Shown here piece after piece: positions 1 through 64,000 of a DNA stretch of 64,000 nucleotides. The notes beneath the pieces were generated by a model, which saw only the letters and a list, made by a program, of their open reading frames with translations, did not search any database and was not told the origin of the DNA. Within the stretch, counting starts at the first letter, position 1, and the number at the start of each line of letters is the position of its first letter. The position numbers and the translations under genes are program-made. The stretch comes from Martelella limonii (GTDB lineage: Bacteria; Pseudomonadota; Alphaproteobacteria; Rhizobiales; Rhizobiaceae), in assembly GCF_013344475.1 (NCBI RefSeq), contig NZ_JABUOU010000001.1, positions 124,001-188,000 of the forward strand, written 5' to 3'.

Positions 1-42
1 ACCCATCAACGGCGTTTTTTTACATCTTGATGCACTTAAGTG

Positions 43-68
43 TGAACTTTTCGTTTACTTGCCGCGTT
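43..68 (+). promoter_or_regulatory. possible EcfG-type promoter for the small membrane protein gene
   Basis: TGAAC (43-47), 17 nt, then CGTT (65-68). The alphaproteobacterial general-stress sigma factor EcfG recognises GGAAC-N16/17-CGTT, so this has one mismatch in the -35 element. It lies 25 nt upstream of the ATG at 94, a sensible distance. The assignment rests on motif resemblance only. Confidence 0.3.
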
Positions 69-93
69 ACTACTCCAAACCGGAGACTAAACA

Positions 94-261
94 ATGTTTG
101 AATATCTGCCTCTCATCGCATTTCAGATCGCATTCGCGGCAGCAGGCCTTGCTATTCTTTACCGGATCGTCGGTGGCAAGCTCTCCGCAGCAGAAGCAAC
201 AGCGCGCAAACCCACCCATGGCGAAATCTTTCGTCGGGCTGCGAACACATCGCACGCCTGA
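94..261 (+). CDS. small single-span membrane protein (55 aa), hypothetical
   Basis: Small ORF with ATG at 94, a GGAG Shine-Dalgarno at 82-85 and TGA at 259-261. The product is 55 aa. It opens with a hydrophobic segment of about 20 residues (roughly 4-24, rich in Leu, Ile, Ala and Phe). A short basic tail ends in RRAANTSHA, which suggests one membrane span with a cytoplasmic C-terminus. I do not recognise a named family. A longer ORF in another frame (59-277) overlaps it but has a low-complexity composition and no ribosome site. It may be driven by the EcfG-like promoter just upstream. Real-gene status rests on the start signals and the membrane-protein composition. Confidence 0.55.
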   Translation: MFEYLPLIAFQIAFAAAGLAILYRIVGGKLSAAEATARKPTHGEIFRRAANTSHA

Positions 262-288
262 GTACAGGCAAGCATAAGGGTGACGCTT

Positions 289-1125
289 TCAGGCGTCGCC
301 TTCTCCTGCTTGATGTGTTGTCAGCCGTTCCGCCTCGCTTCCGTCCAGTCTTGGATAGTCGAACGTGCCGTTCAGCAAGACTTCCTCCGCCGCCTGCTTC
401 AGCCCGGCAAGTGCTGCGCGCGCAAATGAGCCCCCCACGCTGATGCGCTTGACCCCGATCTTTTCAAGCTCGGCGACCGTGTAGTTCCTGCCTTTCAGCC
501 CCATCACCACATTCACCGGCCTTGAAACTGCGCTGCAAACCTTTTCGATCGCGTCGAGATCTGGAAGACCCGGCGCGTAAAGCACGTCTGCGCCCGCGTC
601 TTCGAACGCCTGAAGCCGCCGGATTGTGTCGTCGAGGTCAGGCCGTCCCCACAGAAAGTTCTCCGCGCGCGCCGTCAACAAAAAGGGCAGGCCGGCTCTG
701 GCTTCTGCTGCGGCGCGCACGCGGGCAACGGCAAGCTCGAACGGGTAGATCGGCGCGTCTTCCCGCCCGCTTGCATCCTCGATCGAACCCCCGACCAGGC
801 CCGCTTCGCAGGCGCGCCGGATCGTCAAGGCGCAGTCTTCCGGCGAATCGCCGAAGCCGTTCTCAAGATCGGCGGAGACAGGAAGATGCGTTGCCGCGAC
901 GATTGCTGCCGCATTCGTCAGGATGGTCTCGCGGCTGAGCGCTGCGTGCGAATCGCGCTCTCCAAGGGAAAAGGCGAGCCCAGCACTGGTCGTCGCGAGC
1001 GCCTTGAAGCCGAGGCTTGTGAGAAACCTCGCTGTCCCGGCATCCCAAGGATTTGGCATAACGAAAGCGCGCTTCCCGTCGTGAAGGCTTCTGAACGCTT
1101 CGTATTTCTCCTGCTGACTGGCCAT
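289..1125 (-). CDS. isocitrate lyase/PEP mutase family protein
   Basis: 278-aa TIM-barrel enzyme of the isocitrate lyase/phosphoenolpyruvate mutase superfamily, whose members cleave or form C-C or C-P bonds in 2-oxo or 2-hydroxy acids using Mg2+. Visible family blocks are FVMPNPWDAGTARFL (about 21-35), TTSAGLAFSLG (45-55), SADLENGFGD (84-93, acidic Mg site), GGSIEDASG, LTARAENF and a late ISVGGS. It lacks the KKCGH catalytic signature of true isocitrate and methylisocitrate lyases, so an oxaloacetate decarboxylase or PEP-mutase-like role is more likely; the substrate cannot be told. The start at 1125 follows a GGGGAAA ribosome site and drops a 24-residue extension with no coding character. 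It converges on the small gene ending at 261. Confidence 0.85.
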   Translation of the reverse strand: MASQQEKYEAFRSLHDGKRAFVMPNPWDAGTARFLTSLGFKALATTSAGLAFSLGERDSHAALSRETILTNAAAIVAATHLPVSADLENGFGDSPEDCALTIRRACEAGLVGGSIEDASGREDAPIYPFELAVARVRAAAEARAGLPFLLTARAENFLWGRPDLDDTIRRLQAFEDAGADVLYAPGLPDLDAIEKVCSAVSRPVNVVMGLKGRNYTVAELEKIGVKRISVGGSFARAALAGLKQAAEEVLLNGTFDYPRLDGSEAERLTTHQAGEGDA

Positions 1126-1259
1126 GATTTCCCCGTTGTTCCGAAACATATCATGAACATTGCCCTTCCGAGCGCGCCTTTGCAAGAGAAGAAGCACGCG
1201 CGGCAGCGGATCAGAACAATCGTTCGCCTGATGCGTTGGTCTTCAAAGCGGAGACATGA

Positions 1260-2288
1260 ATGTATTTCGAAAACCTCTCTCTGATATGGCTGACATTGAT
1301 CTTTCTCGCGGCCGGGGCCGTCATTCTCGGTTGCGGTGTGAGGATCACGGATGTGGCGGATCGTATCGCTGACCGGACGGGACTCGGGGAGGCGCTGATC
1401 GGCGGCCTGCTCCTCGGAGCCGCCACCTCACTTTCCGGCACCGTGGTCTCGGTGACGTCGGCCCTTGACGGACGGGCGTCGCTCAGCTTTTCAAACGCCG
1501 TGGGCGGCATAGCCGTCCAGACCGCATTTCTGGCGCTGGCAGATATGATCTATCGCCGGGTGAACCTGGAACACGCGGCGGCTGATCTTTCCAATCTCTT
1601 TCAGGGCGCGCTGCTGGTGCTTCTGCTCGGCATGCCGCTTCTGGCCTATGCCGCACCCGAGATCACGCTGTTTGCCGTAAGCCCCGTCTCGCTTGCGATC
1701 TTCGGGGTTTATATTGCCGGTGCAGTGGCGTCCAAGCGCGTGCGCGACGAACCCATGTGGCACCCTGTCGGCACGCATGAAACGCGAACCGATCAGCCGG
1801 AAGAGGAGGCGACAGATGCGGGAAGCAACGTCGGGATCTTTGCCTTTTTCGCGCTGCTGATGGTGGTCATGGGGCTTTGCGGCTATGTGATTTCGCAGAT
1901 TGCCGGTGTGATCACCGATCGCTACAGCCTGTCGGCCTCGCTGGTGGGCGCGCTTTTGACCGCCGTCGTCACATCGCTTCCGGAACTGGTGACGACGCTT
2001 GCCGCCGTTCGGCGCGGCGCGCTTCAGCTTGCCGTCGGCGGCATCATTGGCGGCAACACCTTCGACACCCTGTTCTTGACGTTGTCAGATGTGGCCTATC
2101 GTGATGGGTCGCTCTATCATGCCATTGCCCGCGAAGACCTGCTCTGGCTCGCCGTGGGGCTTTCCTCCACGGCGATCCTTCTTCTCGGCCTCATCGTGCG
2201 GCAGAAGGCCGGACCCGGCAGGATCGGGTTCGAGAGCGTGGGCATCCTCCTGCTTTACTGCGGCGCCGTCGCGGTCACCGCGCTGTGA
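1260..2288 (+). CDS. sodium/calcium exchanger family (CaCA) antiporter
   Basis: 342-aa polytopic membrane protein with the two inverted alpha-repeats of the Ca2+/cation antiporter superfamily. They lie at about residues 53-90 (GAATSLSGTVVSVTSA...) and 231-272 (VVTSLPELVTTLAA...GGIIGGNTFDTLF), separated by an acidic cytoplasmic loop (about 160-190). The second repeat keeps the ion-binding Pro-Glu pair (TSLPEL). The first has Ser-Gly at that place, so one usual cation-coordinating carboxylate is missing. The family exchanges Na+ or H+ for Ca2+ or another cation across the inner membrane. ATG at 1260 follows GGAG. The substrate is uncertain because of the altered first repeat. Confidence 0.82.
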   Translation: MYFENLSLIWLTLIFLAAGAVILGCGVRITDVADRIADRTGLGEALIGGLLLGAATSLSGTVVSVTSALDGRASLSFSNAVGGIAVQTAFLALADMIYRRVNLEHAAADLSNLFQGALLVLLLGMPLLAYAAPEITLFAVSPVSLAIFGVYIAGAVASKRVRDEPMWHPVGTHETRTDQPEEEATDAGSNVGIFAFFALLMVVMGLCGYVISQIAGVITDRYSLSASLVGALLTAVVTSLPELVTTLAAVRRGALQLAVGGIIGGNTFDTLFLTLSDVAYRDGSLYHAIAREDLLWLAVGLSSTAILLLGLIVRQKAGPGRIGFESVGILLLYCGAVAVTAL

Positions 2289-2322
2289 ATTGTCTTGCCA
2301 AATCCGTGTTCACCGTATTATC

Positions 2323-2344
2323 AATCGAACCAACCGGTTCGATT
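2323..2344. terminator. inverted repeat, likely terminator of the antiporter gene
   Basis: Perfect 9-bp arms AATCGAACC (2323-2331) and GGTTCGATT (2336-2344) around a 4-nt loop, running into TTTT. It sits 34 nt after the antiporter stop and 23 nt before the GST start. The run of T suggests a rho-independent terminator. The AACCGGTT-like core could equally be an operator for the downstream GST gene. Confidence 0.5.
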
Positions 2345-2367
2345 TTAGGTTCATAAAGGTGGTTCAG

Positions 2368-3045
2368 ATGCTGGTTCACTATCTTGAAGACTCCCGCGCA
2401 CATCGGATTTTGTGGCTGCTGGAGGAGCTCGGGGTCGAGTACGAAGTGAAGCGCTACAAGCGGGGAGAGAATATGAGTGCCCCTGCGGAACTGCGCCGGA
2501 TCCACCCTCTCGGCAAATCCCCGGTCATAGAGGATGACGGTCATGTGGTCGCGGAAAGTGCCGCGATCGTCGAATACATCATCGACCGGTATGGCCGCGA
2601 CAGCGGCCTGCGGCCGGAGCCGGGAACAGACGAGGCGCTGCGCTACCGCTACTGGATGAATTATTCGGAAGGATCCGCCATGCCGCTTCTGGTCATGAAG
2701 CTGGTGTTCCAGAAGATACCGGAACAGGCGCCGTGGCTCCTCAAGCCACTGATGAAGAGGATTTCAAAGGCTGTGAACTCGACGCTCACCGATCCCCAGC
2801 TCAAGACCCACGGCGCTTTCTGGGAAAGCGAATTGCAGCGCGATGGCTGGTTTGCCGGTCCGAACTTCACGGCGGCCGACATCATGATGAGCTTTCCGAT
2901 CGAAACCGGAATGGAGCGAATTGCCTTCGAACAGCGACCGCATGCATTGGTCGAGTTCCTGCAGAAGATCCATGCCCGCTCGGCATACCGTCACGCGCTG
3001 CAGCGCGGCGGCGCCTATCGCTACGGCGGAAACCCGATGTCCTGA
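2368..3045 (+). CDS. glutathione S-transferase family protein
   Basis: 225-aa soluble glutathione transferase. The N-terminal thioredoxin-like domain (about 1-80) begins MLVHYLEDSRAHRILWLLEE, with Ser9 of the SRA motif in the place of the catalytic residue. It then carries GKSPVIEDDG and the glutathione-binding Glu-Ser pair (VVAESAAIVEYI). An all-helical C-terminal domain follows, including FTAADIMMSFP. The natural start is the ATG at 2368, after AAAGGTGG; upstream codons in the same open frame belong to a shadow of the antiporter gene. Glutathione transferases conjugate or reduce electrophiles in the cytoplasm. The specific substrate cannot be predicted. Confidence 0.9.
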   Translation: MLVHYLEDSRAHRILWLLEELGVEYEVKRYKRGENMSAPAELRRIHPLGKSPVIEDDGHVVAESAAIVEYIIDRYGRDSGLRPEPGTDEALRYRYWMNYSEGSAMPLLVMKLVFQKIPEQAPWLLKPLMKRISKAVNSTLTDPQLKTHGAFWESELQRDGWFAGPNFTAADIMMSFPIETGMERIAFEQRPHALVEFLQKIHARSAYRHALQRGGAYRYGGNPMS

Positions 3046-3181
3046 ACCCGAAGTTCGGGAAGGGAACGTTCGTCCGGCGGTGTCGCCTGTTGCATGACGC
3101 AGGTGGAAACGCCGGACGTCCTCGAAAATGCGTACAGGACAATTCGAGCGGGCTCGCCTTCCGGCGGACGATGGCGCCTCT

Positions 3182-4192
3182 CTAGACGGCCATTCCCATT
3201 CCGGCTTCCCTGCCGACCATGCGCGCCTGGCGGCGCTGGGCACGCTCCTGCTGTGGCGAACAGCGGTAGATCTCGCGGTAGCATTTGGAAAAATGCGATG
3301 CCGAGACGAAACCGCAGGCAACGGCCACATCGACCACCGGCATGGTGGACTGCGCAAGGAGGCGGCGCGCCCGGTCAAGCCGGATTTCGAGATAGTAGCG
3401 CGCCGGCGAGCGGCCCATGTCCTGACGGAACAGACGTTCGATCTGGCGTCGCGAGAGGCCGACCGCGTCGGCGATTTCGACGAGCGTCAGCGGCTCGGCA
3501 AGGTTTGCCTCCATCAGTTCGATGATCTGCAGCACCTTGCCGTTCTGCACGCCGAGGCGGGCACTCAGCGGCAGACGCTGGCGCTCGCTCGAGAGCCGGA
3601 CGCGATCGGTAAGGGCCTGCTCGCATATGGCGTTCACGAGGCCTTCTCCAAACTCTCTTCCGATCAGATAGAGCATCATGTCGAGCGAAGCCGTGCCGCC
3701 GGCGGAGGTGTAGATGTTGCGGTCGATCACGAACAGATCGGCATGGGCATCGATTTCCGGCCAGGTTTCGGTAAAGCCCGGCATGTTTTCCCAGTGGATG
3801 GCGCAGCGCCGCCCCTTCAGAAGTCCCGCGCGTGCCAGAAGGTGGGAGCCCGTGCACATCGCGCCAATGCCGCAGCCGCGGTTGTTGAGTTCGCGCAGCC
3901 AGGCTTCGAAGGACTTGTTGTAATAGTCCTCGACATCGATGCCGGAGCACACCAGCACCAGATCCGGCCGTCTTTCGCCCATCAGCGCCCGCCGCTCGTC
4001 GCTGAGAGACGTGTCGGGATCGATCGCGATACCGCTCGAAGAACAGACCCTTGCGCCGGTATCGGAAGCGATGCGCCAGCGATAGGCCTCGTAACCGAGC
4101 ATGCGGTTGGCGATGCGAAGCACCTCCACGGCGCTCGTGAACGGCAGCAGTGAAAATTGCGGGACGAGATAGAAGACAAAGGATCGAACCAT
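3182..4192 (-). CDS. GlxA family AraC-type transcriptional regulator
   Basis: 336-aa regulator with an N-terminal DJ-1/PfpI-like domain (about 1-190, nucleophile-elbow Cys113 in AMCTGSHLLA) and a C-terminal AraC DNA-binding domain. Two helix-turn-helix units are at about 236-257 (LVEIADAVGLSRRQIERLF) and 285-308 (VVDVAVACGFVSASHFSKCY). The family is typified by regulators of arginine, carnitine and glycine-betaine catabolism. I chose ATG at 4192 because the sequence from VRSFVFYLVPQFSL onward matches the usual family N-terminus. The frame stays open to 4411, and Met codons at 4363 and 4411 are possible longer starts; no start has a strong ribosome site. It converges on the GST gene. Confidence 0.85.
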   Translation of the reverse strand: MVRSFVFYLVPQFSLLPFTSAVEVLRIANRMLGYEAYRWRIASDTGARVCSSSGIAIDPDTSLSDERRALMGERRPDLVLVCSGIDVEDYYNKSFEAWLRELNNRGCGIGAMCTGSHLLARAGLLKGRRCAIHWENMPGFTETWPEIDAHADLFVIDRNIYTSAGGTASLDMMLYLIGREFGEGLVNAICEQALTDRVRLSSERQRLPLSARLGVQNGKVLQIIELMEANLAEPLTLVEIADAVGLSRRQIERLFRQDMGRSPARYYLEIRLDRARRLLAQSTMPVVDVAVACGFVSASHFSKCYREIYRCSPQQERAQRRQARMVGREAGMGMAV

Positions 4193-4393
4193 ATGGGACA
4201 CCGCCGCGCTGAGAGCCGGATCTACGGCTTGAGAAAGCTCAATTTCTGCAAGAAACCCGGACGCCAATTGCCTGTTAGCGACATTGACACAGACAATTGC
4301 GGCGGAAAAGGGCAGGCTCTCATCGAACGCTCTTTTTATGCGAGCAAGCGGGCTAAACCGCATCGCGTTGCGGCTGCGCGGTTTGCGAAGGAT

Positions 4394-4423
4394 CGCCTGC
4401 CAAGGGACCACCGGTGGCAGGCG
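4394..4423 (-). terminator. hairpin downstream of the small gene
   Basis: Perfect 9-bp inverted repeat CGCCTGCCA (4394-4402) / TGGCAGGCG (4415-4423) with a 12-nt loop, 9 nt beyond the stop of the 55-aa gene on the minus strand. No U-run follows, so termination is plausible but not certain. Confidence 0.4.
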
Positions 4424-4432
4424 AGCCCGCGC

Positions 4433-4600
4433 TCAGTCGTTGCGCCAGTAGCGGTCATCCTCGAAGACATCGCTGCGCAGATGCTGGGGCACCCGCTTGA
4501 CGCCCTCTGACCGCCAATCCGCATCGGCGGGCTTTCGCTGAATGGCGGAAACGTTGAGGATCGGGGTGATCAGATGACGCAGTATCACAAACAGTCCCAT
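4433..4600 (-). CDS. small hypothetical protein (55 aa)
   Basis: ATG at 4600 is preceded by a strong AGGAG ribosome site (ACAGGAGAAAAGCC just upstream on the minus strand). The product starts MGLFVILRHLITPIL, a short hydrophobic stretch. It ends in a charged region with VPQHLRSDVFEDDRYWRND. I do not recognise the family. The C-terminal acidic/aromatic tail vaguely recalls short rhizobial proteins of the DUF1127 kind, but the diagnostic motif is absent. It is divergent from the LysR gene at 4713 and ends about 240 nt upstream of the GlxA start, so it could be the first gene of that transcript. The strong start signal is the main argument for a real gene. Confidence 0.6.
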   Translation of the reverse strand: MGLFVILRHLITPILNVSAIQRKPADADWRSEGVKRVPQHLRSDVFEDDRYWRND

Positions 4601-4712
4601 GGCTTTTCTCCTGTCCTCGGGTGTTGTCTGCAAGGGTAAGCACCTTTGACAATCAATCAAACGAAATGGTATTATGGTTTAGATCAATTTTATTGAACTT
4701 CAGGAGGCCGCG

Positions 4713-5639
4713 ATGGCGCTCAATCTCCAGACACCCCTGCCGGTGCTCGACAACGACATCCTCAGGACCTTCGTTGCGATCGCCGAGACCGGAAGTTTTT
4801 CGGGTGCTGCCGAAGTGGTTTTCCGGACGCCCTCGGCGGTCTCGATGCAGATCAAGCGGCTGGAGGAGCAGGTCGGCGTGTCGCTCTTCGTGCGCGACGC
4901 CCGCTCGGTGCGGCTGACGCGCAGTGGTGAGACGCTGCTTGCCTATGCGCGTCGCATTCTGGCACTTTCCAACGAGGCGATGTCGCGCTTCCGCCATCCT
5001 GCGATGCGCGGGGTGGTCCGCCTCGGCGCCACTGACGATATGGGCGAGCGAATCCTCCCCACGGTTCTGAAGCGCTTTGCGGAAGCGTTTCCAAGCGTGA
5101 TGGTCGATGTCACGATCGACAATTCGATCGGTCTTTCAAAGCGGCTGCGTGAACAGCGTCTCGACCTTACCCTGTTGAACGCAGAGGATCTGCCCGGCAA
5201 GGACGAAGACAGCGAACTGATCATGCGCGAGCGCCTCGTCTGGGTCGGCGCGCGATGCGGAACGGCCTATCTGCGGGAACCGCTGCCGATTTCGATGTGG
5301 GAAAGCAGTTGCTGCTGGCGCCATGAGGCAGAGCGTGCGCTTTCCGAGGCTGGACGGACCTATCGTGTGGCCTATCTCAGCGCCTCCACGATGGTCCAGC
5401 GCGCAGCCGTGACATCCGATCTCGCGGTGGCGCCCATGGCGGTCTACTACGTTTCGGAGGACATGGAAGTGCTGGGTCCGGAGCAGGGGCTGCCCGAACT
5501 CGGCTTTTACGATATCAGGCTGAAGCTCTCCGATCAGCGCGGCGAATTGATCGATGCCGTGGCAGATGCAATCCGCCACGCGCTTCAGCCGGCACAGATC
5601 GCCAACCGCGCAGCGCGTTCCGAAAAGATATGCGCCTGA
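4713..5639 (+). CDS. LysR family transcriptional regulator
   Basis: 308-aa LysR-type regulator. The winged helix-turn-helix at about residues 14-75 includes LRTFVAIAETGSFSGAAE, the recognition segment SAVSMQIKRLEEQVG and LFVRDARSVRLTRSGE. The periplasmic-binding-like effector domain follows (about 95-300). The start is well set by AGGAGG 7 nt upstream of ATG at 4713. It is divergent from the 55-aa gene; the 112-bp intergenic stretch is AT-richer than its surroundings, as expected for a promoter/operator region. LysR proteins usually control a divergent neighbour, so the small gene is a candidate target. The effector is unknown. It is convergent with exoD, only 4 nt from its stop. Confidence 0.9.
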   Translation: MALNLQTPLPVLDNDILRTFVAIAETGSFSGAAEVVFRTPSAVSMQIKRLEEQVGVSLFVRDARSVRLTRSGETLLAYARRILALSNEAMSRFRHPAMRGVVRLGATDDMGERILPTVLKRFAEAFPSVMVDVTIDNSIGLSKRLREQRLDLTLLNAEDLPGKDEDSELIMRERLVWVGARCGTAYLREPLPISMWESSCCWRHEAERALSEAGRTYRVAYLSASTMVQRAAVTSDLAVAPMAVYYVSEDMEVLGPEQGLPELGFYDIRLKLSDQRGELIDAVADAIRHALQPAQIANRAARSEKICA

Positions 5640-5643
5640 TCCG

Positions 5644-6273
5644 TCAAAATATCATGGCGATAAGCGCTCCGGCAGCAAGCAGCACCACCCCCGCGAGGAG
5701 CAGGGATACGATGCCGATGGCTATTCCCGCGATGAGGCCGTAGCCGTCGCGTTCGGTATCCGATAGGCCGATCACGGCAAGGGCGAAGGCCGGAAGCCAG
5801 TTGCCGAACGGGATCGGAATGAAGACCACGATCGAGAGAAGCAGGGCGAAGGCGCCGAGAAAGCGCTCGCCGTTCCTGGTCTTGAGAAACCAGTTGCGCG
5901 GGCGCACCGCGCTTTCGATCCATTGCAGCCATGGCAGGATGCGATCCATCAGCGCGAGGCAGCGCGCGCCATCCATGGAAAACGTCGCGATGCGATGGGG
6001 CAGCCAGACCCGCCTGCGCCGCGAGGCCATCATCTGCCAACTCACCAGAATGAGTGGAAGACCGAGCACGAGGGTTGCGCCCGGCGGCAGCGGAATGAGG
6101 TTGGGGATGGCGAAGATCACGAGAAATGCTCCGAAGGAGCGCTCCGCAAGCACACCCTCAAGCTGAATGATGCTGATGCGTCCGTCCGGTCCCGGCTGAA
6201 GCTGCCCGAGGATGGCGGAGAGTTTGACGATGTCTTCGGAAGCCGTGGTCAGCGCATTTGTCTCCTGTCTCAC
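5644..6273 (-). CDS. exoD: exopolysaccharide synthesis protein ExoD
   Basis: 209-aa inner-membrane protein matching the ExoD family. Conserved features are an N-terminal LSAILGQLQPGPDGRISI segment, GVLAERSFGAFLVIFAIPNLIPLPPG with the family Pro-rich turn, LGLPLILVSWQMM, and paired C-terminal hydrophobic segments after a basic loop (RPRNWFLKTRNGERFLG). ExoD was named in Sinorhizobium meliloti for a role in exopolysaccharide production and symbiosis; its biochemical activity is not established. Length is typical. The upstream 278-bp region shared with the entericidin gene holds DnaA-box-like repeats and an EcfG promoter facing the other way. Confidence 0.85.
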   Translation of the reverse strand: MRQETNALTTASEDIVKLSAILGQLQPGPDGRISIIQLEGVLAERSFGAFLVIFAIPNLIPLPPGATLVLGLPLILVSWQMMASRRRRVWLPHRIATFSMDGARCLALMDRILPWLQWIESAVRPRNWFLKTRNGERFLGAFALLLSIVVFIPIPFGNWLPAFALAVIGLSDTERDGYGLIAGIAIGIVSLLLAGVVLLAAGALIAMIF

Positions 6274-6346
6274 GACCTAGATAGGGTTCGCGCCGTCTCG
6301 GGAAAAGGCTTCGGTGCTGGTGAAAGGCGCGCCAGTCTCTGCCAGA

Positions 6347-6423
6347 TGTGGAAAACCCGCTTCGGATCCTGTTCAAAACCGCTTTCGATGCTGTTCACAA
6401 GCTGTGGAAAACACTGTGGAAAA
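6347..6423. repeat. cluster of DnaA-box-like 9-mers
   Basis: Three exact copies of TGTGGAAAA, the reverse complement of TTTTCCACA (consensus TTWTNCACA), lie at 6347-6355, 6403-6411 and 6415-6423. A degenerate opposite-facing CTGTTCACA lies at 6391-6399. The last two boxes are 12 bp apart. No AT-rich unwinding element or replication gene is adjacent, so an origin is not claimed. Confidence 0.45.
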
Positions 6424-6491
6424 CTTTCTGCCATCACGCTTTCCGAAGGGCTTTCGTCAGCAGAAAATTTCGCTTTGGCTGGCATGGCGTC

Positions 6492-6516
6492 GGAACTTCG
6501 CGCTCTACCGCACGTT
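6492..6516 (+). promoter_or_regulatory. EcfG (general stress sigma factor) promoter of the entericidin gene
   Basis: GGAAC (6492-6496), 16 nt, CGTT (6513-6516): an exact match to the PhyR/EcfG consensus of Alphaproteobacteria. It lies 35 nt upstream of the entericidin ATG at 6552, giving a short leader with the AGGAG ribosome site. Stress or stationary-phase induction is inferred. Confidence 0.7.
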
Positions 6517-6551
6517 TATCTGACATCCGAACGAGACATCAGGAGTTCGAA

Positions 6552-6713
6552 ATGTTCAAGGGTAAGATCATCGCAGCTTCCATCCTCTTTGCTGTCGGCA
6601 GCCTGCTCGCTTCCTGCGGCAACACGATCGAGGGCATGGGACAGGATACCGCCAACGCCATCGATGCCACGCAGAACGCAGGGCAGTCGATCGACAGCGC
6701 AGCAAGCTACTGA
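6552..6713 (+). CDS. entericidin A/B family lipoprotein
   Basis: 53-aa small lipoprotein. The signal peptide MFKGKIIAASILFAVGSLLA ends in the lipobox LASC, with Cys20 or nearby as the lipidated residue. The mature part is a short Gly/Ala/Asn/Asp-rich helix with GMGQDTANAIDATQNAG, characteristic of the entericidin family. Entericidins of E. coli are a membrane-acting antidote/toxin pair induced in stationary phase; here there is a single copy. ATG at 6552 follows AGGAG (6541-6545). An exact EcfG-type promoter precedes it and a strong terminator follows it, so it is a monocistronic stress-inducible gene by inference. Confidence 0.85.
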   Translation: MFKGKIIAASILFAVGSLLASCGNTIEGMGQDTANAIDATQNAGQSIDSAASY

Positions 6714-6730
6714 TCAATCTAGCTCATTAA

Positions 6731-6762
6731 AAAAGCCCGGGTCGCACGCCCGGGCTTTTTTT
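6731..6762. terminator. strong bidirectional rho-independent terminator
   Basis: Stem GCCCGGG (6735-6741) / CCCGGGC (6749-6755) extended by A-run and T-run pairing, followed by seven T (6756-6762) on the plus strand and by a U-run on the minus strand. It serves the entericidin gene and probably the convergent Gfo/Idh/MocA gene ending at 6774. Confidence 0.85.
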
Positions 6763-6773
6763 GTGCTTAACTT

Positions 6774-7853
6774 TCAGAAGGCGTTCTGCCATCCGTTATA
6801 GAACGGATGATCGGCCATCACCGGCAGGGCAACGGCGCTATAGGTCTTCGCCGACCAATAGGCCGCAGTCGCAAAGTCCAGGCTGTGGCGGGCATCGGCG
6901 AGCGTCAGCGGCAGCGGCGTCTTTGCACAGATCGCCTCGTGGAAATGCTGCATCTGCCCTGCAAATCCCGTCGGCGGCGGTGCGAATTCCGCAAGCGCCT
7001 CCTCGATCAACCGGGCCGTCTCCGCGTCTTTCGGAATGAAGCGCCAGGGCGCATCCTCGGCCGTGAAATCAGGCCGGCTGTCCGTCTCGATGATCATGTT
7101 CTCGAAGCAGAGACGCATCCGGCTCAACGGCTCGACCGAGCCGAGCGTTGCCGACGTGGTGGCGATCGCGCCGCAATTGAGCTCGACGCTCACGCTTGCA
7201 CAATCCTCGACCTCGATACCGGCATTCACCCGGGTGGCGATCCGCGCAAACAGCGAGCGCACCGGCCCCAGAAGATAAAACATCAGGTCGTTGGCATGGA
7301 TCGCGTGGTTCATCAGCGCGCCGCCGAGCGCGCCGTTCCAGTTGCGGCGCCAATCGCGCTGGTAATAGGTCTGATCGCGCAGCCAGTGCACCTCGCAGGT
7401 GGCGACATAGGGTTTGCCAGCGATGCCCGTCTCGATCAGATGCTTGGCCTTTTGCGCGCCGTCATTGTAGCGGTACTGCATGATCGGCATGACGTGGCCG
7501 GAGGAACGGCTTTCGGCATCGAGCAGTTCGTCGATATCAGCGAGCGAGCCGACCAGCGGCTTTTCACAGATCACATGCTTGCCGGCTTGGAGGGCCGCGA
7601 GCATCAGGGCCTTGTGGGTTCCAGGCGGAGTGCAGACGTCGATGACATCGACATCGTCCATCCCCAGCACTTCCAGATAGTCGTGCTCGCGGCGTTCGAT
7701 GCCGAATGCGTCGCCAACGGCGTTCAGCCGGTCGTTGTCGGTGTCGCAGATCGCTGTAACCTCGAATCGCTCCGGGTTGGTGAGATAGCCACGCTCGATA
7801 TGCGTCTGGCCGACGCCCAGGCCGACGACGGCGACTTTGAGTTTTCTCGTCAT
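6774..7853 (-). CDS. Gfo/Idh/MocA family oxidoreductase
   Basis: 359-aa NAD(P)-dependent dehydrogenase. The N-terminal Rossmann fold starts KVAVVGLGVGQTHIERGY and reaches VIDVCTPPGTH and the family hallmark CEKPL (near residue 97) that contains the catalytic Lys. The C-terminal alpha/beta domain carries NGALGGALMNHAIHANDLMFYLLG. The family oxidises or reduces cyclitols and sugars. This gene stands alone, without transporter or isomerase neighbours, so the substrate is not predictable. About 315 bp upstream (7854-8170) contain no recognisable gene; they presumably hold its promoter. Confidence 0.88.
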   Translation of the reverse strand: MTRKLKVAVVGLGVGQTHIERGYLTNPERFEVTAICDTDNDRLNAVGDAFGIERREHDYLEVLGMDDVDVIDVCTPPGTHKALMLAALQAGKHVICEKPLVGSLADIDELLDAESRSSGHVMPIMQYRYNDGAQKAKHLIETGIAGKPYVATCEVHWLRDQTYYQRDWRRNWNGALGGALMNHAIHANDLMFYLLGPVRSLFARIATRVNAGIEVEDCASVSVELNCGAIATTSATLGSVEPLSRMRLCFENMIIETDSRPDFTAEDAPWRFIPKDAETARLIEEALAEFAPPPTGFAGQMQHFHEAICAKTPLPLTLADARHSLDFATAAYWSAKTYSAVALPVMADHPFYNGWQNAF

Positions 7854-8170
7854 TTCAATGTCCTGTAATGCATAAGTCGGACGTATGCGTTCAATGCCGC
7901 TCGAAGGCTTGAGGAGCGCCTTTCAGATGCAAATCCGGAAGGGAGGGCGCGCGGAGACGGCAAGGTTTTAGGGATCAAAACAAACTCTGTACAAATCCTG
8001 CTTTCAGCAAGCGCTCGCCAGCTTCGCCCTGAGTTTCCGCTGGCGACGGTCTGTCACGTTATCGCCATGATTGGGCTGGTATGGCAAGCCCCCATGCCGT
8101 GTTGATTTGAACGCAGTTTCATGCGGGCTTTTCGTAAAATTCCGCAAGTCTTTGTCAGTAAAAGACTTTT
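7854..8170. other. intergenic region without recognised gene
   Basis: 317 bp between the Gfo/Idh/MocA gene and the fructosamine-kinase-like gene, both on the minus strand. The overlapping ORFs here have no ribosome sites or family resemblance. An 8-bp inverted repeat TCGCCAGC (8015-8022) / GCTGGCGA (8039-8046) with a 16-nt loop is present but lacks a U-run. Confidence 0.4.
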
Positions 8171-8977
8171 CTAGTGTCCGGTTTTGGTCAGAAATCCGTC
8201 GACCATTGCCGCGTATCCGGCGCCGAACAGCCGCAGATGGACCAGTGCAGGCCAAAGGCTGTAGACCGCCATGCGCGTTTCAAAACCCGGCTCGGGCGCG
8301 GGATAATTGTCGAAGAAGCGGGCATCGAGATGTCCGAAGAGTTCCGCCATCGCAAGATCCACTTCCCCGTGGCCAAAGTAGCAGGCGGGGTCGATCAGGG
8401 CCGTGACGCGACCGCCTGCGCACATCACATTGCCGGACCAGAGGTCTCCATGGACGAGGGCGGGCGGCGGCGTGTCCGGTATCAGATCGCCAAGATGGCG
8501 GCAGAGCCTGTCGATCCGCCGGGCGAGCGCGGGCGGAATTTCCGAGAGCCCGTTGAGCAGACGGTGGTCGCGCCAAAAGTCGATCCATGAGCGCGTCCGG
8601 CCGTTGACGATCACCACCTTTCCGAAGGCAAAGTCACTGTGAAATCCATACGCATTGTCGTCTGGTGCGTGCAGGGCGCGGAGAACATGGCCCAGATCGG
8701 CCGTGGCGCCTTCAAACCCGCTCCTGCCTGACACTTCCTCCATGATCAGCACCGTATCGTCGGCCGCGATCACCCGCGGCGCTGGCGCTCCCTTCGCCGC
8801 GATCATTCTCAGCATCTCCCCTTCAAGCGCGGGCGCGGCACCCGTCTTGACGATGTGGCGCTCGCCGTCGGCGGTCTCGGCGCGCAACAGGGCGGAAAGA
8901 TCGCCGCTTGAAAAATGCGAAAGTCTGACGCTTTCGCTCCCAAGAAGGCGCGCGGTGTGGATTTCCAGCTCGTTCAT
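8171..8977 (-). CDS. fructosamine kinase family protein (aminoglycoside-phosphotransferase fold)
   Basis: 268-aa kinase-fold protein. The catalytic loop HGDLWSGNVM (about 176-185) and the metal-binding Asp of ALIDPACYFGHGEVDLAM (about Asp196) are intact, as are an early ATP-site Lys (HIVKTG) and IMEEV hinge. This pattern fits the fructosamine-3-kinase family, which phosphorylates ketosamines formed by protein glycation so that they decompose. Start at 8977 (MNELEIHTARLLG) follows AGGAAG; the open frame extends to 9214 without coding character. It is divergent from the FAD-linked oxidase gene, 108 bp away. Confidence 0.85.
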   Translation of the reverse strand: MNELEIHTARLLGSESVRLSHFSSGDLSALLRAETADGERHIVKTGAAPALEGEMLRMIAAKGAPAPRVIAADDTVLIMEEVSGRSGFEGATADLGHVLRALHAPDDNAYGFHSDFAFGKVVIVNGRTRSWIDFWRDHRLLNGLSEIPPALARRIDRLCRHLGDLIPDTPPPALVHGDLWSGNVMCAGGRVTALIDPACYFGHGEVDLAMAELFGHLDARFFDNYPAPEPGFETRMAVYSLWPALVHLRLFGAGYAAMVDGFLTKTGH

Positions 8978-9085
8978 ATCGGCTTCCTGACCGGGTGGTG
9001 CTTTCGGGTGGCGCTCTGGACGCCGGGGTGATGCTCGCATAAAACCCGCGCAAGCGAAGTATGTATATGCGTGGAGGACAAGCAT

Positions 9086-10489
9086 TTGGCCATAGAAGAC
9101 GTTCGGACAGAGCCGAGGAACCCCGAGGCCGCCGCCACGGTCATTTCCATACTCAAGCAGCAGTTCGGCGAGAAGCTGCAGACCGGCAAGGCGTTTCGCG
9201 CCCAGCACGCGCATACCACCACCTATCTGCCGCCGCAGCTACCCGATGCCGTGTTCTTTGCCGAAAGCGTAGAGGATGTGAAGGCAGTGGTAAAAGTCTG
9301 CGCCCAGCACAAGGTCCCGATCGTGCCCTTTGGCACCGGATCTTCGCTGGAAGGGCAGATCAACGCGCCGGAAGGCGGCATTTCGGTCGATCTGTCGCGG
9401 ATGAACCGCGTGCTCGAAGTCAATGCCGAAGACCTCGATTGCCGGGTGGAACCGGGCATTACGCGCGAGGAACTGAATACCTATCTGCGCGATACCGGCC
9501 TGTTCTTTCCCATCGATCCGGGCGCGAATGCCTCGATCGGCGGTATGGCGTCCACCCGGGCGTCCGGCACCAATGCGGTCCGCTACGGCACGATGAAGGA
9601 TGTCGTGCTTGCGGTCACGGCGGTGACGGCGGATGGCGAGGAGATCACGACGGCGCATCGGGCGCGCAAATCGTCTGCCGGCTATGATCTAACCCGCCTG
9701 TTCGTGGGCGCCGAAGGCACGCTCGGCATCATCACCTCGGTGACGCTGAAGCTTTCCGGTATTCCGGAGAAGATTGCCGGCGGCGTTTCCTCCTTCAAGA
9801 CGCTTGAGGAGGCCTGCAACGCAGTGATCATGACCGTCCAGATGGGCATACCGGTGGCCAGGATCGAACTTCTCGACGCGCTTCAGGTCAAGGCCTGCAA
9901 TGCCTATTCCAACCTCGACTTTCCCGAGGCGCCGTTGCTGCTGCTGGAGTTTCACGGTAGCGAGGAGGCGGTGGCGCTCCAGTCCGGACAGTTTGCCGAA
10001 ATCGCTGCGGAATGCGGCGGCTCAGAATTCGTCTGGACCGCCAATACCGAGGAGCGCAACCGGCTCTGGAAGGCGCGCCACAACGCCTATTGGGCAAGCC
10101 GTGCGCTCGAGCCGGAACTTGAGGGCCTGTCGACCGACGTCTGCGTGCCGATCTCCCGGCTCGCTGATTGCGTGAGCGAAACCCAGAAAGACATTGCGGC
10201 AGAAGGCATTCTGGCACCGGTGGTGGGCCATGCAGGCGATGGCAACTTCCATCTTCTGGTGCTGTTCGATAAGGACAAGCCCGGCGAGATCGAACGGATC
10301 GAGGCCTTTACCACGCGGCTTGCGGAACGCGCGATCGCCATGGGCGGCACGTCCACGGGTGAGCATGGCGTGGGCCAGGGGAAGAAGCGCGTGGTTGCCG
10401 GCGAGCTGGGCGGCGCGCTTCTCCTGATGCGGGCGATCAAGCAGGCGCTCGATCCGGACAACATCTTCAACCCGGGCAAGATTTTCTAG
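9086..10489 (+). CDS. FAD-binding oxidase, D-lactate dehydrogenase/GlcD type
   Basis: 467-aa FAD-linked oxidase. The PCMH-type FAD domain carries PFGTGSSLEGQ and NASIGGMASTRASGTNAVRYG. The C-terminal FAD-oxidase domain ends with GHAGDGNFHLLVLFD, STGEHGVGQGK and ALDPDNIFNPGKIF. The arrangement matches D-lactate dehydrogenase (cytochrome) and the glycolate oxidase GlcD subunit; no glcE/glcF neighbours exist, so a stand-alone D-lactate or D-2-hydroxyacid dehydrogenase is likelier. The start is ambiguous: TTG at 9086 has an ideal GGAGG (9073-9077) with 8-nt spacing, whereas the GTG at 9071 overlaps that site and has none of its own. Confidence 0.88.
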   Translation: MAIEDVRTEPRNPEAAATVISILKQQFGEKLQTGKAFRAQHAHTTTYLPPQLPDAVFFAESVEDVKAVVKVCAQHKVPIVPFGTGSSLEGQINAPEGGISVDLSRMNRVLEVNAEDLDCRVEPGITREELNTYLRDTGLFFPIDPGANASIGGMASTRASGTNAVRYGTMKDVVLAVTAVTADGEEITTAHRARKSSAGYDLTRLFVGAEGTLGIITSVTLKLSGIPEKIAGGVSSFKTLEEACNAVIMTVQMGIPVARIELLDALQVKACNAYSNLDFPEAPLLLLEFHGSEEAVALQSGQFAEIAAECGGSEFVWTANTEERNRLWKARHNAYWASRALEPELEGLSTDVCVPISRLADCVSETQKDIAAEGILAPVVGHAGDGNFHLLVLFDKDKPGEIERIEAFTTRLAERAIAMGGTSTGEHGVGQGKKRVVAGELGGALLLMRAIKQALDPDNIFNPGKIF

Positions 10490-10621
10490 CGAAGGGACGC
10501 TGAAAGCTCGGTCGTGAATGAACTGTGCGCGGTAAAGGGCTGAACTGGCTTGCGATTGCGCGCTGTGTTAGGTTCGCGTGAACGCGGCGCAATCGCCGCA
10601 GACGGACAGGGGATCTGAAGC

Positions 10622-13600
10622 TTGCTGGGACGAATTCTTGTTTTCATAGGCGCTTTTCTGGTCTTCGTCCTGTGTGTCGCGCTGGTGGCGCCGTATTTCA
10701 TCGACTGGAGCAGTTTCCGGCGCGAATTCGAGGTTCAGGCGAGCCGGGTGATCGGCAAGAAGGTCGAGGTTCTGGGTGACGTCGAAGTGCGCATCCTGCC
10801 TTTCCCGGCGATCACCATGCACGAGGTCAGCGTCGGCCGCGATGCCGGCGGCGCGCCTCTGGCGATGGCGGATTCCTTCTCGATGGATGCCGAACTCGCG
10901 CCCTTCCTCAGCGGCGAATTGCGCATCTTCAAGATGCAGCTCGACCATCCCGTCTTCAATCTTTCACTGGATGAGAACGGCGCGCTTGCCTGGACCGATA
11001 CGGGCACCAGCGCGATGGCCGCGCATCGGGTCGTCTTTGAAGACGTGACGGTGGTGGACGGCGAGATCCATCTCTCGGATGCGGCAAGCGGGCGCTCGCG
11101 CAATCTGACGGGGATCAACGCGACGCTTTCGGCGAACGCGATCGAAGGTCCGTGGCGCATGGATGGCACGGCGGTGCTGGATGGCCATCCCGGCAGCTTC
11201 AGCGTGCTGACCGGCCGGCCCGATCCCGCGACCCGTTCGGTGCGGCTCAGGCTGTCTGCTGTGCCGGAGGAATGGCCGCTTCTTGCCACGCTGGAAGGCG
11301 ACGTCTCGCTTGCGACGGAAGCACCGGTCTATGCCGGCGATTTCCGGCTCGCGGTCGTTGCCGACGGCGAGGAGGAAGTTCCCCCGCCGCGCGTCAGCGG
11401 CAAGTTCGAGCTCACCAACAATTCCTTCGCAGTGCCCGAATACCGGCTGGAGATCGGCACCCGCGTCGACCCCTATGTGATCACCGGCGAGGGCAATTTC
11501 GACACGCGGCCGGGCGGAACCTTCCTGCTTACCGGCAACGGTCAGCAGTTCAATGTCGAGCGTCTTTCCGATTACGACACGAACCTCAAGAAGGGCAGGG
11601 TGGCGACGCCGAGCGCGCGTGAGCGTCTGGCCGTGCTGATCGGCTTCCTCAACGACGTGCCGATCCCGCAATTGCCGGGCAAGGTCACATTCAGGCTTCC
11701 GGCGCTGGTCTCCGGCGATACAACGATCCGCTCGATTGTTCTCGATGCGTCGCCCGATGGCGATGGGTGGCAGATCGAAAACAGTTCGGCAGAACTGCCG
11801 GGCCGCACCCAGGTGGAGGCCAGCGGACGGCTGGCGCTCGGCGAGGCCCCTGATTTCACGGGGTCGCTGCTCGTTGCCTCGCGCCAGCCGAGCGGGCTTT
11901 CCCAGTGGCTCACCGGCGAGGTCAGTCCGGACATCCGCGATCTTGATCGCGCCGGCTTTTCGGCCGACGTCATCCTGACGCCGTCAAGCCAGGCGTTCGA
12001 AAACCTGCAGATCGTGGCAGGCGATGCAGTGCTTGACGGAATGCTATCCAGAAAGGCGGATGGCAGCGCCACGCCGACGCTCGACTTCGATCTTTCGGGC
12101 AATGTCATCGATCTCGGAGCGCTCAGGGCGCTGACCGGTCTGGTGGTGGGTGAGGATATCGGAACCGGGCTCAGCGAGCACCGGATCCATGCCACGCTGA
12201 AGGCCGGAACGGTGAATGCCTTCGGCCTGTCTGCCGATGTCGTCGATACCGATTTTACCTATCAGACCGGCGCCCTGACGATCGACAGCCTGACGATCGA
12301 GGATATCGCCGGTGCCGCCGTCACGCTGTCGGGCCAGGCGCAGATGCTGCGGGATATGCCGAGCGGTTCGGCGCGGGTGACGCTGTCTGCCGCCGATATC
12401 GCCGCTTTCGTCTCCGTGCTCGGCGAGCATGCGGGCGAGCACCCTTTGCTGACGATGCTCGACGACGGTGCCATGTGGTTCGACAACACCGAACTTTCAG
12501 CCGATCTGAGCTTCGGCCAGGACGGTACCGGCCTTTCCGCCGTGTTTCAGGGCACCGCCAATGGCAGCCGGATTGCAGGCTCCTGGCGGATGGATCACAT
12601 GTTTGGCCCAGGTGGCCTGAGCGGACAGATGCAGGTGTCGAACCCGGATGCGGCCGTGCTGTTCGGCCAGGCGGGCCTGATGCCGCTTCCGATACCGTCA
12701 CCGGCGGGCGCGCAGCTTTCCTTGTCCGTCGATCGCGCCGGAGATACGGGACCGGCGACCATCGGACTTCGTGCGGCAAGCGGCGATACGCGGGTCTCTG
12801 TCTCGGGCGAGGGAAGTCTCGGCGCGGGTGATTTCCTGACCGGCCGCTATTCCGTCGCGCTCGAAAGTCCGGATCTCGAACCCTATCTTGCGATGAACGC
12901 GCTGGCGGTGCCGGGCACGGCATTCGGCGTTCCCGTTTCGCTGAAGGCGTCGCTCGATATCGCGCCTGACCGCTACGCCCTGTCGGCAATCGGCGGTACT
13001 ATCGACGACAACGGCGTTTCCGGTCAGCTTTCGCTTGCCCGCGGCGAACCCGTCACCCGGATTGACGGTGCGCTTGCACTCGACAAGCTCGACATGGCCT
13101 GGCTGGGCGAGGCGGTGTTCGGCCCAGATGTTGCGGACGCGACCGGCGGGCTTTCCGACATACCCTTCGGAAATGCCTATTTCGGCACGGCGGAAGCGAA
13201 GGTCGATCTTCAGGCAGCGGCGTTCGATATCGGCATCTTCGAGCCGGTGACCGCCATGGCGGGCAAGCTGGACCTGCGCGGCGGCGGCCTGGCGCTGAAC
13301 GGGATTTCCGGAAGGCTGATGGGCGGTACGCTGACCGGCGACATGCGGCTCGGCAATACCGACGGCAACGGCTATTTCCAGACCCAGCTCGGCCTTGCCG
13401 GTGCGACCCTGCCCGATACGATCTGGAAGGCGGGCGACAGGCCGGTGGTTGCCGGCGGCTTCGACCTCGGCCTCGTGGTGGAGACCACCGCCGATACGGC
13501 GGCCGGCCTCAAGTCGCAGGCGAGCGGCTCCGGCATGATCACTCTCAAGTCGCCGACCTTTGCAGGGCTGGATCTCGGCTTCAGCGACGAGCTCCTGGCA

Positions 13601-14761
13601 TGGGCGGATGCCCAGGGCACCGAAATCAACAATGACGCGATTGCCGCCGAGGTGCAGAACCTGCTTTTCGACACCGCAGGCAGTTTCCGGGCGGATGATA
13701 TCGCCATTCCGTTTTCGATCACCGACGGCGTGTTTCAGGCGCGCAACGTGCTGGTCGACCTTCCCGAGGCCATTGTCTACGGCGCCGCAGAAAGCGATCT
13801 TGCCGAAAGCGACCTCGATGCGACGCTCGACGTGGCGCTGAAGCTCGGCGATGCCGGCGAGGAAGGGGCGAGCGCGGGCCTTACAATCGGCTTCAACGGC
13901 CCGCTGGAAGCGCCCGCCCGGACGCTGGATCTGACGGAGATCAACAATTACCTCGCGCTGCGCGCCGTCGAGCGCGAACGTCAGCGGGTCGAACGCCTGC
14001 AGGCCGACATTCTCGAAAAGCAGCGCTTGCGGCGGGAGGCGGCGCTTTACCGTTCCCGCGAACAAGAGCGGGTTTTCGCTGCCGAGCAGGAGGCTCAGCG
14101 CCGGCGGGAAGAGGCAGCGCGCGCCGCCGAGGCGGCAAGGCAGGCGGCGGAAGCCACGCCCGATGATATGCCGCTGCCCGAGCCTTCGCCCCTGGAGGCC
14201 GTCCCGCAGCAGCCGTCCGACCCAACGCCGGCGCCTCCTCAGCCGGAGCAGACGACGCCAGCCGCCGCTGAGCAACCAACCAGCCTGCCGCCCGCCGCCG
14301 AGCAGCCATCCAGCCAAGCGCCTGCTCAAGAGCAGCCAGCGCCGCAACCGGCCTCCGAAAACACCGAAGCGCCCGCGCCAGACCAATCCTTGCCCGCGCC
14401 TTCCGCGCAGCCGGCAAACCCGCCAGCATCATCTGCCGCAGACGTGCAGCCCGAGACGCCGGCGGAGGCGAGACCGGAGGCGGCGCCTGCCACGGAGACG
14501 GCCCCGCCAACTGAGGGAGATGTGGCGAACCCCACTGGCTCAGCTTTGCCAGCGACGCCTGAAGAAGCGCCGATCCCAGAACCCTCTCCGCGCGCGGCGG
14601 AAGGCGAGCTTCCCGACGGAGCACCGCCGGCCGAGGCCGCACCCGCTGAGACCGCTCCGGAGCAGGCTGAGCCCGTTCTGGAAAAGAGCGACCTCGACAA
14701 GCTGATCGAATCCGTGATCGGCGGCGCTCAGGAACTGCGGCAGGAGCGGGCATCTCCTTGA
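10622..14761 (+). CDS. large AsmA family protein
   Basis: 1379-aa protein with a single N-terminal transmembrane anchor (about 3-25), then the AsmA motif YFIDWSSFRREFEVQASRVIGKKVEVLGDVEVRILPFPA in overlapping form and a long beta-rich body (about 60-1100). AsmA/TamB/YhdP relatives are inner-membrane-anchored periplasmic proteins thought to bridge lipids between membranes. A highly charged coiled coil (about 1117-1178, many Arg/Glu/Ala) follows, and then a Pro/Ala/Glu-rich low-complexity tail to about 1355. The start is TTG at 10622, preceded by AGGGG; LGRILVF is the usual beginning of rhizobial homologues. It is flanked by about 130 bp on the 5' side and 164 bp on the 3' side without genes. 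Confidence 0.88.
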   Translation: MLGRILVFIGAFLVFVLCVALVAPYFIDWSSFRREFEVQASRVIGKKVEVLGDVEVRILPFPAITMHEVSVGRDAGGAPLAMADSFSMDAELAPFLSGELRIFKMQLDHPVFNLSLDENGALAWTDTGTSAMAAHRVVFEDVTVVDGEIHLSDAASGRSRNLTGINATLSANAIEGPWRMDGTAVLDGHPGSFSVLTGRPDPATRSVRLRLSAVPEEWPLLATLEGDVSLATEAPVYAGDFRLAVVADGEEEVPPPRVSGKFELTNNSFAVPEYRLEIGTRVDPYVITGEGNFDTRPGGTFLLTGNGQQFNVERLSDYDTNLKKGRVATPSARERLAVLIGFLNDVPIPQLPGKVTFRLPALVSGDTTIRSIVLDASPDGDGWQIENSSAELPGRTQVEASGRLALGEAPDFTGSLLVASRQPSGLSQWLTGEVSPDIRDLDRAGFSADVILTPSSQAFENLQIVAGDAVLDGMLSRKADGSATPTLDFDLSGNVIDLGALRALTGLVVGEDIGTGLSEHRIHATLKAGTVNAFGLSADVVDTDFTYQTGALTIDSLTIEDIAGAAVTLSGQAQMLRDMPSGSARVTLSAADIAAFVSVLGEHAGEHPLLTMLDDGAMWFDNTELSADLSFGQDGTGLSAVFQGTANGSRIAGSWRMDHMFGPGGLSGQMQVSNPDAAVLFGQAGLMPLPIPSPAGAQLSLSVDRAGDTGPATIGLRAASGDTRVSVSGEGSLGAGDFLTGRYSVALESPDLEPYLAMNALAVPGTAFGVPVSLKASLDIAPDRYALSAIGGTIDDNGVSGQLSLARGEPVTRIDGALALDKLDMAWLGEAVFGPDVADATGGLSDIPFGNAYFGTAEAKVDLQAAAFDIGIFEPVTAMAGKLDLRGGGLALNGISGRLMGGTLTGDMRLGNTDGNGYFQTQLGLAGATLPDTIWKAGDRPVVAGGFDLGLVVETTADTAAGLKSQASGSGMITLKSPTFAGLDLGFSDELLAWADAQGTEINNDAIAAEVQNLLFDTAGSFRADDIAIPFSITDGVFQARNVLVDLPEAIVYGAAESDLAESDLDATLDVALKLGDAGEEGASAGLTIGFNGPLEAPARTLDLTEINNYLALRAVERERQRVERLQADILEKQRLRREAALYRSREQERVFAAEQEAQRRREEAARAAEAARQAAEATPDDMPLPEPSPLEAVPQQPSDPTPAPPQPEQTTPAAAEQPTSLPPAAEQPSSQAPAQEQPAPQPASENTEAPAPDQSLPAPSAQPANPPASSAADVQPETPAEARPEAAPATETAPPTEGDVANPTGSALPATPEEAPIPEPSPRAAEGELPDGAPPAEAAPAETAPEQAEPVLEKSDLDKLIESVIGGAQELRQERASP

Positions 14762-14925
14762 GGCGGCCAAAATCTCGCCCGCTTTGTGGCGCATCAGCCA
14801 CTCCTTATACACGCGCGAGACGTGCGAGACGCGATGACGCCGGACTTCAAGTTTCGTGTTTCTTTCATTTTGAAACAATGGCTTGTGGGCGTCTCTTGCG
14901 TAAATGATCTGAAAGGCTGCAGTGC

Positions 14926-15318
14926 ATGCAAAGGGTGAAGCGACGGTTCCTGATCGCGATCGGCTGGTTGATGGTGGGGCTTGCCATCATCGGCCTGGCT
15001 TTGCCCGTGATGCCAACCGTGCCCTTCCTGATCGTGGCCGCTGCGGCCTTTGCCCGTTCCTCGCCGGAGCTTGAAGCGCGGCTGATGGAACATCCCCATT
15101 TCGGTCCGCATCTCACCCGCTGGCGCCGCGAGGGCGCGATATCGCTGCCCGCAAAAATTCTGGCCGTGGCGGCAATGGGCTGCAGCATGGTCTCCGTGCT
15201 GCTGTTTGCTGCGGCCTGGCCGTGGATCCAGCTCGGGGTCGGTCTGGTGCTTGCCTGCTGCGCGATCTTCGTCATCACCCGCCCGTCGCCAGCATCGGTC
15301 CGCACCGAAAACCGATAG
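14926..15318 (+). CDS. YbaN family protein (DUF454)
   Basis: 130-aa inner-membrane protein with the DUF454/YbaN pattern: basic start MQRVKRRFLIAIGW, hydrophobic segment with LALPVMPTVPFLIVAAAAFARSS, then LMEHPHFGPHLTRWRREGAI and a C-terminal hairpin of two hydrophobic segments. The conserved HP.FG..L..W motif is clear. Its function is unknown in the family. It is convergent with the LacI gene; the 103-bp gap shows no obvious terminator. Confidence 0.85.
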   Translation: MQRVKRRFLIAIGWLMVGLAIIGLALPVMPTVPFLIVAAAAFARSSPELEARLMEHPHFGPHLTRWRREGAISLPAKILAVAAMGCSMVSVLLFAAAWPWIQLGVGLVLACCAIFVITRPSPASVRTENR

Positions 15319-15421
15319 GGCAATTCGGCGCCGGGTGGCATCACCTGACATCCGCGCAAATGCGCCAAACGATCACAAAGTGCGGTTGCGTGTTTCCTTC
15401 AAACGCGGAGCCGCTCTGGTT

Positions 15422-16471
15422 TCAGCTTTCCTGCCGGATTTTCGGGGCCAGCGACCAGTCGGGCTTGCTGATGCTCTGGAGTGGTTTCGAGCCGGCATGT
15501 TCGATGCGCGCGAGAACGGCGCTTGCCAGTTCCCGCCCGGCCTGGCCGAAATCTTCGCTCATCGCGATGATTTCCGGCTCGATCCAGTTCAGAAAGTCCG
15601 CCGGTTGCTTGGCGACCACGTCGACGTCCTTGCCGAGCTTGAGATTGCAGGCCCGCAATGCTGCCATGATCGGAACCGCACTGCTGCCGCTGCAGGCAAT
15701 GATGCCGTCCGGCGGATGGCTCGATCTGAGCGTTTCCAGAAGCCCTGAACGAATATCGACGAGTGAAGAATCCGTGGAGATCGAGGTCAGCGGCGCTTCC
15801 TGGAGAGAGAAATCCCGGAGGCCACGCTCGAAGCCGGCGCGGAAATACTTGTAATAGGTCAGGTGGCTTGGCGGTTGCAGGCTGACGATCCGCCGTCTGC
15901 CGCGCTCGGCCAGCATTGCCACGGCATCATGGGCATAAGCCTCGTTGTCGAAGTCGTGGTAGGGATAATCGATCATCCCCTCCGTCCGCCCATGCGCGGC
16001 AAAGGGAAGGCCGCGATCGCGCAGTAGCTTGATGCGCGGATCGTCCGGCTCGATTCGCGAGATGATCACGCCATCTGCAGAACCGGTATCGAGAATATAG
16101 CGGATCGGCGCCATCTGGTCGTGATGGATCGGCTGAGGCATCAGGACGAGATGATAGGGCGTATCCGCGAGTATCTCGGAGATCCCGAAGATCATCTGGC
16201 CCGCCATGCCCATGATTTCCTCCTCGAGGTTGAGCACGAGCGCGATGACATTGGTCTTGCCCGTTCTCAGCCTTACGCCTGCGCGGTTCGGCATATAGCC
16301 GAGCTGCTTGGCGACGAGCCGGACCCGTTCCTTCGTGCTTTCGGCAATATCGGGCGCATCCTTGAGCGCGCGTGAAACCGTGGTGACGCCAAGCCCTGTC
16401 ATGTAGGCGATGGTCTTGAGTGTTGGCCTTGTGTTTCCGGTCTCGCCGGTCCGGCCTGTTATCGCTTTCAT
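15422..16471 (-). CDS. LacI family transcriptional regulator of the sugar locus
   Basis: 349-aa LacI/GalR regulator. The helix-turn-helix (about 16-70) contains TLKTIAYMTGLGVTTVSRAL and the minor-groove hinge segment AKQLGYMPNRAGVRLRTGKT. The periplasmic-binding-like effector domain follows. It is divergent from the CUT1 ABC transporter operon, with 553 bp between, so it very probably regulates that operon in response to the imported sugar or a derivative. It resembles AglR/ThuR-type regulators in rhizobial alpha-glucoside and trehalose loci, but this is from general pattern, not a search. Start ATG at 16471 opens MKAITGRTG. Confidence 0.88.
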   Translation of the reverse strand: MKAITGRTGETGNTRPTLKTIAYMTGLGVTTVSRALKDAPDIAESTKERVRLVAKQLGYMPNRAGVRLRTGKTNVIALVLNLEEEIMGMAGQMIFGISEILADTPYHLVLMPQPIHHDQMAPIRYILDTGSADGVIISRIEPDDPRIKLLRDRGLPFAAHGRTEGMIDYPYHDFDNEAYAHDAVAMLAERGRRRIVSLQPPSHLTYYKYFRAGFERGLRDFSLQEAPLTSISTDSSLVDIRSGLLETLRSSHPPDGIIACSGSSAVPIMAALRACNLKLGKDVDVVAKQPADFLNWIEPEIIAMSEDFGQAGRELASAVLARIEHAGSKPLQSISKPDWSLAPKIRQES

Positions 16472-17024
16472 GGCATCTCCCCGTCCTGCCGCCGGCCCTT
16501 CACTGCCAGCCGTCCCGCACGCGATCCGCGCGCGTCAGAACGGCTTGCGCTGCCGAGGGTCGGCCTCTCCCGTCCTGCCTTGAACATTCGGGGCCTTCGG
16601 CGACGGTTATAGCGTCACATCAGGTGATATGCGCCTAAAAAAACGCGTTCAACCCGGGCCTGACCGAATGCCTCCTCCAAGGCATGACATTGTCAGAGCC
16701 TAACGCCAAGAAAGCTGCAACGATACAGAAAATTTCTGACGGGCCTCTGCAGCGGCTGTTCGAGGCAGCAACCGTGCAGACATTCATGCGCGCTACGGCT
16801 GTGTTTGCGATCGCTCACTCGATCTTTGCAATATTCCCGAAAGCGATATTAAATCCAATAAAAACAAATAATTATACGTATTTTTGCATTGCGGTATAAG
16901 CAAGCGCATGTTGCAGGTTCTGTTCTACTAAAGTCGCAACATCGAAAAAAGTCGGATAAAAAGGTTGCTTGCCTACCTGAATTTGCTTACCGTTTTCCGG
17001 CAACGTTTCAGTTGGGAGGACAAG
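16472..17024. promoter_or_regulatory. divergent control region between lacI-type gene and sugar ABC operon
   Basis: 553 bp without a convincing gene. An AT-rich stretch (about 16850-16890) contains AATTATAC|GTATTTTT (16870-16885), a 16-bp imperfect palindrome with the central CG typical of LacI-family operators (6 of 8 positions symmetric). A second exact short palindrome TGACATTGTCA lies at 16685-16695. The ribosome site GGGAGGA (17014-17020) precedes the first operon gene. A 71-codon ORF at 16684-16899 lacks support. Confidence 0.4.
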
Positions 17025-18257
17025 ATGAAACATGCAATTCTCACCGCAGCGCTGGCTGCCGGTGTCGCGATGCCGCTTTCCGCAAGCGCGACCGATCTCG
17101 AAGTAACCCATTGGTGGACATCCGGCGGCGAGGCTGCTGCCGTGAAAGTTCTTGCCGAGAATTTCAACGAAACCGGCAACACCTGGGTCGACAGCGCCAT
17201 TGCCGGATCCGGATCCACGGCCAACCCGATCATCATCAGCCGCATTATCGGCGGCAATCCCATGGGCGCGACCCAGATGAACACCGGCCGAGACGCCGAG
17301 GAGCTCATCAAGGGCGGCCTGATGCTCGACCTGACCGAGCTTGCCGAGAAGGAAGACTGGGCCAGCAAGATCCGTCCCGCCAAGCTTCTCGAAGCGTGCG
17401 AATATGAGGGTCACATCTACTGCGTGCCGATCAATATCCATTCCTGGCAGTGGATGTGGTTGAACCGCCATGTCTTCGAGGACAACGGTATTCCGGTTCC
17501 CACCAACTGGGCAGAGCTTGTTGCTGCCTCGCCCAAGCTGCGTGAAGCCGGCGTCGTGCCGCTTGCAACCGGCCAGCCCTGGCAGGTCGATGGCATCCGC
17601 AACGTGATGCAGGTCGCCCTTGGCGGCGTCGACAACTACCTCGCCGTCAATGGCGAAAAGGACCCGGATGCCGTGATGAGCGATGAAAATCGCGCCATCT
17701 GGGAAGGCTTCGCCGAAGCCCGCGAGATGGTCGACGACGCCTATTCCGGCCGTGACTGGAACGTCGCCACGAATATGGTGATCCAGGGTGATGCCGCAGC
17801 CCAGATCATGGGCGACTGGGCGCAGGGCGAGTTTGCCCAGGCCGGTCAGGAAGCCGGCGTCGACTATGATTGCCTGCCGGGTCTCGGCAACAATGCCGTG
17901 CTTGATACCGGCGGTGACGCCTTCTACTTCCCGAAGACGGATGATCCGGAGATCACGGCCGCCCAGCTTGAGCTTGCCTCGATGCTGGTCTCGCCCGAAA
18001 CCCAGGTTGAGTTCAACCTCGTGAAGGGTTCTCTGCCGGTGCGCGGCGACGTCGACCTCAATGCCGCAAACGCCTGCATGAAGAAGGGTATCGAAATTCT
18101 CGCCGACCCGGACAACGTGCTGCCGTCGACCGAGCAGCTGCTCGATTCCGATACGCAGGGCCAGATTACCGACCTCGCGCTCGAATTCTTCTCTTCCGAC
18201 ATGACGGTCGACGAAGCGATGGAGCGGCAGAAGGAAATCATCGAACAGGCGATGTAA
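17025..18257 (+). CDS. carbohydrate ABC transporter substrate-binding protein (CUT1)
   Basis: 410-aa periplasmic binding protein. The signal peptide of about 22 residues ends ASA-TDL. The mature protein starts LEVTHWWTSGGEAAAVKVL, with AGSGSTANPIIISRIIGGNPM, the paired-Cys segment CEYEGHIYC and MIQGDAAAQIMGDWAQGEF-like segments typical of glucose/mannose-type binding proteins (GtsA/GltI group). ATG at 17025 follows a strong GGGAGGA. It is the first gene of a seven-gene operon. The Trp-rich entrance (HWW) and family placement suggest a hexose, glycoside or short oligosaccharide ligand; the exact sugar is unknown. Confidence 0.9.
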   Translation: MKHAILTAALAAGVAMPLSASATDLEVTHWWTSGGEAAAVKVLAENFNETGNTWVDSAIAGSGSTANPIIISRIIGGNPMGATQMNTGRDAEELIKGGLMLDLTELAEKEDWASKIRPAKLLEACEYEGHIYCVPINIHSWQWMWLNRHVFEDNGIPVPTNWAELVAASPKLREAGVVPLATGQPWQVDGIRNVMQVALGGVDNYLAVNGEKDPDAVMSDENRAIWEGFAEAREMVDDAYSGRDWNVATNMVIQGDAAAQIMGDWAQGEFAQAGQEAGVDYDCLPGLGNNAVLDTGGDAFYFPKTDDPEITAAQLELASMLVSPETQVEFNLVKGSLPVRGDVDLNAANACMKKGIEILADPDNVLPSTEQLLDSDTQGQITDLALEFFSSDMTVDEAMERQKEIIEQAM

Positions 18258-18333
18258 GTCGTCTGGTTGAGCGGCGGGTCGGCGCGATCCGTCCCGCCGC
18301 TTCATCCAAACCAATCTCGTGAGGGGAGCAGCA

Positions 18334-19227
18334 ATGGCTGATGTCGCTCGCCGTCCGATGGGCCTGTTCAAGAATCTGAACGCCAAGATTGCGGCAATCC
18401 CGATGATGCTCACCGCGGTGGTCATCTTCATCGGCTGTACCGCATGGACGGTCATCTACTCGTTCACCGATTCCCGGCTGCTGCCGAGTGAGAATTTCGT
18501 CGGTTTTGCACAATATGATCGCCTGTTCGGCACTACCCGCTGGAATGTGGCGATCGGCAACCTGTTCATTTATGGCGGGTTAAGCCTGATCTTCTCCTTC
18601 GTGGTCGGTTTCATTCTGGCGACGCTTCTCGATCAGAAAATCCGTTTCGAAAATACCTTCCGCACCATCTTCCTCTATCCCTTTGCACTGTCGTTCATCG
18701 TGACGGGTCTGGTGTGGCAATGGATTCTCGATCCCAATCTCGGCCTGCCGAAATTTCTGGACGGGCTGGGTCTGCCCGGCGGCGATTTCGCGTTGCTCGG
18801 CAACAAGCATACAGTCATCTACGCGCTGGTGATTGCGGGCCTATGGCAGGGCACGGGCCTCGTCATGGTGCTGATGCTGGCGGGCCTGCGCGGCATCGAT
18901 GGCGAGATCTGGAAGGCGTCCAAGATCGACGGCATTCCGGCATGGCGGACCTATATCTTCATCGTCATTCCGATGATGCGCGGCGTGTTCGTGACCACGC
19001 TGGTGATCGTCGCCTCCGGCATCGTCCGGGTTTACGATCTGGTCGTCGCAATGACGCAAGGGGGACCGGGCTTCGCCTCGGAAGTGCCGGCGAAATACGT
19101 CTACGACCTGATGTTCCAGCGCGGAAATATCGCGCAGGGGCTCGCCGCCTCGACTGTCATGCTGGTTACCGTGTTCATCATCATCGTGCCGTGGGCGCTG
19201 ATGGAATTCAGAGACAAGAAGAGATAG
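18334..19227 (+). CDS. sugar ABC transporter permease (CUT1, MalF-like)
   Basis: 297-aa inner-membrane permease with about six hydrophobic segments and the cytoplasmic EAA loop ASKIDGIPAWRTYIFIVIPMM that contacts the ATPase. Typical short CUT1 MalF-type length. ATG at 18334 follows GAGGGGAG; an in-frame GTG at 18319 overlaps that site and is less likely. It lies 76 nt after the binding-protein gene and 4 nt before the second permease. Confidence 0.9.
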   Translation: MADVARRPMGLFKNLNAKIAAIPMMLTAVVIFIGCTAWTVIYSFTDSRLLPSENFVGFAQYDRLFGTTRWNVAIGNLFIYGGLSLIFSFVVGFILATLLDQKIRFENTFRTIFLYPFALSFIVTGLVWQWILDPNLGLPKFLDGLGLPGGDFALLGNKHTVIYALVIAGLWQGTGLVMVLMLAGLRGIDGEIWKASKIDGIPAWRTYIFIVIPMMRGVFVTTLVIVASGIVRVYDLVVAMTQGGPGFASEVPAKYVYDLMFQRGNIAQGLAASTVMLVTVFIIIVPWALMEFRDKKR

Positions 19228-19231
19228 GCAG

Positions 19232-20128
19232 ATGGCTGATATCGCTTTGAGCGGACCGTCGGGTCCGCGTCCCAAACGCCGGCTCGCGCCCTCCAGGATC
19301 ATTCTCTATTCCATCCTGTTCGTGGCCGCCGTCTATTACCTGATCCCGCTTTACGTGATGATCGTGACGTCGCTGAAGGGGATGCCGGAAATCCGCATGG
19401 GCAACATTTTCGCGCCCCCGGTGGAGATCACCTTCGAACCGTGGGTGAAGGCGTGGAGCCAGGCCTGTACCGGGCTTTACTGCGAAGGCATCAAGGTCGG
19501 TTTCTGGAACTCGGTGAAGATCACGATACCCGGCATCATCGTCTCGATCGCGGTTGCATCCGTGAATGGCTATGCGCTCGCCAATTGGCGGTTCAAGGGC
19601 TCGGAATTCTTCTTCACCGTGCTGCTCTTCGGCGCCTTCATTCCCTATCAGGTCATGCTCTATCCGCTGGTGATCATCCTGCGCGAACTGCATCTGTTTT
19701 CGACGCTGCCGGGCATCGTGCTGGTGCATACCATCTTCGGCATGCCGATCCTGACGCTGCTGTTCCGCAACTATTTCGCCTCGCTTCCGGAAGAACTGTT
19801 TAAGGCGGCGCGCGTCGATGGCGCGGGGTTCTGGCAGATCTTCTTCAAGATCATGCTGCCGATGTCGCTTCCGATCTTCGTCGTCGGCATGATCATCCAG
19901 ACCACCGGCATCTGGAACGACTTCCTGTTCGGCGTGATCTTCGCCGGCCAGCAGAACTATCCGATGACGGTTCAGCTCAACAACATCGTCAACGCGGTGC
20001 AGGGCGTGAAGGAATACAACGTCAACATGGCGGCGACCCTTCTGACCGGGCTTGTTCCGCTCACCGTTTATTTCGTTTCCGGACCGCTTTTCGTGCGCGG
20101 CATCGCCGCCGGCGCGGTGAAAGGGTAA
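19232..20128 (+). CDS. sugar ABC transporter permease (CUT1, MalG-like)
   Basis: 298-aa second permease of the transporter. It has an N-terminal transmembrane start after PKRRLAPSRIILYSILFVAA, an extracytoplasmic loop with two Cys (QACTGLYCEG) and the EAA loop EELFKAARVDGAGFWQIFFK. It pairs with the preceding permease to form the channel. Its stop directly abuts the ATG of the ATPase gene, indicating translational coupling. Confidence 0.9.
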   Translation: MADIALSGPSGPRPKRRLAPSRIILYSILFVAAVYYLIPLYVMIVTSLKGMPEIRMGNIFAPPVEITFEPWVKAWSQACTGLYCEGIKVGFWNSVKITIPGIIVSIAVASVNGYALANWRFKGSEFFFTVLLFGAFIPYQVMLYPLVIILRELHLFSTLPGIVLVHTIFGMPILTLLFRNYFASLPEELFKAARVDGAGFWQIFFKIMLPMSLPIFVVGMIIQTTGIWNDFLFGVIFAGQQNYPMTVQLNNIVNAVQGVKEYNVNMAATLLTGLVPLTVYFVSGPLFVRGIAAGAVKG

Positions 20129-21226
20129 ATGATGAATACCAGTGTCTCCATCAAGGACCTGTCGCTCTCCTTCGGCGCCGTCGATGTCCTCAAGAATCTC
20201 GATCTCGATATCCATGACGGCGAGTTTCTCGTGCTGCTCGGCTCGTCGGGTTGCGGCAAGTCCACGCTTTTGAACTGCATTGCCGGGCTGCTCGATGTCA
20301 CCGGCGGTCAGATCTTCATCAAGGACAAGAACGTGACCTGGCTGGAGCCGAAGGATCGCGGCATCGGCATGGTGTTCCAGTCCTATGCGCTCTATCCGCA
20401 GATGACGGTCGAAAAGAACCTGTCCTTCGGACTTCAGGTCGCAAAGGTGCCGAAAGAGGAGATCGACAAGCGCGTGAAGCGCGCATCCGAGATCCTGCAG
20501 ATCGAGCCGCTGTTGAAGCGCAAGCCTGCGGAACTTTCGGGCGGACAGCGCCAGCGCGTGGCGATCGGCCGGGCGCTGGTGCGCGATGTCGACGTGTTCC
20601 TGTTCGATGAACCGCTGTCGAACCTCGATGCCAAGCTTCGCTCCGAACTGCGCGTCGAGATCAAGAGGCTGCACCAGTCGCTCAAGAACACGATGATCTA
20701 CGTGACCCACGACCAGATCGAGGCGCTGACGCTTGCCGACCGGATCGCGATCATGCGCGGCGGGGTGATCCAGCAGCTCGACGAGCCGACCACGATCTAC
20801 AATCGCCCGGTGAACCGGTATGTCGCGGGCTTCATCGGCTCGCCGCCGATGAACTTCATGGACGGCGAATTGCGCCGCGACAACGGCAAGACCGTGTTCC
20901 GCACCAATGATCACGACTTTTCGCTCGAGGGTTATGACGCCAACGGCACGCTGCCGGAAAGCGGGAAGGTGACGCTGGGCGTTCGGCCGGAGCATATCGT
21001 CATCGACAAGGCGCTCTCCAGCGAGCACCTGGAAGTGCATGAGGCAATTGTCGACCTGGAGGAGCCGATGGGCGCCGACAGCCTGCTGTGGCTCAAGCAT
21101 GCAGGCCACCTGATCACCGTCAGGGTCAATGGCAATGTCCGCTACAAGGTCGGCCAGAAGATCCGCTTTGCCTTCGACATACCGCTCGCCTCGCTCTTCG
21201 ATGCGGAAAGCGAGCTGCGGCTCTAG
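20129..21226 (+). CDS. sugar ABC transporter ATP-binding protein (UgpC/MalK-like)
   Basis: 365-aa ATPase. Walker A GSSGCGKST (about 38-46), Q-loop FQSYALYPQMTV, signature LSGGQRQRVAIGRALV, Walker B VFLFDEPLSNLDAKLR and switch His in YVTHDQ are all intact. The C-terminal TOBE/MalK-type regulatory domain (about 240-365) includes LGVRPEHI. It energises the two CUT1 permeases upstream. The start is ATG at 20129, immediately after the permease stop; the second ATG at 20132 is equally possible. Confidence 0.92.
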   Translation: MMNTSVSIKDLSLSFGAVDVLKNLDLDIHDGEFLVLLGSSGCGKSTLLNCIAGLLDVTGGQIFIKDKNVTWLEPKDRGIGMVFQSYALYPQMTVEKNLSFGLQVAKVPKEEIDKRVKRASEILQIEPLLKRKPAELSGGQRQRVAIGRALVRDVDVFLFDEPLSNLDAKLRSELRVEIKRLHQSLKNTMIYVTHDQIEALTLADRIAIMRGGVIQQLDEPTTIYNRPVNRYVAGFIGSPPMNFMDGELRRDNGKTVFRTNDHDFSLEGYDANGTLPESGKVTLGVRPEHIVIDKALSSEHLEVHEAIVDLEEPMGADSLLWLKHAGHLITVRVNGNVRYKVGQKIRFAFDIPLASLFDAESELRL

Positions 21227-21302
21227 GCAGTGCCGGTAAAACGCAGAGACAATAACGACAGGGCTCGGCGGCCACAGTGATGGCGGGAGCCGGAGGAAGC
21301 AG

Positions 21303-22064
21303 ATGACAAAACTTGGATTTCAACTTTACAGCGCCCGCAACTACCAGCCGTTTTCCGGGATTTTCAAGAAGCTGGCCGCCGCCGGTTACAGCGAAGTCGA
21401 AGGTTATGGCGCGCTCTACGACGATCTCGATCAGGCTGGCCTGAAGCGGCTGGCTTCCGACCTCGAGGCGATCGGGCTGACCATGCCGACCGGCCATTTC
21501 AGCCTTGCGATGCTGGAAAACGAGCCGGATCGCGTTCTGGAAATCACCTCCGGGCTCAAGATGGACAGCGTGTTCTGCCCTTATCTGATGGCGGAGGACC
21601 GGCCCGCGAGCGCCGACGGCTGGCGCGATTTCGGTGCCCGGCTGGAGAAGGCCGGCGCCCCGGTGCGCGATGCCGGGCTCGTCTTCGGCTGGCACAATCA
21701 CGATTTCGAATTCGCCGCGCTGGAGGATGGCAGCGTGCCGATGCAGCATCTCCTGGAGGGCGGGCCATCGCTTTCGTGGGAAGCGGATATTGCCTGGATC
21801 ATCCGCGGCGGCGCCGATCCCTTCAAGTGGATCGAGGCCTGCAAGGATCGCATCAGCGCCGTGCACGTGAAGGATATCGCGCCCCCGGAGGAAAACGAGG
21901 ACGAAGACGGCTGGGCCGATGTCGGCCACGGCACGGTCAAGTGGAAGGAACTGATGGCGGCGCTGAAGCCGCTCGATATCCGCCATTTCATCGTCGAGCA
22001 CGACAATCCGAACGATATCGACCGTCTGATCGAACGCTCCTACACATCCTTCCAGTCCTTCTGA
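21303..22064 (+). CDS. sugar phosphate isomerase/epimerase (AP-endonuclease-2 fold)
   Basis: 253-aa TIM-barrel protein of the xylose-isomerase-like family. It opens TKLGFQLYSARNYQPF. Candidate metal-site residues are seen in FGWHNHDFEF, LSWEADIAWI, ISAVHVKDIAPP and FIVEHDNP. ATG at 21303 follows GGAGGAAG. It sits 76 nt after the ATPase gene and 12 nt before a Gfo/Idh/MocA gene, clearly within the operon. Members epimerise or isomerise sugars, and some act on 3-keto-glycosides; which reaction this one performs cannot be read from sequence. No glycoside hydrolase is present in the operon. Confidence 0.85.
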   Translation: MTKLGFQLYSARNYQPFSGIFKKLAAAGYSEVEGYGALYDDLDQAGLKRLASDLEAIGLTMPTGHFSLAMLENEPDRVLEITSGLKMDSVFCPYLMAEDRPASADGWRDFGARLEKAGAPVRDAGLVFGWHNHDFEFAALEDGSVPMQHLLEGGPSLSWEADIAWIIRGGADPFKWIEACKDRISAVHVKDIAPPEENEDEDGWADVGHGTVKWKELMAALKPLDIRHFIVEHDNPNDIDRLIERSYTSFQSF

Positions 22065-22076
22065 ACGAGGCATTTC

Positions 22077-23198
22077 ATGACCAGGGAACTTGGTGTCGGC
22101 ATCCTCGGATGCGGCAATATTTCTGCGACCTATTTTTCACTCTCACCACTTTTCGTCGGGCTGAAGGTGCTCGCCTGCGCCGATATCAATCCTGCAGCCG
22201 CCGAGGCGCGGGCTGAGGAGTATGGCGTTCGCGCGCAGAGCGTGGACGAACTGCTCGCCAATGACGAACTTGACGTCATCGTCAACCTCACGATTCCGGG
22301 CGCCCATTACGAGATGTCGAAGCGCATTCTCGAGGCGGGCAAGCATGTTTACTCAGAAAAGCCGCTGGTGCTGTCGGTGGAGGAGGGGAAGGAACTCGGC
22401 CGTATAGCAGACGAAAAGGGGCTATCGGTCGGCTGTGCGCCGGACACGTTTCTCGGCGGCGCCCATCAGCGGGCCCGCAAATATATCGATGAGGGCGGCA
22501 TCGGCAGGGTCACGTCCGGAACATGCCATGTGATGAGCCCGGGCATGGAGATGTGGCATCCCAATCCGGATTTCTTCTTCCTGCCGGGCGGCGGGCCGAT
22601 CCTCGATCTCGGCCCCTATTACATCGCCAATCTCATCAACCTGATTGGACCTGTAAAACGTGTCGCGGCGTTGACCTCCATGGCAAACGAGACCCGCACC
22701 ATCACCTCCAAGCCCCGCCATGGCGAGATCATACCGGTCAAGACCCCGACCAATATCCATGCGCTGCTGGAGTTTGAAAGCGGAGCGACGATTTCGCTGT
22801 CGGCGAGCTGGGACGTGTGGGCGCACCGCCATTCCAACATGGAGCTCTATGGCACGGAGGGGTCTCTGTTCGTGCCGGATCCCAACTTCTTCGGCGGCAA
22901 GCTGGAAGCCGCCGGGCGCGATGGCAGCGTGGTTCTGCTCGGCAGCGACGACCATCCATTCGGCAAGCCGAACCAGAATGACCGCGCCAACTACCGGACC
23001 GCAGGCCTTGCCGATATGGCGGTCGCCCTGATCGAGGGCCGCGATGCCCGCTGCTCGCTTGCCCGCGCGCTCCACGGCGTCGATGTCATGGCGGCGATTT
23101 TGAAATCCGGCGAGACCGGTTCCTTCGTCGAGCTCTCGACTACGTGCACCCAGCCGGCAGCACTCGATGCGGCAGCAGCGGCGGCGCTTTTGCGCTAG
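22077..23198 (+). CDS. Gfo/Idh/MocA family oxidoreductase of the sugar operon
   Basis: 373-aa NAD(P)-dependent dehydrogenase. Rossmann motif VGILGCGNISATY at the N-terminus, NLTIPGAHYEMSKRIL, catalytic-Lys hallmark SEKPL (near 99), and a C-terminal domain with FLPGGGPILDLGPYYIANLINL typical of sugar-oxidising members. It directly follows the isomerase/epimerase gene, a pairing that in other bacteria serves oxidation of a sugar or glycoside hydroxyl to a keto form followed by isomerisation or cleavage. It differs strongly from the other Gfo/Idh/MocA protein at 6774. The Ala-rich C-terminus (AALDAAAAAALLR) is low complexity. Confidence 0.87.
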   Translation: MTRELGVGILGCGNISATYFSLSPLFVGLKVLACADINPAAAEARAEEYGVRAQSVDELLANDELDVIVNLTIPGAHYEMSKRILEAGKHVYSEKPLVLSVEEGKELGRIADEKGLSVGCAPDTFLGGAHQRARKYIDEGGIGRVTSGTCHVMSPGMEMWHPNPDFFFLPGGGPILDLGPYYIANLINLIGPVKRVAALTSMANETRTITSKPRHGEIIPVKTPTNIHALLEFESGATISLSASWDVWAHRHSNMELYGTEGSLFVPDPNFFGGKLEAAGRDGSVVLLGSDDHPFGKPNQNDRANYRTAGLADMAVALIEGRDARCSLARALHGVDVMAAILKSGETGSFVELSTTCTQPAALDAAAAAALLR

Positions 23199-23276
23199 AG
23201 CGCGCGGCGGGCAGGGCGCTTGGCTTTTCTTCTTTGAACAGCCGATGGATCCGCTGAACGCCGATCCCTTTCCTTG

Positions 23277-23311
23277 CGTGTCATGCTCGGGCTCGACCCG
23301 AGGGTGACACG
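23277..23311. repeat. short palindromic intergenic repeat (single copy)
   Basis: Outer arms CGTGTCA (23277-23283) / TGACACG (23305-23311) and inner arms CTCGGG (23286-23291) / CCCGAG (23297-23302). The core is the same as in the two palindromes at 46521-46629. It lies inside the operon between the oxidoreductase and aldo/keto reductase genes. Confidence 0.65.
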
Positions 23312-23411
23312 GAGAACGGGGTGAGATATTTCCAGAAGCAGAGGCGGGCCGCGTTCTGCGGCCCTTGCCATGATCGGGCCTAACTGGTCCCCGCAAGTTC
23401 AGGATGAGATG

Positions 23412-24461
23412 ATGAGTTGGACCCCTTCTAAAACGCGCTACGATACGATGAAATACAATCGCTGCGGCGCTTCGGGCCTCAAGCTTCCGGCGATTTCCCT
23501 TGGCCTCTGGCACAATTTCGGAGACGATACCGAGCGCCAGCGCAAGGTCGCGATCTGCCAGACGGCGTTTGATGCCGGTATCACCCATTTCGACCTCGCC
23601 AACAATTACGGACCGCCCGCCGGTTCTGCCGAGAAGGCCTTCGGCGATATCCTGCGCAACGAGTTTGCAGGCCTGCGCGACGAGTTGATCATCTCTTCCA
23701 AGGCCGGCTACGGCATGTGGGAAGGGCCCTATGGCGAATGGGGCAGCCGCAAGAACCTGATTGCCTCCTGCGACCAGAGCCTGAAGCGGCTCGGCCTCGA
23801 CTATGTCGACATCTTCTATTCGCATCGTTTCGACCCGGATACGCCGCTTGAGGAAACCATGATGGCGCTCGACCAGATCGTCCGCTCGGGCAAGGCGCTC
23901 TATGTCGGCATCTCCTCCTATAATTCGGACCGCACGCGCGAGGCCTACCGGATACTCAAGGAGCTGAAGACGCCCTTCGTCATCCACCAGCCGAGCTATT
24001 CGATGATCAATCGCTGGGTGGAGGAGGACGGCCTCCTCGATACGCTGGAAGAACTGAAGCTCGGTTCGATCGTGTTCTCGCCGCTCGCGCAGGGGATGCT
24101 GACGTCGAAATATCTGAAGGGGGTGCCCGAGGGAAGCCGCGCCACCCAGGGCAAGTCGCTGCGTCAGGAATTCCTGCGCGACGAGACGCTGGAACGGATC
24201 CGTTCTCTGAACGCGATTGCCGAGCGGCGCGGCCAGTCGCTCGCGCAGATGGCGCTCGCCTGGGTGCTTCGGGGGGGAAGGGTGACGACCGCGCTGATCG
24301 GCGCAAGCCGGCCCGAGCAGGTGCTCGATTGCGTCAAGGCGCTCGACAATCCCGATTTCTCCGATGCGGAGCTCGCCGAGATCGATCAGTATGCCCGTGA
24401 GGCGGATATCAACCTCTGGGCCAAGTCTGCGGAGCGCAAGGGCCCCGAACGGAAGAAGTAG
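23412..24461 (+). CDS. aldo/keto reductase (YghZ/GPR-like)
   Basis: 349-aa NADPH-dependent aldo/keto reductase. The tetrad is visible: Asp and Tyr in THFDLANNYGPP, Lys in IISSKAGYG, His in DIFYSHRFD. The start MSWTPSKTRYDTMKYNRCG closely follows the L-glyceraldehyde-3-phosphate reductase YghZ layout, including LPAISLGLWHNFGDD and NRWVEEDGLLDTLEE. ATG at 23412 is preceded by AGGA (23401-23404); the upstream open frame is noncoding. The 213-bp gap from the preceding gene contains a palindromic repeat, so it may be co-transcribed or separately expressed. A role in reducing a keto or aldehyde product of the sugar pathway is an inference. Confidence 0.88.
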   Translation: MSWTPSKTRYDTMKYNRCGASGLKLPAISLGLWHNFGDDTERQRKVAICQTAFDAGITHFDLANNYGPPAGSAEKAFGDILRNEFAGLRDELIISSKAGYGMWEGPYGEWGSRKNLIASCDQSLKRLGLDYVDIFYSHRFDPDTPLEETMMALDQIVRSGKALYVGISSYNSDRTREAYRILKELKTPFVIHQPSYSMINRWVEEDGLLDTLEELKLGSIVFSPLAQGMLTSKYLKGVPEGSRATQGKSLRQEFLRDETLERIRSLNAIAERRGQSLAQMALAWVLRGGRVTTALIGASRPEQVLDCVKALDNPDFSDAELAEIDQYAREADINLWAKSAERKGPERKK

Positions 24462-24480
24462 CCGAGATCAGTGTGGGCTG

Positions 24481-24525
24481 AAAAAAAAAAGGGGCCTGCG
24501 GGGGGGCACAACTCACCCGCAGGCC
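24481..24525 (-). terminator. rho-independent terminator of znuA
   Basis: Perfect 10-bp stem GGCCTGCGGG (24493-24502) / CCCGCAGGCC (24516-24525) with a 13-nt loop. It is flanked by ten A (24481-24490), which read as a U-run after the hairpin on the minus strand. It lies 47 nt beyond the znuA stop. Confidence 0.85.
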
Positions 24526-24571
24526 GTATCGTCCCGGCCATGCGCGTCCGGGACGATCTGCTTGCGGGCGA

Positions 24572-25627
24572 TTACTCGGCCACAAAGCATTCGATGAGAT
24601 TGCCGGCGAGATTTTCCACCAGCGTGAAATAGAGGTCAGGTCCGTCTTCGAGGTTCGCACCCAGCGGATCGAGCACGCCTGTGCGTGCATCGGTTCCCTC
24701 GATCACGGTATCGACGATCTTCGGCGGGAATTGCGGCTCTGAAAAGACGCAGGCCGCGCCGAGGTCGATGAGCTTGTCGTGAATTTCACGGACGCGCTGG
24801 GCGCTTGGCGGGGCTTCGGGGTTGACCGTGATCGAGCCTGCGGCCTCGACGCCGAAGCGATGGCCGAAATAGTGATAGGCGTCGTGGAAGACCACGTAGG
24901 ACTTGGGTGTCACTGCAGCCAGCTCGGCCGCGATATCTGCCTGAAGCGCGTCGAGGCGCTGGTTCAGCTTTTCGGCATTGGCCGCGTAGATTGCCGCATG
25001 TTCGGGATCGTCTTTGGAAAGCGTTTCGGCCATCTGGTTTGCAAAGGCGCGGGCGTTTTCCGGATCGAGCCACATGTGGGGGTCGATTTCGCCGTGATGC
25101 TCGTGGCCCGCCTCGTGATCGTCAGAACCGTGGTCGTGCCCGTTGTCGCTATCCTGATCCCCGTCTTCATGAGCCGCCTCATGATGAGCGTCGTCGCCAT
25201 GGCCTTCCTCTTCATGATCCGCATGCTCGCCGCCTTCATGGTCGTGGTCATGAGGGTCGAAGGCGCCTCCTTCGCGCGGCGCCAGCGTCTCGACACCTGG
25301 GGCGTCTTCCAGTTCGACGACATCCGCGTTGCCGCCAAGCGCATCAAGGGGCTTCTCCAGGAAGTGTTCCAGCGACGGGCCGATCCAGAACACGACATCG
25401 GCCTCCTGCAGCGCCCGCGCCTCCGACGGTGCCATGCTGTAGGTATGGGGCGAGGCGGCCCCCTTCACCAGAAGCGTGGTCTTGGTCGGTGTGCCCTCCG
25501 TCAGCGCCGTCGTCAGGGAATAGAGCGGCTTGATCGACGTCACGACAGAGAATGCGTCATCTGCGAGCGCAAGCGCCGGCGCGGATAGAACGGTCGCTGC
25601 GATGAGGGCGGAGCGGAGATATCGCAT
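24572..25627 (-). CDS. znuA: zinc ABC transporter substrate-binding protein ZnuA
   Basis: 351-aa periplasmic zinc-binding protein. Signal peptide MRYLRSALIAATVLSAPALALA. Zinc ligands sit in SPHTYSMAP, DPHMWLDPENA and HDAYHYFGHRFG, with the late Asp in VLDPLG. A long His/Asp/Glu-rich loop (about 60 residues, about 15 His) precedes DPHMW and probably captures Zn2+. ZnuA hands zinc to ZnuB with ZnuC as ATPase, and both are encoded divergently next door. I start at 25627 from the classical signal peptide; ATG at 25639 (MDFLMRYL) is an alternative and neither has a strong ribosome site. Zur-like palindromes lie in the shared promoter. Confidence 0.93.
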   Translation of the reverse strand: MRYLRSALIAATVLSAPALALADDAFSVVTSIKPLYSLTTALTEGTPTKTTLLVKGAASPHTYSMAPSEARALQEADVVFWIGPSLEHFLEKPLDALGGNADVVELEDAPGVETLAPREGGAFDPHDHDHEGGEHADHEEEGHGDDAHHEAAHEDGDQDSDNGHDHGSDDHEAGHEHHGEIDPHMWLDPENARAFANQMAETLSKDDPEHAAIYAANAEKLNQRLDALQADIAAELAAVTPKSYVVFHDAYHYFGHRFGVEAAGSITVNPEAPPSAQRVREIHDKLIDLGAACVFSEPQFPPKIVDTVIEGTDARTGVLDPLGANLEDGPDLYFTLVENLAGNLIECFVAE

Positions 25628-25660
25628 GAGGAAATCCATTTCATGATCTGGTTTCTGATA

Positions 25661-25696
25661 TGTAATGTTATTACATTCATTGCGTAATGCTATAAC
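25661..25696. promoter_or_regulatory. Zur-box-like palindromes in the divergent znuA-znuCB promoter
   Basis: Between znuA and znuC lies TGTAAT-GTT-ATTACA (25661-25675), a perfect 6-bp inverted repeat with 3-bp spacer. A related sequence GTAATGCTATAAC follows at 25684-25696. They resemble Zur operators described for zinc-uptake genes in Alphaproteobacteria (TAATGTTATAACATTA-like). With zur itself downstream of znuB, repression by Zn-Zur is the simplest reading. Confidence 0.55.
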
Positions 25697-25734
25697 GTAT
25701 GCCATAGAGCCTCGCAAGCCGGAGATCTAAAAAA

Positions 25735-26559
25735 TTGCATGGACATCTGAAAGCCAGGGACCAACTGGTCACGCTCGACAATGCGGGCCTTTACCGTGAC
25801 GGACGCTGGCTGGTGCGCGGCGTCGGCTTCACAGTCTGCCGCGGCGAGATCGTCACGCTGATCGGGCCGAACGGGGCCGGCAAATCCACCAGCGCACGCA
25901 TGGCACTCGGCGTGGTTCAGCCGGACGAGGGCAGCGTGCGCCGCGCCGCCGGCCTCAAGGTCGGCTATGTGCCGCAGAAGCTCAATATCGACCATTCCCT
26001 GCCGCTGACCGTGCGCCGGATGATGACGCTGACGGGACCGCTGTCGCGGGCGGATGTCGCGGCAGCGCTCGATGAAGTCGGTATCGTGCACCTCGAGGGC
26101 GCGGAGGTCCAGACGCTCTCCGGCGGTGAGTTCCAGCGCGCCCTGCTTGCCCGCGCGATCGCCCGCAAGCCGGATCTGCTGGTGCTCGACGAACCCGTCC
26201 AGGGCGTCGACTATTCGGGAGAGATCGCGCTCTACAACCTGATCTCGAGGATCCGCGACCAGCGCGGCTGCGGCGTGCTGATGATTTCCCACGATCTCCA
26301 TGTGGTGATGGCGAAGACCGATACGGTGGTCTGCCTCAACGGCCATGTCTGCTGCACCGGCTCGCCGCAGGCGGTGAGCGGCAGCGAGGCCTATCAGACG
26401 CTGTTCGGTGCGCGCGGGGAGGGCGCGCTTGCGCTCTACAGCCATCACCACGATCATACCCATTTGCCGGACGGTCGCGTGCGCCACGCCGATGGCACCA
26501 TCACCGAGCACTGCCATCCCGATGACGGTCATCACCACGAAGGCCACGACCATGCTTGA
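25735..26559 (+). CDS. znuC: zinc ABC transporter ATP-binding protein ZnuC
   Basis: 274-aa ATPase of the zinc importer. Walker [10 protein letters not shown], signature LSGGEFQRALLARAIA, Walker B LLVLDEPVQGVD and switch His in MISHDLHVV are present. The C-terminus ends in a His-rich tail (about the last 40 residues, with SHHHDHTH, HCHPDDGHHH and HDHA) that may bind zinc. The start is TTG at 25735 with GGAG at 25721-25724; the nearby ATG at 25741 is out of frame and dies at once. Its end overlaps znuB by 8 nt, so the two are translationally coupled. Confidence 0.9.
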   Translation: MHGHLKARDQLVTLDNAGLYRDGRWLVRGVGFTVCRGEIVTLIGPNGAGKSTSARMALGVVQPDEGSVRRAAGLKVGYVPQKLNIDHSLPLTVRRMMTLTGPLSRADVAAALDEVGIVHLEGAEVQTLSGGEFQRALLARAIARKPDLLVLDEPVQGVDYSGEIALYNLISRIRDQRGCGVLMISHDLHVVMAKTDTVVCLNGHVCCTGSPQAVSGSEAYQTLFGARGEGALALYSHHHDHTHLPDGRVRHADGTITEHCHPDDGHHHEGHDHA

Positions 26560-27352
26560 CGATTTCTTCATCCGCGCGCTTGTCGCCGGCATCGGCGTTG
26601 CGCTGATGGCAGGCCCGCTCGGCTGCTTCATCGTCTGGCGAAAGATGGCCTATTTCGGCGACACGATGGCCCATTCCGCGCTGCTCGGCGTGGCGCTTTC
26701 GCTGCTGTTCACCGTCAATCTGACGCTCAGCGTGTTCATCGTGGCCACCATCGTTTCTGTCATGCTGATCCTGCTCGAGCGCCGCCGGGCGCTGTCCACC
26801 GACAGCCTGCTCGGGATTCTGGCCCACTCAACGCTCGCCGTCGGCCTCGTTATCGTGTCGTTTCTGACCTGGCTCCGGGTCGATCTGATCAGCTTCCTGT
26901 TCGGCGACATCCTCTCCGTCACGCGCAGCGACATCGCGGTGATCTGGCTTGGCGGTCTGGTGGTGGTGGCGGCGGTCATCGGCCTCTGGCGACCGCTTCT
27001 GGCGGCTACCGTCTCGCCGGAAATCGCGCAGGCCGAAGGCATGCGGCCCGAAGGCGTGCGGTTTGTCTTCATGCTGCTGATGGCGCTTGTGATCGCGATT
27101 GCGATGAAGATCGTCGGCATCATGCTGATCACGTCATTGCTGATCGTGCCTGCGGCAACGGCGCGCCGGTTTGCGCGCACGCCGGAGATGATGGCCGTGC
27201 TTGCCTCGCTGATCGGAGCGGCAAGCGTTGCGATGGGATTATATTCCTCGCTTTACTACGACACGCCGTCGGGCCCCTCGATCGTGGTCGCTGCAATGCT
27301 GATATTCCTGGTCACGCTGCTGCCCTTCGGGGCCAGAAGCCGTCTCCAGTGA
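26552..27352 (+). CDS. znuB: zinc ABC transporter permease ZnuB
   Basis: 266-aa ABC-3-type permease with 7-8 hydrophobic segments. It starts MLDDFFIRALVAGIGVALMAGPLGCFIVWRKMAYFGDTMAHSALLG in overlapping segments, carrying the family FGD.MAHSALLG motif. Later it has VSPEIAQAEGMRPEGV and the cytoplasmic KIVGIMLITSLLIVPAATA segment. ATG at 26552 overlaps the znuC stop. zur follows after 13 nt, so znuC-znuB-zur form one operon. Confidence 0.92.
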   Translation: MLDDFFIRALVAGIGVALMAGPLGCFIVWRKMAYFGDTMAHSALLGVALSLLFTVNLTLSVFIVATIVSVMLILLERRRALSTDSLLGILAHSTLAVGLVIVSFLTWLRVDLISFLFGDILSVTRSDIAVIWLGGLVVVAAVIGLWRPLLAATVSPEIAQAEGMRPEGVRFVFMLLMALVIAIAMKIVGIMLITSLLIVPAATARRFARTPEMMAVLASLIGAASVAMGLYSSLYYDTPSGPSIVVAAMLIFLVTLLPFGARSRLQ

Positions 27353-27365
27353 GAAGGAGGATCGA

Positions 27366-27767
27366 ATGAGCCGAGCCGGAAAGCTGACCCGCAACCAGAC
27401 GCTGGTCTTCGACTGCCTTAACGCGGCGGATGCGCCGTTGAGCGCCTACACGATCCTCGACCGGCTGCGCGATCAGGGCTTCAAGGCGCCGCTTCAGGTC
27501 TACCGGGCGCTTGAAAAGCTGACCGAGGCTGGACTCGTGCACCGGCTGGAAAGCATGAACGCCTATGTCGCCTGCGCCCATCCGCATCAGGATTGCAGCC
27601 ATCACGGCATGACCGCGTTTGCGATCTGCGAGGCCTGTGGCACGGTGATCGAATTTCATGCCGACGATATCGAAACCGCGCTCAGCGCGCTTGCGAAATC
27701 CCGCGACTTCCGTCCCGCAGGGATGACGGTGGAGATGCGCGGCGTTTGCGGCAAATGCGCCGCGTGA
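27366..27767 (+). CDS. zur: Fur family zinc uptake regulator Zur
   Basis: 133-aa Fur-superfamily repressor. An N-terminal winged helix (LTRNQTLVFDCLNAADAPLSAYTILDRLRDQG, shown as overlapping segments; then APLQVYRALEKLTEAGLVHRLES) is followed by the metal-binding dimerisation domain, with HHGMTAFAICEACGTVIEF and C-terminal CGKCA as the structural-zinc Cys pairs. AAGGAGG lies 7 nt before ATG 27366. Encoded in the znuCB operon, it probably represses znu genes when zinc is sufficient and is itself autoregulated. It converges on the diguanylate cyclase gene with a 10-nt gap. Confidence 0.93.
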   Translation: MSRAGKLTRNQTLVFDCLNAADAPLSAYTILDRLRDQGFKAPLQVYRALEKLTEAGLVHRLESMNAYVACAHPHQDCSHHGMTAFAICEACGTVIEFHADDIETALSALAKSRDFRPAGMTVEMRGVCGKCAA

Positions 27768-27777
27768 TGAGCGGCAA

Positions 27778-29061
27778 TCAGCCTGTCGGAGACCGTGCCC
27801 CGGCATGTGACGCAGGAAATTTCATCACGGCTTCTGAATAGACGTCGACACGGGTGCAGTTGCGCCCGGCGCGCTTTGCCGCATAAAGCGCGCGATCGGC
27901 ACGGATCAAAAGTCCGCGCGGATCGTTTTGCGTCGCTGCCGGGCGTTCGGCGGCAATGCCGATGCTCACCGAAAGCCTGCCGAGGGGGCTTCCCGCATGG
28001 GGAATGGCGAGGTCTTCGATCGCATGGTGGATGCGCACGCTGAGGGCAAGCGCCGCATGCTCCTCCCTGTTGGGCAGCACAAAGGCGAACTCCTCGCCGC
28101 CAAAGCGCGAGGGAAGGTCTTCCTGGCTGCGCGAACAGGCTTTGAGAACATCGGCGACGCGTTTCAGGCATTCATCGCCTGCGGGATGTCCGTAAGTATC
28201 GTTGTAGCCCTTGAAGTGATCGATATCGATCATCAGCATCGCGATCGGCTTTTCTGATTCTGCCGCTTCGACCCAGTGCTGCTGCAGGAAATCGTCGAAC
28301 AGCCGGCGATTGGCGAGCCCGGTCAGGGCGTCGGTATGGGAAATCTCGTTGAGCGATCTGTATTTGGCATAGAGCGCGTCGGCGTAGACCTTCTCACGAA
28401 GGTAAAGCAGGAAGACCTTCCGCTCGATCGATTCGATCCGGTAGCTCGCAAACAGCGTGAGCACGCTCGTGACGGCGAGGAAGATCAGCGGCGCTGCCTT
28501 CTCGTTTTCCATCAGCGTGTCGAGAGGCAGGATGAAACAGGCAGCAATGGCGAAGTTGACGAGGGCCGCCACAAGCGCCTGGGATGTCCTCAGCGGCAGC
28601 GCAATATTGCCGACAATGGCGATCATCAGAAAAGTATAGGGCTCAGACTGTACGATCGGATTGCCGGGTGTAATCAGCATCAGCCCGGCTCCGAACGCTG
28701 CGACCGCGATGCCGAAGATCGACATCCATCCCGGCAAGCGCGTGTCAACGTCGCGTAATACCAGCACTGTCAGCGCTAGCAGCAACGCCGCGATGACGCC
28801 GGCGCGGATCAGGGACATGCGCAACAGCAGCTCTTCCCGATAGATCACATCGACGATTGCGATCAGCGCAATCAGAACGACTCCGAAAAGGCCGGTCCAG
28901 ACAAGCTGGCGATGGCGGCTGGGATGCATTTCATCGATATAACGCCGTTCTAGCGGCCGCGTGAAACGCAGCATCGGTCCCCGTCGCTTGAGATTCTGTT
29001 CGATCTGGTTATCGAGCGCCTGATCCTCGCTCGACAGACTTCCAATGCGGCGCAAGATCAT
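27778..29061 (-). CDS. membrane-bound diguanylate cyclase (GGEEF)
   Basis: 427-aa protein. The N-terminus has about six transmembrane segments (about 52-210) as an unclassified sensor. A GGDEF domain follows (about 240-410) with DALTGLANRRLFDDF, IDIDHFKGYNDTYGHPAGDECL and the active-site loop GGEEF at 321-325. The cyclase should make c-di-GMP from two GTP. The product-inhibition I-site is not canonical: the Arg expected at position 312 is Ser (SQED). Its ATG overlaps the stop of the gamma-carbonic anhydrase gene by 4 nt (ATGA), indicating translational coupling. Confidence 0.92.
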   Translation of the reverse strand: MILRRIGSLSSEDQALDNQIEQNLKRRGPMLRFTRPLERRYIDEMHPSRHRQLVWTGLFGVVLIALIAIVDVIYREELLLRMSLIRAGVIAALLLALTVLVLRDVDTRLPGWMSIFGIAVAAFGAGLMLITPGNPIVQSEPYTFLMIAIVGNIALPLRTSQALVAALVNFAIAACFILPLDTLMENEKAAPLIFLAVTSVLTLFASYRIESIERKVFLLYLREKVYADALYAKYRSLNEISHTDALTGLANRRLFDDFLQQHWVEAAESEKPIAMLMIDIDHFKGYNDTYGHPAGDECLKRVADVLKACSRSQEDLPSRFGGEEFAFVLPNREEHAALALSVRIHHAIEDLAIPHAGSPLGRLSVSIGIAAERPAATQNDPRGLLIRADRALYAAKRAGRNCTRVDVYSEAVMKFPASHAGARSPTG

Positions 29062-29600
29062 CGAGCAGGCGATCCCGCTGGCTTCAGCTCGCGCTGGAAT
29101 CGTTTCCAGTTGGCAATATAGTTTTCGGCCGAGCGCTTCAGCCCATCGATTGCGCTGTCGTCGAGCGTGCGCACGGCACGTGCGGGAGAGCCCACGATCA
29201 GGCTGTTGTCGGGAAACGACTTGCCTTCGGTCACCAGCGCATTCGCGCCCACGAGTGAGTTCCGACCGATGGAGGCGCCGTTGAGAACGGTCGCGCCCAT
29301 GCCGATCAGGCTGTTGTCGCCGATGGTGCAGCCGTGCAGGATCGCCCGGTGGCCAACCGTGCAGCCTTCGCCGATCGTGGCGGGAAAACCGAGATCGGTA
29401 TGGATGACGGCGCCATCCTGGATATTGCTGCCGCGGCCGATGGTGATCGGTTCGTTGTCTCCGCGCAGCACGGCCGAAAACCAGATGCCGACATCCTCCC
29501 CGATGATGATGTTGCCGATGACGGCTGCATCAGGGGCGATCCAGTAGCGCCCCTCGGGCGGGAGGCTTGGCGTTGTTTCGGCTAGGGTATAAAGCGGCAC
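29058..29600 (-). CDS. gamma-carbonic anhydrase family protein
   Basis: 180-aa left-handed beta-helix protein with hexapeptide repeats. The three zinc-ligand His of the gamma class are present at about His67 (VIHTD), His84 (VGHRA) and His89 (ILHG). RGDN and QDGAVIH motifs are also intact. The start is decided by the ribosome site: GGAGGA (29608-29613, minus strand) lies 7 nt before a GTG at 29600, giving VPLYTLAETTPSLPPEGRYW like family members. An upstream ATG at 29630 has no such site. Members may be carbonic anhydrases or acyl-transfer/chaperone-like relatives (the YrdA/CaiE group), so catalysis is not certain. Confidence 0.9.
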   Translation of the reverse strand: MPLYTLAETTPSLPPEGRYWIAPDAAVIGNIIIGEDVGIWFSAVLRGDNEPITIGRGSNIQDGAVIHTDLGFPATIGEGCTVGHRAILHGCTIGDNSLIGMGATVLNGASIGRNSLVGANALVTEGKSFPDNSLIVGSPARAVRTLDDSAIDGLKRSAENYIANWKRFQRELKPAGSPAR

Positions 29601-29634
29601 TTTCGTCTCCTCCAAAGCGCAACCTGACATTATA

Positions 29635-30324
29635 TCAGATCACCTCGAATGCAAGTTCTGCTAGGCCTTCGATGGCGCAGGCGACATGGTCCGAGCGCTT
29701 GACGGGGCCGACGCCCGAGGGCGTGCCGGTCAGGATGATGTCGCCTGGAGCAAGCGCAACATAGCGTGACAGTTCCGCAATGATTTCGGCGGTTTTCCAG
29801 ATCATCTGCGACAGGTCGCCGCTCTGCACCGTCCGGCCGTTGATCGCAAGCGTGATGGCGCCGTGGTCGGGATGGCCGATCGCGCTTGCCGGCACGATCG
29901 CGGAGACCGGGGCCGAGTGGTCGAATGCCTTCGACATTTCCCACGGACGGCCCTGCTTCTTGGCTTCGTCCTGAATGTCGCGGCGCGTGAAATCCACGGC
30001 CACGCCGTAGCCGTATACGCAGGCAAGCGCCTGATCCACGGCAATATCGGATCCGCCGTCCTTGAGCGCGACGTAGCATTCCACCTCGTGATGGACATTT
30101 TCGGAGAGCGCGGGATAGGGAAACGGGTTTCCGGGCAGAACCAGATTGTCGGGGTTCTTCTGGAAGAAGAACGGCGCTTCGCGCGTGGGGTCATGCCCCA
30201 TTTCCACGGCGTGGGCTGCGTAATTGCGGCCGACGCAATAGACGCGGCGAACCGGAAAGGTCAGCGCACTGTTTTCGACAGGCAAGGTGACTGCGGGCGG
30301 AAAGGGTATGACGGTCGTGGTCAT
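29635..30324 (-). CDS. fumarylacetoacetate hydrolase family protein
   Basis: 229-aa FAH-domain protein. The start region VYCVGRNYAAHAVEMGHDP, the metal site around ENVHHEVECYVAL, GYGVAVDFTRRDIQ, and ILTGTPSGVGPV are all family hallmarks. Members hydrolyse or decarboxylate 2-oxo acids such as acylpyruvates or oxaloacetate; the substrate is open. ATG at 30324 follows AGGACA. The gene is 34 nt upstream of the carbonic anhydrase start, so it leads a three-gene operon FAH, gamma-CA, diguanylate cyclase. Confidence 0.9.
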   Translation of the reverse strand: MTTTVIPFPPAVTLPVENSALTFPVRRVYCVGRNYAAHAVEMGHDPTREAPFFFQKNPDNLVLPGNPFPYPALSENVHHEVECYVALKDGGSDIAVDQALACVYGYGVAVDFTRRDIQDEAKKQGRPWEMSKAFDHSAPVSAIVPASAIGHPDHGAITLAINGRTVQSGDLSQMIWKTAEIIAELSRYVALAPGDIILTGTPSGVGPVKRSDHVACAIEGLAELAFEVI

Positions 30325-30596
30325 AGACGGAATGTCCTGTAAAAAATGCTTGCATGATGTGGAACCACACCGACGCCTATCGGTTACGGAGTATGAGGCA
30401 AATTGCGCGCAAAATAGGGTCTTAGACCGATCGGGTCCAGTGATAAAGAGGTCAGAACCGGTGCGGATGAATGTCTTTCGCCGCTTAGGTACCTCAAATA
30501 GTCCGCATCGAAGATCAAGCTTTCGGCGGTTGGGAGCGTCGCGGTATGGTATTGCGGGCGCAAACTTCGAAAAAGGGCCGGTCAGGTCGGATAGAA

Positions 30597-31700
30597 ATGT
30601 TTGGTAACATCGAAATCATCATCGCGATGCTGGAAAAGGTCGGCATGGTGGCGCTTCTGGTCATGGCTTACCGTGGCATCCGGCACGCGCGTTTTTCCAT
30701 GCTGCGTTCATCGTTCGCCATCGGAATACTGTTCAGCTTCGGCACGCTTGTGACCATGCTCGATCCCTTGGTCGTCAGTCCGGGGATCGTTCTTGATATT
30801 CGCACGGTCATGGTGGCGCTCGCCGCGCTTTTCGGGGGGCCGTTGGCGACCGCCATCGTGGTGGCGACGTCGCTGTCGATGCGCATCTATATCGGCGGCG
30901 CAGGCATGCTTGCGGGCTGCGTCAGCATTCTGCTCGCAGCCGCTGTCGGCCTTGTCTATGCGCGCCTCAGCCGTCAGCGCACGGATCTGATCGGCTTGAC
31001 CATTCTCGGCCTGGCGCTCAGCATATCGCTCCTCAGCGTCTTTCTCGCACCCGTCCCCGCCTTTTTGATGAGCACGCCGGCTCTGGTGTTGCGAAATGTG
31101 TTCGGCACGGTGATCCTTGGTTATCTGCTGGCCATGGAAGACCGCCGCGAGGCCGAATATATCGCCTACAAGCGAGAGGCCGAACGTGATCCGCTGACGG
31201 GCCTTCGAAACAGGCGTGCGCTGGAAGATTTCGATGGGCAGGTCAGGAAGCAGAACGCGAGCAGCAAGTTCGCAATTCTGATGATCGATATCGACGACTT
31301 CAAATCGCTGAATGACATTCACGGCCACAGCTTTGGGGATATCGTGCTGCGCAGGCTGGCTGATGTGGTGGTCGGCCGCCTTCGCGGCTTCGATATCGTG
31401 GTGCGCTATGGTGGCGAGGAATTCTGCGTGGTTCTGAGAGAGGCAACGTTGCACAATGCCCGGCGCATTGGCGAGGATATCATGCAGCAGGTCCGAGAAG
31501 AGCGTTTTGACGCCGAAGGGGATGAGGTCCGGGTGACGGTGAGCATCGGCGTCGCCCAATCAGGCGTGAAGACGCCATCGCTCTTTCATGTGATCGATCA
31601 TGCAGACGAGGCGCTTTATGAGGCGAAGAATAGCGGCCGCAACCGGATCTGCGTCTATCGTCCGGATGCGATTGCCGCCACGACGCAGAGGGCAGTCTAG
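30597..31700 (+). CDS. diguanylate cyclase with 5TM-LYT-type sensor domain
   Basis: 367-aa membrane diguanylate cyclase. N-terminal 5TM region (about 1-180) contains LAALFGGPLATAIVVATSLSMRIYIGG-like overlapping segments characteristic of the 5TM-5TMR_LYT family. The GGDEF domain has DPLTGLRNRRALEDF, IDIDDFKSLNDIHGHSFGD and GGEEF at 272-276. A canonical RxxD inhibitory site is present (RGFD, 263-266). ATG at 30597 is chosen because the sensor family begins there; the open frame extends to 30546 without support. It is divergent from the FAH operon, which encodes another cyclase. It converges on gnd across a shared terminator. Confidence 0.9.
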   Translation: MFGNIEIIIAMLEKVGMVALLVMAYRGIRHARFSMLRSSFAIGILFSFGTLVTMLDPLVVSPGIVLDIRTVMVALAALFGGPLATAIVVATSLSMRIYIGGAGMLAGCVSILLAAAVGLVYARLSRQRTDLIGLTILGLALSISLLSVFLAPVPAFLMSTPALVLRNVFGTVILGYLLAMEDRREAEYIAYKREAERDPLTGLRNRRALEDFDGQVRKQNASSKFAILMIDIDDFKSLNDIHGHSFGDIVLRRLADVVVGRLRGFDIVVRYGGEEFCVVLREATLHNARRIGEDIMQQVREERFDAEGDEVRVTVSIGVAQSGVKTPSLFHVIDHADEALYEAKNSGRNRICVYRPDAIAATTQRAV

Positions 31701-31761
31701 AATTTTCTCAAGCCCTAGGCCGGCCCGCAAGAGCGCAGCGCGAAGCCGCGTTCTCCCGACG

Positions 31762-31785
31762 AAAAAAAAGCCCCGTTTCCGGGGC
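31762..31785. terminator. rho-independent terminator between the cyclase gene and gnd
   Basis: Stem GCCCCG (31770-31775) / CGGGGC (31780-31785) with a 4-nt loop. An A-run at 31762-31769 forms a U-run for minus-strand transcripts from gnd. On the plus strand it is followed by TTCTTC, so weaker termination in that direction is possible. Confidence 0.8.
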
Positions 31786-31808
31786 TTCTTCGATTCTTGT
31801 GGCCGGCT

Positions 31809-33233
31809 TCAGACAGCGCCGCTGCCCCAGGGGCCGTGATGGATATCGCGACCGTCGAGGCGGTCGAAGCCGTGGGCGCCGAAGAAGTCGCGCTGGGCCT
31901 GAATCAGGTTCGCGGTGCCGCGGGACTGGCGGTAGGCGTCGAAATAGCCAAGTGCCGAGGCAAGGCCCGGAACCGGCAGACCTGCGGCTGTCGCAGCCGA
32001 CACGATCCGGCGCAGCGACGGCATGCACTCGTTCACCATGGCGGCGAATGCAGGCGTCACGATCAGGTTGGCGACATCCGGGGTGTCGGAAAACGCCTTG
32101 GTGATCTCGTCGAGGAACTGCGAGCGGATAATGCAGCCTGCGCGCCAGATACGGGCGATTTCCGGCATCGGCAGCTTCCAGGCATATTCATCGGAAGCAG
32201 CCGCCATCACGTCGAAGCCCTGGGCGTAAGCCGCAATCTTGGCGGCAAACAATGCCAGTTCGAGATCGCGGTTGAGCCAGGGGCCTGCCTCGATGCCGAA
32301 GGACAGGTCTTCCTTGTTGAACATCGGCTCGGCGGCAGCGCGCTCGCCGCGCATGGCGGACAGGCAACGCGCCGCAACGGCGGCTTCGATCACGGTTGCG
32401 GGCACGGCAAGCTGCTGGGCCTCGATTGCCGACCAGCGGCCGGTGCCCTTCTGGCCGGCGGCATCGACGATCACGTCGGGCATGGCCTTGCCGGTCTCGG
32501 GATCGGCGGCGCGCAGCACCTTTTCGGTGATCTCGATCAGGAAGGAATTGAGGCGGCCCTTGTTCCACTCGCCGAAAATGTTTGCGATGTCGCTGGCGTC
32601 CATGCCGCAGCCGTCGCGCAGGATGCCGTAGATTTCGGCAATCATCTGCATGTCGGCATATTCGATGCCGTTGTGGATGGTCTTGACGAAATGGCCGGCG
32701 CCGTCGGTGCCGAGCCATGCGCAGCATGGTTCGTTGTCGAACTTCGCGGAGATCGAGGTCAGGACCTTTTCGACCCGCGCATAGCTGTCCTCGGTGCCGC
32801 CGACCATGATGGAAGGTCCGTGGCGGGCGCCTTCTTCGCCACCGGAAACGCCCATGCCGATGAAGGTGAGGCCGGTGCCGTCCAGCTCCTGGAAGCGGCG
32901 GCGGGTATCGTGGAAATTGGCGTTGCCGGCGTCGATGACGATGTCGCCCTTGCCGAGATAGGGGCGAAGCTTTTCGATTTCCTGGTCAACCGGGTCACCG
33001 GCCTTGATCATGATGATGATCGGGCGCGGCGGGCGGATGGCGGCAACGAAATCCGACAGCGTTTCGGTCGGCACGATGTTTTTCTGCAACTCGCCGGCGC
33101 CGGCATAAAATGCGCGCGTCTTGTCGGCGGTCCGGTTGTAAACCGCGATCCTGTTGCCCTTTTCGGCAATGTTGAGGGCGAGATTGGAGCCCATCACTCC
33201 AAGCCCGATCAGTCCGATTTCAGCTTTTTCCAC
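31809..33233 (-). CDS. gnd: 6-phosphogluconate dehydrogenase (decarboxylating)
   Basis: 474-aa enzyme converting 6-phosphogluconate and NADP+ to ribulose 5-phosphate, CO2 and NADPH in the oxidative pentose phosphate pathway. NADP fold IGLIGLGVMGSNLALNIA, active-site segments VSGGEEGARHGPS and HFVKTIHNGIEYADMQMI, and signature DAAGQKGTGRWS are present, as is the C-terminal GRDIHHGPWG tail. The start is GTG at 33233, preceded by GAGGTGA; it gives the standard family N-terminus, while the frame remains open upstream to 33383. Length is normal. Confidence 0.95.
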   Translation of the reverse strand: MEKAEIGLIGLGVMGSNLALNIAEKGNRIAVYNRTADKTRAFYAGAGELQKNIVPTETLSDFVAAIRPPRPIIIMIKAGDPVDQEIEKLRPYLGKGDIVIDAGNANFHDTRRRFQELDGTGLTFIGMGVSGGEEGARHGPSIMVGGTEDSYARVEKVLTSISAKFDNEPCCAWLGTDGAGHFVKTIHNGIEYADMQMIAEIYGILRDGCGMDASDIANIFGEWNKGRLNSFLIEITEKVLRAADPETGKAMPDVIVDAAGQKGTGRWSAIEAQQLAVPATVIEAAVAARCLSAMRGERAAAEPMFNKEDLSFGIEAGPWLNRDLELALFAAKIAAYAQGFDVMAAASDEYAWKLPMPEIARIWRAGCIIRSQFLDEITKAFSDTPDVANLIVTPAFAAMVNECMPSLRRIVSAATAAGLPVPGLASALGYFDAYRQSRGTANLIQAQRDFFGAHGFDRLDGRDIHHGPWGSGAV

Positions 33234-33465
33234 GACATCACCTCTTGTCCTGAAAGCATCGACTTCAAGAGCGATGCCAATTTCGAAAACCCGGGTCATC
33301 ATCTGGTCTGCGTGGCAGCAGGTGGCCCAAGGTTGGCCTTTTTTGGCACCGCAGCGCGCAAACGGCAAGGCTTGCAGAGGCAAAACCGTCTCATTTCGAG
33401 CGCGGTGCAGAAAAGTTTCGCGGTTCTGTCACGGAGGCCGCCCGGAAGCGAGCCGATACCGACCT

Positions 33466-34338
33466 CTAGCGGGGGGCGGCCGAAAGCCCTGAAAAATCAA
33501 AGAGCGAGGGGTCGAGAAGGTGGGAGGCATTGACGTTCGAAAGCGCGCGCAGCATGACATCCTTGCGGCCCGGCATCTTCGCTTCCATCTCGGCGAGCAT
33601 GGTTTTCATCGCATTGCGTTCCAGCCCATCCTGGGAGCCGCAGAGATCGCAGGGAATGATGGGGAATTTCATCGCTTCGGCAAAGCGCGCCAGATCGTCC
33701 TCGGCGGCATAGGCGAGCGGACGCAGCACCATCAGGTCGCCTTCGTCATTCAGCAGTTTGGCCGGCATGGCGGCAAGCTTGCCGCCATGGAACAGGTTCA
33801 TGAAGAAGGTTTCGAGAATATCCTCGCGGTGATGGCCGAGCACCAGCGCATCACAGCCTTCCTCGCGCGCAATCCGGTAGAGATTGCCGCGCCGGAGCCT
33901 TGAGCATAGCGCGCAATAGGTGGAACCGGGGGCAAGCTTTTCGGTGACGATCGAATAGGTGTCGCGGTATTCGATCCGGTGCCGAACGCCGATCTTGGCC
34001 AGATAGTCAGGCAGGACATGCTTCGGAAAATTCGGCTGGCCCTGATCGAGGTTGCAGGCAATGATCTCGACCGGGAGCAGGCCGCGCCATTGGAGTTCCA
34101 GCAGAATGGCGAGCAGGCCGTAGCTGTCCTTGCCGCCGGAAAGCGCCACCAGCCAGCGCTTCTGTTCCTTCAGCATGTCGAAATCGGCGATCGCCTGGCG
34201 CACTTGTCTCAGCAGGCGCTTGCGCAGCTTGCCGAAGCTGACGGAGGAGGGGGCGTCGGCAAACAATGCGTGGAAGGCATCGGGAAGGATATCGTCGGCC
34301 AGTTCGTTCATCATCGCTCCGGGCGTTTCTCTCGCCAT
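33466..34338 (-). CDS. ttcA: tRNA 2-thiocytidine biosynthesis protein TtcA
   Basis: 290-aa PP-loop ATPase that thiolates cytidine 32 in tRNAs using an Fe-S cluster. PP-loop SGGKDS at about 67-72; cluster cysteines in CALC (about 142-145) and later PCDLCGSQ. The [22 protein letters not shown] start and [19 protein letters not shown] are family features. Start ATG 34338 follows AGG; internal ATGs at 34314/34311 with a GGAG are possible alternatives. It is 26 nt downstream of glsA on the same strand. Confidence 0.92.
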
Positions 34339-34364
34339 GGGAATGCCTGTTTAACGGCCCGCAA

Positions 34365-35291
34365 TCAAGCGGCAAACACCGACCAGCCGGTGCGCGCGGC
34401 GAGCATTTCCAGTGCAACGGAGCCCAGCGCGGGGTTGCCGGTGGCATCGAGGCCCGGCGACCACACCGCGATCGATGCCTTGCCCGGGGCGACCGCCAGA
34501 ATGCCGCCGCCGACGCCGGACTTGCCGGGAAGACCGACACGGTAGGCAAAGTCGCCGGAACCGTCATAATGCCCGCAGGTCAGCATCAGCGCGTTGATAC
34601 GGCGCGCGCGGCGCGGTGAAACCACGGTAAATCCGGTCAGCGGATTGATGCCGTGATTGGCGAGGTAGAGCCCGGCATGGGAAAGCTGCACGCAGTTCAT
34701 GGTCACTGCGCACTGGTGGAAATAAACCCCCAGGACGTGATCGACCGGGTGGTGGATATTGCCGAAACCGTGCATGAAATTGGCAAGCGCGTAATTGCGA
34801 TAGCCGGTGCGCTGCTCCGACTGGGCAACCTTTTCGTCGATCGAGATCGTATCGTCATTGGCGACGAAATGCATGAAGCGCAAAAGCTCGCCGATCGCCT
34901 CGCGCGGCTTGTGGCCGGAAAGCACGATGTCGGTGACGACGATTGCGCCCGCATTGATGAAGGGATTGCGCGGAATGCCGTGCTCGTGTTCGAGCTGGAC
35001 GATCGAATTGAAGGCGGAGCCTGATGGCTCCCGACCGACGCGTTTCCAGGTGGCCTCGCCGATCTTGCCGAGCGCGAGCGTCAGCATGAACACCTTGGAA
35101 ATGCTCTGGATCGAAAAATGCGTGTCGGCATCACCTGCCTGATAAGTCTTGCCGTCGACGGTGGCGATCGCAATGCCGAACTGGTTCGGGTCGACCTTGG
35201 CAAGCTCCGGAATATAGTCGGCGACCGCACCTTCTCCGATGCGCGGCTGAAGATCGCGCACGATATCGTCGGCAATGGTCTGCAGGTTCAT
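34365..35291 (-). CDS. glsA: glutaminase A
   Basis: 308-aa glutaminase (glutamine to glutamate and ammonia), of the serine-dependent beta-lactamase-like fold. The SxxK nucleophile/base pair is in [10 protein letters not shown] (Ser63, Lys66). Other family blocks are [25 protein letters not shown] and [12 protein letters not shown]. Start [16 protein letters not shown] follows a GGGAGATCC region. It is one of a run of minus-strand genes (ttcA, glsA, acetyltransferase, sseA, alaX-like, cysK). Ammonia release may aid acid resistance or nitrogen supply; the context does not decide. Confidence 0.94.
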
Positions 35292-35344
35292 GCCATGGAT
35301 CTCCCTGATAAAGGGTCATGATAGCGCATTGCCGGTTCGATCCG

Positions 35345-35367
35345 GAAGCCGCCCGAAGCGCGGCTTC
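35345..35367 (-). terminator. hairpin after the acetyltransferase gene
   Basis: Perfect 8-bp inverted repeat GAAGCCGC (35345-35352) / GCGGCTTC (35360-35367) with a 7-nt loop, 13 nt beyond the acetyltransferase stop on the minus strand. No U-run, so a weak or rho-aided terminator at best. Confidence 0.4.
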
Positions 35368-35380
35368 GCATGTCTGGACG

Positions 35381-35944
35381 CTAGAACTGACGGGCGAGCG
35401 CCAGAAGCTCCGAATCGGCAAGCGGCTGGATCTCGCTTTCGTAGGTGGCGACCGGCGAGAAGCCGAATTGCTGATAAAGCTGCAGCGCGCGGGGATGGTC
35501 GAGGTTGTTGGTCTCGGTAATCACCTTTGTCGGCTGGTCGGCCCAGATCGCCTTCAGGGCCTGCAACAGAAACCACTTGCCGACGCCGAAGCCGAGCGCC
35601 CGTTCGAACAGGCCGAAATGGACCAACCGGGTCGTCTGGTCATCCTCGCGGTGATATTCGTAAAAGCCCGCAGGCGCGCCCTCCAGATAGAAGACGGTGA
35701 TCGTGGTGCGGTCATTGTGAATGGTTGCGGCCAGATCCTCGTCGCTCATGCGTACGCGATCGACCCACTCCCAGCGCGTTCCGACCTGGCGATAGAGAAA
35801 ACGGTAATAGGCGAGCGGAATTTCCGGAACGCGCATCAGTGCGATATGCAGGCTGGAAGGGGCAAGCATATGAGCCTTCGGCGGCGCGGTCATTTCCAGC
35901 CGGGTAACGTGAACCGGCATCGGTGCGGGCGTCTTCTTCGTCAT
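35381..35944 (-). CDS. GNAT family N-acetyltransferase
   Basis: 187-aa GNAT protein. The acetyl-CoA-binding core is seen in VFYLEGAPAGFYEYHR, LVHFGLFERALGFGVGKWFL (the Arg/Gln-x-x-Gly-x-Gly loop is degenerate: LGFGVGKW) and the late TNNLDHPRALQLYQQFGFSPV. That last block is the usual GNAT beta5-alpha4 segment. The substrate is unknown. It lies 5 nt downstream of the sulfurtransferase gene, so the two are co-transcribed. Confidence 0.83.
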   Translation of the reverse strand: MTKKTPAPMPVHVTRLEMTAPPKAHMLAPSSLHIALMRVPEIPLAYYRFLYRQVGTRWEWVDRVRMSDEDLAATIHNDRTTITVFYLEGAPAGFYEYHREDDQTTRLVHFGLFERALGFGVGKWFLLQALKAIWADQPTKVITETNNLDHPRALQLYQQFGFSPVATYESEIQPLADSELLALARQF

Positions 35945-35949
35945 TCAGG

Positions 35950-36789
35950 TCATGCCTTTCCGGTCGCGACAGGCGTATCTTCACGGCTGCCCCATTCGGA
36001 CCATGATCCGTCATAGAGCGTGTTGTCCGTGTGGCCAAGCGTTTCAAGCGCAAGCGAGATGATCGCTGCAGTCACGCCAGAACCGCAGGTGGTGACGACC
36101 GGCTTCTCGAGATCGATCCCGGCTTCGTCGAACAGGGCGCGCAGCTCTTCCTCCGACTTGAACCGGCCATTCTCGGCGAAAGTTGACGCCGGAAGGCTCT
36201 TTGCGCCGGGCATATGGCCCGCCCGCATGCCGGCGCGCGGCTCGGGCTCTGCCGCCTCGAAGCGGGCTCTGCTGCGGGCGTCGGCGATCTGCCGGCTGCC
36301 GGAGGCGACGATCGTGCGCATGTCGTCGAGGGAGGTGACCCGCTCTGGTCGCGCATCGAGTGAAAACGTCGCGGGTCGCGGGGAGGGAATGTCTGTCTCC
36401 AGCGGACGTCCCTCCTTTCGCCAACCGTCAAGGCCGCCATCGAGAACGTGCACATCGCCTGCGCCCATCAGACGCAGCATCCACCAAAGGCGCGGCGCCG
36501 AAAAATAGCCGGGTCCGTCATAGACCACGATGGTGTCGTCGCTGCCGACGCCGAGCTCTTCCATTGCGGCTGCAAAGGCCTCGGGAGAGGGAAGGGTGTG
36601 CGGCAGGCCGCTGGTCGTGTCGGAGACGATATCGTGATCGAAGAAGACGGCGCCCGGAAGATGGCCCGCGGCATATTCCGCGCGCGGGTCGCGGTTGTGG
36701 GCGGGCAGGTACCATGAGGCGTCGATGACCGAAAAGCCGGCGGTGCCCAGCCTCTCCTCGACCCATTCCGGCGGCACGACAAAACTCAT
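35950..36789 (-). CDS. sseA: 3-mercaptopyruvate sulfurtransferase
   Basis: 279-aa protein with two rhodanese domains. The second contains the active-site loop CGSGVTA with Cys235, the mercaptopyruvate-type variant, unlike the CRKGVT of thiosulfate sulfurtransferase. First-domain motifs ASWYLPAHNRDPRAEY and GAVFFDHDIVSD are typical. It moves sulfur from mercaptopyruvate to cyanide or thiols. ATG at 36789 follows GAGGAG; the open frame beyond, to 37062, is antisense to the AlaX gene. Neighbours are a GNAT gene downstream, and an AlaX-like gene and cysK upstream, suggesting a cysteine-sulfur theme. Confidence 0.92.
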   Translation of the reverse strand: MSFVVPPEWVEERLGTAGFSVIDASWYLPAHNRDPRAEYAAGHLPGAVFFDHDIVSDTTSGLPHTLPSPEAFAAAMEELGVGSDDTIVVYDGPGYFSAPRLWWMLRLMGAGDVHVLDGGLDGWRKEGRPLETDIPSPRPATFSLDARPERVTSLDDMRTIVASGSRQIADARSRARFEAAEPEPRAGMRAGHMPGAKSLPASTFAENGRFKSEEELRALFDEAGIDLEKPVVTTCGSGVTAAIISLALETLGHTDNTLYDGSWSEWGSREDTPVATGKA

Positions 36790-36815
36790 CTGACGACACT
36801 CCTCAACTGCTGGCC

Positions 36816-37544
36816 TCACGCGTTCGCGTCGAACCGTATCCGAAAACGCCGATTCTCGCGGCCCTTTTTCTCGATTTTTCCGATATGAATGCCGCCGACT
36901 TCCGCTGTCGAGCGAACATGGGTGCCGCCGCAGGGCTGGCTGTCGACCGAGGCGTTCTCGCCGATCGCCACCAGCGATATCCGCCCCATCCCCATCGGGG
37001 GGCGGACGTTCTTCGATTTCACGATGCCGGGGTTTTCGGCAAGCTCCTGATCGGTGATCCACTGAACATAGACCGGATGGTCCTCGCTCACGAGCCTCAT
37101 CATCTCAGCCGTGACCGCGTCCTTGTCGATGGTCTCCGACATGTCGAAGTCGACGCGCGACTCGTCCTCGCCGACGGAAGCGCCGGTGATCGGATAGGGA
37201 CAGACGACGGAGAGGAGGTGGCAGGCGGTGTGCATCCGCATCAGCTTGAGGCGGCGTGGCCAGTCGATCGCGAGGGTGAGCGCCTCGCCGGGAGAGGGCG
37301 GCGTTTCGCCCTCAGCCGGAACATGGAGGATCACGTCCTTGCCGTCACCATGGCGGGTGACGGCGAGTGCGATGGTTGATCCATCGCTCCGCGTCGCCGT
37401 ACCGGTGTCGCCGGGCTGCCCGCCGGACGTGGCGTAAAAGCAGGTGCGGTCGGTCTCGAACGTGCCATCCTCATGGACCGCCGTCACCACCGCGTCGCAC
37501 CGTGTCAGGTAGAAATCGTCGCGGTAGAGGGCACTGACTGGCAT
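36816..37544 (-). CDS. alanyl-tRNA editing protein (AlaX-type)
   Basis: 242-aa free-standing homologue of the alanyl-tRNA synthetase editing domain. Zinc/active-site motifs are HTACHLL (HxxxH) and CGGTHV. ATSGGQPGDTGTA is the usual N-terminal block. It hydrolyses Ser- or Gly-tRNA(Ala). ATG 37544 begins MPVSALYRDDFYL. It sits between sseA and cysK on the same strand with short gaps of 26 and 67 nt. Confidence 0.9.
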   Translation of the reverse strand: MPVSALYRDDFYLTRCDAVVTAVHEDGTFETDRTCFYATSGGQPGDTGTATRSDGSTIALAVTRHGDGKDVILHVPAEGETPPSPGEALTLAIDWPRRLKLMRMHTACHLLSVVCPYPITGASVGEDESRVDFDMSETIDKDAVTAEMMRLVSEDHPVYVQWITDQELAENPGIVKSKNVRPPMGMGRISLVAIGENASVDSQPCGGTHVRSTAEVGGIHIGKIEKKGRENRRFRIRFDANA

Positions 37545-37611
37545 GGGTCGCTCGATCTTCTTGTCTGCCGCAAATCGCGGCCGTCAGACGTATTGCTGAC
37601 CGCGACATGCC

Positions 37612-38643
37612 TTATTCGAACGGAGCGGTAATCTCCGGCTTGCGGGTCAGCCATTCCGGCAGCGGCAACCCCTTTTCCTTCAGGAAATCAGGATTGAAGA
37701 GCTTCGACTGATACCGGTTGCCATAGTCGCACAGGATGGTGACGATGGTGTGCCCGGGGCCGAGCTCGCGCGCCAGGCGCATGGCACCTGCTATATTGAT
37801 GCCCGATGAGCCGCCGAGGCACAAGCCCTCCTCGGTCACCAGATCGAAGATCAGCGGCAGCGCTTCGCTGTCGGCGATCCTGTAGGCGAAATCGGGCGTG
37901 AAGCCCTCGAGATTGGCGGTGATGCGGCCCTGGCCGATGCCCTCGGTGATCGAGCCGCCCTCGCTCTTCAGCTCTCCATGCGCGTAGAATTCGTAAAGCG
38001 CTGCGCCCTCAGGATCGGCGATGCCGATCTTGATGTCCTTGTTTTTCGCCTTCAGCCCCATGCCGGTGCCGGCCAGCGTACCGCCCGAGCCGACCGCGCA
38101 GATGAAGCCATCAACCTTGCCATCGGTGTCGCGCCAGATCTCCTCCGCCGTGGTCTCGATATGGGCGTTGCGGTTGGCGGTATTGTCGAACTGGTTCGCC
38201 CAGATCGCGCCATTGGGGTTTTCCCTTGCGAGCTGTTCGGCGAGCCTTCCCGACAGCTTCACGTAGTTGTTCGGGTCACGGTAGGGCTTGGCGGGCACTT
38301 CCACCAGTTCCGCGCCCAAAAGCCGCAGCGCATCCTTCTTCTCCTGCGCTTGCGTTTCCGGGATCACGATCACGGTCTTGTAGCCGAGCGCATTGGCGAC
38401 CATGGTCAGCCCGATACCAGTATTGCCGGCCGTGCCTTCCACGATCGTGCCGCCGGGTTTCAGGAGCCCGCGCCTTTCGGCATCGCGGATGATGTAGAGC
38501 GCGGCCCGGTCCTTGACCGACTGGCCGGGATTGAGGAATTCGGCCTTGCCCAGGATGGTGCAGCCGGTCGCTTCGGAGGCGGCCTTCAGCTTCACCAGCG
38601 GGGTATTGCCGATGAGGTCGATAACGGAGGAATGCGTGGTCAT
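37612..38643 (-). CDS. cysK: cysteine synthase A
   Basis: 343-aa PLP enzyme making cysteine from O-acetylserine and sulfide. PLP Lys44 in NPGQSVKDRAALY; EGTAGNTGIGL binds the cofactor phosphate/substrate; GSGGTLAGTG and LGGSSGINIAGAM are family blocks. It is slightly longer than enteric CysK (about 320 aa). The EGTAGNTG motif replaces the common EPTSGNTG; homologues of this type are common in Alphaproteobacteria. Start ATG 38643 (MTTHSSVIDLIGNTPLVKL). It heads the sulfur-related cluster transcribed toward sseA. Confidence 0.92.
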   Translation of the reverse strand: MTTHSSVIDLIGNTPLVKLKAASEATGCTILGKAEFLNPGQSVKDRAALYIIRDAERRGLLKPGGTIVEGTAGNTGIGLTMVANALGYKTVIVIPETQAQEKKDALRLLGAELVEVPAKPYRDPNNYVKLSGRLAEQLARENPNGAIWANQFDNTANRNAHIETTAEEIWRDTDGKVDGFICAVGSGGTLAGTGMGLKAKNKDIKIGIADPEGAALYEFYAHGELKSEGGSITEGIGQGRITANLEGFTPDFAYRIADSEALPLIFDLVTEEGLCLGGSSGINIAGAMRLARELGPGHTIVTILCDYGNRYQSKLFNPDFLKEKGLPLPEWLTRKPEITAPFE

Positions 38644-38738
38644 GATCTTGCTCTCGATTTTTCCGTACTTGTGCAGCCAGCCGCAGCTTTTTCCAAGGAT
38701 TCCGTTTTCGCAGAAACCGGCTCCAGCGCAAACTGATT

Positions 38739-40163
38739 TCAGTCCTTTATCGCCTCGAAGGCGGAAAGCGCCTTCTTGCGCGCCTCCTTGTGGTCGACCA
38801 GAGGCTCGGGATAGGTGTCTCCAAGCTTGACGCCCGCCTTTTCCAGAACCTCGGCGGGCGCATCGAAGGGCGCATGAATGTGCTTTTTCGGCATGTCCTC
38901 AAGCTCTGGCACATATTTCCGGACATAGTCGCCCGCCGGATCGAATTTCTCGCCCTGAAGGATCGGGTTGAAGATGCGGAAGAACGGGGCGGCATCGGCT
39001 CCGGAACCTGCAACCCACTGCCAGTTCGCGGGATTGGAGGCGGGGTCGGCATCCACCAGCGTATCGCGGAACCATTTCTCGCCGCGGCGCCAGTCGATCA
39101 TCAGATCCTTGATCAGGAAGGAGGCGGCGATCATGCGCACCCTGTTGTGCATGGTGCCCTCGCGCCAGAGCTGGCGCATGCCGGCATCGACGATCGGATA
39201 GCCGGTCTTGCCCTTCGTCCAGGCGTCGAAACCCTTGTCGTCCTCTTTCCATTCGAAATCGTCGAAACGGCCGTTCCAGTTCTTCTCGGCAAGGTCGGGA
39301 GCATGGAACAGAAGGTGATGGCAGAAATCGCGCCAGACGAGTTCCTGCAGGAATTTCTTCCTGTTTTTTGCCGAGATCGACTTTTCGTTGTTGATGCGAT
39401 GCCAGATGGTCGCCGGTGAGATCTCCCCCAGGGCAAGGTGCGGGGAGAGCATGGAGGTCGCCTGTCTGTCCGGTCGGTCGCGCTTGTCGGCGTAATCCTC
39501 GATCACCTCGTCAACGAAATGGTCGAGCCGCGCGCGCGCGCCTTCTTCGCCGGGGCTCCATATCTCGCTGAAGCCTTCCGCCCAGTCGGGCTTGCCCTCG
39601 TAGAGCTTCCAGTCCGTGAGCGTGTCCGATTTCAGCTTCTTCGAAATCGTGTTCAGCTTTTCCGGCGGATCGACCGGATCGGGCACGTGGGCTTCCTCCG
39701 AGAATGCCTTCCAGAACGGCGTATAGACCTTGTAATGGCCTCCGGACTTGGTCTTGAAGGTCGAGGGCTCGTGCAGGATCTCCCCGGCAAAGCTCTTGAC
39801 CGTGATGCCGTCATCGCCAAGCGCGGATTTGATCTTTGTATCGGTCTTGATGCCGAAGGTGTTGTAGCGCCGGTTCCAGCACACGCAATCTGCGCCGGCT
39901 TCTTCCAGGAGGTCCCGAAGGACCTTCAGGGGATCACCACTGCGCAGCACAAGAGGGGCGCCGAGCTCTTCATAGCGATCGGCAAGCTGTTCCAGCGAGC
40001 GTTCAAGCCACCACGCCTGCGCCGCCCCCAAGGGTCCGTTGCCGTTATCCTCTCGGATGTAGACCGGCACCACGGCCCGGCCATCGGCGGACGCTTCTGC
40101 GAGCGCGCGATTGTCTGAAAGGCGAAGATCTTTGCGGATCCAGTAGAGTGCCGGTTTGCCCAT
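38739..40163 (-). CDS. phr: deoxyribodipyrimidine photolyase (cryptochrome/photolyase family)
   Basis: 474-aa class I photolyase that repairs cyclobutane pyrimidine dimers using FADH- and blue light. The antenna domain starts GKPALYWIRKDLRLSDNRAL. The FAD domain holds LVWRDFCHHLLFHAP, TGYPIVDAGMRQLWREG, MHNRVRM and WQWVAGSGADAAPFFRIFNP. ATG at 40163 gives the standard N-terminus; an upstream Met at 40199 adds twelve residues with no homology. The Trp chain needed for photoreduction appears intact. It ends 95 nt upstream of cysK and may be co-transcribed with it. Confidence 0.94.
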   Translation of the reverse strand: MGKPALYWIRKDLRLSDNRALAEASADGRAVVPVYIREDNGNGPLGAAQAWWLERSLEQLADRYEELGAPLVLRSGDPLKVLRDLLEEAGADCVCWNRRYNTFGIKTDTKIKSALGDDGITVKSFAGEILHEPSTFKTKSGGHYKVYTPFWKAFSEEAHVPDPVDPPEKLNTISKKLKSDTLTDWKLYEGKPDWAEGFSEIWSPGEEGARARLDHFVDEVIEDYADKRDRPDRQATSMLSPHLALGEISPATIWHRINNEKSISAKNRKKFLQELVWRDFCHHLLFHAPDLAEKNWNGRFDDFEWKEDDKGFDAWTKGKTGYPIVDAGMRQLWREGTMHNRVRMIAASFLIKDLMIDWRRGEKWFRDTLVDADPASNPANWQWVAGSGADAAPFFRIFNPILQGEKFDPAGDYVRKYVPELEDMPKKHIHAPFDAPAEVLEKAGVKLGDTYPEPLVDHKEARKKALSAFEAIKD

Positions 40164-40234
40164 TGTTCTTTCCCACCGTCCTGATGTCATGCTGAGCATG
40201 ATCTAGGGCGGCGGGGCAGAAGGAAAAGGCAAGC

Positions 40235-41548
40235 CTATTCGAGAAACTCGACGGTGACGCCGGGCGAAACCATCTTGGCAAGTTCCTGGGCATCCCAGTT
40301 GGTCAGCCGCACACAGCCATGGCTGGACGTCTTGCCGATCTTGTCGGGGTCCGGCGTGCCGTGAATGCCGTAGCTCGGTTTCGACAGCGCGATCCAGACA
40401 TTGCCGACCGGGCCGTTGGGGCCGGGATTGATCGTCAGCACCTCGTTATTGTCGCCCTGCTTGAAATTCTTGTGCGGGTTGTAGGTGTAGTTCGGGTCGA
40501 TCGCGATCCGTTCCACCGAAACCGTTCCGGACGGGGAGGGTGTGTCCGACGACCCGATGGTCGCCGGGTAGGCGGCCACCAGATTGCCCTCCGCATCATA
40601 GGCGCGCAGCTGCTTGCGCGGCTTGTCGGCAAGGATCGTCGCAACCTTGGCCTTTTCCGGCTTGCCGATGCTGACCACCTTCACGGTCGATCCCGGACGG
40701 GTGAAGTCAACGCCCTTGTTGATCGACTTCAGGAAATTCTCGTCCATGTGGAATTTTTCGGCCAGCATCTCGGAGACCGAGGTGTAGGACATCGCCGCAA
40801 GCTCGGCCTTTTCCGAATAGTCCGATGGGATCGAGGCGACATAGGGACCGGCGGCATCCTCCGCGGTGATGGTGTAGGTCGTAAACGGCAGCCCGCCATC
40901 GAGCGACATCGACTGCATGATCTTCTCGCTGTCTTTGGCAACGTCGAGGTGCTCGCCGGTGGCCTCGTTATAGGCATCGAGCGCCTTGCGCACATTGTCG
41001 CCCATCAGGCCATCGATGACGCCCGGCGAGAAGCCGTTGCGATCGAGGAAGACCTGGACAGCGACAATGTTCATGTCGGGCTTGGCAGGAGCCTTCGCGA
41101 CCGGGGCGGGCGTGTCTGGGCGATCCGGCGTCACGGTTTCCGGCGCTGCCGGGAAAGCGTTCTGTGACGGGAAGCTGTTCTGGGACGGGAAGCCGTTGCG
41201 GCCGCCGAAGCCCCCGCCATTGCCGTTATTGCCCCAGTTGCCGCCGCGCGCGAAGCCACGGTCATAGCCGTTGTCGTAACTGGAATATTCAGCGTTGAAC
41301 TCGTCGGCATAGATCTCGGTTGCGACCAGGCTGCCATTCGCGTCGAGAAGGATCTGACGACCCGCCTGATCGCGGCTCAGCACAACGCTGCCTGCTTCGG
41401 GAATATAGTCGAGCATGGCACCGTCCGGTGCGATCAGCAGGATCTGCCGGCCGTTCTTGTAGATGGGTTCGTGGGCCGCAGCAGGCATCGCAGCCGATGC
41501 TGCGAGCGCCATGAGAAACGGAATGGTGTAGAGTTTCGCTTTTCGCAT
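40235..41548 (-). CDS. L,D-transpeptidase (YkuD family) with peptidoglycan-binding domain
   Basis: 437-aa secreted enzyme that crosslinks or anchors peptidoglycan. The signal peptide of about 25 residues ends PAAA-HEP. A Gly/Asn/Phe-rich linker with short repeats follows (FPSQNSFPSQNAFP). Then comes a PG-binding-1-like unit (AVQVFLDRNGFSPGVIDGLMG) and the C-terminal YkuD catalytic domain with YGIHGTPDPDKIG and SHGCVRL (Cys412). Start ATG 41548 is chosen for its signal peptide over the longer frame to 41590. Confidence 0.92.
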   Translation of the reverse strand: MRKAKLYTIPFLMALAASAAMPAAAHEPIYKNGRQILLIAPDGAMLDYIPEAGSVVLSRDQAGRQILLDANGSLVATEIYADEFNAEYSSYDNGYDRGFARGGNWGNNGNGGGFGGRNGFPSQNSFPSQNAFPAAPETVTPDRPDTPAPVAKAPAKPDMNIVAVQVFLDRNGFSPGVIDGLMGDNVRKALDAYNEATGEHLDVAKDSEKIMQSMSLDGGLPFTTYTITAEDAAGPYVASIPSDYSEKAELAAMSYTSVSEMLAEKFHMDENFLKSINKGVDFTRPGSTVKVVSIGKPEKAKVATILADKPRKQLRAYDAEGNLVAAYPATIGSSDTPSPSGTVSVERIAIDPNYTYNPHKNFKQGDNNEVLTINPGPNGPVGNVWIALSKPSYGIHGTPDPDKIGKTSSHGCVRLTNWDAQELAKMVSPGVTVEFLE

Positions 41549-41698
41549 GATTTGAACCGTGTGCCCGCTATAGTTGGCAGCCTTTCGCAAGATTCGTTTT
41601 AACCTTAATCAACGTCTTGCATGATGAACGTCTGGTGAACGTATCCGGTTTCATTAGGGCTCAAACATGGTTAAATTTGGTTTTACGACGGGGGGATC

Positions 41699-42535
41699 AT
41701 GATCGAATTCACAACTGGAACCGGGCCGTCCTTCGCGCTCGACCCGACGTCGGTACTCGACATCGGCGCGGCAATCGTCGCCGGCGTTGACATTGCGCCC
41801 AAGCGCGCCATTCCCGATGATGGCGATCCGCGGATCGACCATTCGCTGGAAGGCTTCCTGTTTACCTGCGGCCCCGACCATATCCGCCATCCGGAGCCGG
41901 TCGAGGGCGGGGAGGGGCGTTTCTTTCCGTTGCATGGTTCTGCGTCTTCGCATGCCGCCGTGATCAAGTCGCTCGAAAGCGGTCCGCGCGGTGCCGAATG
42001 CGTCGCCGCCATTCCCGTGAAAACCGCCAATGGCGGGGAGATGCTGATCGAGCGCTGCTGGACGCTTGACGGGGAGACAGGTGAGCTGTCGCTGGTCGAC
42101 ACCGTGATCAACCGGAGCGAAAGCGCGCTGCCGGTCATGATGATGTACCACATCAATTTCGGTGCCATGCATTTCGATGACGGCGTCCGCCTGGAAGGCG
42201 AATCTTTGCCGGAAGGCGCATTGCCCTGGCGATTCGGCGAGGGCGATCACGGCATTTTCTGCGTGCCCGCTGTTGCCGGAAGCGACGGCTGGGCCACGAC
42301 GCGGCTCGGGCCGATCGCAGCGCTGGGCGGACGCAGCTTCATCCTTTCCGTGGACACCACGACGCTGCCGCATCTCCAGATCTGGCGCAATCAGGAAGCG
42401 CCTGCCCATATCGTCGGCATCGAGCCCGCATCCCACCGCTGGACCTCGAGGCGCAAGATTGCCGAGGCGGGAGAGCTGGAGCCGGTGGAGCCCGGCGGCT
42501 CGAAGCGGTTTTCGCTCAGGATCCGCTTTGACTGA
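41699..42535 (+). CDS. DUF4432 family protein (aldose-epimerase-like fold)
   Basis: 278-aa protein resembling DUF4432/galactose-mutarotase-like sugar-binding proteins: LHGSASSHAA, MIERCWTLD-like strand (LIERCWTLD), MMMYHINFGAMHF and HIVGIEPASHRW. These correspond to the His/Glu catalytic positions of mutarotases. The sugar is unknown. ATG 41699 follows GGGGGGATC. It is divergent from the L,D-transpeptidase gene. Confidence 0.8.
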   Translation: MIEFTTGTGPSFALDPTSVLDIGAAIVAGVDIAPKRAIPDDGDPRIDHSLEGFLFTCGPDHIRHPEPVEGGEGRFFPLHGSASSHAAVIKSLESGPRGAECVAAIPVKTANGGEMLIERCWTLDGETGELSLVDTVINRSESALPVMMMYHINFGAMHFDDGVRLEGESLPEGALPWRFGEGDHGIFCVPAVAGSDGWATTRLGPIAALGGRSFILSVDTTTLPHLQIWRNQEAPAHIVGIEPASHRWTSRRKIAEAGELEPVEPGGSKRFSLRIRFD

Positions 42536-42607
42536 ACGCTGCGCGATCTCTTGCAAATCGGCGCAATCTGCTTACCTTCTTCCGACAAAAGCAAAGAGGA
42601 TGCCGTC

Positions 42608-42946
42608 ATGAATATCCGCCCGATCGATGAATTTTATTCCGTAAGCCCACAGATCACGCCCGACGAGATTGCCGAGATCAAGGCTGCCGGCTTCAAGTCC
42701 ATCGTCTGCAACAGGCCCGATGGCGAAGAACCCGGACAGCCGGAATTTGCCGAGATCAAGAAGGCCGCCGAAGATGCCGGGCTTTATGTTGCGCATGTGC
42801 CTGTCGGCGGTATGGGCCTGACCCCCGAAGCTGTGACAGGCATGGTCGATGCGCTCGACGACATGGAAAAGCCGGTCCTGGCCTATTGCCGCTCCGGCGC
42901 GCGCTCAACCCGCATCTATGAAGAAGCCAGGCGCCTGCGCGGCTGA
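42608..42946 (+). CDS. TIGR01244 family sulfur transferase (rhodanese-like/DSP-fold)
   Basis: 112-aa protein with the active loop CRSGARS (Cys94, pattern CxxGxR), typical of the TIGR01244 family found alone or fused to beta-lactamase-like hydrolases such as Blh. The N-terminus MNIRPIDEFYSVSPQITPDEIAEIKAAG is conserved. ATG 42608 follows AGAGGA. Sulfur transfer or phosphatase activity is not settled for the family. A short hairpin follows. Confidence 0.88.
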   Translation: MNIRPIDEFYSVSPQITPDEIAEIKAAGFKSIVCNRPDGEEPGQPEFAEIKKAAEDAGLYVAHVPVGGMGLTPEAVTGMVDALDDMEKPVLAYCRSGARSTRIYEEARRLRG

Positions 42947-42968
42947 CGGCTTCACGACCGATATTCCC

Positions 42969-42990
42969 AGCCGGCTCTCGGGCCGGCTTT
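42969..42990 (+). terminator. probable terminator after the TIGR01244 gene
   Basis: Stem AGCCGGC (42969-42975) / GCCGGCT (42982-42988) with 6-nt loop and a short T-run (TTT at 42988-42990), 22 nt after the stop. Confidence 0.55.
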
Positions 42991-43023
42991 GAAGTCTTCA
43001 ACACACGAATGAAAGTGAATTCG

Positions 43024-43368
43024 ATGACGGTAAAACGCATTCAGCCCGGTCCGATCATGTCCGGTGCGGTTGTTCATGGCAATACGGTCTATCTGTCCGG
43101 TCAGGTGGGCAATGGCGACGATGTGACGGCGCAGGCCAAGGATTGCCTTGCCAAGGTCGACGCGCTGCTGAAGGAAGCCGGCACCGACAAAAGCAGGATC
43201 CTGCAGACGCTGGTCTACCTCAAGGACATGAGCAATTTTGCCGAAATGAACGCGGTCTGGAAGGCTTGGGTCGATCCGGAGAATACGCCTGCGCGTGCCA
43301 CCAGCCAGGCCGAACTTGCCGCGCCGCATATCCTTGTTGAATTTACGGTGACGGCAGCGATCGACTGA
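43024..43368 (+). CDS. RidA family protein
   Basis: 114-aa YjgF/YER057c/RidA-type protein. VYLSGQVGNGDDVTAQAKDCLAKVDALLKEAGTDKS (overlapping segments) and the conserved Arg in PARATSQAELAAPHILVEFTV are seen. RidA deaminates reactive 2-aminoacrylate and related enamines. ATG 43024 is preferred; the upstream ATG at 43009 (MKVNSM) has no better ribosome site. A strong terminator follows. Confidence 0.9.
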   Translation: MTVKRIQPGPIMSGAVVHGNTVYLSGQVGNGDDVTAQAKDCLAKVDALLKEAGTDKSRILQTLVYLKDMSNFAEMNAVWKAWVDPENTPARATSQAELAAPHILVEFTVTAAID

Positions 43369-43387
43369 TTGTCGCCTTTTCATTGTC

Positions 43388-43422
43388 ACGGCCGCCGGGC
43401 AGACTGTTCCGGCGGCCGTTTT
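43388..43422 (+). terminator. rho-independent terminator after the RidA gene
   Basis: Perfect 11-bp stem ACGGCCGCCGG (43388-43398) / CCGGCGGCCGT (43409-43419), 10-nt loop, then TTTT (43419-43422). It lies between the RidA and RNase T2 genes. Confidence 0.8.
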
Positions 43423-43446
43423 CTATGAAGTCGTAAGGAGCGCGCA

Positions 43447-44178
43447 ATGAAGCAGGGATTGAGGCGGTGCCTGATGGCGGTCTCCACACTTCTGTCCGGA
43501 TCGATGACCGCTCTGCCCGCGTCCGCCGGGAATACCGCCGCCCTGCTGGCGGTCAGCTGGCAGCCGGCATTTTGCGAAACCCATCGCGCCAAGCCGGAAT
43601 GCCGCACGCAAGGCGAGGACCGCTTCGACGCGCAGCGCTTTTCCCTGCACGGGCTTTGGCCGCTTCACGCGGAGTATTGCGGTGTCGATGCTGAAACCCG
43701 CAAGCGGGATCAGGCGGGGGACTGGCTGTCGCTGCCGTTGCTGAACCTGTCACGCGATACCCGTGCGCGGCTCGACATGGTGATGCCCGGAAGCCAATCC
43801 GGGCTGCAGCGCCATGAGTGGGTCAAGCACGGTACCTGCACAGGGCTCACGCCGGAAGCCTACTATCGGCGCTCGCTTGATCTGATGGACGAGCTCAACG
43901 GTTCCGATGTCGCCCGGCTGTTTGCCGCCAATATCGGGCGCTATCTTTCAGAAACGGAGATCCGGAACGCATTCGTGTCGTCGTTCGGAGAAGGGGCGGA
44001 CAGACGCGTCAAGATGAAATGCGATGGACAGGGGCGGGACCTGATGATCACCGAGATCACCATCGGCCTCTCCCGCGACTACAAACGGGATTTCAGCCTC
44101 GCAGAGCTGATCCACGGGGCGGGGGAAACGTCATTCGGATGTGCCGGCGGGTTTGTCGATCCCGCCGGGTATGACTGA
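43447..44178 (+). CDS. ribonuclease T2 family protein
   Basis: 243-aa secreted RNase. Signal peptide ends PASA-GNT (about 27). Both catalytic segments are intact: CAS I FSLHGLWP (His68) and CAS II HEWVKHGTC (His123, Glu124, His128 in order). The two Cys of CAS regions and later Cys suggest disulfides. RNase T2 enzymes are periplasmic or extracellular and degrade RNA for nutrient scavenging. AAGGAGCG precedes ATG 43447. It is convergent with the BON-domain gene, whose stop is only 2 nt away. Confidence 0.9.
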   Translation: MKQGLRRCLMAVSTLLSGSMTALPASAGNTAALLAVSWQPAFCETHRAKPECRTQGEDRFDAQRFSLHGLWPLHAEYCGVDAETRKRDQAGDWLSLPLLNLSRDTRARLDMVMPGSQSGLQRHEWVKHGTCTGLTPEAYYRRSLDLMDELNGSDVARLFAANIGRYLSETEIRNAFVSSFGEGADRRVKMKCDGQGRDLMITEITIGLSRDYKRDFSLAELIHGAGETSFGCAGGFVDPAGYD

Positions 44179-44180
44179 TT

Positions 44181-44507
44181 TCACAGCGTGCGCGACTGCG
44201 CGCGCGCGTCGGCTTCCTTGCCCGGATTGTGAGGTCGCATATCCTTCGGTCTGATGGCATTACGCACGCGCTTGATACCCTTGACCGAAAGAGCAATGTT
44301 GCCGGCGATCGCGATCTCTTCGCGCTGGAGAACCTGTCCCGTGAGACGGGCCTCTTCGCCATTGACGGCAACGCGGACATCCGAGGCGTCGATAAGGCCG
44401 GAAGATGCGAGTTCGCTTGCGATCTCGTCTTCCATGCGCGCTTCAGGATTCCACTCGTCGGCATTTTCTACAGGGTCTCCATAGAAAGCCGCTTTTTTCA
44501 GAACCAT
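44181..44507 (-). CDS. BON domain protein
   Basis: 108-aa protein with a single BON domain (about 28-95): MEDEIASELASSGLIDASDVRVAVNGEEARLTGQVLQREEIAIAGNIALSVKGIKRVRNAI spread over the segment, with the typical GxxxLxGxV pattern. No signal peptide is seen. BON domains bind lipids or membranes and are often stress-induced. ATG 44507 is preceded by GGAAGGA. A near-consensus EcfG promoter lies about 40 nt upstream. Confidence 0.85.
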   Translation of the reverse strand: MVLKKAAFYGDPVENADEWNPEARMEDEIASELASSGLIDASDVRVAVNGEEARLTGQVLQREEIAIAGNIALSVKGIKRVRNAIRPKDMRPHNPGKEADARAQSRTL

Positions 44508-44547
44508 TGTCGCTTCCTTCCATATTGCCAGTGTAGTCTGACAGTGA

Positions 44548-44572
44548 AACGTCTGGCACCGGCAATTGTTCA
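44548..44572 (-). promoter_or_regulatory. EcfG-like promoter of the BON gene
   Basis: On the minus strand TGAAC (44572-44568), 16 nt, CGTT (44551-44548): the EcfG consensus GGAAC-N16-CGTT with one mismatch, 40 nt upstream of the ATG at 44507. Confidence 0.45.
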
Positions 44573-44684
44573 TTTCGTGACCGCTTTATGACGCTTGCGC
44601 CAATTGCGGAACGCGCATTGTGAAACGGCGCCATTTCCCCTAAATAGCGCCCAACAGCTAATTCGAACCGGGATTTATCCGCTT

Positions 44685-46334
44685 ATGGCACGTCAGTTCA
44701 TCTATCACATGGCCGGGCTCAAGAAGGCCTATGGCGCCAAGAAGATCCTCGAAGACATCCATCTTTCCTTCTACCCGGACGCCAAGATCGGTATTCTCGG
44801 ACCGAACGGCGCCGGTAAGTCGACCGTCCTCAAAATCATGGCGGGTCTCGACAAGGAATGGACGGGCGAGGCCTGGCTCGCGGAAGGCGCAACGCTCGGC
44901 TACCTGCCGCAGGAGCCACAGCTCGATCCCACAAAGACCGTGTTCGAAAACGTGATGGAAGGTGTCGCCCACAAGAAGGCGATCGTCGACCGTTACAACG
45001 AACTGATGATGAACTATTCCGACGAGACCGCCGACGAGGGCGCGCGCCTTCAGGACGAGATCGACGCGCAGAACCTCTGGGACCTCGAAAACCAGGTCGA
45101 GATGGCGATGGACGCGCTGCGTTGCCCGCCGGGCGACTCGGACGTTGAGACGCTTTCCGGCGGTGAGCGCCGCCGCGTGGCGCTCTGCCAGCTGCTGCTG
45201 CGCCAGCCCGACCTGCTGCTCCTTGACGAGCCGACCAACCACCTCGACGCCGAGACCATCGCCTGGCTTGAAAAGCACCTGCGCGAATATCCGGGCGCTA
45301 TCCTGATGGTCACCCACGACCGTTACTTCCTGGATAACGTCACCGGCTGGATTCTCGAGCTCGACCGCGGCCGCGGCATTCCCTACGAGGGCAATTACTC
45401 GGCCTATCTGCAGGCCAAGGCCAAGCGTCTGGCGCAGGAGGCCCGCGAGGAGGGCAGCCGCCAGAAGGCGTTGTCGCGCGAGCAGGAGTGGATTGCGTCA
45501 AGCCCGAAGGCCCGCCAGGCCAAGTCCAAGGCTCGTATCCGCGCCTATGACGAACTGGTTGCGTCCGCCGAAAACCGTCGCCCCGGCGATGCGCAGATCA
45601 TCATTCCGGTCGGCGAGCGCCTCGGCAATGTGGTGATCGAGGCCGAGAACCTGTCGAAGGCCTTCGATGGCCGGGTCCTGTTCGAAAACCTGTCCTTCAA
45701 GCTGCCGCCCGGCGGCATTGTCGGCGTCATTGGTCCGAACGGCGCCGGCAAGTCGACGCTGTTCAAGCTGATCACCGGCCAGGAAAAGCCCGACAGCGGC
45801 GACATCCGCGTCGGCGACACCGTCGATCTCGGCTATGTCGACCAGAGCCGCGATTCGCTCGATGGCGACAAGAATGTCTGGGAAGAGATTTCCGGTGGCA
45901 ACGACATCATCAAGCTCGGCAAGTTCGAGATGAATTCGCGCGCCTATTGCGGCGCCTTCAACTTCAAGGGCGGCGACCAGCAGCAGAAGGTCGGCAACCT
46001 CTCCGGCGGCCAGCGCAACCGCGTTCACCTTGCCAAGATGCTGAAGTCCGGCTCCAACGTGCTGCTCCTCGACGAACCGACGAATGACCTCGACACCGAG
46101 ACGCTGGGTGCGCTGGAAGATGCGCTCGAAGCCTTCGCCGGCTGCGCCGTGATCATCAGCCATGACCGCATGTTCCTCGACCGCCTCGCCACCCACATCC
46201 TCGCCTTCGAAGGCGACAGTCACGTGGAATGGTTCGAGGGCAACTTCGAAGACTACGAAGCCGACAAGATCAGAAGGCTTGGCCCGGAAAGCGTGAAGCC
46301 GAGCCGGGTGAGCTACAAGCGGCTGACTAGGTAA
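44685..46334 (+). CDS. ettA: energy-dependent translational throttle protein EttA
   Basis: 549-aa ABC-F protein with two ATPase domains. First: [39 protein letters not shown]. Second: [38 protein letters not shown]. The Arg/Lys-rich interdomain linker ([19 protein letters not shown]) and length fit EttA, which binds the ribosomal E site and gates the first steps of elongation by ATP/ADP ratio. ATG 44685 ([17 protein letters not shown]) is the conserved start; the frame is open back to 44595 without homology. Confidence 0.95.
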
Positions 46335-46344
46335 TATGTGATTG

Positions 46345-46374
46345 AGCCGACTTCCTGCGAAGTCGGCTTTTTTT
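46345..46374 (+). terminator. strong terminator of ettA
   Basis: Perfect 10-bp stem AGCCGACTTC (46345-46354) / GAAGTCGGCT (46359-46368), 4-nt loop, seven T (46368-46374), beginning 10 nt after the ettA stop. Confidence 0.9.
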
Positions 46375-46520
46375 CTAGGCATGCCATGAGATTTGTCGGA
46401 AAGCCCTGTGTGAAGGAAAGCCGGCAGCAGGGTCCGTTCTGCAGACTTCGACTTGTCAGTCTTCCAGTGGGCTGCCCGAAAAGCCGGTTCCTTTTCTCAT
46501 TTTCAATGCCACCCCCAGGG

Positions 46521-46629
46521 GTCATGCTCGGGCTTGACCCGAGCATCCAGGCCGCGCCCACCGGAAATCGAAGTAAAGTCGCGGTTTGATGGAGACTGCC
46601 TGGATCCTCGGGTCAAGCCCGAGGATGAC
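46521..46629. repeat. paired palindromic repeat (rhizobial intergenic mosaic-like element)
   Basis: Two 32-bp arms, 46521-46552 and 46598-46629, are inverted repeats of each other with only two differences. Each arm is itself a perfect hairpin: ATGCTCGGG/CCCGAGCAT at 46524-46532 and 46538-46546, and ATCCTCGGG/CCCGAGGAT at 46604-46612 and 46618-46626, each with a 5-nt loop. The two differences are a matched G-C to C-G swap that keeps both hairpins perfect. A related single copy is at 23277-23311. It lies in the 389-bp gap between ettA and the DUF815 gene, which otherwise holds only the ettA terminator. Confidence 0.8.
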
Positions 46630-46723
46630 ACTGAGTGAGTGGAGGGGCTCAGCAAGGGAGCATATTCCGAGACCTCGGCTTGCCAGGTCAGGCTGCCCTC
46701 AAGCGAACCCGGTTCCTGCACCC

Positions 46724-47614
46724 TCACATCTCCAGCCGCTTCCGCTGGCGTCCCGCCAGATCCTGCACGAACTGCCATGCCACGCGGCCGGAGCGGCCGC
46801 CGCGGGTGGTGGCCCAGGTGAGGGCTTCGGCGTGGAGGGTTTCGGGCGTGCCGTCGAGGCGGAAATGGGCTGCGTAGCCGTCGATCATCGCCAGGTAATC
46901 GTCCTGGGAGCATTTGTGGAAGCCGAGCCAGAGGCCGAACCGGTCTGACAGCGAGACCTTTTCCTCGACGGCTTCTGACGGATTGATGGCGGTCGAGCGC
47001 TCGTTTTCGATCATGTCGCGCGGCATCAGGTGGCGGCGGTTGGAGGTGGCGTAAAGCAGCACGTTTTCCGGCCTTCCCTCGACGCCGCCATCGAGCGCGG
47101 CCTTCAGCGATTTGTAAGCGGCGTCGTCATGGTCGAAGGACAGGTCGTCGGTAAACAGCAGGAAGCGGTAGGGGGCGTTTCGGATGATGTCCAGAAGGTC
47201 GCCAAGGGTGCCGATATCTTCACGGTAAAGCTCAACAAGCTTCAGCGGCAACGTGTTCTTGCTGGTGATTTCGGCATGGATCGCCTTGACCAGCGATGAC
47301 TTGCCCATGCCGCGCGCGCCCCAGAGAAGCGCATTGTTGGCGGGAAAGCCCTCGGCAAAGCGCAGCGTGTTTTCAAACAGGATATCGCGCACATGATCGA
47401 CGCCCTGGATCAGAGACAGGCCGACACGGCTCGGCTTCTCAACGGGCGCCAGATAGCTTTGCTCGGCGCGCCAGACGAAACAGTCGGCGGCCTCAAGGTC
47501 GCTTTCACGCGGTGCGGGACCGGCCATGCGCTCCAGCGCATCCGCCAGCCGTCTGACTTCGGCAAGAAGGGCTTCTGTGGCGCCGGTATCCAAATGATTT
47601 TCTCCACGGGCCAT
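46724..47614 (-). CDS. ATP-binding protein of the DUF815 (AAA) family
   Basis: 296-aa AAA-type ATPase: ALLWGARGMGKSSLVKAIHAE (Walker A GARGMGKS) and FLLFTDDLSF (Walker B), then VLLYATSNRRHLMPRD (sensor 1) and the late GRSGRVAWQFVQDLAGRQRKR. DUF815 members are uncharacterised predicted ATPases. ATG 47614 (MARGENHLDTGATEALL) follows TGGAGA; the upstream open frame to 47857 is noncoding and overlaps the yajC start region on the other strand. It is divergent from yajC. Confidence 0.88.
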   Translation of the reverse strand: MARGENHLDTGATEALLAEVRRLADALERMAGPAPRESDLEAADCFVWRAEQSYLAPVEKPSRVGLSLIQGVDHVRDILFENTLRFAEGFPANNALLWGARGMGKSSLVKAIHAEITSKNTLPLKLVELYREDIGTLGDLLDIIRNAPYRFLLFTDDLSFDHDDAAYKSLKAALDGGVEGRPENVLLYATSNRRHLMPRDMIENERSTAINPSEAVEEKVSLSDRFGLWLGFHKCSQDDYLAMIDGYAAHFRLDGTPETLHAEALTWATTRGGRSGRVAWQFVQDLAGRQRKRLEM

Positions 47615-47846
47615 TCTGTTTTCTCCACTGCTATGCGATCGGCGCTCAGAATTGCTGTTTCCTGACGCCTTGCAAGGCCGGTTTACCGGCAAAAAGGCCA
47701 CTAAATCATAAAAAGCGCCGGTGTTTCGGCTGCTATTGTTGCATTGGACGGGGCTCCGATTATATACCGGCGACACATCCGCGGGGGCAGTCCCCGTCAC
47801 GGCGCGGGGCGCGGCCCCGGTTCTGGTTTGAGGAGTTTTGAGCGAC

Positions 47847-48197
47847 ATGTTTAGCACGGCTTACGCCCAGGCAGCGGGCGCAGCAGGTCCGATGGGATCC
47901 GGTATGGAAATGATCTTCCTGTTCGTTCCCCTGATGGCAATCTGGTATTTCCTGCTGATCAGGCCGCAGCGCCGTCAGGCCAAGAAGCGCCAGGAAACGC
48001 TCTCCGCAATTCGCCGCGGCGATCAGGTCGTCACCGGCGGCGGCATTGTTGGCAAGGTCGTCAAGGTCATTGACGACACCGAACTCGAAGTCGAGATCGC
48101 CGACGGCGTTCGTATCCGGATCATGCGCTCCTACGTCTCGGAAGTCCGGGTCAAGGGCGAGCCGGTGAAGACCGAAGAGGCCAAGACCAAGGCCTGA
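47847..48197 (+). CDS. yajC: preprotein translocase subunit YajC
   Basis: 116-aa YajC: one transmembrane segment (IFLFVPLMAIWYFLLIRPQRRQ, overlapping) followed by the RPQ..R.K. motif and GDQVVTGGGIVGKVV, IADGVRIRIMRSYVSEV. It associates with SecDF and the SecYEG translocon. ATG 47847 (MFSTAYAQ) has AGGAG 11 nt upstream; a TTG at 47838 is only 2 nt from that site. secDF follows. Confidence 0.93.
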   Translation: MFSTAYAQAAGAAGPMGSGMEMIFLFVPLMAIWYFLLIRPQRRQAKKRQETLSAIRRGDQVVTGGGIVGKVVKVIDDTELEVEIADGVRIRIMRSYVSEVRVKGEPVKTEEAKTKA

Positions 48198-48205
48198 TAC
48201 TGTTC

Positions 48206-48241
48206 GCGGCCGGTCCCTGCAAAGGGTTTCCGGCCGCATTT
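48206..48241 (+). terminator. hairpin between yajC and secDF
   Basis: Perfect 8-bp stem GCGGCCGG (48206-48213) / CCGGCCGC (48230-48237), then ATTTG. It may attenuate between the two genes rather than end transcription. Confidence 0.4.
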
Positions 48242-48331
48242 GCATTGCATGCTCCCGGCCCGGACGCCGGGGAAGAGGCGGCGCCCGTGAGGGTGCCGTC
48301 TGCTGCGTGAAACCGACGAACCGAGACCTCC

Positions 48332-50890
48332 ATGCTGTATTTTTCCCGTTGGAAGACCTTCTTCATCTGGCTAGCCGTTGTGGTGGGCATCGCCATCGCC
48401 CTGCCAAACCTCTTCAGCAACCAGCAACTTGCGAAGCTTCCCGGCTGGCTGCCCGACAGCAAGATCAATCTCGGTCTCGACCTTCAGGGCGGCTCCTACA
48501 TCATGCTGCAGGTCGATCGGAACGATATCGTCACCGACCGGCTGAATACGCTGGTGGATGATGTGCGCTCCGACCTGCGCGAGGCGCAGGTGCGCTATAC
48601 CGGCCTTTCAGGTTCTGGCGACAGCGCGCAGGTGCGCATCTCCGATCCCGCGCAATATGCGGCGGCGGAAGAAGCGCTGGCGCCGCTTGCGGAATATATC
48701 AATGCCGGCACGATGAATGGCGGCACCTTCCAGGAAGTGACGATGGATGATGATGGCAACGGCCTCATCCGCCTGTCGCTGACCGAACAGGGCATCAATT
48801 ACCGCATGCGCTCGGCCGTCGAGCAGTCGATCGAGGTGATCCGTCGCCGCGTCGACGAACTTGGCACCACCGAGCCGCTGATCCAGCGTCAGGGCGATGA
48901 TCGCGTCATCGTTCAGGTGCCGGGTCTTGACGATCCGCAGCGCCTGAAATCGCTTCTCAACAAGACCGCCAAGCTCACCTTCCACATGGTCGATACCACG
49001 GTATCGGCGCAGGATGCGATCGAGGGCCGCCCGCCGGCAGGCGACGAAGTCGTCTATTCGATGGATGATCCGCCGGTGCCCTATGTGATCGAGAAGCGCG
49101 CCCTGATCTCGGGCGAGGATCTCGTCGACGCCAAGGCCTCTTTCGACCAGCGCACCAACGAGCCGGTCGTCAGTTTCCGCTTCGATTCGCGCGGCGCCCA
49201 GCGCTTTGCGCAGGCGACCCAGCAGAATGTCGGTCGTCCCTTTGCCATCGTGCTTGACGACCAGGTCGTATCCGCTCCGGTCATCAACGAGCCGATCCTC
49301 GGCGGCTCCGGCCAGATTTCCGGCAATTTCACGGTCGAGGGCGCCAACGACCTTGCCGTGCTGCTGCGCGCCGGCGCGCTGCCGGCAACGCTGACCGTTG
49401 TGGAAGAACGCACCGTCGGCCCGAGCCTTGGGGCCGATTCGATCCGCGCCGGTGTCATGGCGTCGATCATCGGCGCGGCACTTGTCGTGCTGTTCATGAT
49501 CGTTTTCTACGGCATGTTCGGTCTGGTCGCCAATATCGCGCTGTTCTTCAACATCGTCATGCTGCTTGCGCTTCTGAGCCTGATCGGCGCGACGCTGACG
49601 CTGCCGGGCATTGCCGGTATCGTGCTGACCATCGGCATGGCGGTCGACTCCAACGTGCTGATTTATGAGCGTATCCGCGAAGAGCGCCGCAATGGCCGCA
49701 GCGTTGTTCAAGCCGTCGATGCCGGCTTCGCGCGCGCCTTCGGCACCATCATCGATGCCAACCTGACGACGCTGATCGCGGCCGTCATCCTGTTCTTCCT
49801 CGGCTCCGGTCCGGTTCGCGGTTTTGCCGTGACGCTGGCAATCGGCATTCTCACCACGATCTTCAGTGCTTTCTATCTGACGCGCTGGATGATTGCCGAG
49901 TGGGTCCGCCGCCGTCGCCCGAAGGAACTGCCGAACGGCATCCGCACCGGCATGTTCGACGGCATCAACTTCTCGTTCATGAACTTCCGCCGCGTCACCT
50001 TCATCGTCTCGGTCATCCTGGTCATCGCCTCGGTCGTCGGTTTCGGCACCAAGGGCATGAACCTAGGCATCGATTTCACCGGCGGCTCGGTGATCCAGGT
50101 CGAGGCGAAGTCCGGTACCGCCGATCTCTCCGAGATCCGTACCCGCCTCAACGAGCTCAACATCGGGGCGGTTCAGGCGCAGGGCTTCGGTTCCGAAAAG
50201 GATGTGCTGATCCGGCTCCAGGCGCAGGAAGGCGGCGCGAATGCGGAGCAGAGCGCGCTCACAAAGGTGCGCGCTGCGCTGCAGGACGACTACACCTTCT
50301 CGCGCGTCGAGGTAGTCGGACCGGTGGTCTCGGGTGAACTCAGCCGCACGGCCGCCATCGGCGTGCTTGCGTCGCTGATCGCGATCCTGATCTATATCTG
50401 GTTCCGGTTCGAGTGGCAGTTCGCCGTCGGCGCCATCATCGCGACCGCGCACGACGTGGTCCTGACCATCGGAATCTTCGTGCTCACGGGGGTCGAGTTC
50501 AACCTCACCAGTATCGCGGCGGTGCTGACCATTGTCGGTTACTCGCTCAACGATACCGTGGTGGTCTATGACCGCGTTCGTGAAAACCTGAGGCGCTATC
50601 AGAAGATGCCGCTGCCGGAGTTGATCGATATCTCGATCAACCACACCCTGTCGCGTACCATCCTGACGGCTGTGACGACGATGCTGGCGCTGGCTGCGCT
50701 CTACATCTTCGGCGGCGAGGTGATCCGCTCCTTCACCTTCGCGATGCTGTTCGGCGTGGCCGTCGGCACCTTCTCCTCGATCTATATCGCGGCTCCGGTG
50801 CTGATCGCCTTCAAGCTGCGTCCCGACACCTTCGACAGGAAGAAGGATGACGGCGCTCCCGAAGAGCAGGGCAGTGTGGAGACGATCTGA
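48332..50890 (+). CDS. secDF: protein translocase subunit SecDF (fused)
   Basis: 852-aa fusion of SecD and SecF, the proton-driven membrane subunits that pull proteins out of the Sec translocon. SecD half: N-terminal helix, NLGLDLQGGSYIMLQVD, VRRRVDELGTTEPLIQRQG (IRRRVDELG), large periplasmic P1 region, GMAVDSNVLIYERIREE. SecF half (from about 545): FMNFRRVTFIVSVIL, GMNLGIDFTGGSVIQVE, GYSLNDTVVVYDRVRENLRR. Fusion is common in Rhizobiales. A Mth938-domain gene follows after 3 nt, implying one transcript. Confidence 0.95.
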   Translation: MLYFSRWKTFFIWLAVVVGIAIALPNLFSNQQLAKLPGWLPDSKINLGLDLQGGSYIMLQVDRNDIVTDRLNTLVDDVRSDLREAQVRYTGLSGSGDSAQVRISDPAQYAAAEEALAPLAEYINAGTMNGGTFQEVTMDDDGNGLIRLSLTEQGINYRMRSAVEQSIEVIRRRVDELGTTEPLIQRQGDDRVIVQVPGLDDPQRLKSLLNKTAKLTFHMVDTTVSAQDAIEGRPPAGDEVVYSMDDPPVPYVIEKRALISGEDLVDAKASFDQRTNEPVVSFRFDSRGAQRFAQATQQNVGRPFAIVLDDQVVSAPVINEPILGGSGQISGNFTVEGANDLAVLLRAGALPATLTVVEERTVGPSLGADSIRAGVMASIIGAALVVLFMIVFYGMFGLVANIALFFNIVMLLALLSLIGATLTLPGIAGIVLTIGMAVDSNVLIYERIREERRNGRSVVQAVDAGFARAFGTIIDANLTTLIAAVILFFLGSGPVRGFAVTLAIGILTTIFSAFYLTRWMIAEWVRRRRPKELPNGIRTGMFDGINFSFMNFRRVTFIVSVILVIASVVGFGTKGMNLGIDFTGGSVIQVEAKSGTADLSEIRTRLNELNIGAVQAQGFGSEKDVLIRLQAQEGGANAEQSALTKVRAALQDDYTFSRVEVVGPVVSGELSRTAAIGVLASLIAILIYIWFRFEWQFAVGAIIATAHDVVLTIGIFVLTGVEFNLTSIAAVLTIVGYSLNDTVVVYDRVRENLRRYQKMPLPELIDISINHTLSRTILTAVTTMLALAALYIFGGEVIRSFTFAMLFGVAVGTFSSIYIAAPVLIAFKLRPDTFDRKKDDGAPEEQGSVETI

Positions 50891-50893
50891 CCG

Positions 50894-51280
50894 ATGGCGC
50901 GCGGCATAGAAATACGCGAGGCGCACTTTCCGGGTCGCGCGCCGATCGACACCTACGGCAATGGCGGTTTCCGCTTTGCCGACATGTCGCACCGCGGCTC
51001 GCTGCTCTGCCTTCCTTCCGGCATTCACGGATGGGATGTGGCGGCCCCGCAGGATATGTCGATCGAAAGCTTCGAGCGTATCCTGTCGGAAGCCGGCGAG
51101 ATCGAGGTATTGCTGGTGGGCACTGGCACGGAGCTGGCGCTTCTGCCGCGCCCGCTTCGCGACGCCTTGAAGGAACGTGGCATCGTCGCCGACCCGATGA
51201 ATACCGGGGCGGCGGTCAGGACCTACAATATCCTGCTGGAAGAATCCCGTGCGGTTGCGGCGGCTCTGATCGCGATCTAG
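50894..51280 (+). CDS. Mth938-domain protein (NDUFAF3 homologue)
   Basis: 128-aa soluble protein of the Mth938/DUF498 family: IDTYGNGGFRFADMSHRGSLLCLPSGIHGWD, then IEVLLVGTGTELALLPRPLRDALKERGIVADPMNTGAAVRTYNILLEESRAVAAALI, quoted in short segments. The family includes mitochondrial NDUFAF3, needed to assemble the membrane arm of respiratory complex I. ATG 50894 is 3 nt after the secDF stop. It is followed by a degenerate phytoene-synthase-like gene; the pairing is discussed under findings. Confidence 0.9.
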   Translation: MARGIEIREAHFPGRAPIDTYGNGGFRFADMSHRGSLLCLPSGIHGWDVAAPQDMSIESFERILSEAGEIEVLLVGTGTELALLPRPLRDALKERGIVADPMNTGAAVRTYNILLEESRAVAAALIAI

Positions 51281-51313
51281 CTTCGCTTCCGCAGAAGGGC
51301 ATTGGAGAGACCA

Positions 51314-52165
51314 TTGGCTGAAGCCCCCGAAAGCCAGGACCTGCTGCTTGCCGAACTGCGCGCGGCCGACCGCGACCGCTATCTTGCCGTTCTGCTTTCA
51401 CCTGCCCAACATCGCCCGTCACTTACCGCGCTTTACCTCTTCAATGCCGAGCTTGCCCGGGTGCGCGAGCGCGTCAGCGAACCGCTTCCCGGAGAAGTGC
51501 GGCTGCAATACTGGCGTGACCTTCTGGAGGGCGCCGGGCACGGCGAAAGCGAACGGAATCCGCTTGCGGCGCGGCTGCTGGAGGCTGTCGCCGAGCACCG
51601 GTTGCCCATCGCGCCTCTTGTAGGCATGACCGAAGCGCGCATCTTCGACCTTTATGACGATCCGATGGGCGGGCTATCGGATTTCGAAGGCTATGCAGGC
51701 GAGACCGCCTCGGCGGTGATCCAGCTTGCCAGCCTCATTCTTTCGCCCGAGAGCGCTGCCTGGTCGGCAACGGCTGCGGGCCATGCCGGTGTCGCCCAGG
51801 CGGTTGCCGGATCGCTTCTGCTGATCGGCCGCCACCGTGCCAATGGACAGGTCTTCATTCCAACGGAAATCCTGTCGGCAACCGGGCTTGACCGCGAATC
51901 ATTCCTGATCGGCAGCGATCGGGAAAGGGTCGGCCATGCCATACGCGCCTTTGCCGGTTTCGGCCGGTCGCACCTCGAGAAATTCCGTGCCGAGCCCCGG
52001 ATTGCAAGGGAAATCGCGCCCGCCTATCTCCCGGTTTCATTGACCAAGAACATTCTTGTAAAGGCCGAGGCTTTGGGGGAAAATATATTAGACACTTCAA
52101 TCCAGCCGCCACAGTGGAAGAGACAGCTGATCATGATGCGCTCTTTGCTCTTTGGTAAGTTTTGA
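51314..52165 (+). CDS. phytoene/squalene-synthase-like protein lacking catalytic Asp motifs (NDUFAF6-like)
   Basis: 283-aa protein of the squalene/phytoene synthase fold: LTALYLFNAELARVRERVSEPLPGEVRLQYWRDLLEG and GYAGETASAVIQLASLIL, seen in short segments. The two Asp-rich prenyl-diphosphate motifs are absent. Where active enzymes have a D-x-x-x-D in the first block, this has FNAELARV. The second block reads GRHRANGQVFIPTEIL rather than an NILRD. It therefore resembles NDUFAF6, the non-enzymatic complex I assembly factor, more than carotenoid enzymes. No carotenoid genes are near. TTG at 51314 with GGAGAG (51304-51309) is the likely start; TTG 51302 is an alternative. Confidence 0.82.
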   Translation: MAEAPESQDLLLAELRAADRDRYLAVLLSPAQHRPSLTALYLFNAELARVRERVSEPLPGEVRLQYWRDLLEGAGHGESERNPLAARLLEAVAEHRLPIAPLVGMTEARIFDLYDDPMGGLSDFEGYAGETASAVIQLASLILSPESAAWSATAAGHAGVAQAVAGSLLLIGRHRANGQVFIPTEILSATGLDRESFLIGSDRERVGHAIRAFAGFGRSHLEKFRAEPRIAREIAPAYLPVSLTKNILVKAEALGENILDTSIQPPQWKRQLIMMRSLLFGKF

Positions 52166-52278
52166 TTTATATAACGTATCGACCTTGGATTCCCCGCCGG
52201 TTCTGGGCGCACGCTTCACCATCCAGCATTTCCATCCGGGGCAGACGCGCGTGGTGCATTAGCCGAGGATAAGGGCGT

Positions 52279-52701
52279 ATGGATATTCGCTACTGGATCG
52301 TCATTGCGGCCATCGTCGCCGTTGCCGCCTATTATTTCCTGTTCCGCCCCAAGGCCGATGCCGCCGGCCATGAAGGCTCTGTCAGCGAGGCCTATACATG
52401 GGCACGCGGCGAGTTCCGCCGCAACTTTCCTGATGAAAACGTGACCGGGGTGATCGGCGACAAGGAGATGGAGACATTTTTCCTGCGCCTCTCCGATGGG
52501 CGGGTCGGCATCTACCGCTCGCGTCGCGGCAAGGGGCAGGCGATCATCGTGGTTCAGGGCGACTATCGCCTAAGGGCGCTGCCTGAAGCGAACGGCTTGC
52601 AGGTCGATTATCCGGAAGTGGATTTCTTCAGCGGCAATTACCTGTTCCGCACCGAACAGGATGCCGCTGACGTATCGACCTGGATGCTCAACGCCCGCTG
52701 A
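52279..52701 (+). CDS. membrane-anchored hypothetical protein (140 aa)
   Basis: One N-terminal transmembrane segment (about 5-23, YWIVIAAIVAVAAYYFLF), then a soluble beta-rich domain: GHEGSVSEAYTWARGEFRRNFPDENVTGVIGDKEMETFFLRLSDGRVGIYRSRRGKG seen as overlapping blocks. I recognise no named family. It lies 113 nt after the phytoene-synthase-like gene on the same strand. Its function is unknown; its context beside SecDF and the assembly-factor-like pair may be meaningful. Confidence 0.8.
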   Translation: MDIRYWIVIAAIVAVAAYYFLFRPKADAAGHEGSVSEAYTWARGEFRRNFPDENVTGVIGDKEMETFFLRLSDGRVGIYRSRRGKGQAIIVVQGDYRLRALPEANGLQVDYPEVDFFSGNYLFRTEQDAADVSTWMLNAR

Positions 52702-52710
52702 CCTTCGCAA

Positions 52711-52734
52711 ACGTCGCGCTTGACGGCGCGACGT
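52711..52734. terminator. hairpin between convergent genes
   Basis: Perfect 9-bp stem ACGTCGCGC (52711-52719) / GCGCGACGT (52726-52734), 6-nt loop, between the 140-aa gene and trmFO (convergent). It can serve both strands, although the T-runs are poor. Confidence 0.55.
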
Positions 52735-52771
52735 CTCCTAATGCTCTTGTGGCGCTTTCGGACATTTCAGC

Positions 52772-54172
52772 TCAGGCGGCAAGCCAGGCCTTGCAGGCAT
52801 CAAGCGCGCGCCTTGCCATCACCTGCTTCTTCACGATCGACTTTGCCTTTCCGCGCGGCTTCTTGCCGGTTTCAGGGTCAATGAGCGAACCGGCCTCCAG
52901 TTCCGGGAACAGGCCGAAATTGACATTCATCGGCTGGAACGAGCGCTTGCCGCCTTCTTCCTCATGGGCAAGATGGCCGCCGGTGACGTGGCCGAGAAGC
53001 GCGCCGAGCGCGGTTTCCGCAGGCGGAACGATCGGGGTGTTGCCGAGCCGTTCCGCTGCTGCAAAACGTCCGGCGAGAAGGCCGATGCTGGCGCTTTCCA
53101 CATAGCCTTCGCAGCCCGTGATCTGCCCCGCAAACCGCAGGCCCGGCCGGCCTTTCAGCGTCAGCGTGTGGTCGAGCAGCACCGGCGAGTTCAGATAGGT
53201 GTTGCGATGCAGTCCCCCAAGCCGTGCGAATTCGGCTTCGCCGAGGCCTGGAATCATCTGCAGGATGTGCTTCTGCGCGCCGTAACGCAGCTTGGTCTGG
53301 AAGCCGACGATATTGTAGAGCGTGCCCAACGCATTGTCCTGGCGAAGCTGGACGACGGCATAGGGTTTCACCTCGGGGTTATGAGCATTGGTAAGCCCCA
53401 TCGGCTTCATCGGGCCGTGGCGCAGCGTTTCGCGGCCGCGCTCGGCCATGACTTCGATCGGCAGGCAGCCGTCGAAATAGGGCGTGCCTTCCCATTCGTG
53501 GAAATCGGTCTTGTCGCCGGCGATCATGGCATCGATGAAGGCGTTGTACTCTGCCTCGTTCATCGGGCAGTTGATGTAATCCTTGCCCGTGCCGCCGGGA
53601 CCGACCTTGTCGTAGCGCGACTGGAACCAGCAGATGTCCATGTCAATGGTGTCGCGGTAGACGATGGGCGCGATCGCATCGAAGAAGGCAAGCGCCTCGC
53701 GACCGGTCTTTTCCTGGATCGCCTCGGCAAGGGCGGGGGCGGTGAGGGGGCCGGTGGCGATGATCGCCTGGTCCCAGTCTTCCGGGGGGAGCGTTGCCAC
53801 TTCCTCGCGCACGATCGTGACCAGCGGATGGTCTGCGAGCTTTGCCGTTACTGCGTCGGAAAAACCGTCACGGTCCACCGCAAGCGCGCCGCCCGCCGGC
53901 ACCTGATGGGCATCGGCGCAGGCCATGATCAGCGAATTGGCAAGCCGCATCTCGGCATGGATCACGCCGACCGCGTTGCTGGTCGCGTCATCCGAGCGGA
54001 AGGAGTTGGAGCAGACGAGCTCGGCAAGGCCATCGGTCTTGTGCGCCGCCGTTTCCCTGACGCCGCGCATTTCATGCAGGATCACCGGGATGCCGGCATT
54101 GGCGATCTGCCAGGAGGCTTCCGAGCCTGCAAGGCCGCCGCCGATGACGTGAATGGGTTTATGCTCGGACAT
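52772..54172 (-). CDS. trmFO: methylenetetrahydrofolate--tRNA-(uracil-5-)-methyltransferase TrmFO
   Basis: 466-aa FAD enzyme that methylates U54 of tRNA to ribothymidine with methylenetetrahydrofolate. The FAD motif [17 protein letters not shown] is followed by [31 protein letters not shown] in overlapping pieces. Later come [29 protein letters not shown] and [19 protein letters not shown]. Normal length. ATG 54172 ([13 protein letters not shown]). It is divergent from xfp; the 397-bp gap between them holds only the regulatory sites described separately. Confidence 0.95.
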
Positions 54173-54569
54173 GGTGGTCTCAATCTATCCTGGGTGTGGA
54201 CAATCTCGGCAGGGCGGGCCTGAAGGCGCACGATGACACGCTGCCGGTTGGGCTAGCACATGCCAGAAGCAGGCGGCACAGTCGAGGGCCGGCGCACATT
54301 TTTCGCGGTTCACATGGCCGACAGACGCTTTTCGCGATCGTCAAACCCTCGACATCTTTCGTGGGGTAGTATGTCCTGAGGGGCTGTCGCACAATCAGGG
54401 CGAGGGGTGACTTTATGCCCGCGGCGCGCGCTTGACGCGCAAGACGAGGTTGCTCTCAACAATTCTTGCGCGTGTTTTGTGGCAGTGCGGTATAATTGAT
54501 TTAAGTCATGTTCCGACTGGTGCTTTTGCCCGATACCGATAGCCGACCACCTAGAAAGGGGATATCGAC
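54173..54569. promoter_or_regulatory. trmFO-xfp divergent region with inverted repeat, -10 and FixK/FNR-like site
   Basis: The gap carries a perfect 10-bp inverted repeat ACGCGCAAGA (54435-54444) / TCTTGCGCGT (54464-54473), spacer 19. A TATAAT (54491-54496) and a TTGAT-TTAA-GTCAT (54496-54509) follow. The latter matches the FNR/FixK half-site pattern TTGAY-N4-RTCAA except for the last base. AGAAAGGGGA precedes the xfp ATG at 54570. The rest shows no gene. Confidence 0.4.
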
Positions 54570-56969
54570 ATGGAAAAGATCACGCCTGACGCGACCCGCA
54601 ACATTCTTGCGCGCGATGAACTCGATCTGATGAACAGATACTGGCAGGCGGCCAACTACCTGTCGGTCGGCCAGATCTATCTGATGGATAATCCGCTTCT
54701 CAAAGCGCCGCTTGAAGCCGAGCACGTCAAGCCGCGCCTGCTCGGCCACTGGGGCACGACGCCGGGGCTCAATTTCATCTATGTCCACCTCAACCGCATC
54801 ATCAAGGCGCATGATGCGGACATGATCTATATCTGCGGTCCCGGACACGGCGGGCCGGGCCTCGTCGCCAACGCCTATCTCGATGGCACCTATACCGAAA
54901 TCTATCCCGAGATCACCGAGGACGAGGCGGGGATGCAGAAGCTGTTCAAGCAGTTCTCCTTCCCCGGCGGCATACCGAGCCATGTGGCTCCGGAAACGCC
55001 CGGCTCGATCCATGAGGGCGGCGAGCTCGGCTATGCGCTGGTTCACGCTTTCGGGGCCGCGTTCGACAATCCGGAGCTGGTTGTTGCCTGCGTCGTGGGC
55101 GATGGTGAGGCCGAAACCGGACCGCTGGCCGCCTCGTGGCATTCGAACAAGTTCCTGAACCCGATCGTCGACGGGGCGGTGCTGCCGATCCTGCATCTCA
55201 ACGGCTACAAGATCGCCAATCCGACCGTGCTTGCGCGCATGAAGAAGTCGGATCTCACCGATCTCTTCACCGGCTACGGTTACGAGCCCTTCTATGTCGA
55301 AGGCGATGACCCGGAATACATGCACCAGCGCATGGCCGAGGTGATGGACGAATGCTACGCCCGCATTCGCGAGATCCAGGAAACCGCCCGCGCCGATGGC
55401 ACGGTTTACGAAATGCCGCGCTGGCCGATGATCATCTTGCGCAGTCCCAAGGGTTGGACCGGACCGAAATTCGTCGACAACAAGAAGGTCGAGGATTTCT
55501 GGCGCGCCCATCAGGTGCCGATCGCCGAGGCGCGCAAGAATGGCGAGCACCGGGCCGAACTGGAAGAATGGATGCGCAGCTACGCGCCGGAAAACCTGTT
55601 CGACGAAAACGGCCGGCTTGTGGAAGAGCTGAAGGCGCTGACGCCGGAAGGCAAAAGGCGCATGAGCGCCAATCCGCATACCAATGGCGGGCTGCTGCGC
55701 AAGGAACTGAAGATGCCGGACTTCAGGGCGCTCGCCGTCGACGTGAAGCAGCCAGGCGAGGTCATGGCTTCTGCGACCAAGCATCTCGGCATGCTGCTTG
55801 CGGAAGTGATGAAGCTCAATGAAAGCGAGCGCAATTTCCGCCTGATGGGGCCCGACGAGACCGCATCGAACCGGCTGCAGGACGTGTTCACGACCACCGA
55901 CCGGGTCTGGATGGCGGACATTCTCGAATATGACGAGGGCATTGCCCGGGACGGCCGGGTGATGGAAGTGCTCAGTGAGCATCTGTGCCAGGGCTGGCTC
56001 GAGGGCTACCTGCTGACCGGTCGCCACGGTTTGTTCTCGTGCTACGAGGCCTTCATCCACATCGTCGACTCGATGTTCAACCAGCACGCAAAGTGGCTCA
56101 AGACCACGCGGACGATGGAGTGGCGCAAGCCGATCTCGTCGCTCAACTACCTGCTGACATCGCATGTCTGGCGTCAGGACCATAACGGCTTCAGCCATCA
56201 GGATCCGGGCTTCGTTGATCACGTCATCAACAAGAAGGCCGACGTTGTGCGCACTTATTTCCCGCCGGATGCCAATACGTTGCTGTGGGTTGGCGACCAT
56301 ATCCTGCAGACCTATAACCGCGTCAACGTGGTGGTTGCCGGCAAGCAGCCTTCGCCGCAATGGCTCTCGATCGATGAAGCGATCGTGCATTGCGAGGCGG
56401 GTCTTGGCGAATGGAAATGGGCAAGCAACGTGCCGGAAGGCGAGACGCCCGATGTGGTGATGGCCGCAGCCGGCGATGTGCCGACGCTTGAAATGATGGC
56501 AGCCGTCGATCTTCTGCGCCAGAAGGTGCCGGAGATGAAGGTCAAGGTCGTCAACGTCGTCGACCTGATGACGCTGCAGCCCAAGGAAGAGCATCCGCAT
56601 GGTCTGCGCGATGCCGATTTCGACGCGGTCTTCACGACGGACAAGCCGGTGATCTTTGCCTATCACGGCTATCCCTGGCTGATCCATCGTCTCGCCTATC
56701 GCCGCCACAACCACAACAACATCCATGTGCGCGGCTATGTCGAGGAGGGAACAACGACCACGCCGTTCGACATGGTTGTCCTCAACCGCCTCGACCGCTA
56801 CCATCTGGCCATCGACGCCATCGAACGGGCAGGCGGATTCGGCGAGCGGGGTGCTGCAGCAATCAACTTTCTGAAGGACATGCGCATGAAGCACCATGCC
56901 TATGTTCGCGAGCATGGCGAAGACATGCCCGATATCGCAAACTGGAAGTGGCCCTATCCGAAGGGCTGA
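54570..56969 (+). CDS. xfp: phosphoketolase
   Basis: 799-aa thiamine-diphosphate enzyme cleaving xylulose 5-phosphate (and often fructose 6-phosphate) with phosphate to acetyl phosphate and glyceraldehyde 3-phosphate (or erythrose 4-phosphate). The N-terminal [56 protein letters not shown] (ThDP motif) and later HYPRxxx-type RAYEG..NP segments are conserved. AckA, encoded 94 nt downstream, converts the acetyl phosphate to acetate and ATP. Length is standard. ATG 54570. Confidence 0.95.
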
Positions 56970-57063
56970 TCCGCCTTCATGAAAACACGCGCGCCGTCGA
57001 CGGACCCAGCGGTGAAACCTCACCGCCGCCGGCGACGGCGCGCAGATTTACGGACAGGGACAT

Positions 57064-58266
57064 ATGAACGGCAGCATTCTGGCGCTGAACGCAGGCTCTT
57101 CCAGCCTCAAATTCCGGCTTTACGAAGTGCATGGCGAACAGTTCTCGCTGATCTTGCGCGGCCAGTTCGACGGACTGAACTCCAATCCGCATCTTGCCGT
57201 CAAGGAGGCGAGCGGCAAGGAGATCGCCGATCTGGATCTGGTGCTCGAGGACAATATGCGCGAGGATATGCTCGAGCGCATCTTCGAGATCATCAAGCCC
57301 TATACCGTCAACAATCCGCTCCGCGCGGTCGGCCATCGCATCCTGCACGGCGGCGCCCGGTTCTCCGCGCCCGTCCTGCTCGATGACGCGATCGTGGACT
57401 ATCTGGAAACGCTGGTGCCGATGGGCCCGCTCCATCAGCCGGCCAATCTCGCTTCGGTCAAGCTGTTCCGCAAGATCCGTCCCGAACTGCCGCAGATCGC
57501 CTGTTTCGATACGGCGTTTCACGTCAACATCGACCCGCGGGCGGCCCGCTATCCCATCCCGCGCCAGTATTCCGACAAGGGCTACCGCCGCTATGGCTTC
57601 CACGGGCTTTCCTACACCTATATTGCCGGGCGGCTGCGCGAGATTTCGGAGTATCTTTCGCGCAAGCGCAGCGTGGTCGCCCATCTCGGCAGCGGTTCGA
57701 GCCTTTGCGCCATGCGCAACGGCAAGGCTGTCGACACCACGATGGGCATGACGCCGCTTGGCGGCTTGATGATGGGCACGCGCTCCGGCACGATCGATCC
57801 GGGTCTGGTGCTGGCGCTGATCGAGACGGAGGGACTTTCGCCCGCCGACCTCAAGCACATGCTCTATTATGACTCCGGTCTTGTCGGCGTATCGGGCATT
57901 TCGCCGGACTTAAGGGTCCTGCTCGCAAGCGACGACCCGCGCGCGGCCCAGGCCGTGGAACTCTTCGTGTTCTCGGCCACCCGCGAGATCGCGGCCATGG
58001 CTGCAAGCATGGAGGGGATGGATTCGCTGGTATTTTCGGCAGGCATTGGCGAAAACTCGGCACTGATGCGCACGATGATCTGCGATCGCCTTGCCTGGAT
58101 GGGGGTCACCCTTGATGAAGAGGCCAATGCAAAGAATGCCGCAATCATCTCTGCCCCCGAGAGCCGGATCGAGGTCCGGATCATTCCGACCGACGAGGAG
58201 GTGATCCTCGCCAAGCAGACGGCGCTGGTGATCGGCGAGGGTGCCCATGGCGATGCGGCGGCCTGA
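57064..58266 (+). CDS. ackA: acetate kinase
   Basis: 400-aa ASKHA-fold kinase making acetate and ATP from acetyl phosphate. LALNAGSSSLKFRLYE, GHRILHGGARF, ACFDTAFH, RRYGFHGLSYTYIAGRL, HLGSGSSLCAM, MMGTRSGTIDPGLV and FSAGIGENS are all present. GGGACAT precedes ATG 57064. With xfp it makes the acetate branch of the phosphoketolase pathway. Confidence 0.95.
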   Translation: MNGSILALNAGSSSLKFRLYEVHGEQFSLILRGQFDGLNSNPHLAVKEASGKEIADLDLVLEDNMREDMLERIFEIIKPYTVNNPLRAVGHRILHGGARFSAPVLLDDAIVDYLETLVPMGPLHQPANLASVKLFRKIRPELPQIACFDTAFHVNIDPRAARYPIPRQYSDKGYRRYGFHGLSYTYIAGRLREISEYLSRKRSVVAHLGSGSSLCAMRNGKAVDTTMGMTPLGGLMMGTRSGTIDPGLVLALIETEGLSPADLKHMLYYDSGLVGVSGISPDLRVLLASDDPRAAQAVELFVFSATREIAAMAASMEGMDSLVFSAGIGENSALMRTMICDRLAWMGVTLDEEANAKNAAIISAPESRIEVRIIPTDEEVILAKQTALVIGEGAHGDAAA

Positions 58267-58295
58267 TCGCGCCCCATCTGCCCTTCTTCGCTTAT

Positions 58296-58321
58296 GCTGC
58301 GGCGCTACATAACGCCGCAGC
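58296..58321. terminator. hairpin between ackA and the HTH gene
   Basis: Perfect 9-bp stem GCTGCGGCG (58296-58304) / CGCCGCAGC (58313-58321), 8-nt loop, 29 nt after ackA and before the convergent HTH gene. T-run is poor. Confidence 0.55.
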
Positions 58322-58360
58322 CTGTCTGCCATTCGGTCTGCGTTCTCGCCCTTAAAACGC

Positions 58361-58651
58361 TCAGCCGTCGTTTGCCGAATTCAGGTTTTCCGGGCGGATG
58401 CCGGCGCTCGCGCCAACCTGCTGTTTCAGCCTGACGCCGGGTCCGAAGCCGCCCTCGCCATCCTCGATGAAGACCACGCCCTGATTGAGATAGGCCTTTT
58501 CGAGGCCGTCTGCAGCGGAGAAATCGAGTTCCGTCGCATCGTCCTCGCACTGGATGAGCAGGTCGCGGTCGACGCCTGCGAGACTTGCTGCCTGATCGTG
58601 GGAAAGTCCCAGAAGTGCGCGGGCAGCGCGGATTTGGTGGGGTGTTATCAT
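58361..58651 (-). CDS. small XRE-type helix-turn-helix protein
   Basis: 96-aa protein with an HTH_3/XRE motif at about residues 5-60: ITPHQIRAARALLGLSHDQAASLAGVDRDLLIQCE. The C-terminal half (GVVFIEDGEGGFGPGVRL) resembles a short sensor-like strand often found after HTH in small rhizobial regulators. ATG 58651 follows GGAAGG. It lies next to ackA, but convergent, so there is no clear operon link. DNA-binding role is probable, target unknown. Confidence 0.85.
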   Translation of the reverse strand: MITPHQIRAARALLGLSHDQAASLAGVDRDLLIQCEDDATELDFSAADGLEKAYLNQGVVFIEDGEGGFGPGVRLKQQVGASAGIRPENLNSANDG

Positions 58652-58744
58652 CGAAGCCTTCCGTTCGGTTCGGGTAAACGCATACCTTGACCAATGTGCA
58701 AGGCGGGCGCGGGTTCCTTCAGGTCGTGACTTTAATTGCGCTGA

Positions 58745-58969
58745 TCACTTCCGGTTTGCCGGAGGCCCCGCCATCCACTTGATGATGAACATGGCCGGGA
58801 TGATCCACAACAGGCCGGTCAGAACGAAATAGGTCAGCGCCGCACCTGCGGAGCGGCCGTCGAGAACCACGGTTGCGAGCATGGTGGCGGTCAACGCGTA
58901 GACGATGACGAGGGTGACGATCGCGATCGTCCCGATAAATTTGCGCAATCTGACTGGCACGGCGTTCAT
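58745..58969 (-). CDS. DUF2842 family membrane protein
   Basis: 74-aa protein: VPVRLRKFIGTIAIVTLVIVYALTATML then GAALTYFVLTGLLWIIPAMFIIKWMAGP in overlapping segments, two transmembrane helices, matching DUF2842. Function unknown in the family. ATG 58969 (MNAVPVRLRKF) follows GCGGGGA; the longer frame to 59065 is not supported. It is divergent from ctaA. Confidence 0.88.
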   Translation of the reverse strand: MNAVPVRLRKFIGTIAIVTLVIVYALTATMLATVVLDGRSAGAALTYFVLTGLLWIIPAMFIIKWMAGPPANRK

Positions 58970-59067
58970 TCCCCGCTTATGAGTGATCGAAACTATGCCT
59001 TTGAGCGGCATGTGTGAAGTGCGTAAGGCAGATCGGCCGAAATGGCAAAGTGAGCGGAGCGACAAAC

Positions 59068-60153
59068 ATGGCTTTTGGAAGAGAGTATCCCTGGAGCGAG
59101 AGCGAACTTCGGTTCAATGCCGCCATGGTGCGCGGCTGGCTCTATTTCGTGGTTCTGGTGCTGTTCTGCCTCGTGATCGTCGGTGGCGCAACACGCCTGA
59201 CGCATTCGGGTCTGTCGATTACCGAATGGAAGCCGCTGCACGGCGTGATCCCGCCGCTCAATCTCGCTCAATGGCAGGAAGAGTTCGAGCTCTACAAGCG
59301 CATCCCCGAATATCAGCTTCTGAACAAGGGCATGTCGCTTGCAGAATTCCAGGGGCTGTTCTGGTGGGAGTGGGCGCACCGGCTGCTGGCGCGCACCGTC
59401 GGCCTGATCTTTGCCGTGCCGCTTCTGTTCTTCTGGCTGTCGGGCCGGCTGCCGAAGGGGCTCGGCCTGCCGCTTCTGGGCGTTCTGGCACTCGGCGGAC
59501 TTCAGGGTTTCATCGGCTGGTGGATGGTGTCGTCGGGGCTTTCGGATCGCACCGATGTCAGCCAGTACCGGCTTGCCGTCCACCTCATCATGGCCTGTCT
59601 GATCATCGCCTCCTGCGTCTACATCGGACGGGGGCTTGCGCCGCGCAAGCATGAGCATGAAGACTGCGCGCACTGGTTTGCCGTCCTTCTGCTTGTCGCA
59701 ACCTTTGTTCAGCTTTATCTCGGCGCGCTCGTCGCCGGTCTCGATGCCGGGCTTGCCTACAACACCTGGCCGCTGATGGACGGCGCGATCATTCCGGGCA
59801 ATCTTCTGGTGCATCAACCGGCCTGGATCAACTTCTTTGAAAACCCGAAGACCGTGCAGTTCGCCCATCGCTGCGGAGGCTATGTGCTTTTCCTGCTGGC
59901 GCTCGTGCATTTCATCATGGAATGGCGCAGCGCCGTTTCACGCGGGCTCGATCTCGAGATTTCGCAGCACGCCCGCGGCGCGCTGATCGTGCTGGTCGCG
60001 GTCACGATCCAGGCGATCATCGGCATCGTCACACTGGTGACGATGATGCCGCTTCACATCGCGCTCACCCACCAGGCGATGGCGATCATCGTTCTGATCG
60101 CCGTCACGGCGCATCTGCGCGGCTACCGTCCGCCACGCTTCGAGCTCGCCTGA
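59068..60153 (+). CDS. ctaA: heme A synthase CtaA/COX15
   Basis: 361-aa integral membrane enzyme with eight transmembrane segments that oxidises the methyl of heme O to heme A for cytochrome oxidase. [21 protein letters not shown] and [11 protein letters not shown]-like ([14 protein letters not shown]), [21 protein letters not shown] and ALTHQAMA carry the conserved His ligands. ATG 59068 follows GCGGAG; the frame is open to 59014. Length is normal for alphaproteobacterial CtaA. Confidence 0.93.
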
Positions 60154-60159
60154 GGCCTT

Positions 60160-60993
60160 TCAGCCGAAGCGGTAGGCCGAATAGGCCTTGCCCAGATAAT
60201 TGCCGGCGAATACCTTTTCGCCGGCATCAGGCCCTGCAGCACCCGCGGCCACGAACACCGGCACGAGATGATCGTGATCCGGCACGTGCGCTGCCTGCGC
60301 ATCGGGATTGTCCTGCCATTCGGAAAGCCTTTGCGCCCGCGTGACCGGATTTTCGATCGCCACCGCCTCGCTCAGCCAGTTATCGAAACGGGCTGCCTGC
60401 TGCTCGTGCTCGCTGTCGCGCCGGCGGAACATGCGCATGTTATGATAGGAAAGGCCGGATCCCACGATCAGTATATCCTCGTCGCGCAGGGTTTCGAGCG
60501 CCTGGCCGATGCGGAAATGCGTGGGGGCGGAAAGGTCCGGATCGAGCGACATCATGATGATCGGCACATCCGCATGGGGATAGACCATCATGAACGGAAT
60601 GAAGACGCCATGGTCGAAGCCGCGCTCGCTATCCGTCGCCGTCTCGATGCCGGCCTCGCGCAATACGTCGCGCACGTGCTCTGCGATGAAGGGCGCGCCT
60701 GAGGCGGGATAGTCGAGGTTATAGGTGTGGGGCGGAAAGCCGTAATAATCGAACAGCATCGGCGGCTTGGCGGCGGTCGAGACCGTAAGCTTGTCGACCT
60801 TTTCCCAATGCGCCGAAATCACCAGCACCGCCTTGGGACGGCGGCCGAGCGACGCATCGATACTGCCCAAGAATAGCTCCAGCTCCTTCCACGGATCGTC
60901 TTCCGGCAGAGGGCCCTCGGTGCCATGCATGAACGGCCACGGGCCGCCGCCATGGGGGATGAAGTAGACGGGCAGACGCTTCTGGTCAGACAT
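60160..60993 (-). CDS. DODA-type extradiol ring-cleavage dioxygenase family protein
   Basis: 277-aa Zn/Fe-dependent protein of the LigB/4,5-DOPA dioxygenase family. His14 in FIPHGGGP, His62 in ISAHWEK, His128 in FDHGVFIPFMM and the late HDHLVPVFVAAG are the expected metal/catalytic residues. E. coli YgiD is the best-known bacterial relative. ATG 60993 (MSDQKRLPVYFIPHGGG) follows AAGGAG. Substrate unknown. It converges on ctaA, 6 nt apart. Confidence 0.88.
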   Translation of the reverse strand: MSDQKRLPVYFIPHGGGPWPFMHGTEGPLPEDDPWKELELFLGSIDASLGRRPKAVLVISAHWEKVDKLTVSTAAKPPMLFDYYGFPPHTYNLDYPASGAPFIAEHVRDVLREAGIETATDSERGFDHGVFIPFMMVYPHADVPIIMMSLDPDLSAPTHFRIGQALETLRDEDILIVGSGLSYHNMRMFRRRDSEHEQQAARFDNWLSEAVAIENPVTRAQRLSEWQDNPDAQAAHVPDHDHLVPVFVAAGAAGPDAGEKVFAGNYLGKAYSAYRFG

Positions 60994-61127
60994 GGCCGAA
61001 CTCCTTGGTGGAACGCTCCATAACGCAACAAGTGCTCGGAGCTGGCGGCAAACAATTCTGATAGCAATATAGCGTGCAGGGGGCCTGTCGGCGATGGCGC
61101 AACCGGTCGACGGATTGTTCACGAAAT

Positions 61128-61158
61128 GAAGGCCGCGGGCTGGTCGCCGGCGGCCTTC
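61128..61158 (-). terminator. hairpin downstream of argC
   Basis: Inverted repeat GAAGGCCGC (61128-61136) / GCGGCCTTC (61150-61158), 13-nt loop, 43 nt beyond the argC stop; on the minus strand it runs into ATTTCG. Modest terminator. Confidence 0.5.
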
Positions 61159-61201
61159 ACCTGGAACATTGCAATCGCGCGCTCTCGACGCCTCCGGCCG
61201 A

Positions 61202-62128
61202 TCAGGCAGACAGCATCAGATCCATGTTCTGGACGGCTGCACCCGAGGCGCCCTTGCCGAGATTGTCGAGCTGGGCGACCAGATTGACGTGGGCGCCGCT
61301 GCCGAAGACATAGAGCTTCATGATGTCCTGACCAGCAAGCTCTTCGGCATTGACGCGGGGAAGGGCGCTGCTGGCTTCGAGCGGAACCACCTGCACGATG
61401 TCCTGACCGGCATAGAACTCCAAGAGCGTCGCATGGATGCTTTCGCGCGTCGGCGTGCCTTCGAGATCTTCCAGATAAAGCGGAACCTGCACCAGCATGC
61501 CCTGGGCGAAGCGACCGACGGCAGGGGTGAAGATCGGCGAGCGCGACAGCAGGCCATGAGTCGTCATTTCCGGCACGTGCTTGTGCTTCAGCGTCAGGCC
61601 GTAGATGAAATGCGGCGCATCGATATGATCGTCGCGCGTCGCGTCTTCCATCTGCGCGATCATCGTCTTGCCGCCGCCGGTGTAGCCCGAAACGGCGTTG
61701 ACGGTGACGGGGTAGGCATCAGGCAGGATGCCGGCAGCCCGCAGCGGCCGGATCATGCCGATCGCGCCGGTCGGATAGCAGCCGGGATTGGCGACGAGAC
61801 GGGCGGATCGGATCCGCCCGGCCTGCGCCTTGTCCATCTCGGCAAAGCCATAGGCCCAGTCGGGGTCGGTTCTGTAGGCGGTCGAAGTGTCGATGACGCG
61901 CACCTTGTTGTTGCCCGACAGCATGGCGACGGCCTCGCGCGAGGCGTCGTCCGGGAGGCACAGGATCGCGATATCGGCGCTGTTGAGCATGTCCTCGCGC
62001 ATCGCGGCATTGCGCCGCTCCTCGTGCGGGATCGACAGCATCTCGACATCGCGGCGGCTTTCCATGCGGGTGCGGATCTGCAGACCGGTGGTGCCGTGTT
62101 CGCCGTCGATGAAGATTTTCGCTGCCAT
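61202..62128 (-). CDS. argC: N-acetyl-gamma-glutamyl-phosphate reductase (type 2)
   Basis: 308-aa arginine-biosynthesis enzyme reducing N-acetylglutamyl phosphate to the semialdehyde. The short type-2 form begins [19 protein letters not shown]. Catalytic Cys117 lies in [11 protein letters not shown] and [13 protein letters not shown] is conserved. The type-2 family (about 310 aa) is usual in Alphaproteobacteria. ATG 62128. The gene is downstream of the AGE epimerase gene with an 87-nt gap. Confidence 0.93.
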
Positions 62129-62215
62129 GCTCTCGTCCTTTCACAATTGATGTCGCGTTATATAGAGCGGGTCTGCCGGACCCGCAATAATCCCGCGATC
62201 ATGTTGCGCCCGTTC

Positions 62216-63472
62216 TCAGGGCTGTTTGACGTCCCGGTAGATCATTTCCGGAAGGCTGCCGAAGGCGGGATAGAGCGGGATCAGGCAGGCCTGAAGCGCG
62301 TGGTAGATATCGCCCTTGCCGGGAAACAGCGTTGTCTGGGGAACGAGATCTTCCGAAAGCTCTTCATGCCATCCGCCCTTTTCATGGTCGAGCAGGTGGT
62401 TGGCGATGAAGCTCCACTGCTTGCGATAGGCATACATATGCACGTCCTGGCCGAAGTGGGCGGTCAGGAAGTGGGTGGCGCCGATGCCTTCGGCATGCGG
62501 CCACCAGAGCTTTGCGCGGTTCTTCGGCTGGTTGTCCCAGTCGAGCGTGTAGAACATGCCGCGCTTCTCGTAGTCCCAGCCGTGCTTGAAGGCCGACATG
62601 AACAATTCATGGGCCGCGTGCGGCATCCATCCATGCGAGCGGCCGGTCAGCGTATAAAGCTGCAGCAGGAGCCGGGTCCATTCCAGCCAGTGGCCGGGCG
62701 TGGTGCCGGACGGGCGGAACATCTCGTTACCGGCATAGTCGCGATCGATCTGCCAGTCTTCGGTGAAATGCTCGGCCACGCGATAGTCGCAGGATGCGGC
62801 ATGTTTCTTGATGATCAGCTCAGCGATCCGCTTGGCCTTGGTCAGATAGTCGATGTTGCCGGTCACCTCATAGGCTTCCATCAGGGCTTCGGTCATGTGC
62901 ATGTTGCAGTTCTGACCGCGATAGCCGCGCACCGGCGTCCAGTCGGTCTCGAACTCCTCCGCCACGGCGCCGTGGTCTTCTTCCCAGAAGCGCTTGTTGA
63001 TCACCTCGGTGACATCGGAAATCAACGTGTCGGCAAGCGGGTGTCCGGCGAATTTGGCAGAGGAGGCGGCGAGCAGCACGAAGGCGTGCCCATAGGCCTG
63101 CTTGCTCGGGTTGCCGACGGGACCGTCGTCGTTCACTTGCCAGAAGTAGCCGCCATTGACCTTGTCGCGGTGCTGGTTCCAGAGATAGTTGATACCGTGG
63201 TCCATCAGGTCGTCGCAACCGGGGCGGCCGAGCAGATGGCCGATCGCCATGCAGTGGATCATGCGGGTCGTGGTATGGATGCCGCGCACCGGGTTGTCAC
63301 CGCCTGTCGGCCGGCCGTCCTTGTCGAACTCGTAGAAGCCGCCCTTCGGGTTGATCGACCGGTACTGGAAATAATCAAAGAGGTTGTTTGCCTGCTGCAT
63401 CAGCCAATCGCGATGATAGGGCCTCTTGATCCACCGCGGCGGAGCGACCAGCGTGTTGATTTTCGGCTTCAT
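62216..63472 (-). CDS. AGE family epimerase/isomerase
   Basis: 418-aa (alpha/alpha)6-barrel protein of the N-acylglucosamine 2-epimerase / mannose isomerase / cellobiose 2-epimerase superfamily. FYEFDKDGRPTGGDNPVRGIHTTTRMIHCMAIGHLLG, WPHAEGIGATHFL and PSGTTPGHWLEWTRLLLQL (each as short segments) carry conserved His/Glu active-site positions. The exact sugar cannot be told; mannose or glucose isomerase and 2-epimerases share the motifs. Start ATG 63472 (MKPKINTLVAPPRW) follows GGGAGG. It is divergent from metH. Confidence 0.9.
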   Translation of the reverse strand: MKPKINTLVAPPRWIKRPYHRDWLMQQANNLFDYFQYRSINPKGGFYEFDKDGRPTGGDNPVRGIHTTTRMIHCMAIGHLLGRPGCDDLMDHGINYLWNQHRDKVNGGYFWQVNDDGPVGNPSKQAYGHAFVLLAASSAKFAGHPLADTLISDVTEVINKRFWEEDHGAVAEEFETDWTPVRGYRGQNCNMHMTEALMEAYEVTGNIDYLTKAKRIAELIIKKHAASCDYRVAEHFTEDWQIDRDYAGNEMFRPSGTTPGHWLEWTRLLLQLYTLTGRSHGWMPHAAHELFMSAFKHGWDYEKRGMFYTLDWDNQPKNRAKLWWPHAEGIGATHFLTAHFGQDVHMYAYRKQWSFIANHLLDHEKGGWHEELSEDLVPQTTLFPGKGDIYHALQACLIPLYPAFGSLPEMIYRDVKQP

Positions 63473-63672
63473 GGCAAATCCTCCCTTGGGCAGCGACCGG
63501 AACCGGCCCTTTCATGCGTGCGGACTGACGGTTTTGTCAGTTGATCAAGATATACCCCGCTACAGGTGTCATCTCAATTCTGATTTGCATCGTCCTTGAT
63601 CCTGCGCAATGAATGCGACACGCGTGCGACGGGTTCACCGGGGCTGAAGACGCTGATTTATCGCCCCATATA

Positions 63673-63695
63673 TTGACATAAATATATCTTTATGT
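63673..63695 (+). promoter_or_regulatory. metH promoter element with palindromic operator
   Basis: ACATAAA (63676-63682) / TTTATGT (63689-63695) is a 7-bp inverted repeat with a 6-bp AT-rich spacer. It overlaps a TTGACA (63673-63678) that may be a -35 element. It lies about 30 nt upstream of the metH start. It resembles operators of ArsR-family, S-adenosylhomocysteine-responsive regulators of methionine genes, by general pattern only. Confidence 0.4.
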
Positions 63696-63726
63696 GATCC
63701 CACGCCTTCAATGTCTGGAGATGTCT

Positions 63727-64000
63727 ATGTTCGATGAACTGTTCGGGGAAGAAGCACCGAAGCGCAATGGCAAGGAAATCCGCGCCGCGCTGGAGAAGGC
63801 CGCGCGCGAGCGCATCCTGGTCCTCGATGGCGCCATGGGCACGCAGATCCAGGGGCTCGGCTTCGACGAGGATCATTTCCGCGGCGACCGCTTCATCGGC
63901 TGCGCCTGCCACCAGAAGGGCAATAACGACCTGCTGATCCTGTCGCAGCCGAAGGCCGTCGAAGATATCCACTTCGCCTATGCTATGGCCGGTGCCGACA
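63727..64000 (+). CDS. metH: cobalamin-dependent methionine synthase (5' end, partial)
   Basis: The window ends inside the gene; 91 codons are visible. ILVLDGAMGTQIQGLGFDEDHFRGDRF is the N-terminal homocysteine-binding domain start, quoted as short overlapping segments, followed by FIGCACHQKGNNDLLILSQPKAVEDIH. MetH methylates homocysteine from 5-methyl-THF via cobalamin. ATG 63727 has GGAG (63717-63720) 6 nt upstream; an ATG at 63721 abuts it. No cobalamin or SAM riboswitch was recognised upstream. Confidence 0.93.
   Translation, partial: MFDELFGEEAPKRNGKEIRAALEKAARERILVLDGAMGTQIQGLGFDEDHFRGDRFIGCACHQKGNNDLLILSQPKAVEDIHFAYAMAGAD

Follow-up and report, generated by a model that had tools for sequence, protein, structure and literature searches.

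The two genes downstream of secDF in Martelella limonii probably code for proteins that are conserved in Alphaproteobacteria and assist in the biogenesis of complex I (NADH:quinone oxidoreductase), as counterparts of the mitochondrial factors NDUFAF3 and NDUFAF6, and the second protein is predicted to be catalytically dead. We put the probability of this reading at about 0.6. It is built on the families of both proteins, the fold and the lost motifs of the second, the linkage of the genes, and the way in which they co-occur, both mutually and with complex I. The window, i.e. the whole stretch of 64,000 nucleotides that was analysed, contains the following features around the pair:

47838..48197, + strand: yajC (PF02699, 93.8 bits)
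48332..50890, + strand: secDF, a single fused gene (PF02355, PF22599, PF21760, PF07549)
50894..51280, + strand: Mth938/PF04430 (DUF498) protein of 128 aa, NDUFAF3 family (PF04430, 107 bits; PDB 2fi9 and 2fvt)
51314..52165, + strand: AF6-like protein, squalene/phytoene-synthase fold lacking both Asp motifs (PF00494, 157 bits; structure model, fold search, motif counts)
52279..52701, + strand: 140-aa ORF, N-terminal helix and compact beta domain (relatives in named loci; predicted model)
52772-54172, - strand: trmFO (named by eye)
54570-56969: phosphoketolase (named by eye)

The Mth938 gene is separated from secDF by 3 nt, and the AF6-like gene follows after 33 nt if it starts at TTG 51314, or after 21 nt if it starts at TTG 51302; GGAGAG is located just 5' of 51314. 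The gaps of 3 and 33 nt given in the preliminary description were found again, the latter for the start at 51314. A further 113 nt lie between the AF6-like gene and the 140-aa ORF. The earlier remark that no carotenoid genes are nearby refers to the ORF list of approximately 44.6-57 kb, which was looked over by eye.

The first protein of the pair matches PF04430 with 107.4 bits (cut-off 33, E 4.8e-31) over model positions 1-109 of 109. This full-length domain above the curated cut-off places it in the Mth938 family, which contains NDUFAF3, as had been proposed from the sequence. It is the only PF04430 match in the Martelella genome. Two solved alphaproteobacterial PF04430 proteins are close sequence matches: PDB 2fi9 from end to end (E 6e-48) and 2fvt over residues 10-128 (E 2e-36). 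The names of these entries point to no established function. A human relative, AAMDC (2ab1), matched the Mth938 profile weakly (E 3e-6), and there was no NDUFAF3 chain among the PDB matches of this protein.

The second protein aligns with nearly the full length of SQS_PSY (PF00494; 157 bits, E 9.7e-46). Its AlphaFold2 model, derived with 36 relatives, is of high quality (pLDDT 91.5, pTM 0.88), and Foldseek returned the CrtM-like structure 8is6 as best hit (TM 0.82) and HpnC 4hd1 as the fourth. AF6-like thus has a fold in common with the prenyl synthases HpnC, HpnD and CrtM (TM 0.69-0.82), but differs from these in the missing catalytic Asp motifs and in scores far below the NCBIfam equivalog cut-offs: 65.8 against 278.6 for HpnD, 26.5 against 250.45 for HpnC, and about 20 against 500-550 for CrtB. 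In an alignment of 69 AF6-like and 36 Hpn-type rows, Asp occupies the three sites of motif 1 in 34, 34 and 36 and the two sites of motif 2 in 34 and 35 of the 36 Hpn-type rows, versus 0, 0 and 7 (motif 1) and 0 and 3 (motif 2) of the 69 AF6-like rows. The protein of the window carries A52, R53 and E56 at motif 1 as well as L174 and H178 at motif 2. The replacements in motif 1 are themselves conserved (A in 62, R or K in 66, and E in 52 of 69 rows), R67 and W71 are invariant, and L68 and Q69 nearly so, which implies that the protein has kept a function. Hence, AF6-like appears to be a squalene-synthase fold without catalytic activity, judged by its residues. The description of a synthase-fold protein devoid of the Asp motifs holds for all aligned homologues, and the motif loss argues against an intact prenyl-transferase, the finding that had been named as speaking against a role in assembly. 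We reject a carotenoid or hopanoid enzyme on the motif loss together with the scores below the cut-offs.

The putative equation of AF6-like with NDUFAF6 draws on what Lemire (2017) reportedly set out on NDUFAF6 evolution and on one published account of NDU1. The Leigh-syndrome change Q99R of human NDUFAF6 may fall in the conserved R67-W71 motif of AF6-like. Q99R is listed in the cited part of PMC4992684. The account of NDU1, as far as the cited section goes, states that NDUFAF6 and its Candida counterpart NDU1 have the squalene/phytoene-synthase fold with the DxxxD motifs lost, the same as in AF6-like, and that four bacterial orthologues served as outgroup (PMC8007014). AF6-like differs from both in being bacterial and in having no mitochondrial presequence.

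To what extent the pair stays together was examined in 60 loci fetched around a PF04430 match, mostly one per family, from 60 of the 164 PF04430-positive genomes. In this set, which was picked for the presence of PF04430, the Mth938 gene is located beside yajC in all 60 loci, and SecDF was found in 59 (none in L047). An AF6-like gene lies 3' of the Mth938 gene on the same strand in 48 of the 60, a count made with a profile that contained many of the rows tested and including two loci with weak scores (L075 and L090, 42 and 47 bits). The pair is adjacent in 6 of these 48 loci (domain gap 48-79 nt) and more than 800 nt apart in the other 42; in 37, an opposite-strand gene that recurs across loci separates the two. 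These intervening genes encode superoxide dismutase, a Urate_ox_N-like protein, or an amine oxidase. The Urate_ox_N-like gene was seen between Mth938 and AF6-like in L033 (7638-8285) and 28 more loci (cluster c1), mostly on the opposite strand.

A different picture emerged from the named genomes, where the AF6-like profile detected at least 584 relatives. The best 80 were kept, and by title their loci belong nearly all to the Hyphomicrobiales, with one MAG titled Xylophilus. Among these best 80 loci, the two genes are same-strand neighbours in every case (domain gap 8-311 nt), accompanied by yajC in 77 and by secDF in 68. Since adjacency is the rule in these mostly Hyphomicrobiales loci and separation the rule in most others, close packing of the pair is a trait of the lineage, superimposed on an older gene order. 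Co-transcription with secDF, which had been considered likely, therefore stands as an arrangement in the Hyphomicrobiales and some other lineages, and falls elsewhere, where 42 of 48 pairs are more than 800 nt apart. Ancestral co-transcription of the pair with secDF was rejected in view of the opposite-strand gene in 37 of 48 loci.

The nearness to yajC-secDF may reflect inherited gene order without any tie to Sec, and for the Sec part we lean slightly towards this explanation. It is compatible with the pair being complex I factors; the two readings do not exclude each other. Unrelated genes are kept in the same block, namely those for an M23 peptidase (37), surE (29), pcm (28), a uvrA-type protein (22) and serS (20), counted over 61 loci including the window, and the superoxide dismutase gene is conserved in this wider block as well. 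As these genes share the order, the arrangement speaks only faintly for a Sec role of the pair. The opposite-strand gene that splits the pair points in the same direction, and so do the 12 of 60 loci with no AF6-like gene in the stretch: 9 of those genomes carry one elsewhere (G018, G035, G053, G065, G078, G080, G085, G089 and G196). On the other hand, the Mth938 gene and secDF are immediate neighbours in almost every fetched locus, and only 3 nt apart in the window. The conserved linkage expected in relatives was thus recovered for Mth938 and secDF, and is incomplete for AF6-like.

Co-occurrence with complex I was followed in 289 genomes of the class, with AF6-like profile A1 applied at E<=1e-15 throughout. 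Hpn proteins match this profile down to approximately E 3e-27, so that fetched hits were scored with both the AF6 and the Hpn profile. This two-profile check was done for the 49 class-draw hits weaker than E 1e-36 (28, plus G021, then 21), leaving out second, partial AF6-like hits in G125, G276 and G282. PF04430 was found in 164 and NuoD in 263 of the 289 genomes; AF6-like was present in 152 at E<1e-36 and in a further 27 after the checks. A missed NuoD could not be equated with loss of complex I, because G189, G193, G290, G312, G360 and G412 have NuoL and were reclassed as complex I-positive. Two of these, G189 and G193, were the NuoD-less genomes of the class draw that seemed to carry the genes, and moving them left 24 NuoD-less genomes; the two of these that were searched for NuoL (G037 and G213) gave no match.

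Among the 265 complex I genomes, AF6-like was found in 179, a count favoured by the use of a more sensitive profile (A5) solely on NuoD-positive genomes, namely 77 of the 83 in which the first cut had shown neither gene, and Mth938 in 164, against 0 of 24 NuoD-less genomes for each. At the even cut of E<1e-36 the contrast for AF6-like is 152 of 265 versus 0 of 24. When only complex I genomes of up to 2.0 Mb are counted it is 17 of 76 for AF6-like (p 0.010) and 13 of 76 for Mth938 (p 0.034) versus 0 of 24, with p-values that ignore phylogeny. The two genes also co-occur strongly with each other: at the even cut, 134 of the 289 genomes have both, 18 AF6-like only, 30 Mth938 only, and 107 neither. 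Neither gene was found in 69 of the 265 complex I genomes, 54 of which are not larger than 2.0 Mb. These small NuoD-containing genomes may assemble complex I without the two factors or may hold copies that have diverged beyond recognition.

The link to complex I is thus supported by co-occurrence, which is partly confounded by genome reduction and phylogeny. It is rather unlikely, in our estimation, that genome reduction and shared ancestry alone produced the association and that the proteins have some other role at the membrane. The 20 of 24 NuoD-less genomes for which sizes were shown (all but G197, G229, G237 and G248) are all <=2.0 Mb and would agree with such a by-product, as would the 54 of 76 small complex I genomes without both genes. 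Against it stand genomes of other sizes in a single family, considered below. The idea of a complex I assembly module, put forward in the preliminary description, thereby gains from the co-occurrence, confounded as it is, and loses its ancestral co-transcription with secDF.

The family in question is that of G213, from which 150 genomes were drawn. It is probably the Acetobacteraceae, because the cited part of PMC10715153 mentions two complex I operon kinds, nuo13 and nuo14, in these bacteria, nuo13 presumably being the kind with fused NuoCD. Two types of NuoD were found in the family: separate NuoC and NuoD, the latter sharing 38-42% identity with E. coli NuoD, or a fused NuoCD with 59-88% identity. 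The fused protein reaches 88% identity to E. coli in G315 and G387 (family loci L212-L251). AF6-like was detected in 0 of 11 genomes with no NuoD and no NuoL, in 1 of the 13 that showed fused NuoCD only (G309, whose draft assembly has about 150 contigs), in 9 of 9 with both complex I types, and in 112 of the 117 others, the exceptions being G305, G313, G343, G354 and G416. This amounts to 121 of 126 genomes counted as having the mitochondrial-type complex I versus 1 of 24 with no complex I or only the E. coli type. The two-profile check covered all 13 fused-only and 6 of the 11 complex I-less genomes, the other 5 resting on E-values at Hpn level; for the 9 genomes with both types and 106 of the others the AF6-like call rests on E<=2e-33, and G282 and G372 were counted on partial, unchecked hits. 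Among the 117, separate NuoC and NuoD were seen in 9, 4 were assigned on NuoL alone, and the rest on the NuoD score; the complex I call in G303 and G305 is based on NuoD fragments, and G386 may have a fused-type fragment as well.

Within the family, AF6-like was not found in E. coli-type-only genomes of 2.9-3.7 Mb (G295, G308, G311, G322, G331 and G356) and is present in mitochondrial-type genomes of 2.0-2.5 Mb (G021, G132 and G432), which argues against a mere by-product of genome reduction. The family tree, on the other hand, agrees with an effect of shared ancestry. In an rpoB tree of 30 chosen out of the 150 genomes, calculated by a quick method with midpoint rooting, loss of the separate type requires 2 changes (a clade of 15, and G309) and loss of AF6-like 4 (the same clade of 15, and G343, G354 and G416). 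The last three lost AF6-like without losing the mitochondrial-type enzyme. Only 2 independent pairs result, without statistical support, and since this is essentially one joint loss the family pattern is suggestive only. Sister to the loss clade (SH-aLRT 94) are G325, G341 and G352, which have both types, so the tree fits an order in which the fused type was gained first and the old type and AF6-like were then lost together.

As a tentative extension, which we regard as possible but somewhat less likely than the contrary, AF6-like may be a dedicated biogenesis factor of the mitochondrial-lineage complex I with separate NuoC and NuoD, and of no use to the fused-NuoCD enzyme. Bacteria of the acetic-acid type would have taken up the E. 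coli-type enzyme and dropped the old one along with AF6-like, whereas those with both enzymes would keep the factor. If true, the role of NDUFAF6 would be tied to some trait of the enzyme lineage from which mitochondrial complex I descends, and not to complex I as a whole. G309 speaks against a complex I role, as it has AF6-like and yet only a fused NuoCD was found. The two factors can part, for Mth938 was not found in the four genomes that the class draw contains from this family (G021, G132, G213 and G282), three of which have complex I. In a limited literature search we found no report tying AF6-like to complex I type, and make no claim that this is unpublished.

A continuing role of AF6-like in isoprenoid metabolism (squalene, hopanoids or quinone), for instance as partner or regulator of HpnC/HpnD, is improbable: the fold is that of prenyl synthases and Hpn-type genes, mostly antisense, are located near it in several loci, but these number just 11 of 60, both Asp motifs are gone in the 69 rows, and AF6-like is absent from the checked HpnC/HpnD genomes with no or only E. 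coli-type complex I. HpnC/HpnD-type genes lie antisense beside AF6-like in L044, L048, L053, L055, L070, L083 and L085, and were also found in L076, which has no AF6-like neighbour. Several of the Hpn-type loci also hold an amine-oxidase (HpnE-like) gene. Such loci may mark the site where the dead paralogue arose.

Under the reading that we favour, complex I biogenesis, the binding and assembly steps that we infer for the pair are the following. AF6-like would sit at the membrane and hold a newly inserted membrane subunit, most likely NuoH, the ND1 counterpart, and its old prenyl pocket is perhaps used for a lipid or quinone. Mth938 would hold the quinone-site module (NuoB/C/D/I) until docking. 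Both might be coupled to SecDF-YajC. For the mitochondrial factors, the cited part of PMC10910544 assigns NDUFAF3 to the Q module and NDUFAF6 to the proximal membrane module, and the evolutionary rates of the two correlate, as the cited section of PMC3436739 states; further background is given in the portions cited of PMC7050145 and PMC7827222.

The link of this pair to complex I was reportedly published in 2009 by Saada et al., who are said to have connected NDUFAF3 with the bacterial SecF/SecD/YajC cluster and with C8ORF38 (NDUFAF6): the same two families, their neighbours, and the proposal of complex I assembly along with membrane insertion. Our analysis goes beyond it in the counts over lineages, the separating opposite-strand gene, and the contrast of two complex I types. 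The genome comparisons sharpen the 2009 link to a testable idea, namely that one of the proteins serves only the mitochondrial-type enzyme. Patients with a defective NDUFAF3 or NDUFAF6 suffer from severe complex I disease. Tractable bacteria in which the two genes adjoin provide a direct route to the complex I feature that needs a dead enzyme, and relatives that lack an NDUFAF6-like gene and possess complex I of the E. coli type only provide a contrast for the same question.

The 140-aa protein encoded downstream is a possible extra member of the module, as had been suggested. It gave no Pfam or NCBIfam family above cut-off, and a fold search of the PDB with its model (pLDDT 91.8; one N-terminal helix and a compact beta domain) yielded nothing at E<=0.001, the weak best hits being of EVH1/PH type. 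It is a recurrent neighbour, often found 3' of AF6-like in the Rhizobiaceae and relatives, and nothing else ties it to complex I. Relatives of this membrane-anchored family, which bears no Pfam or NCBIfam name, are encoded in 44 of the best 80 named loci (within L313-L392), in 42 cases directly after AF6-like.
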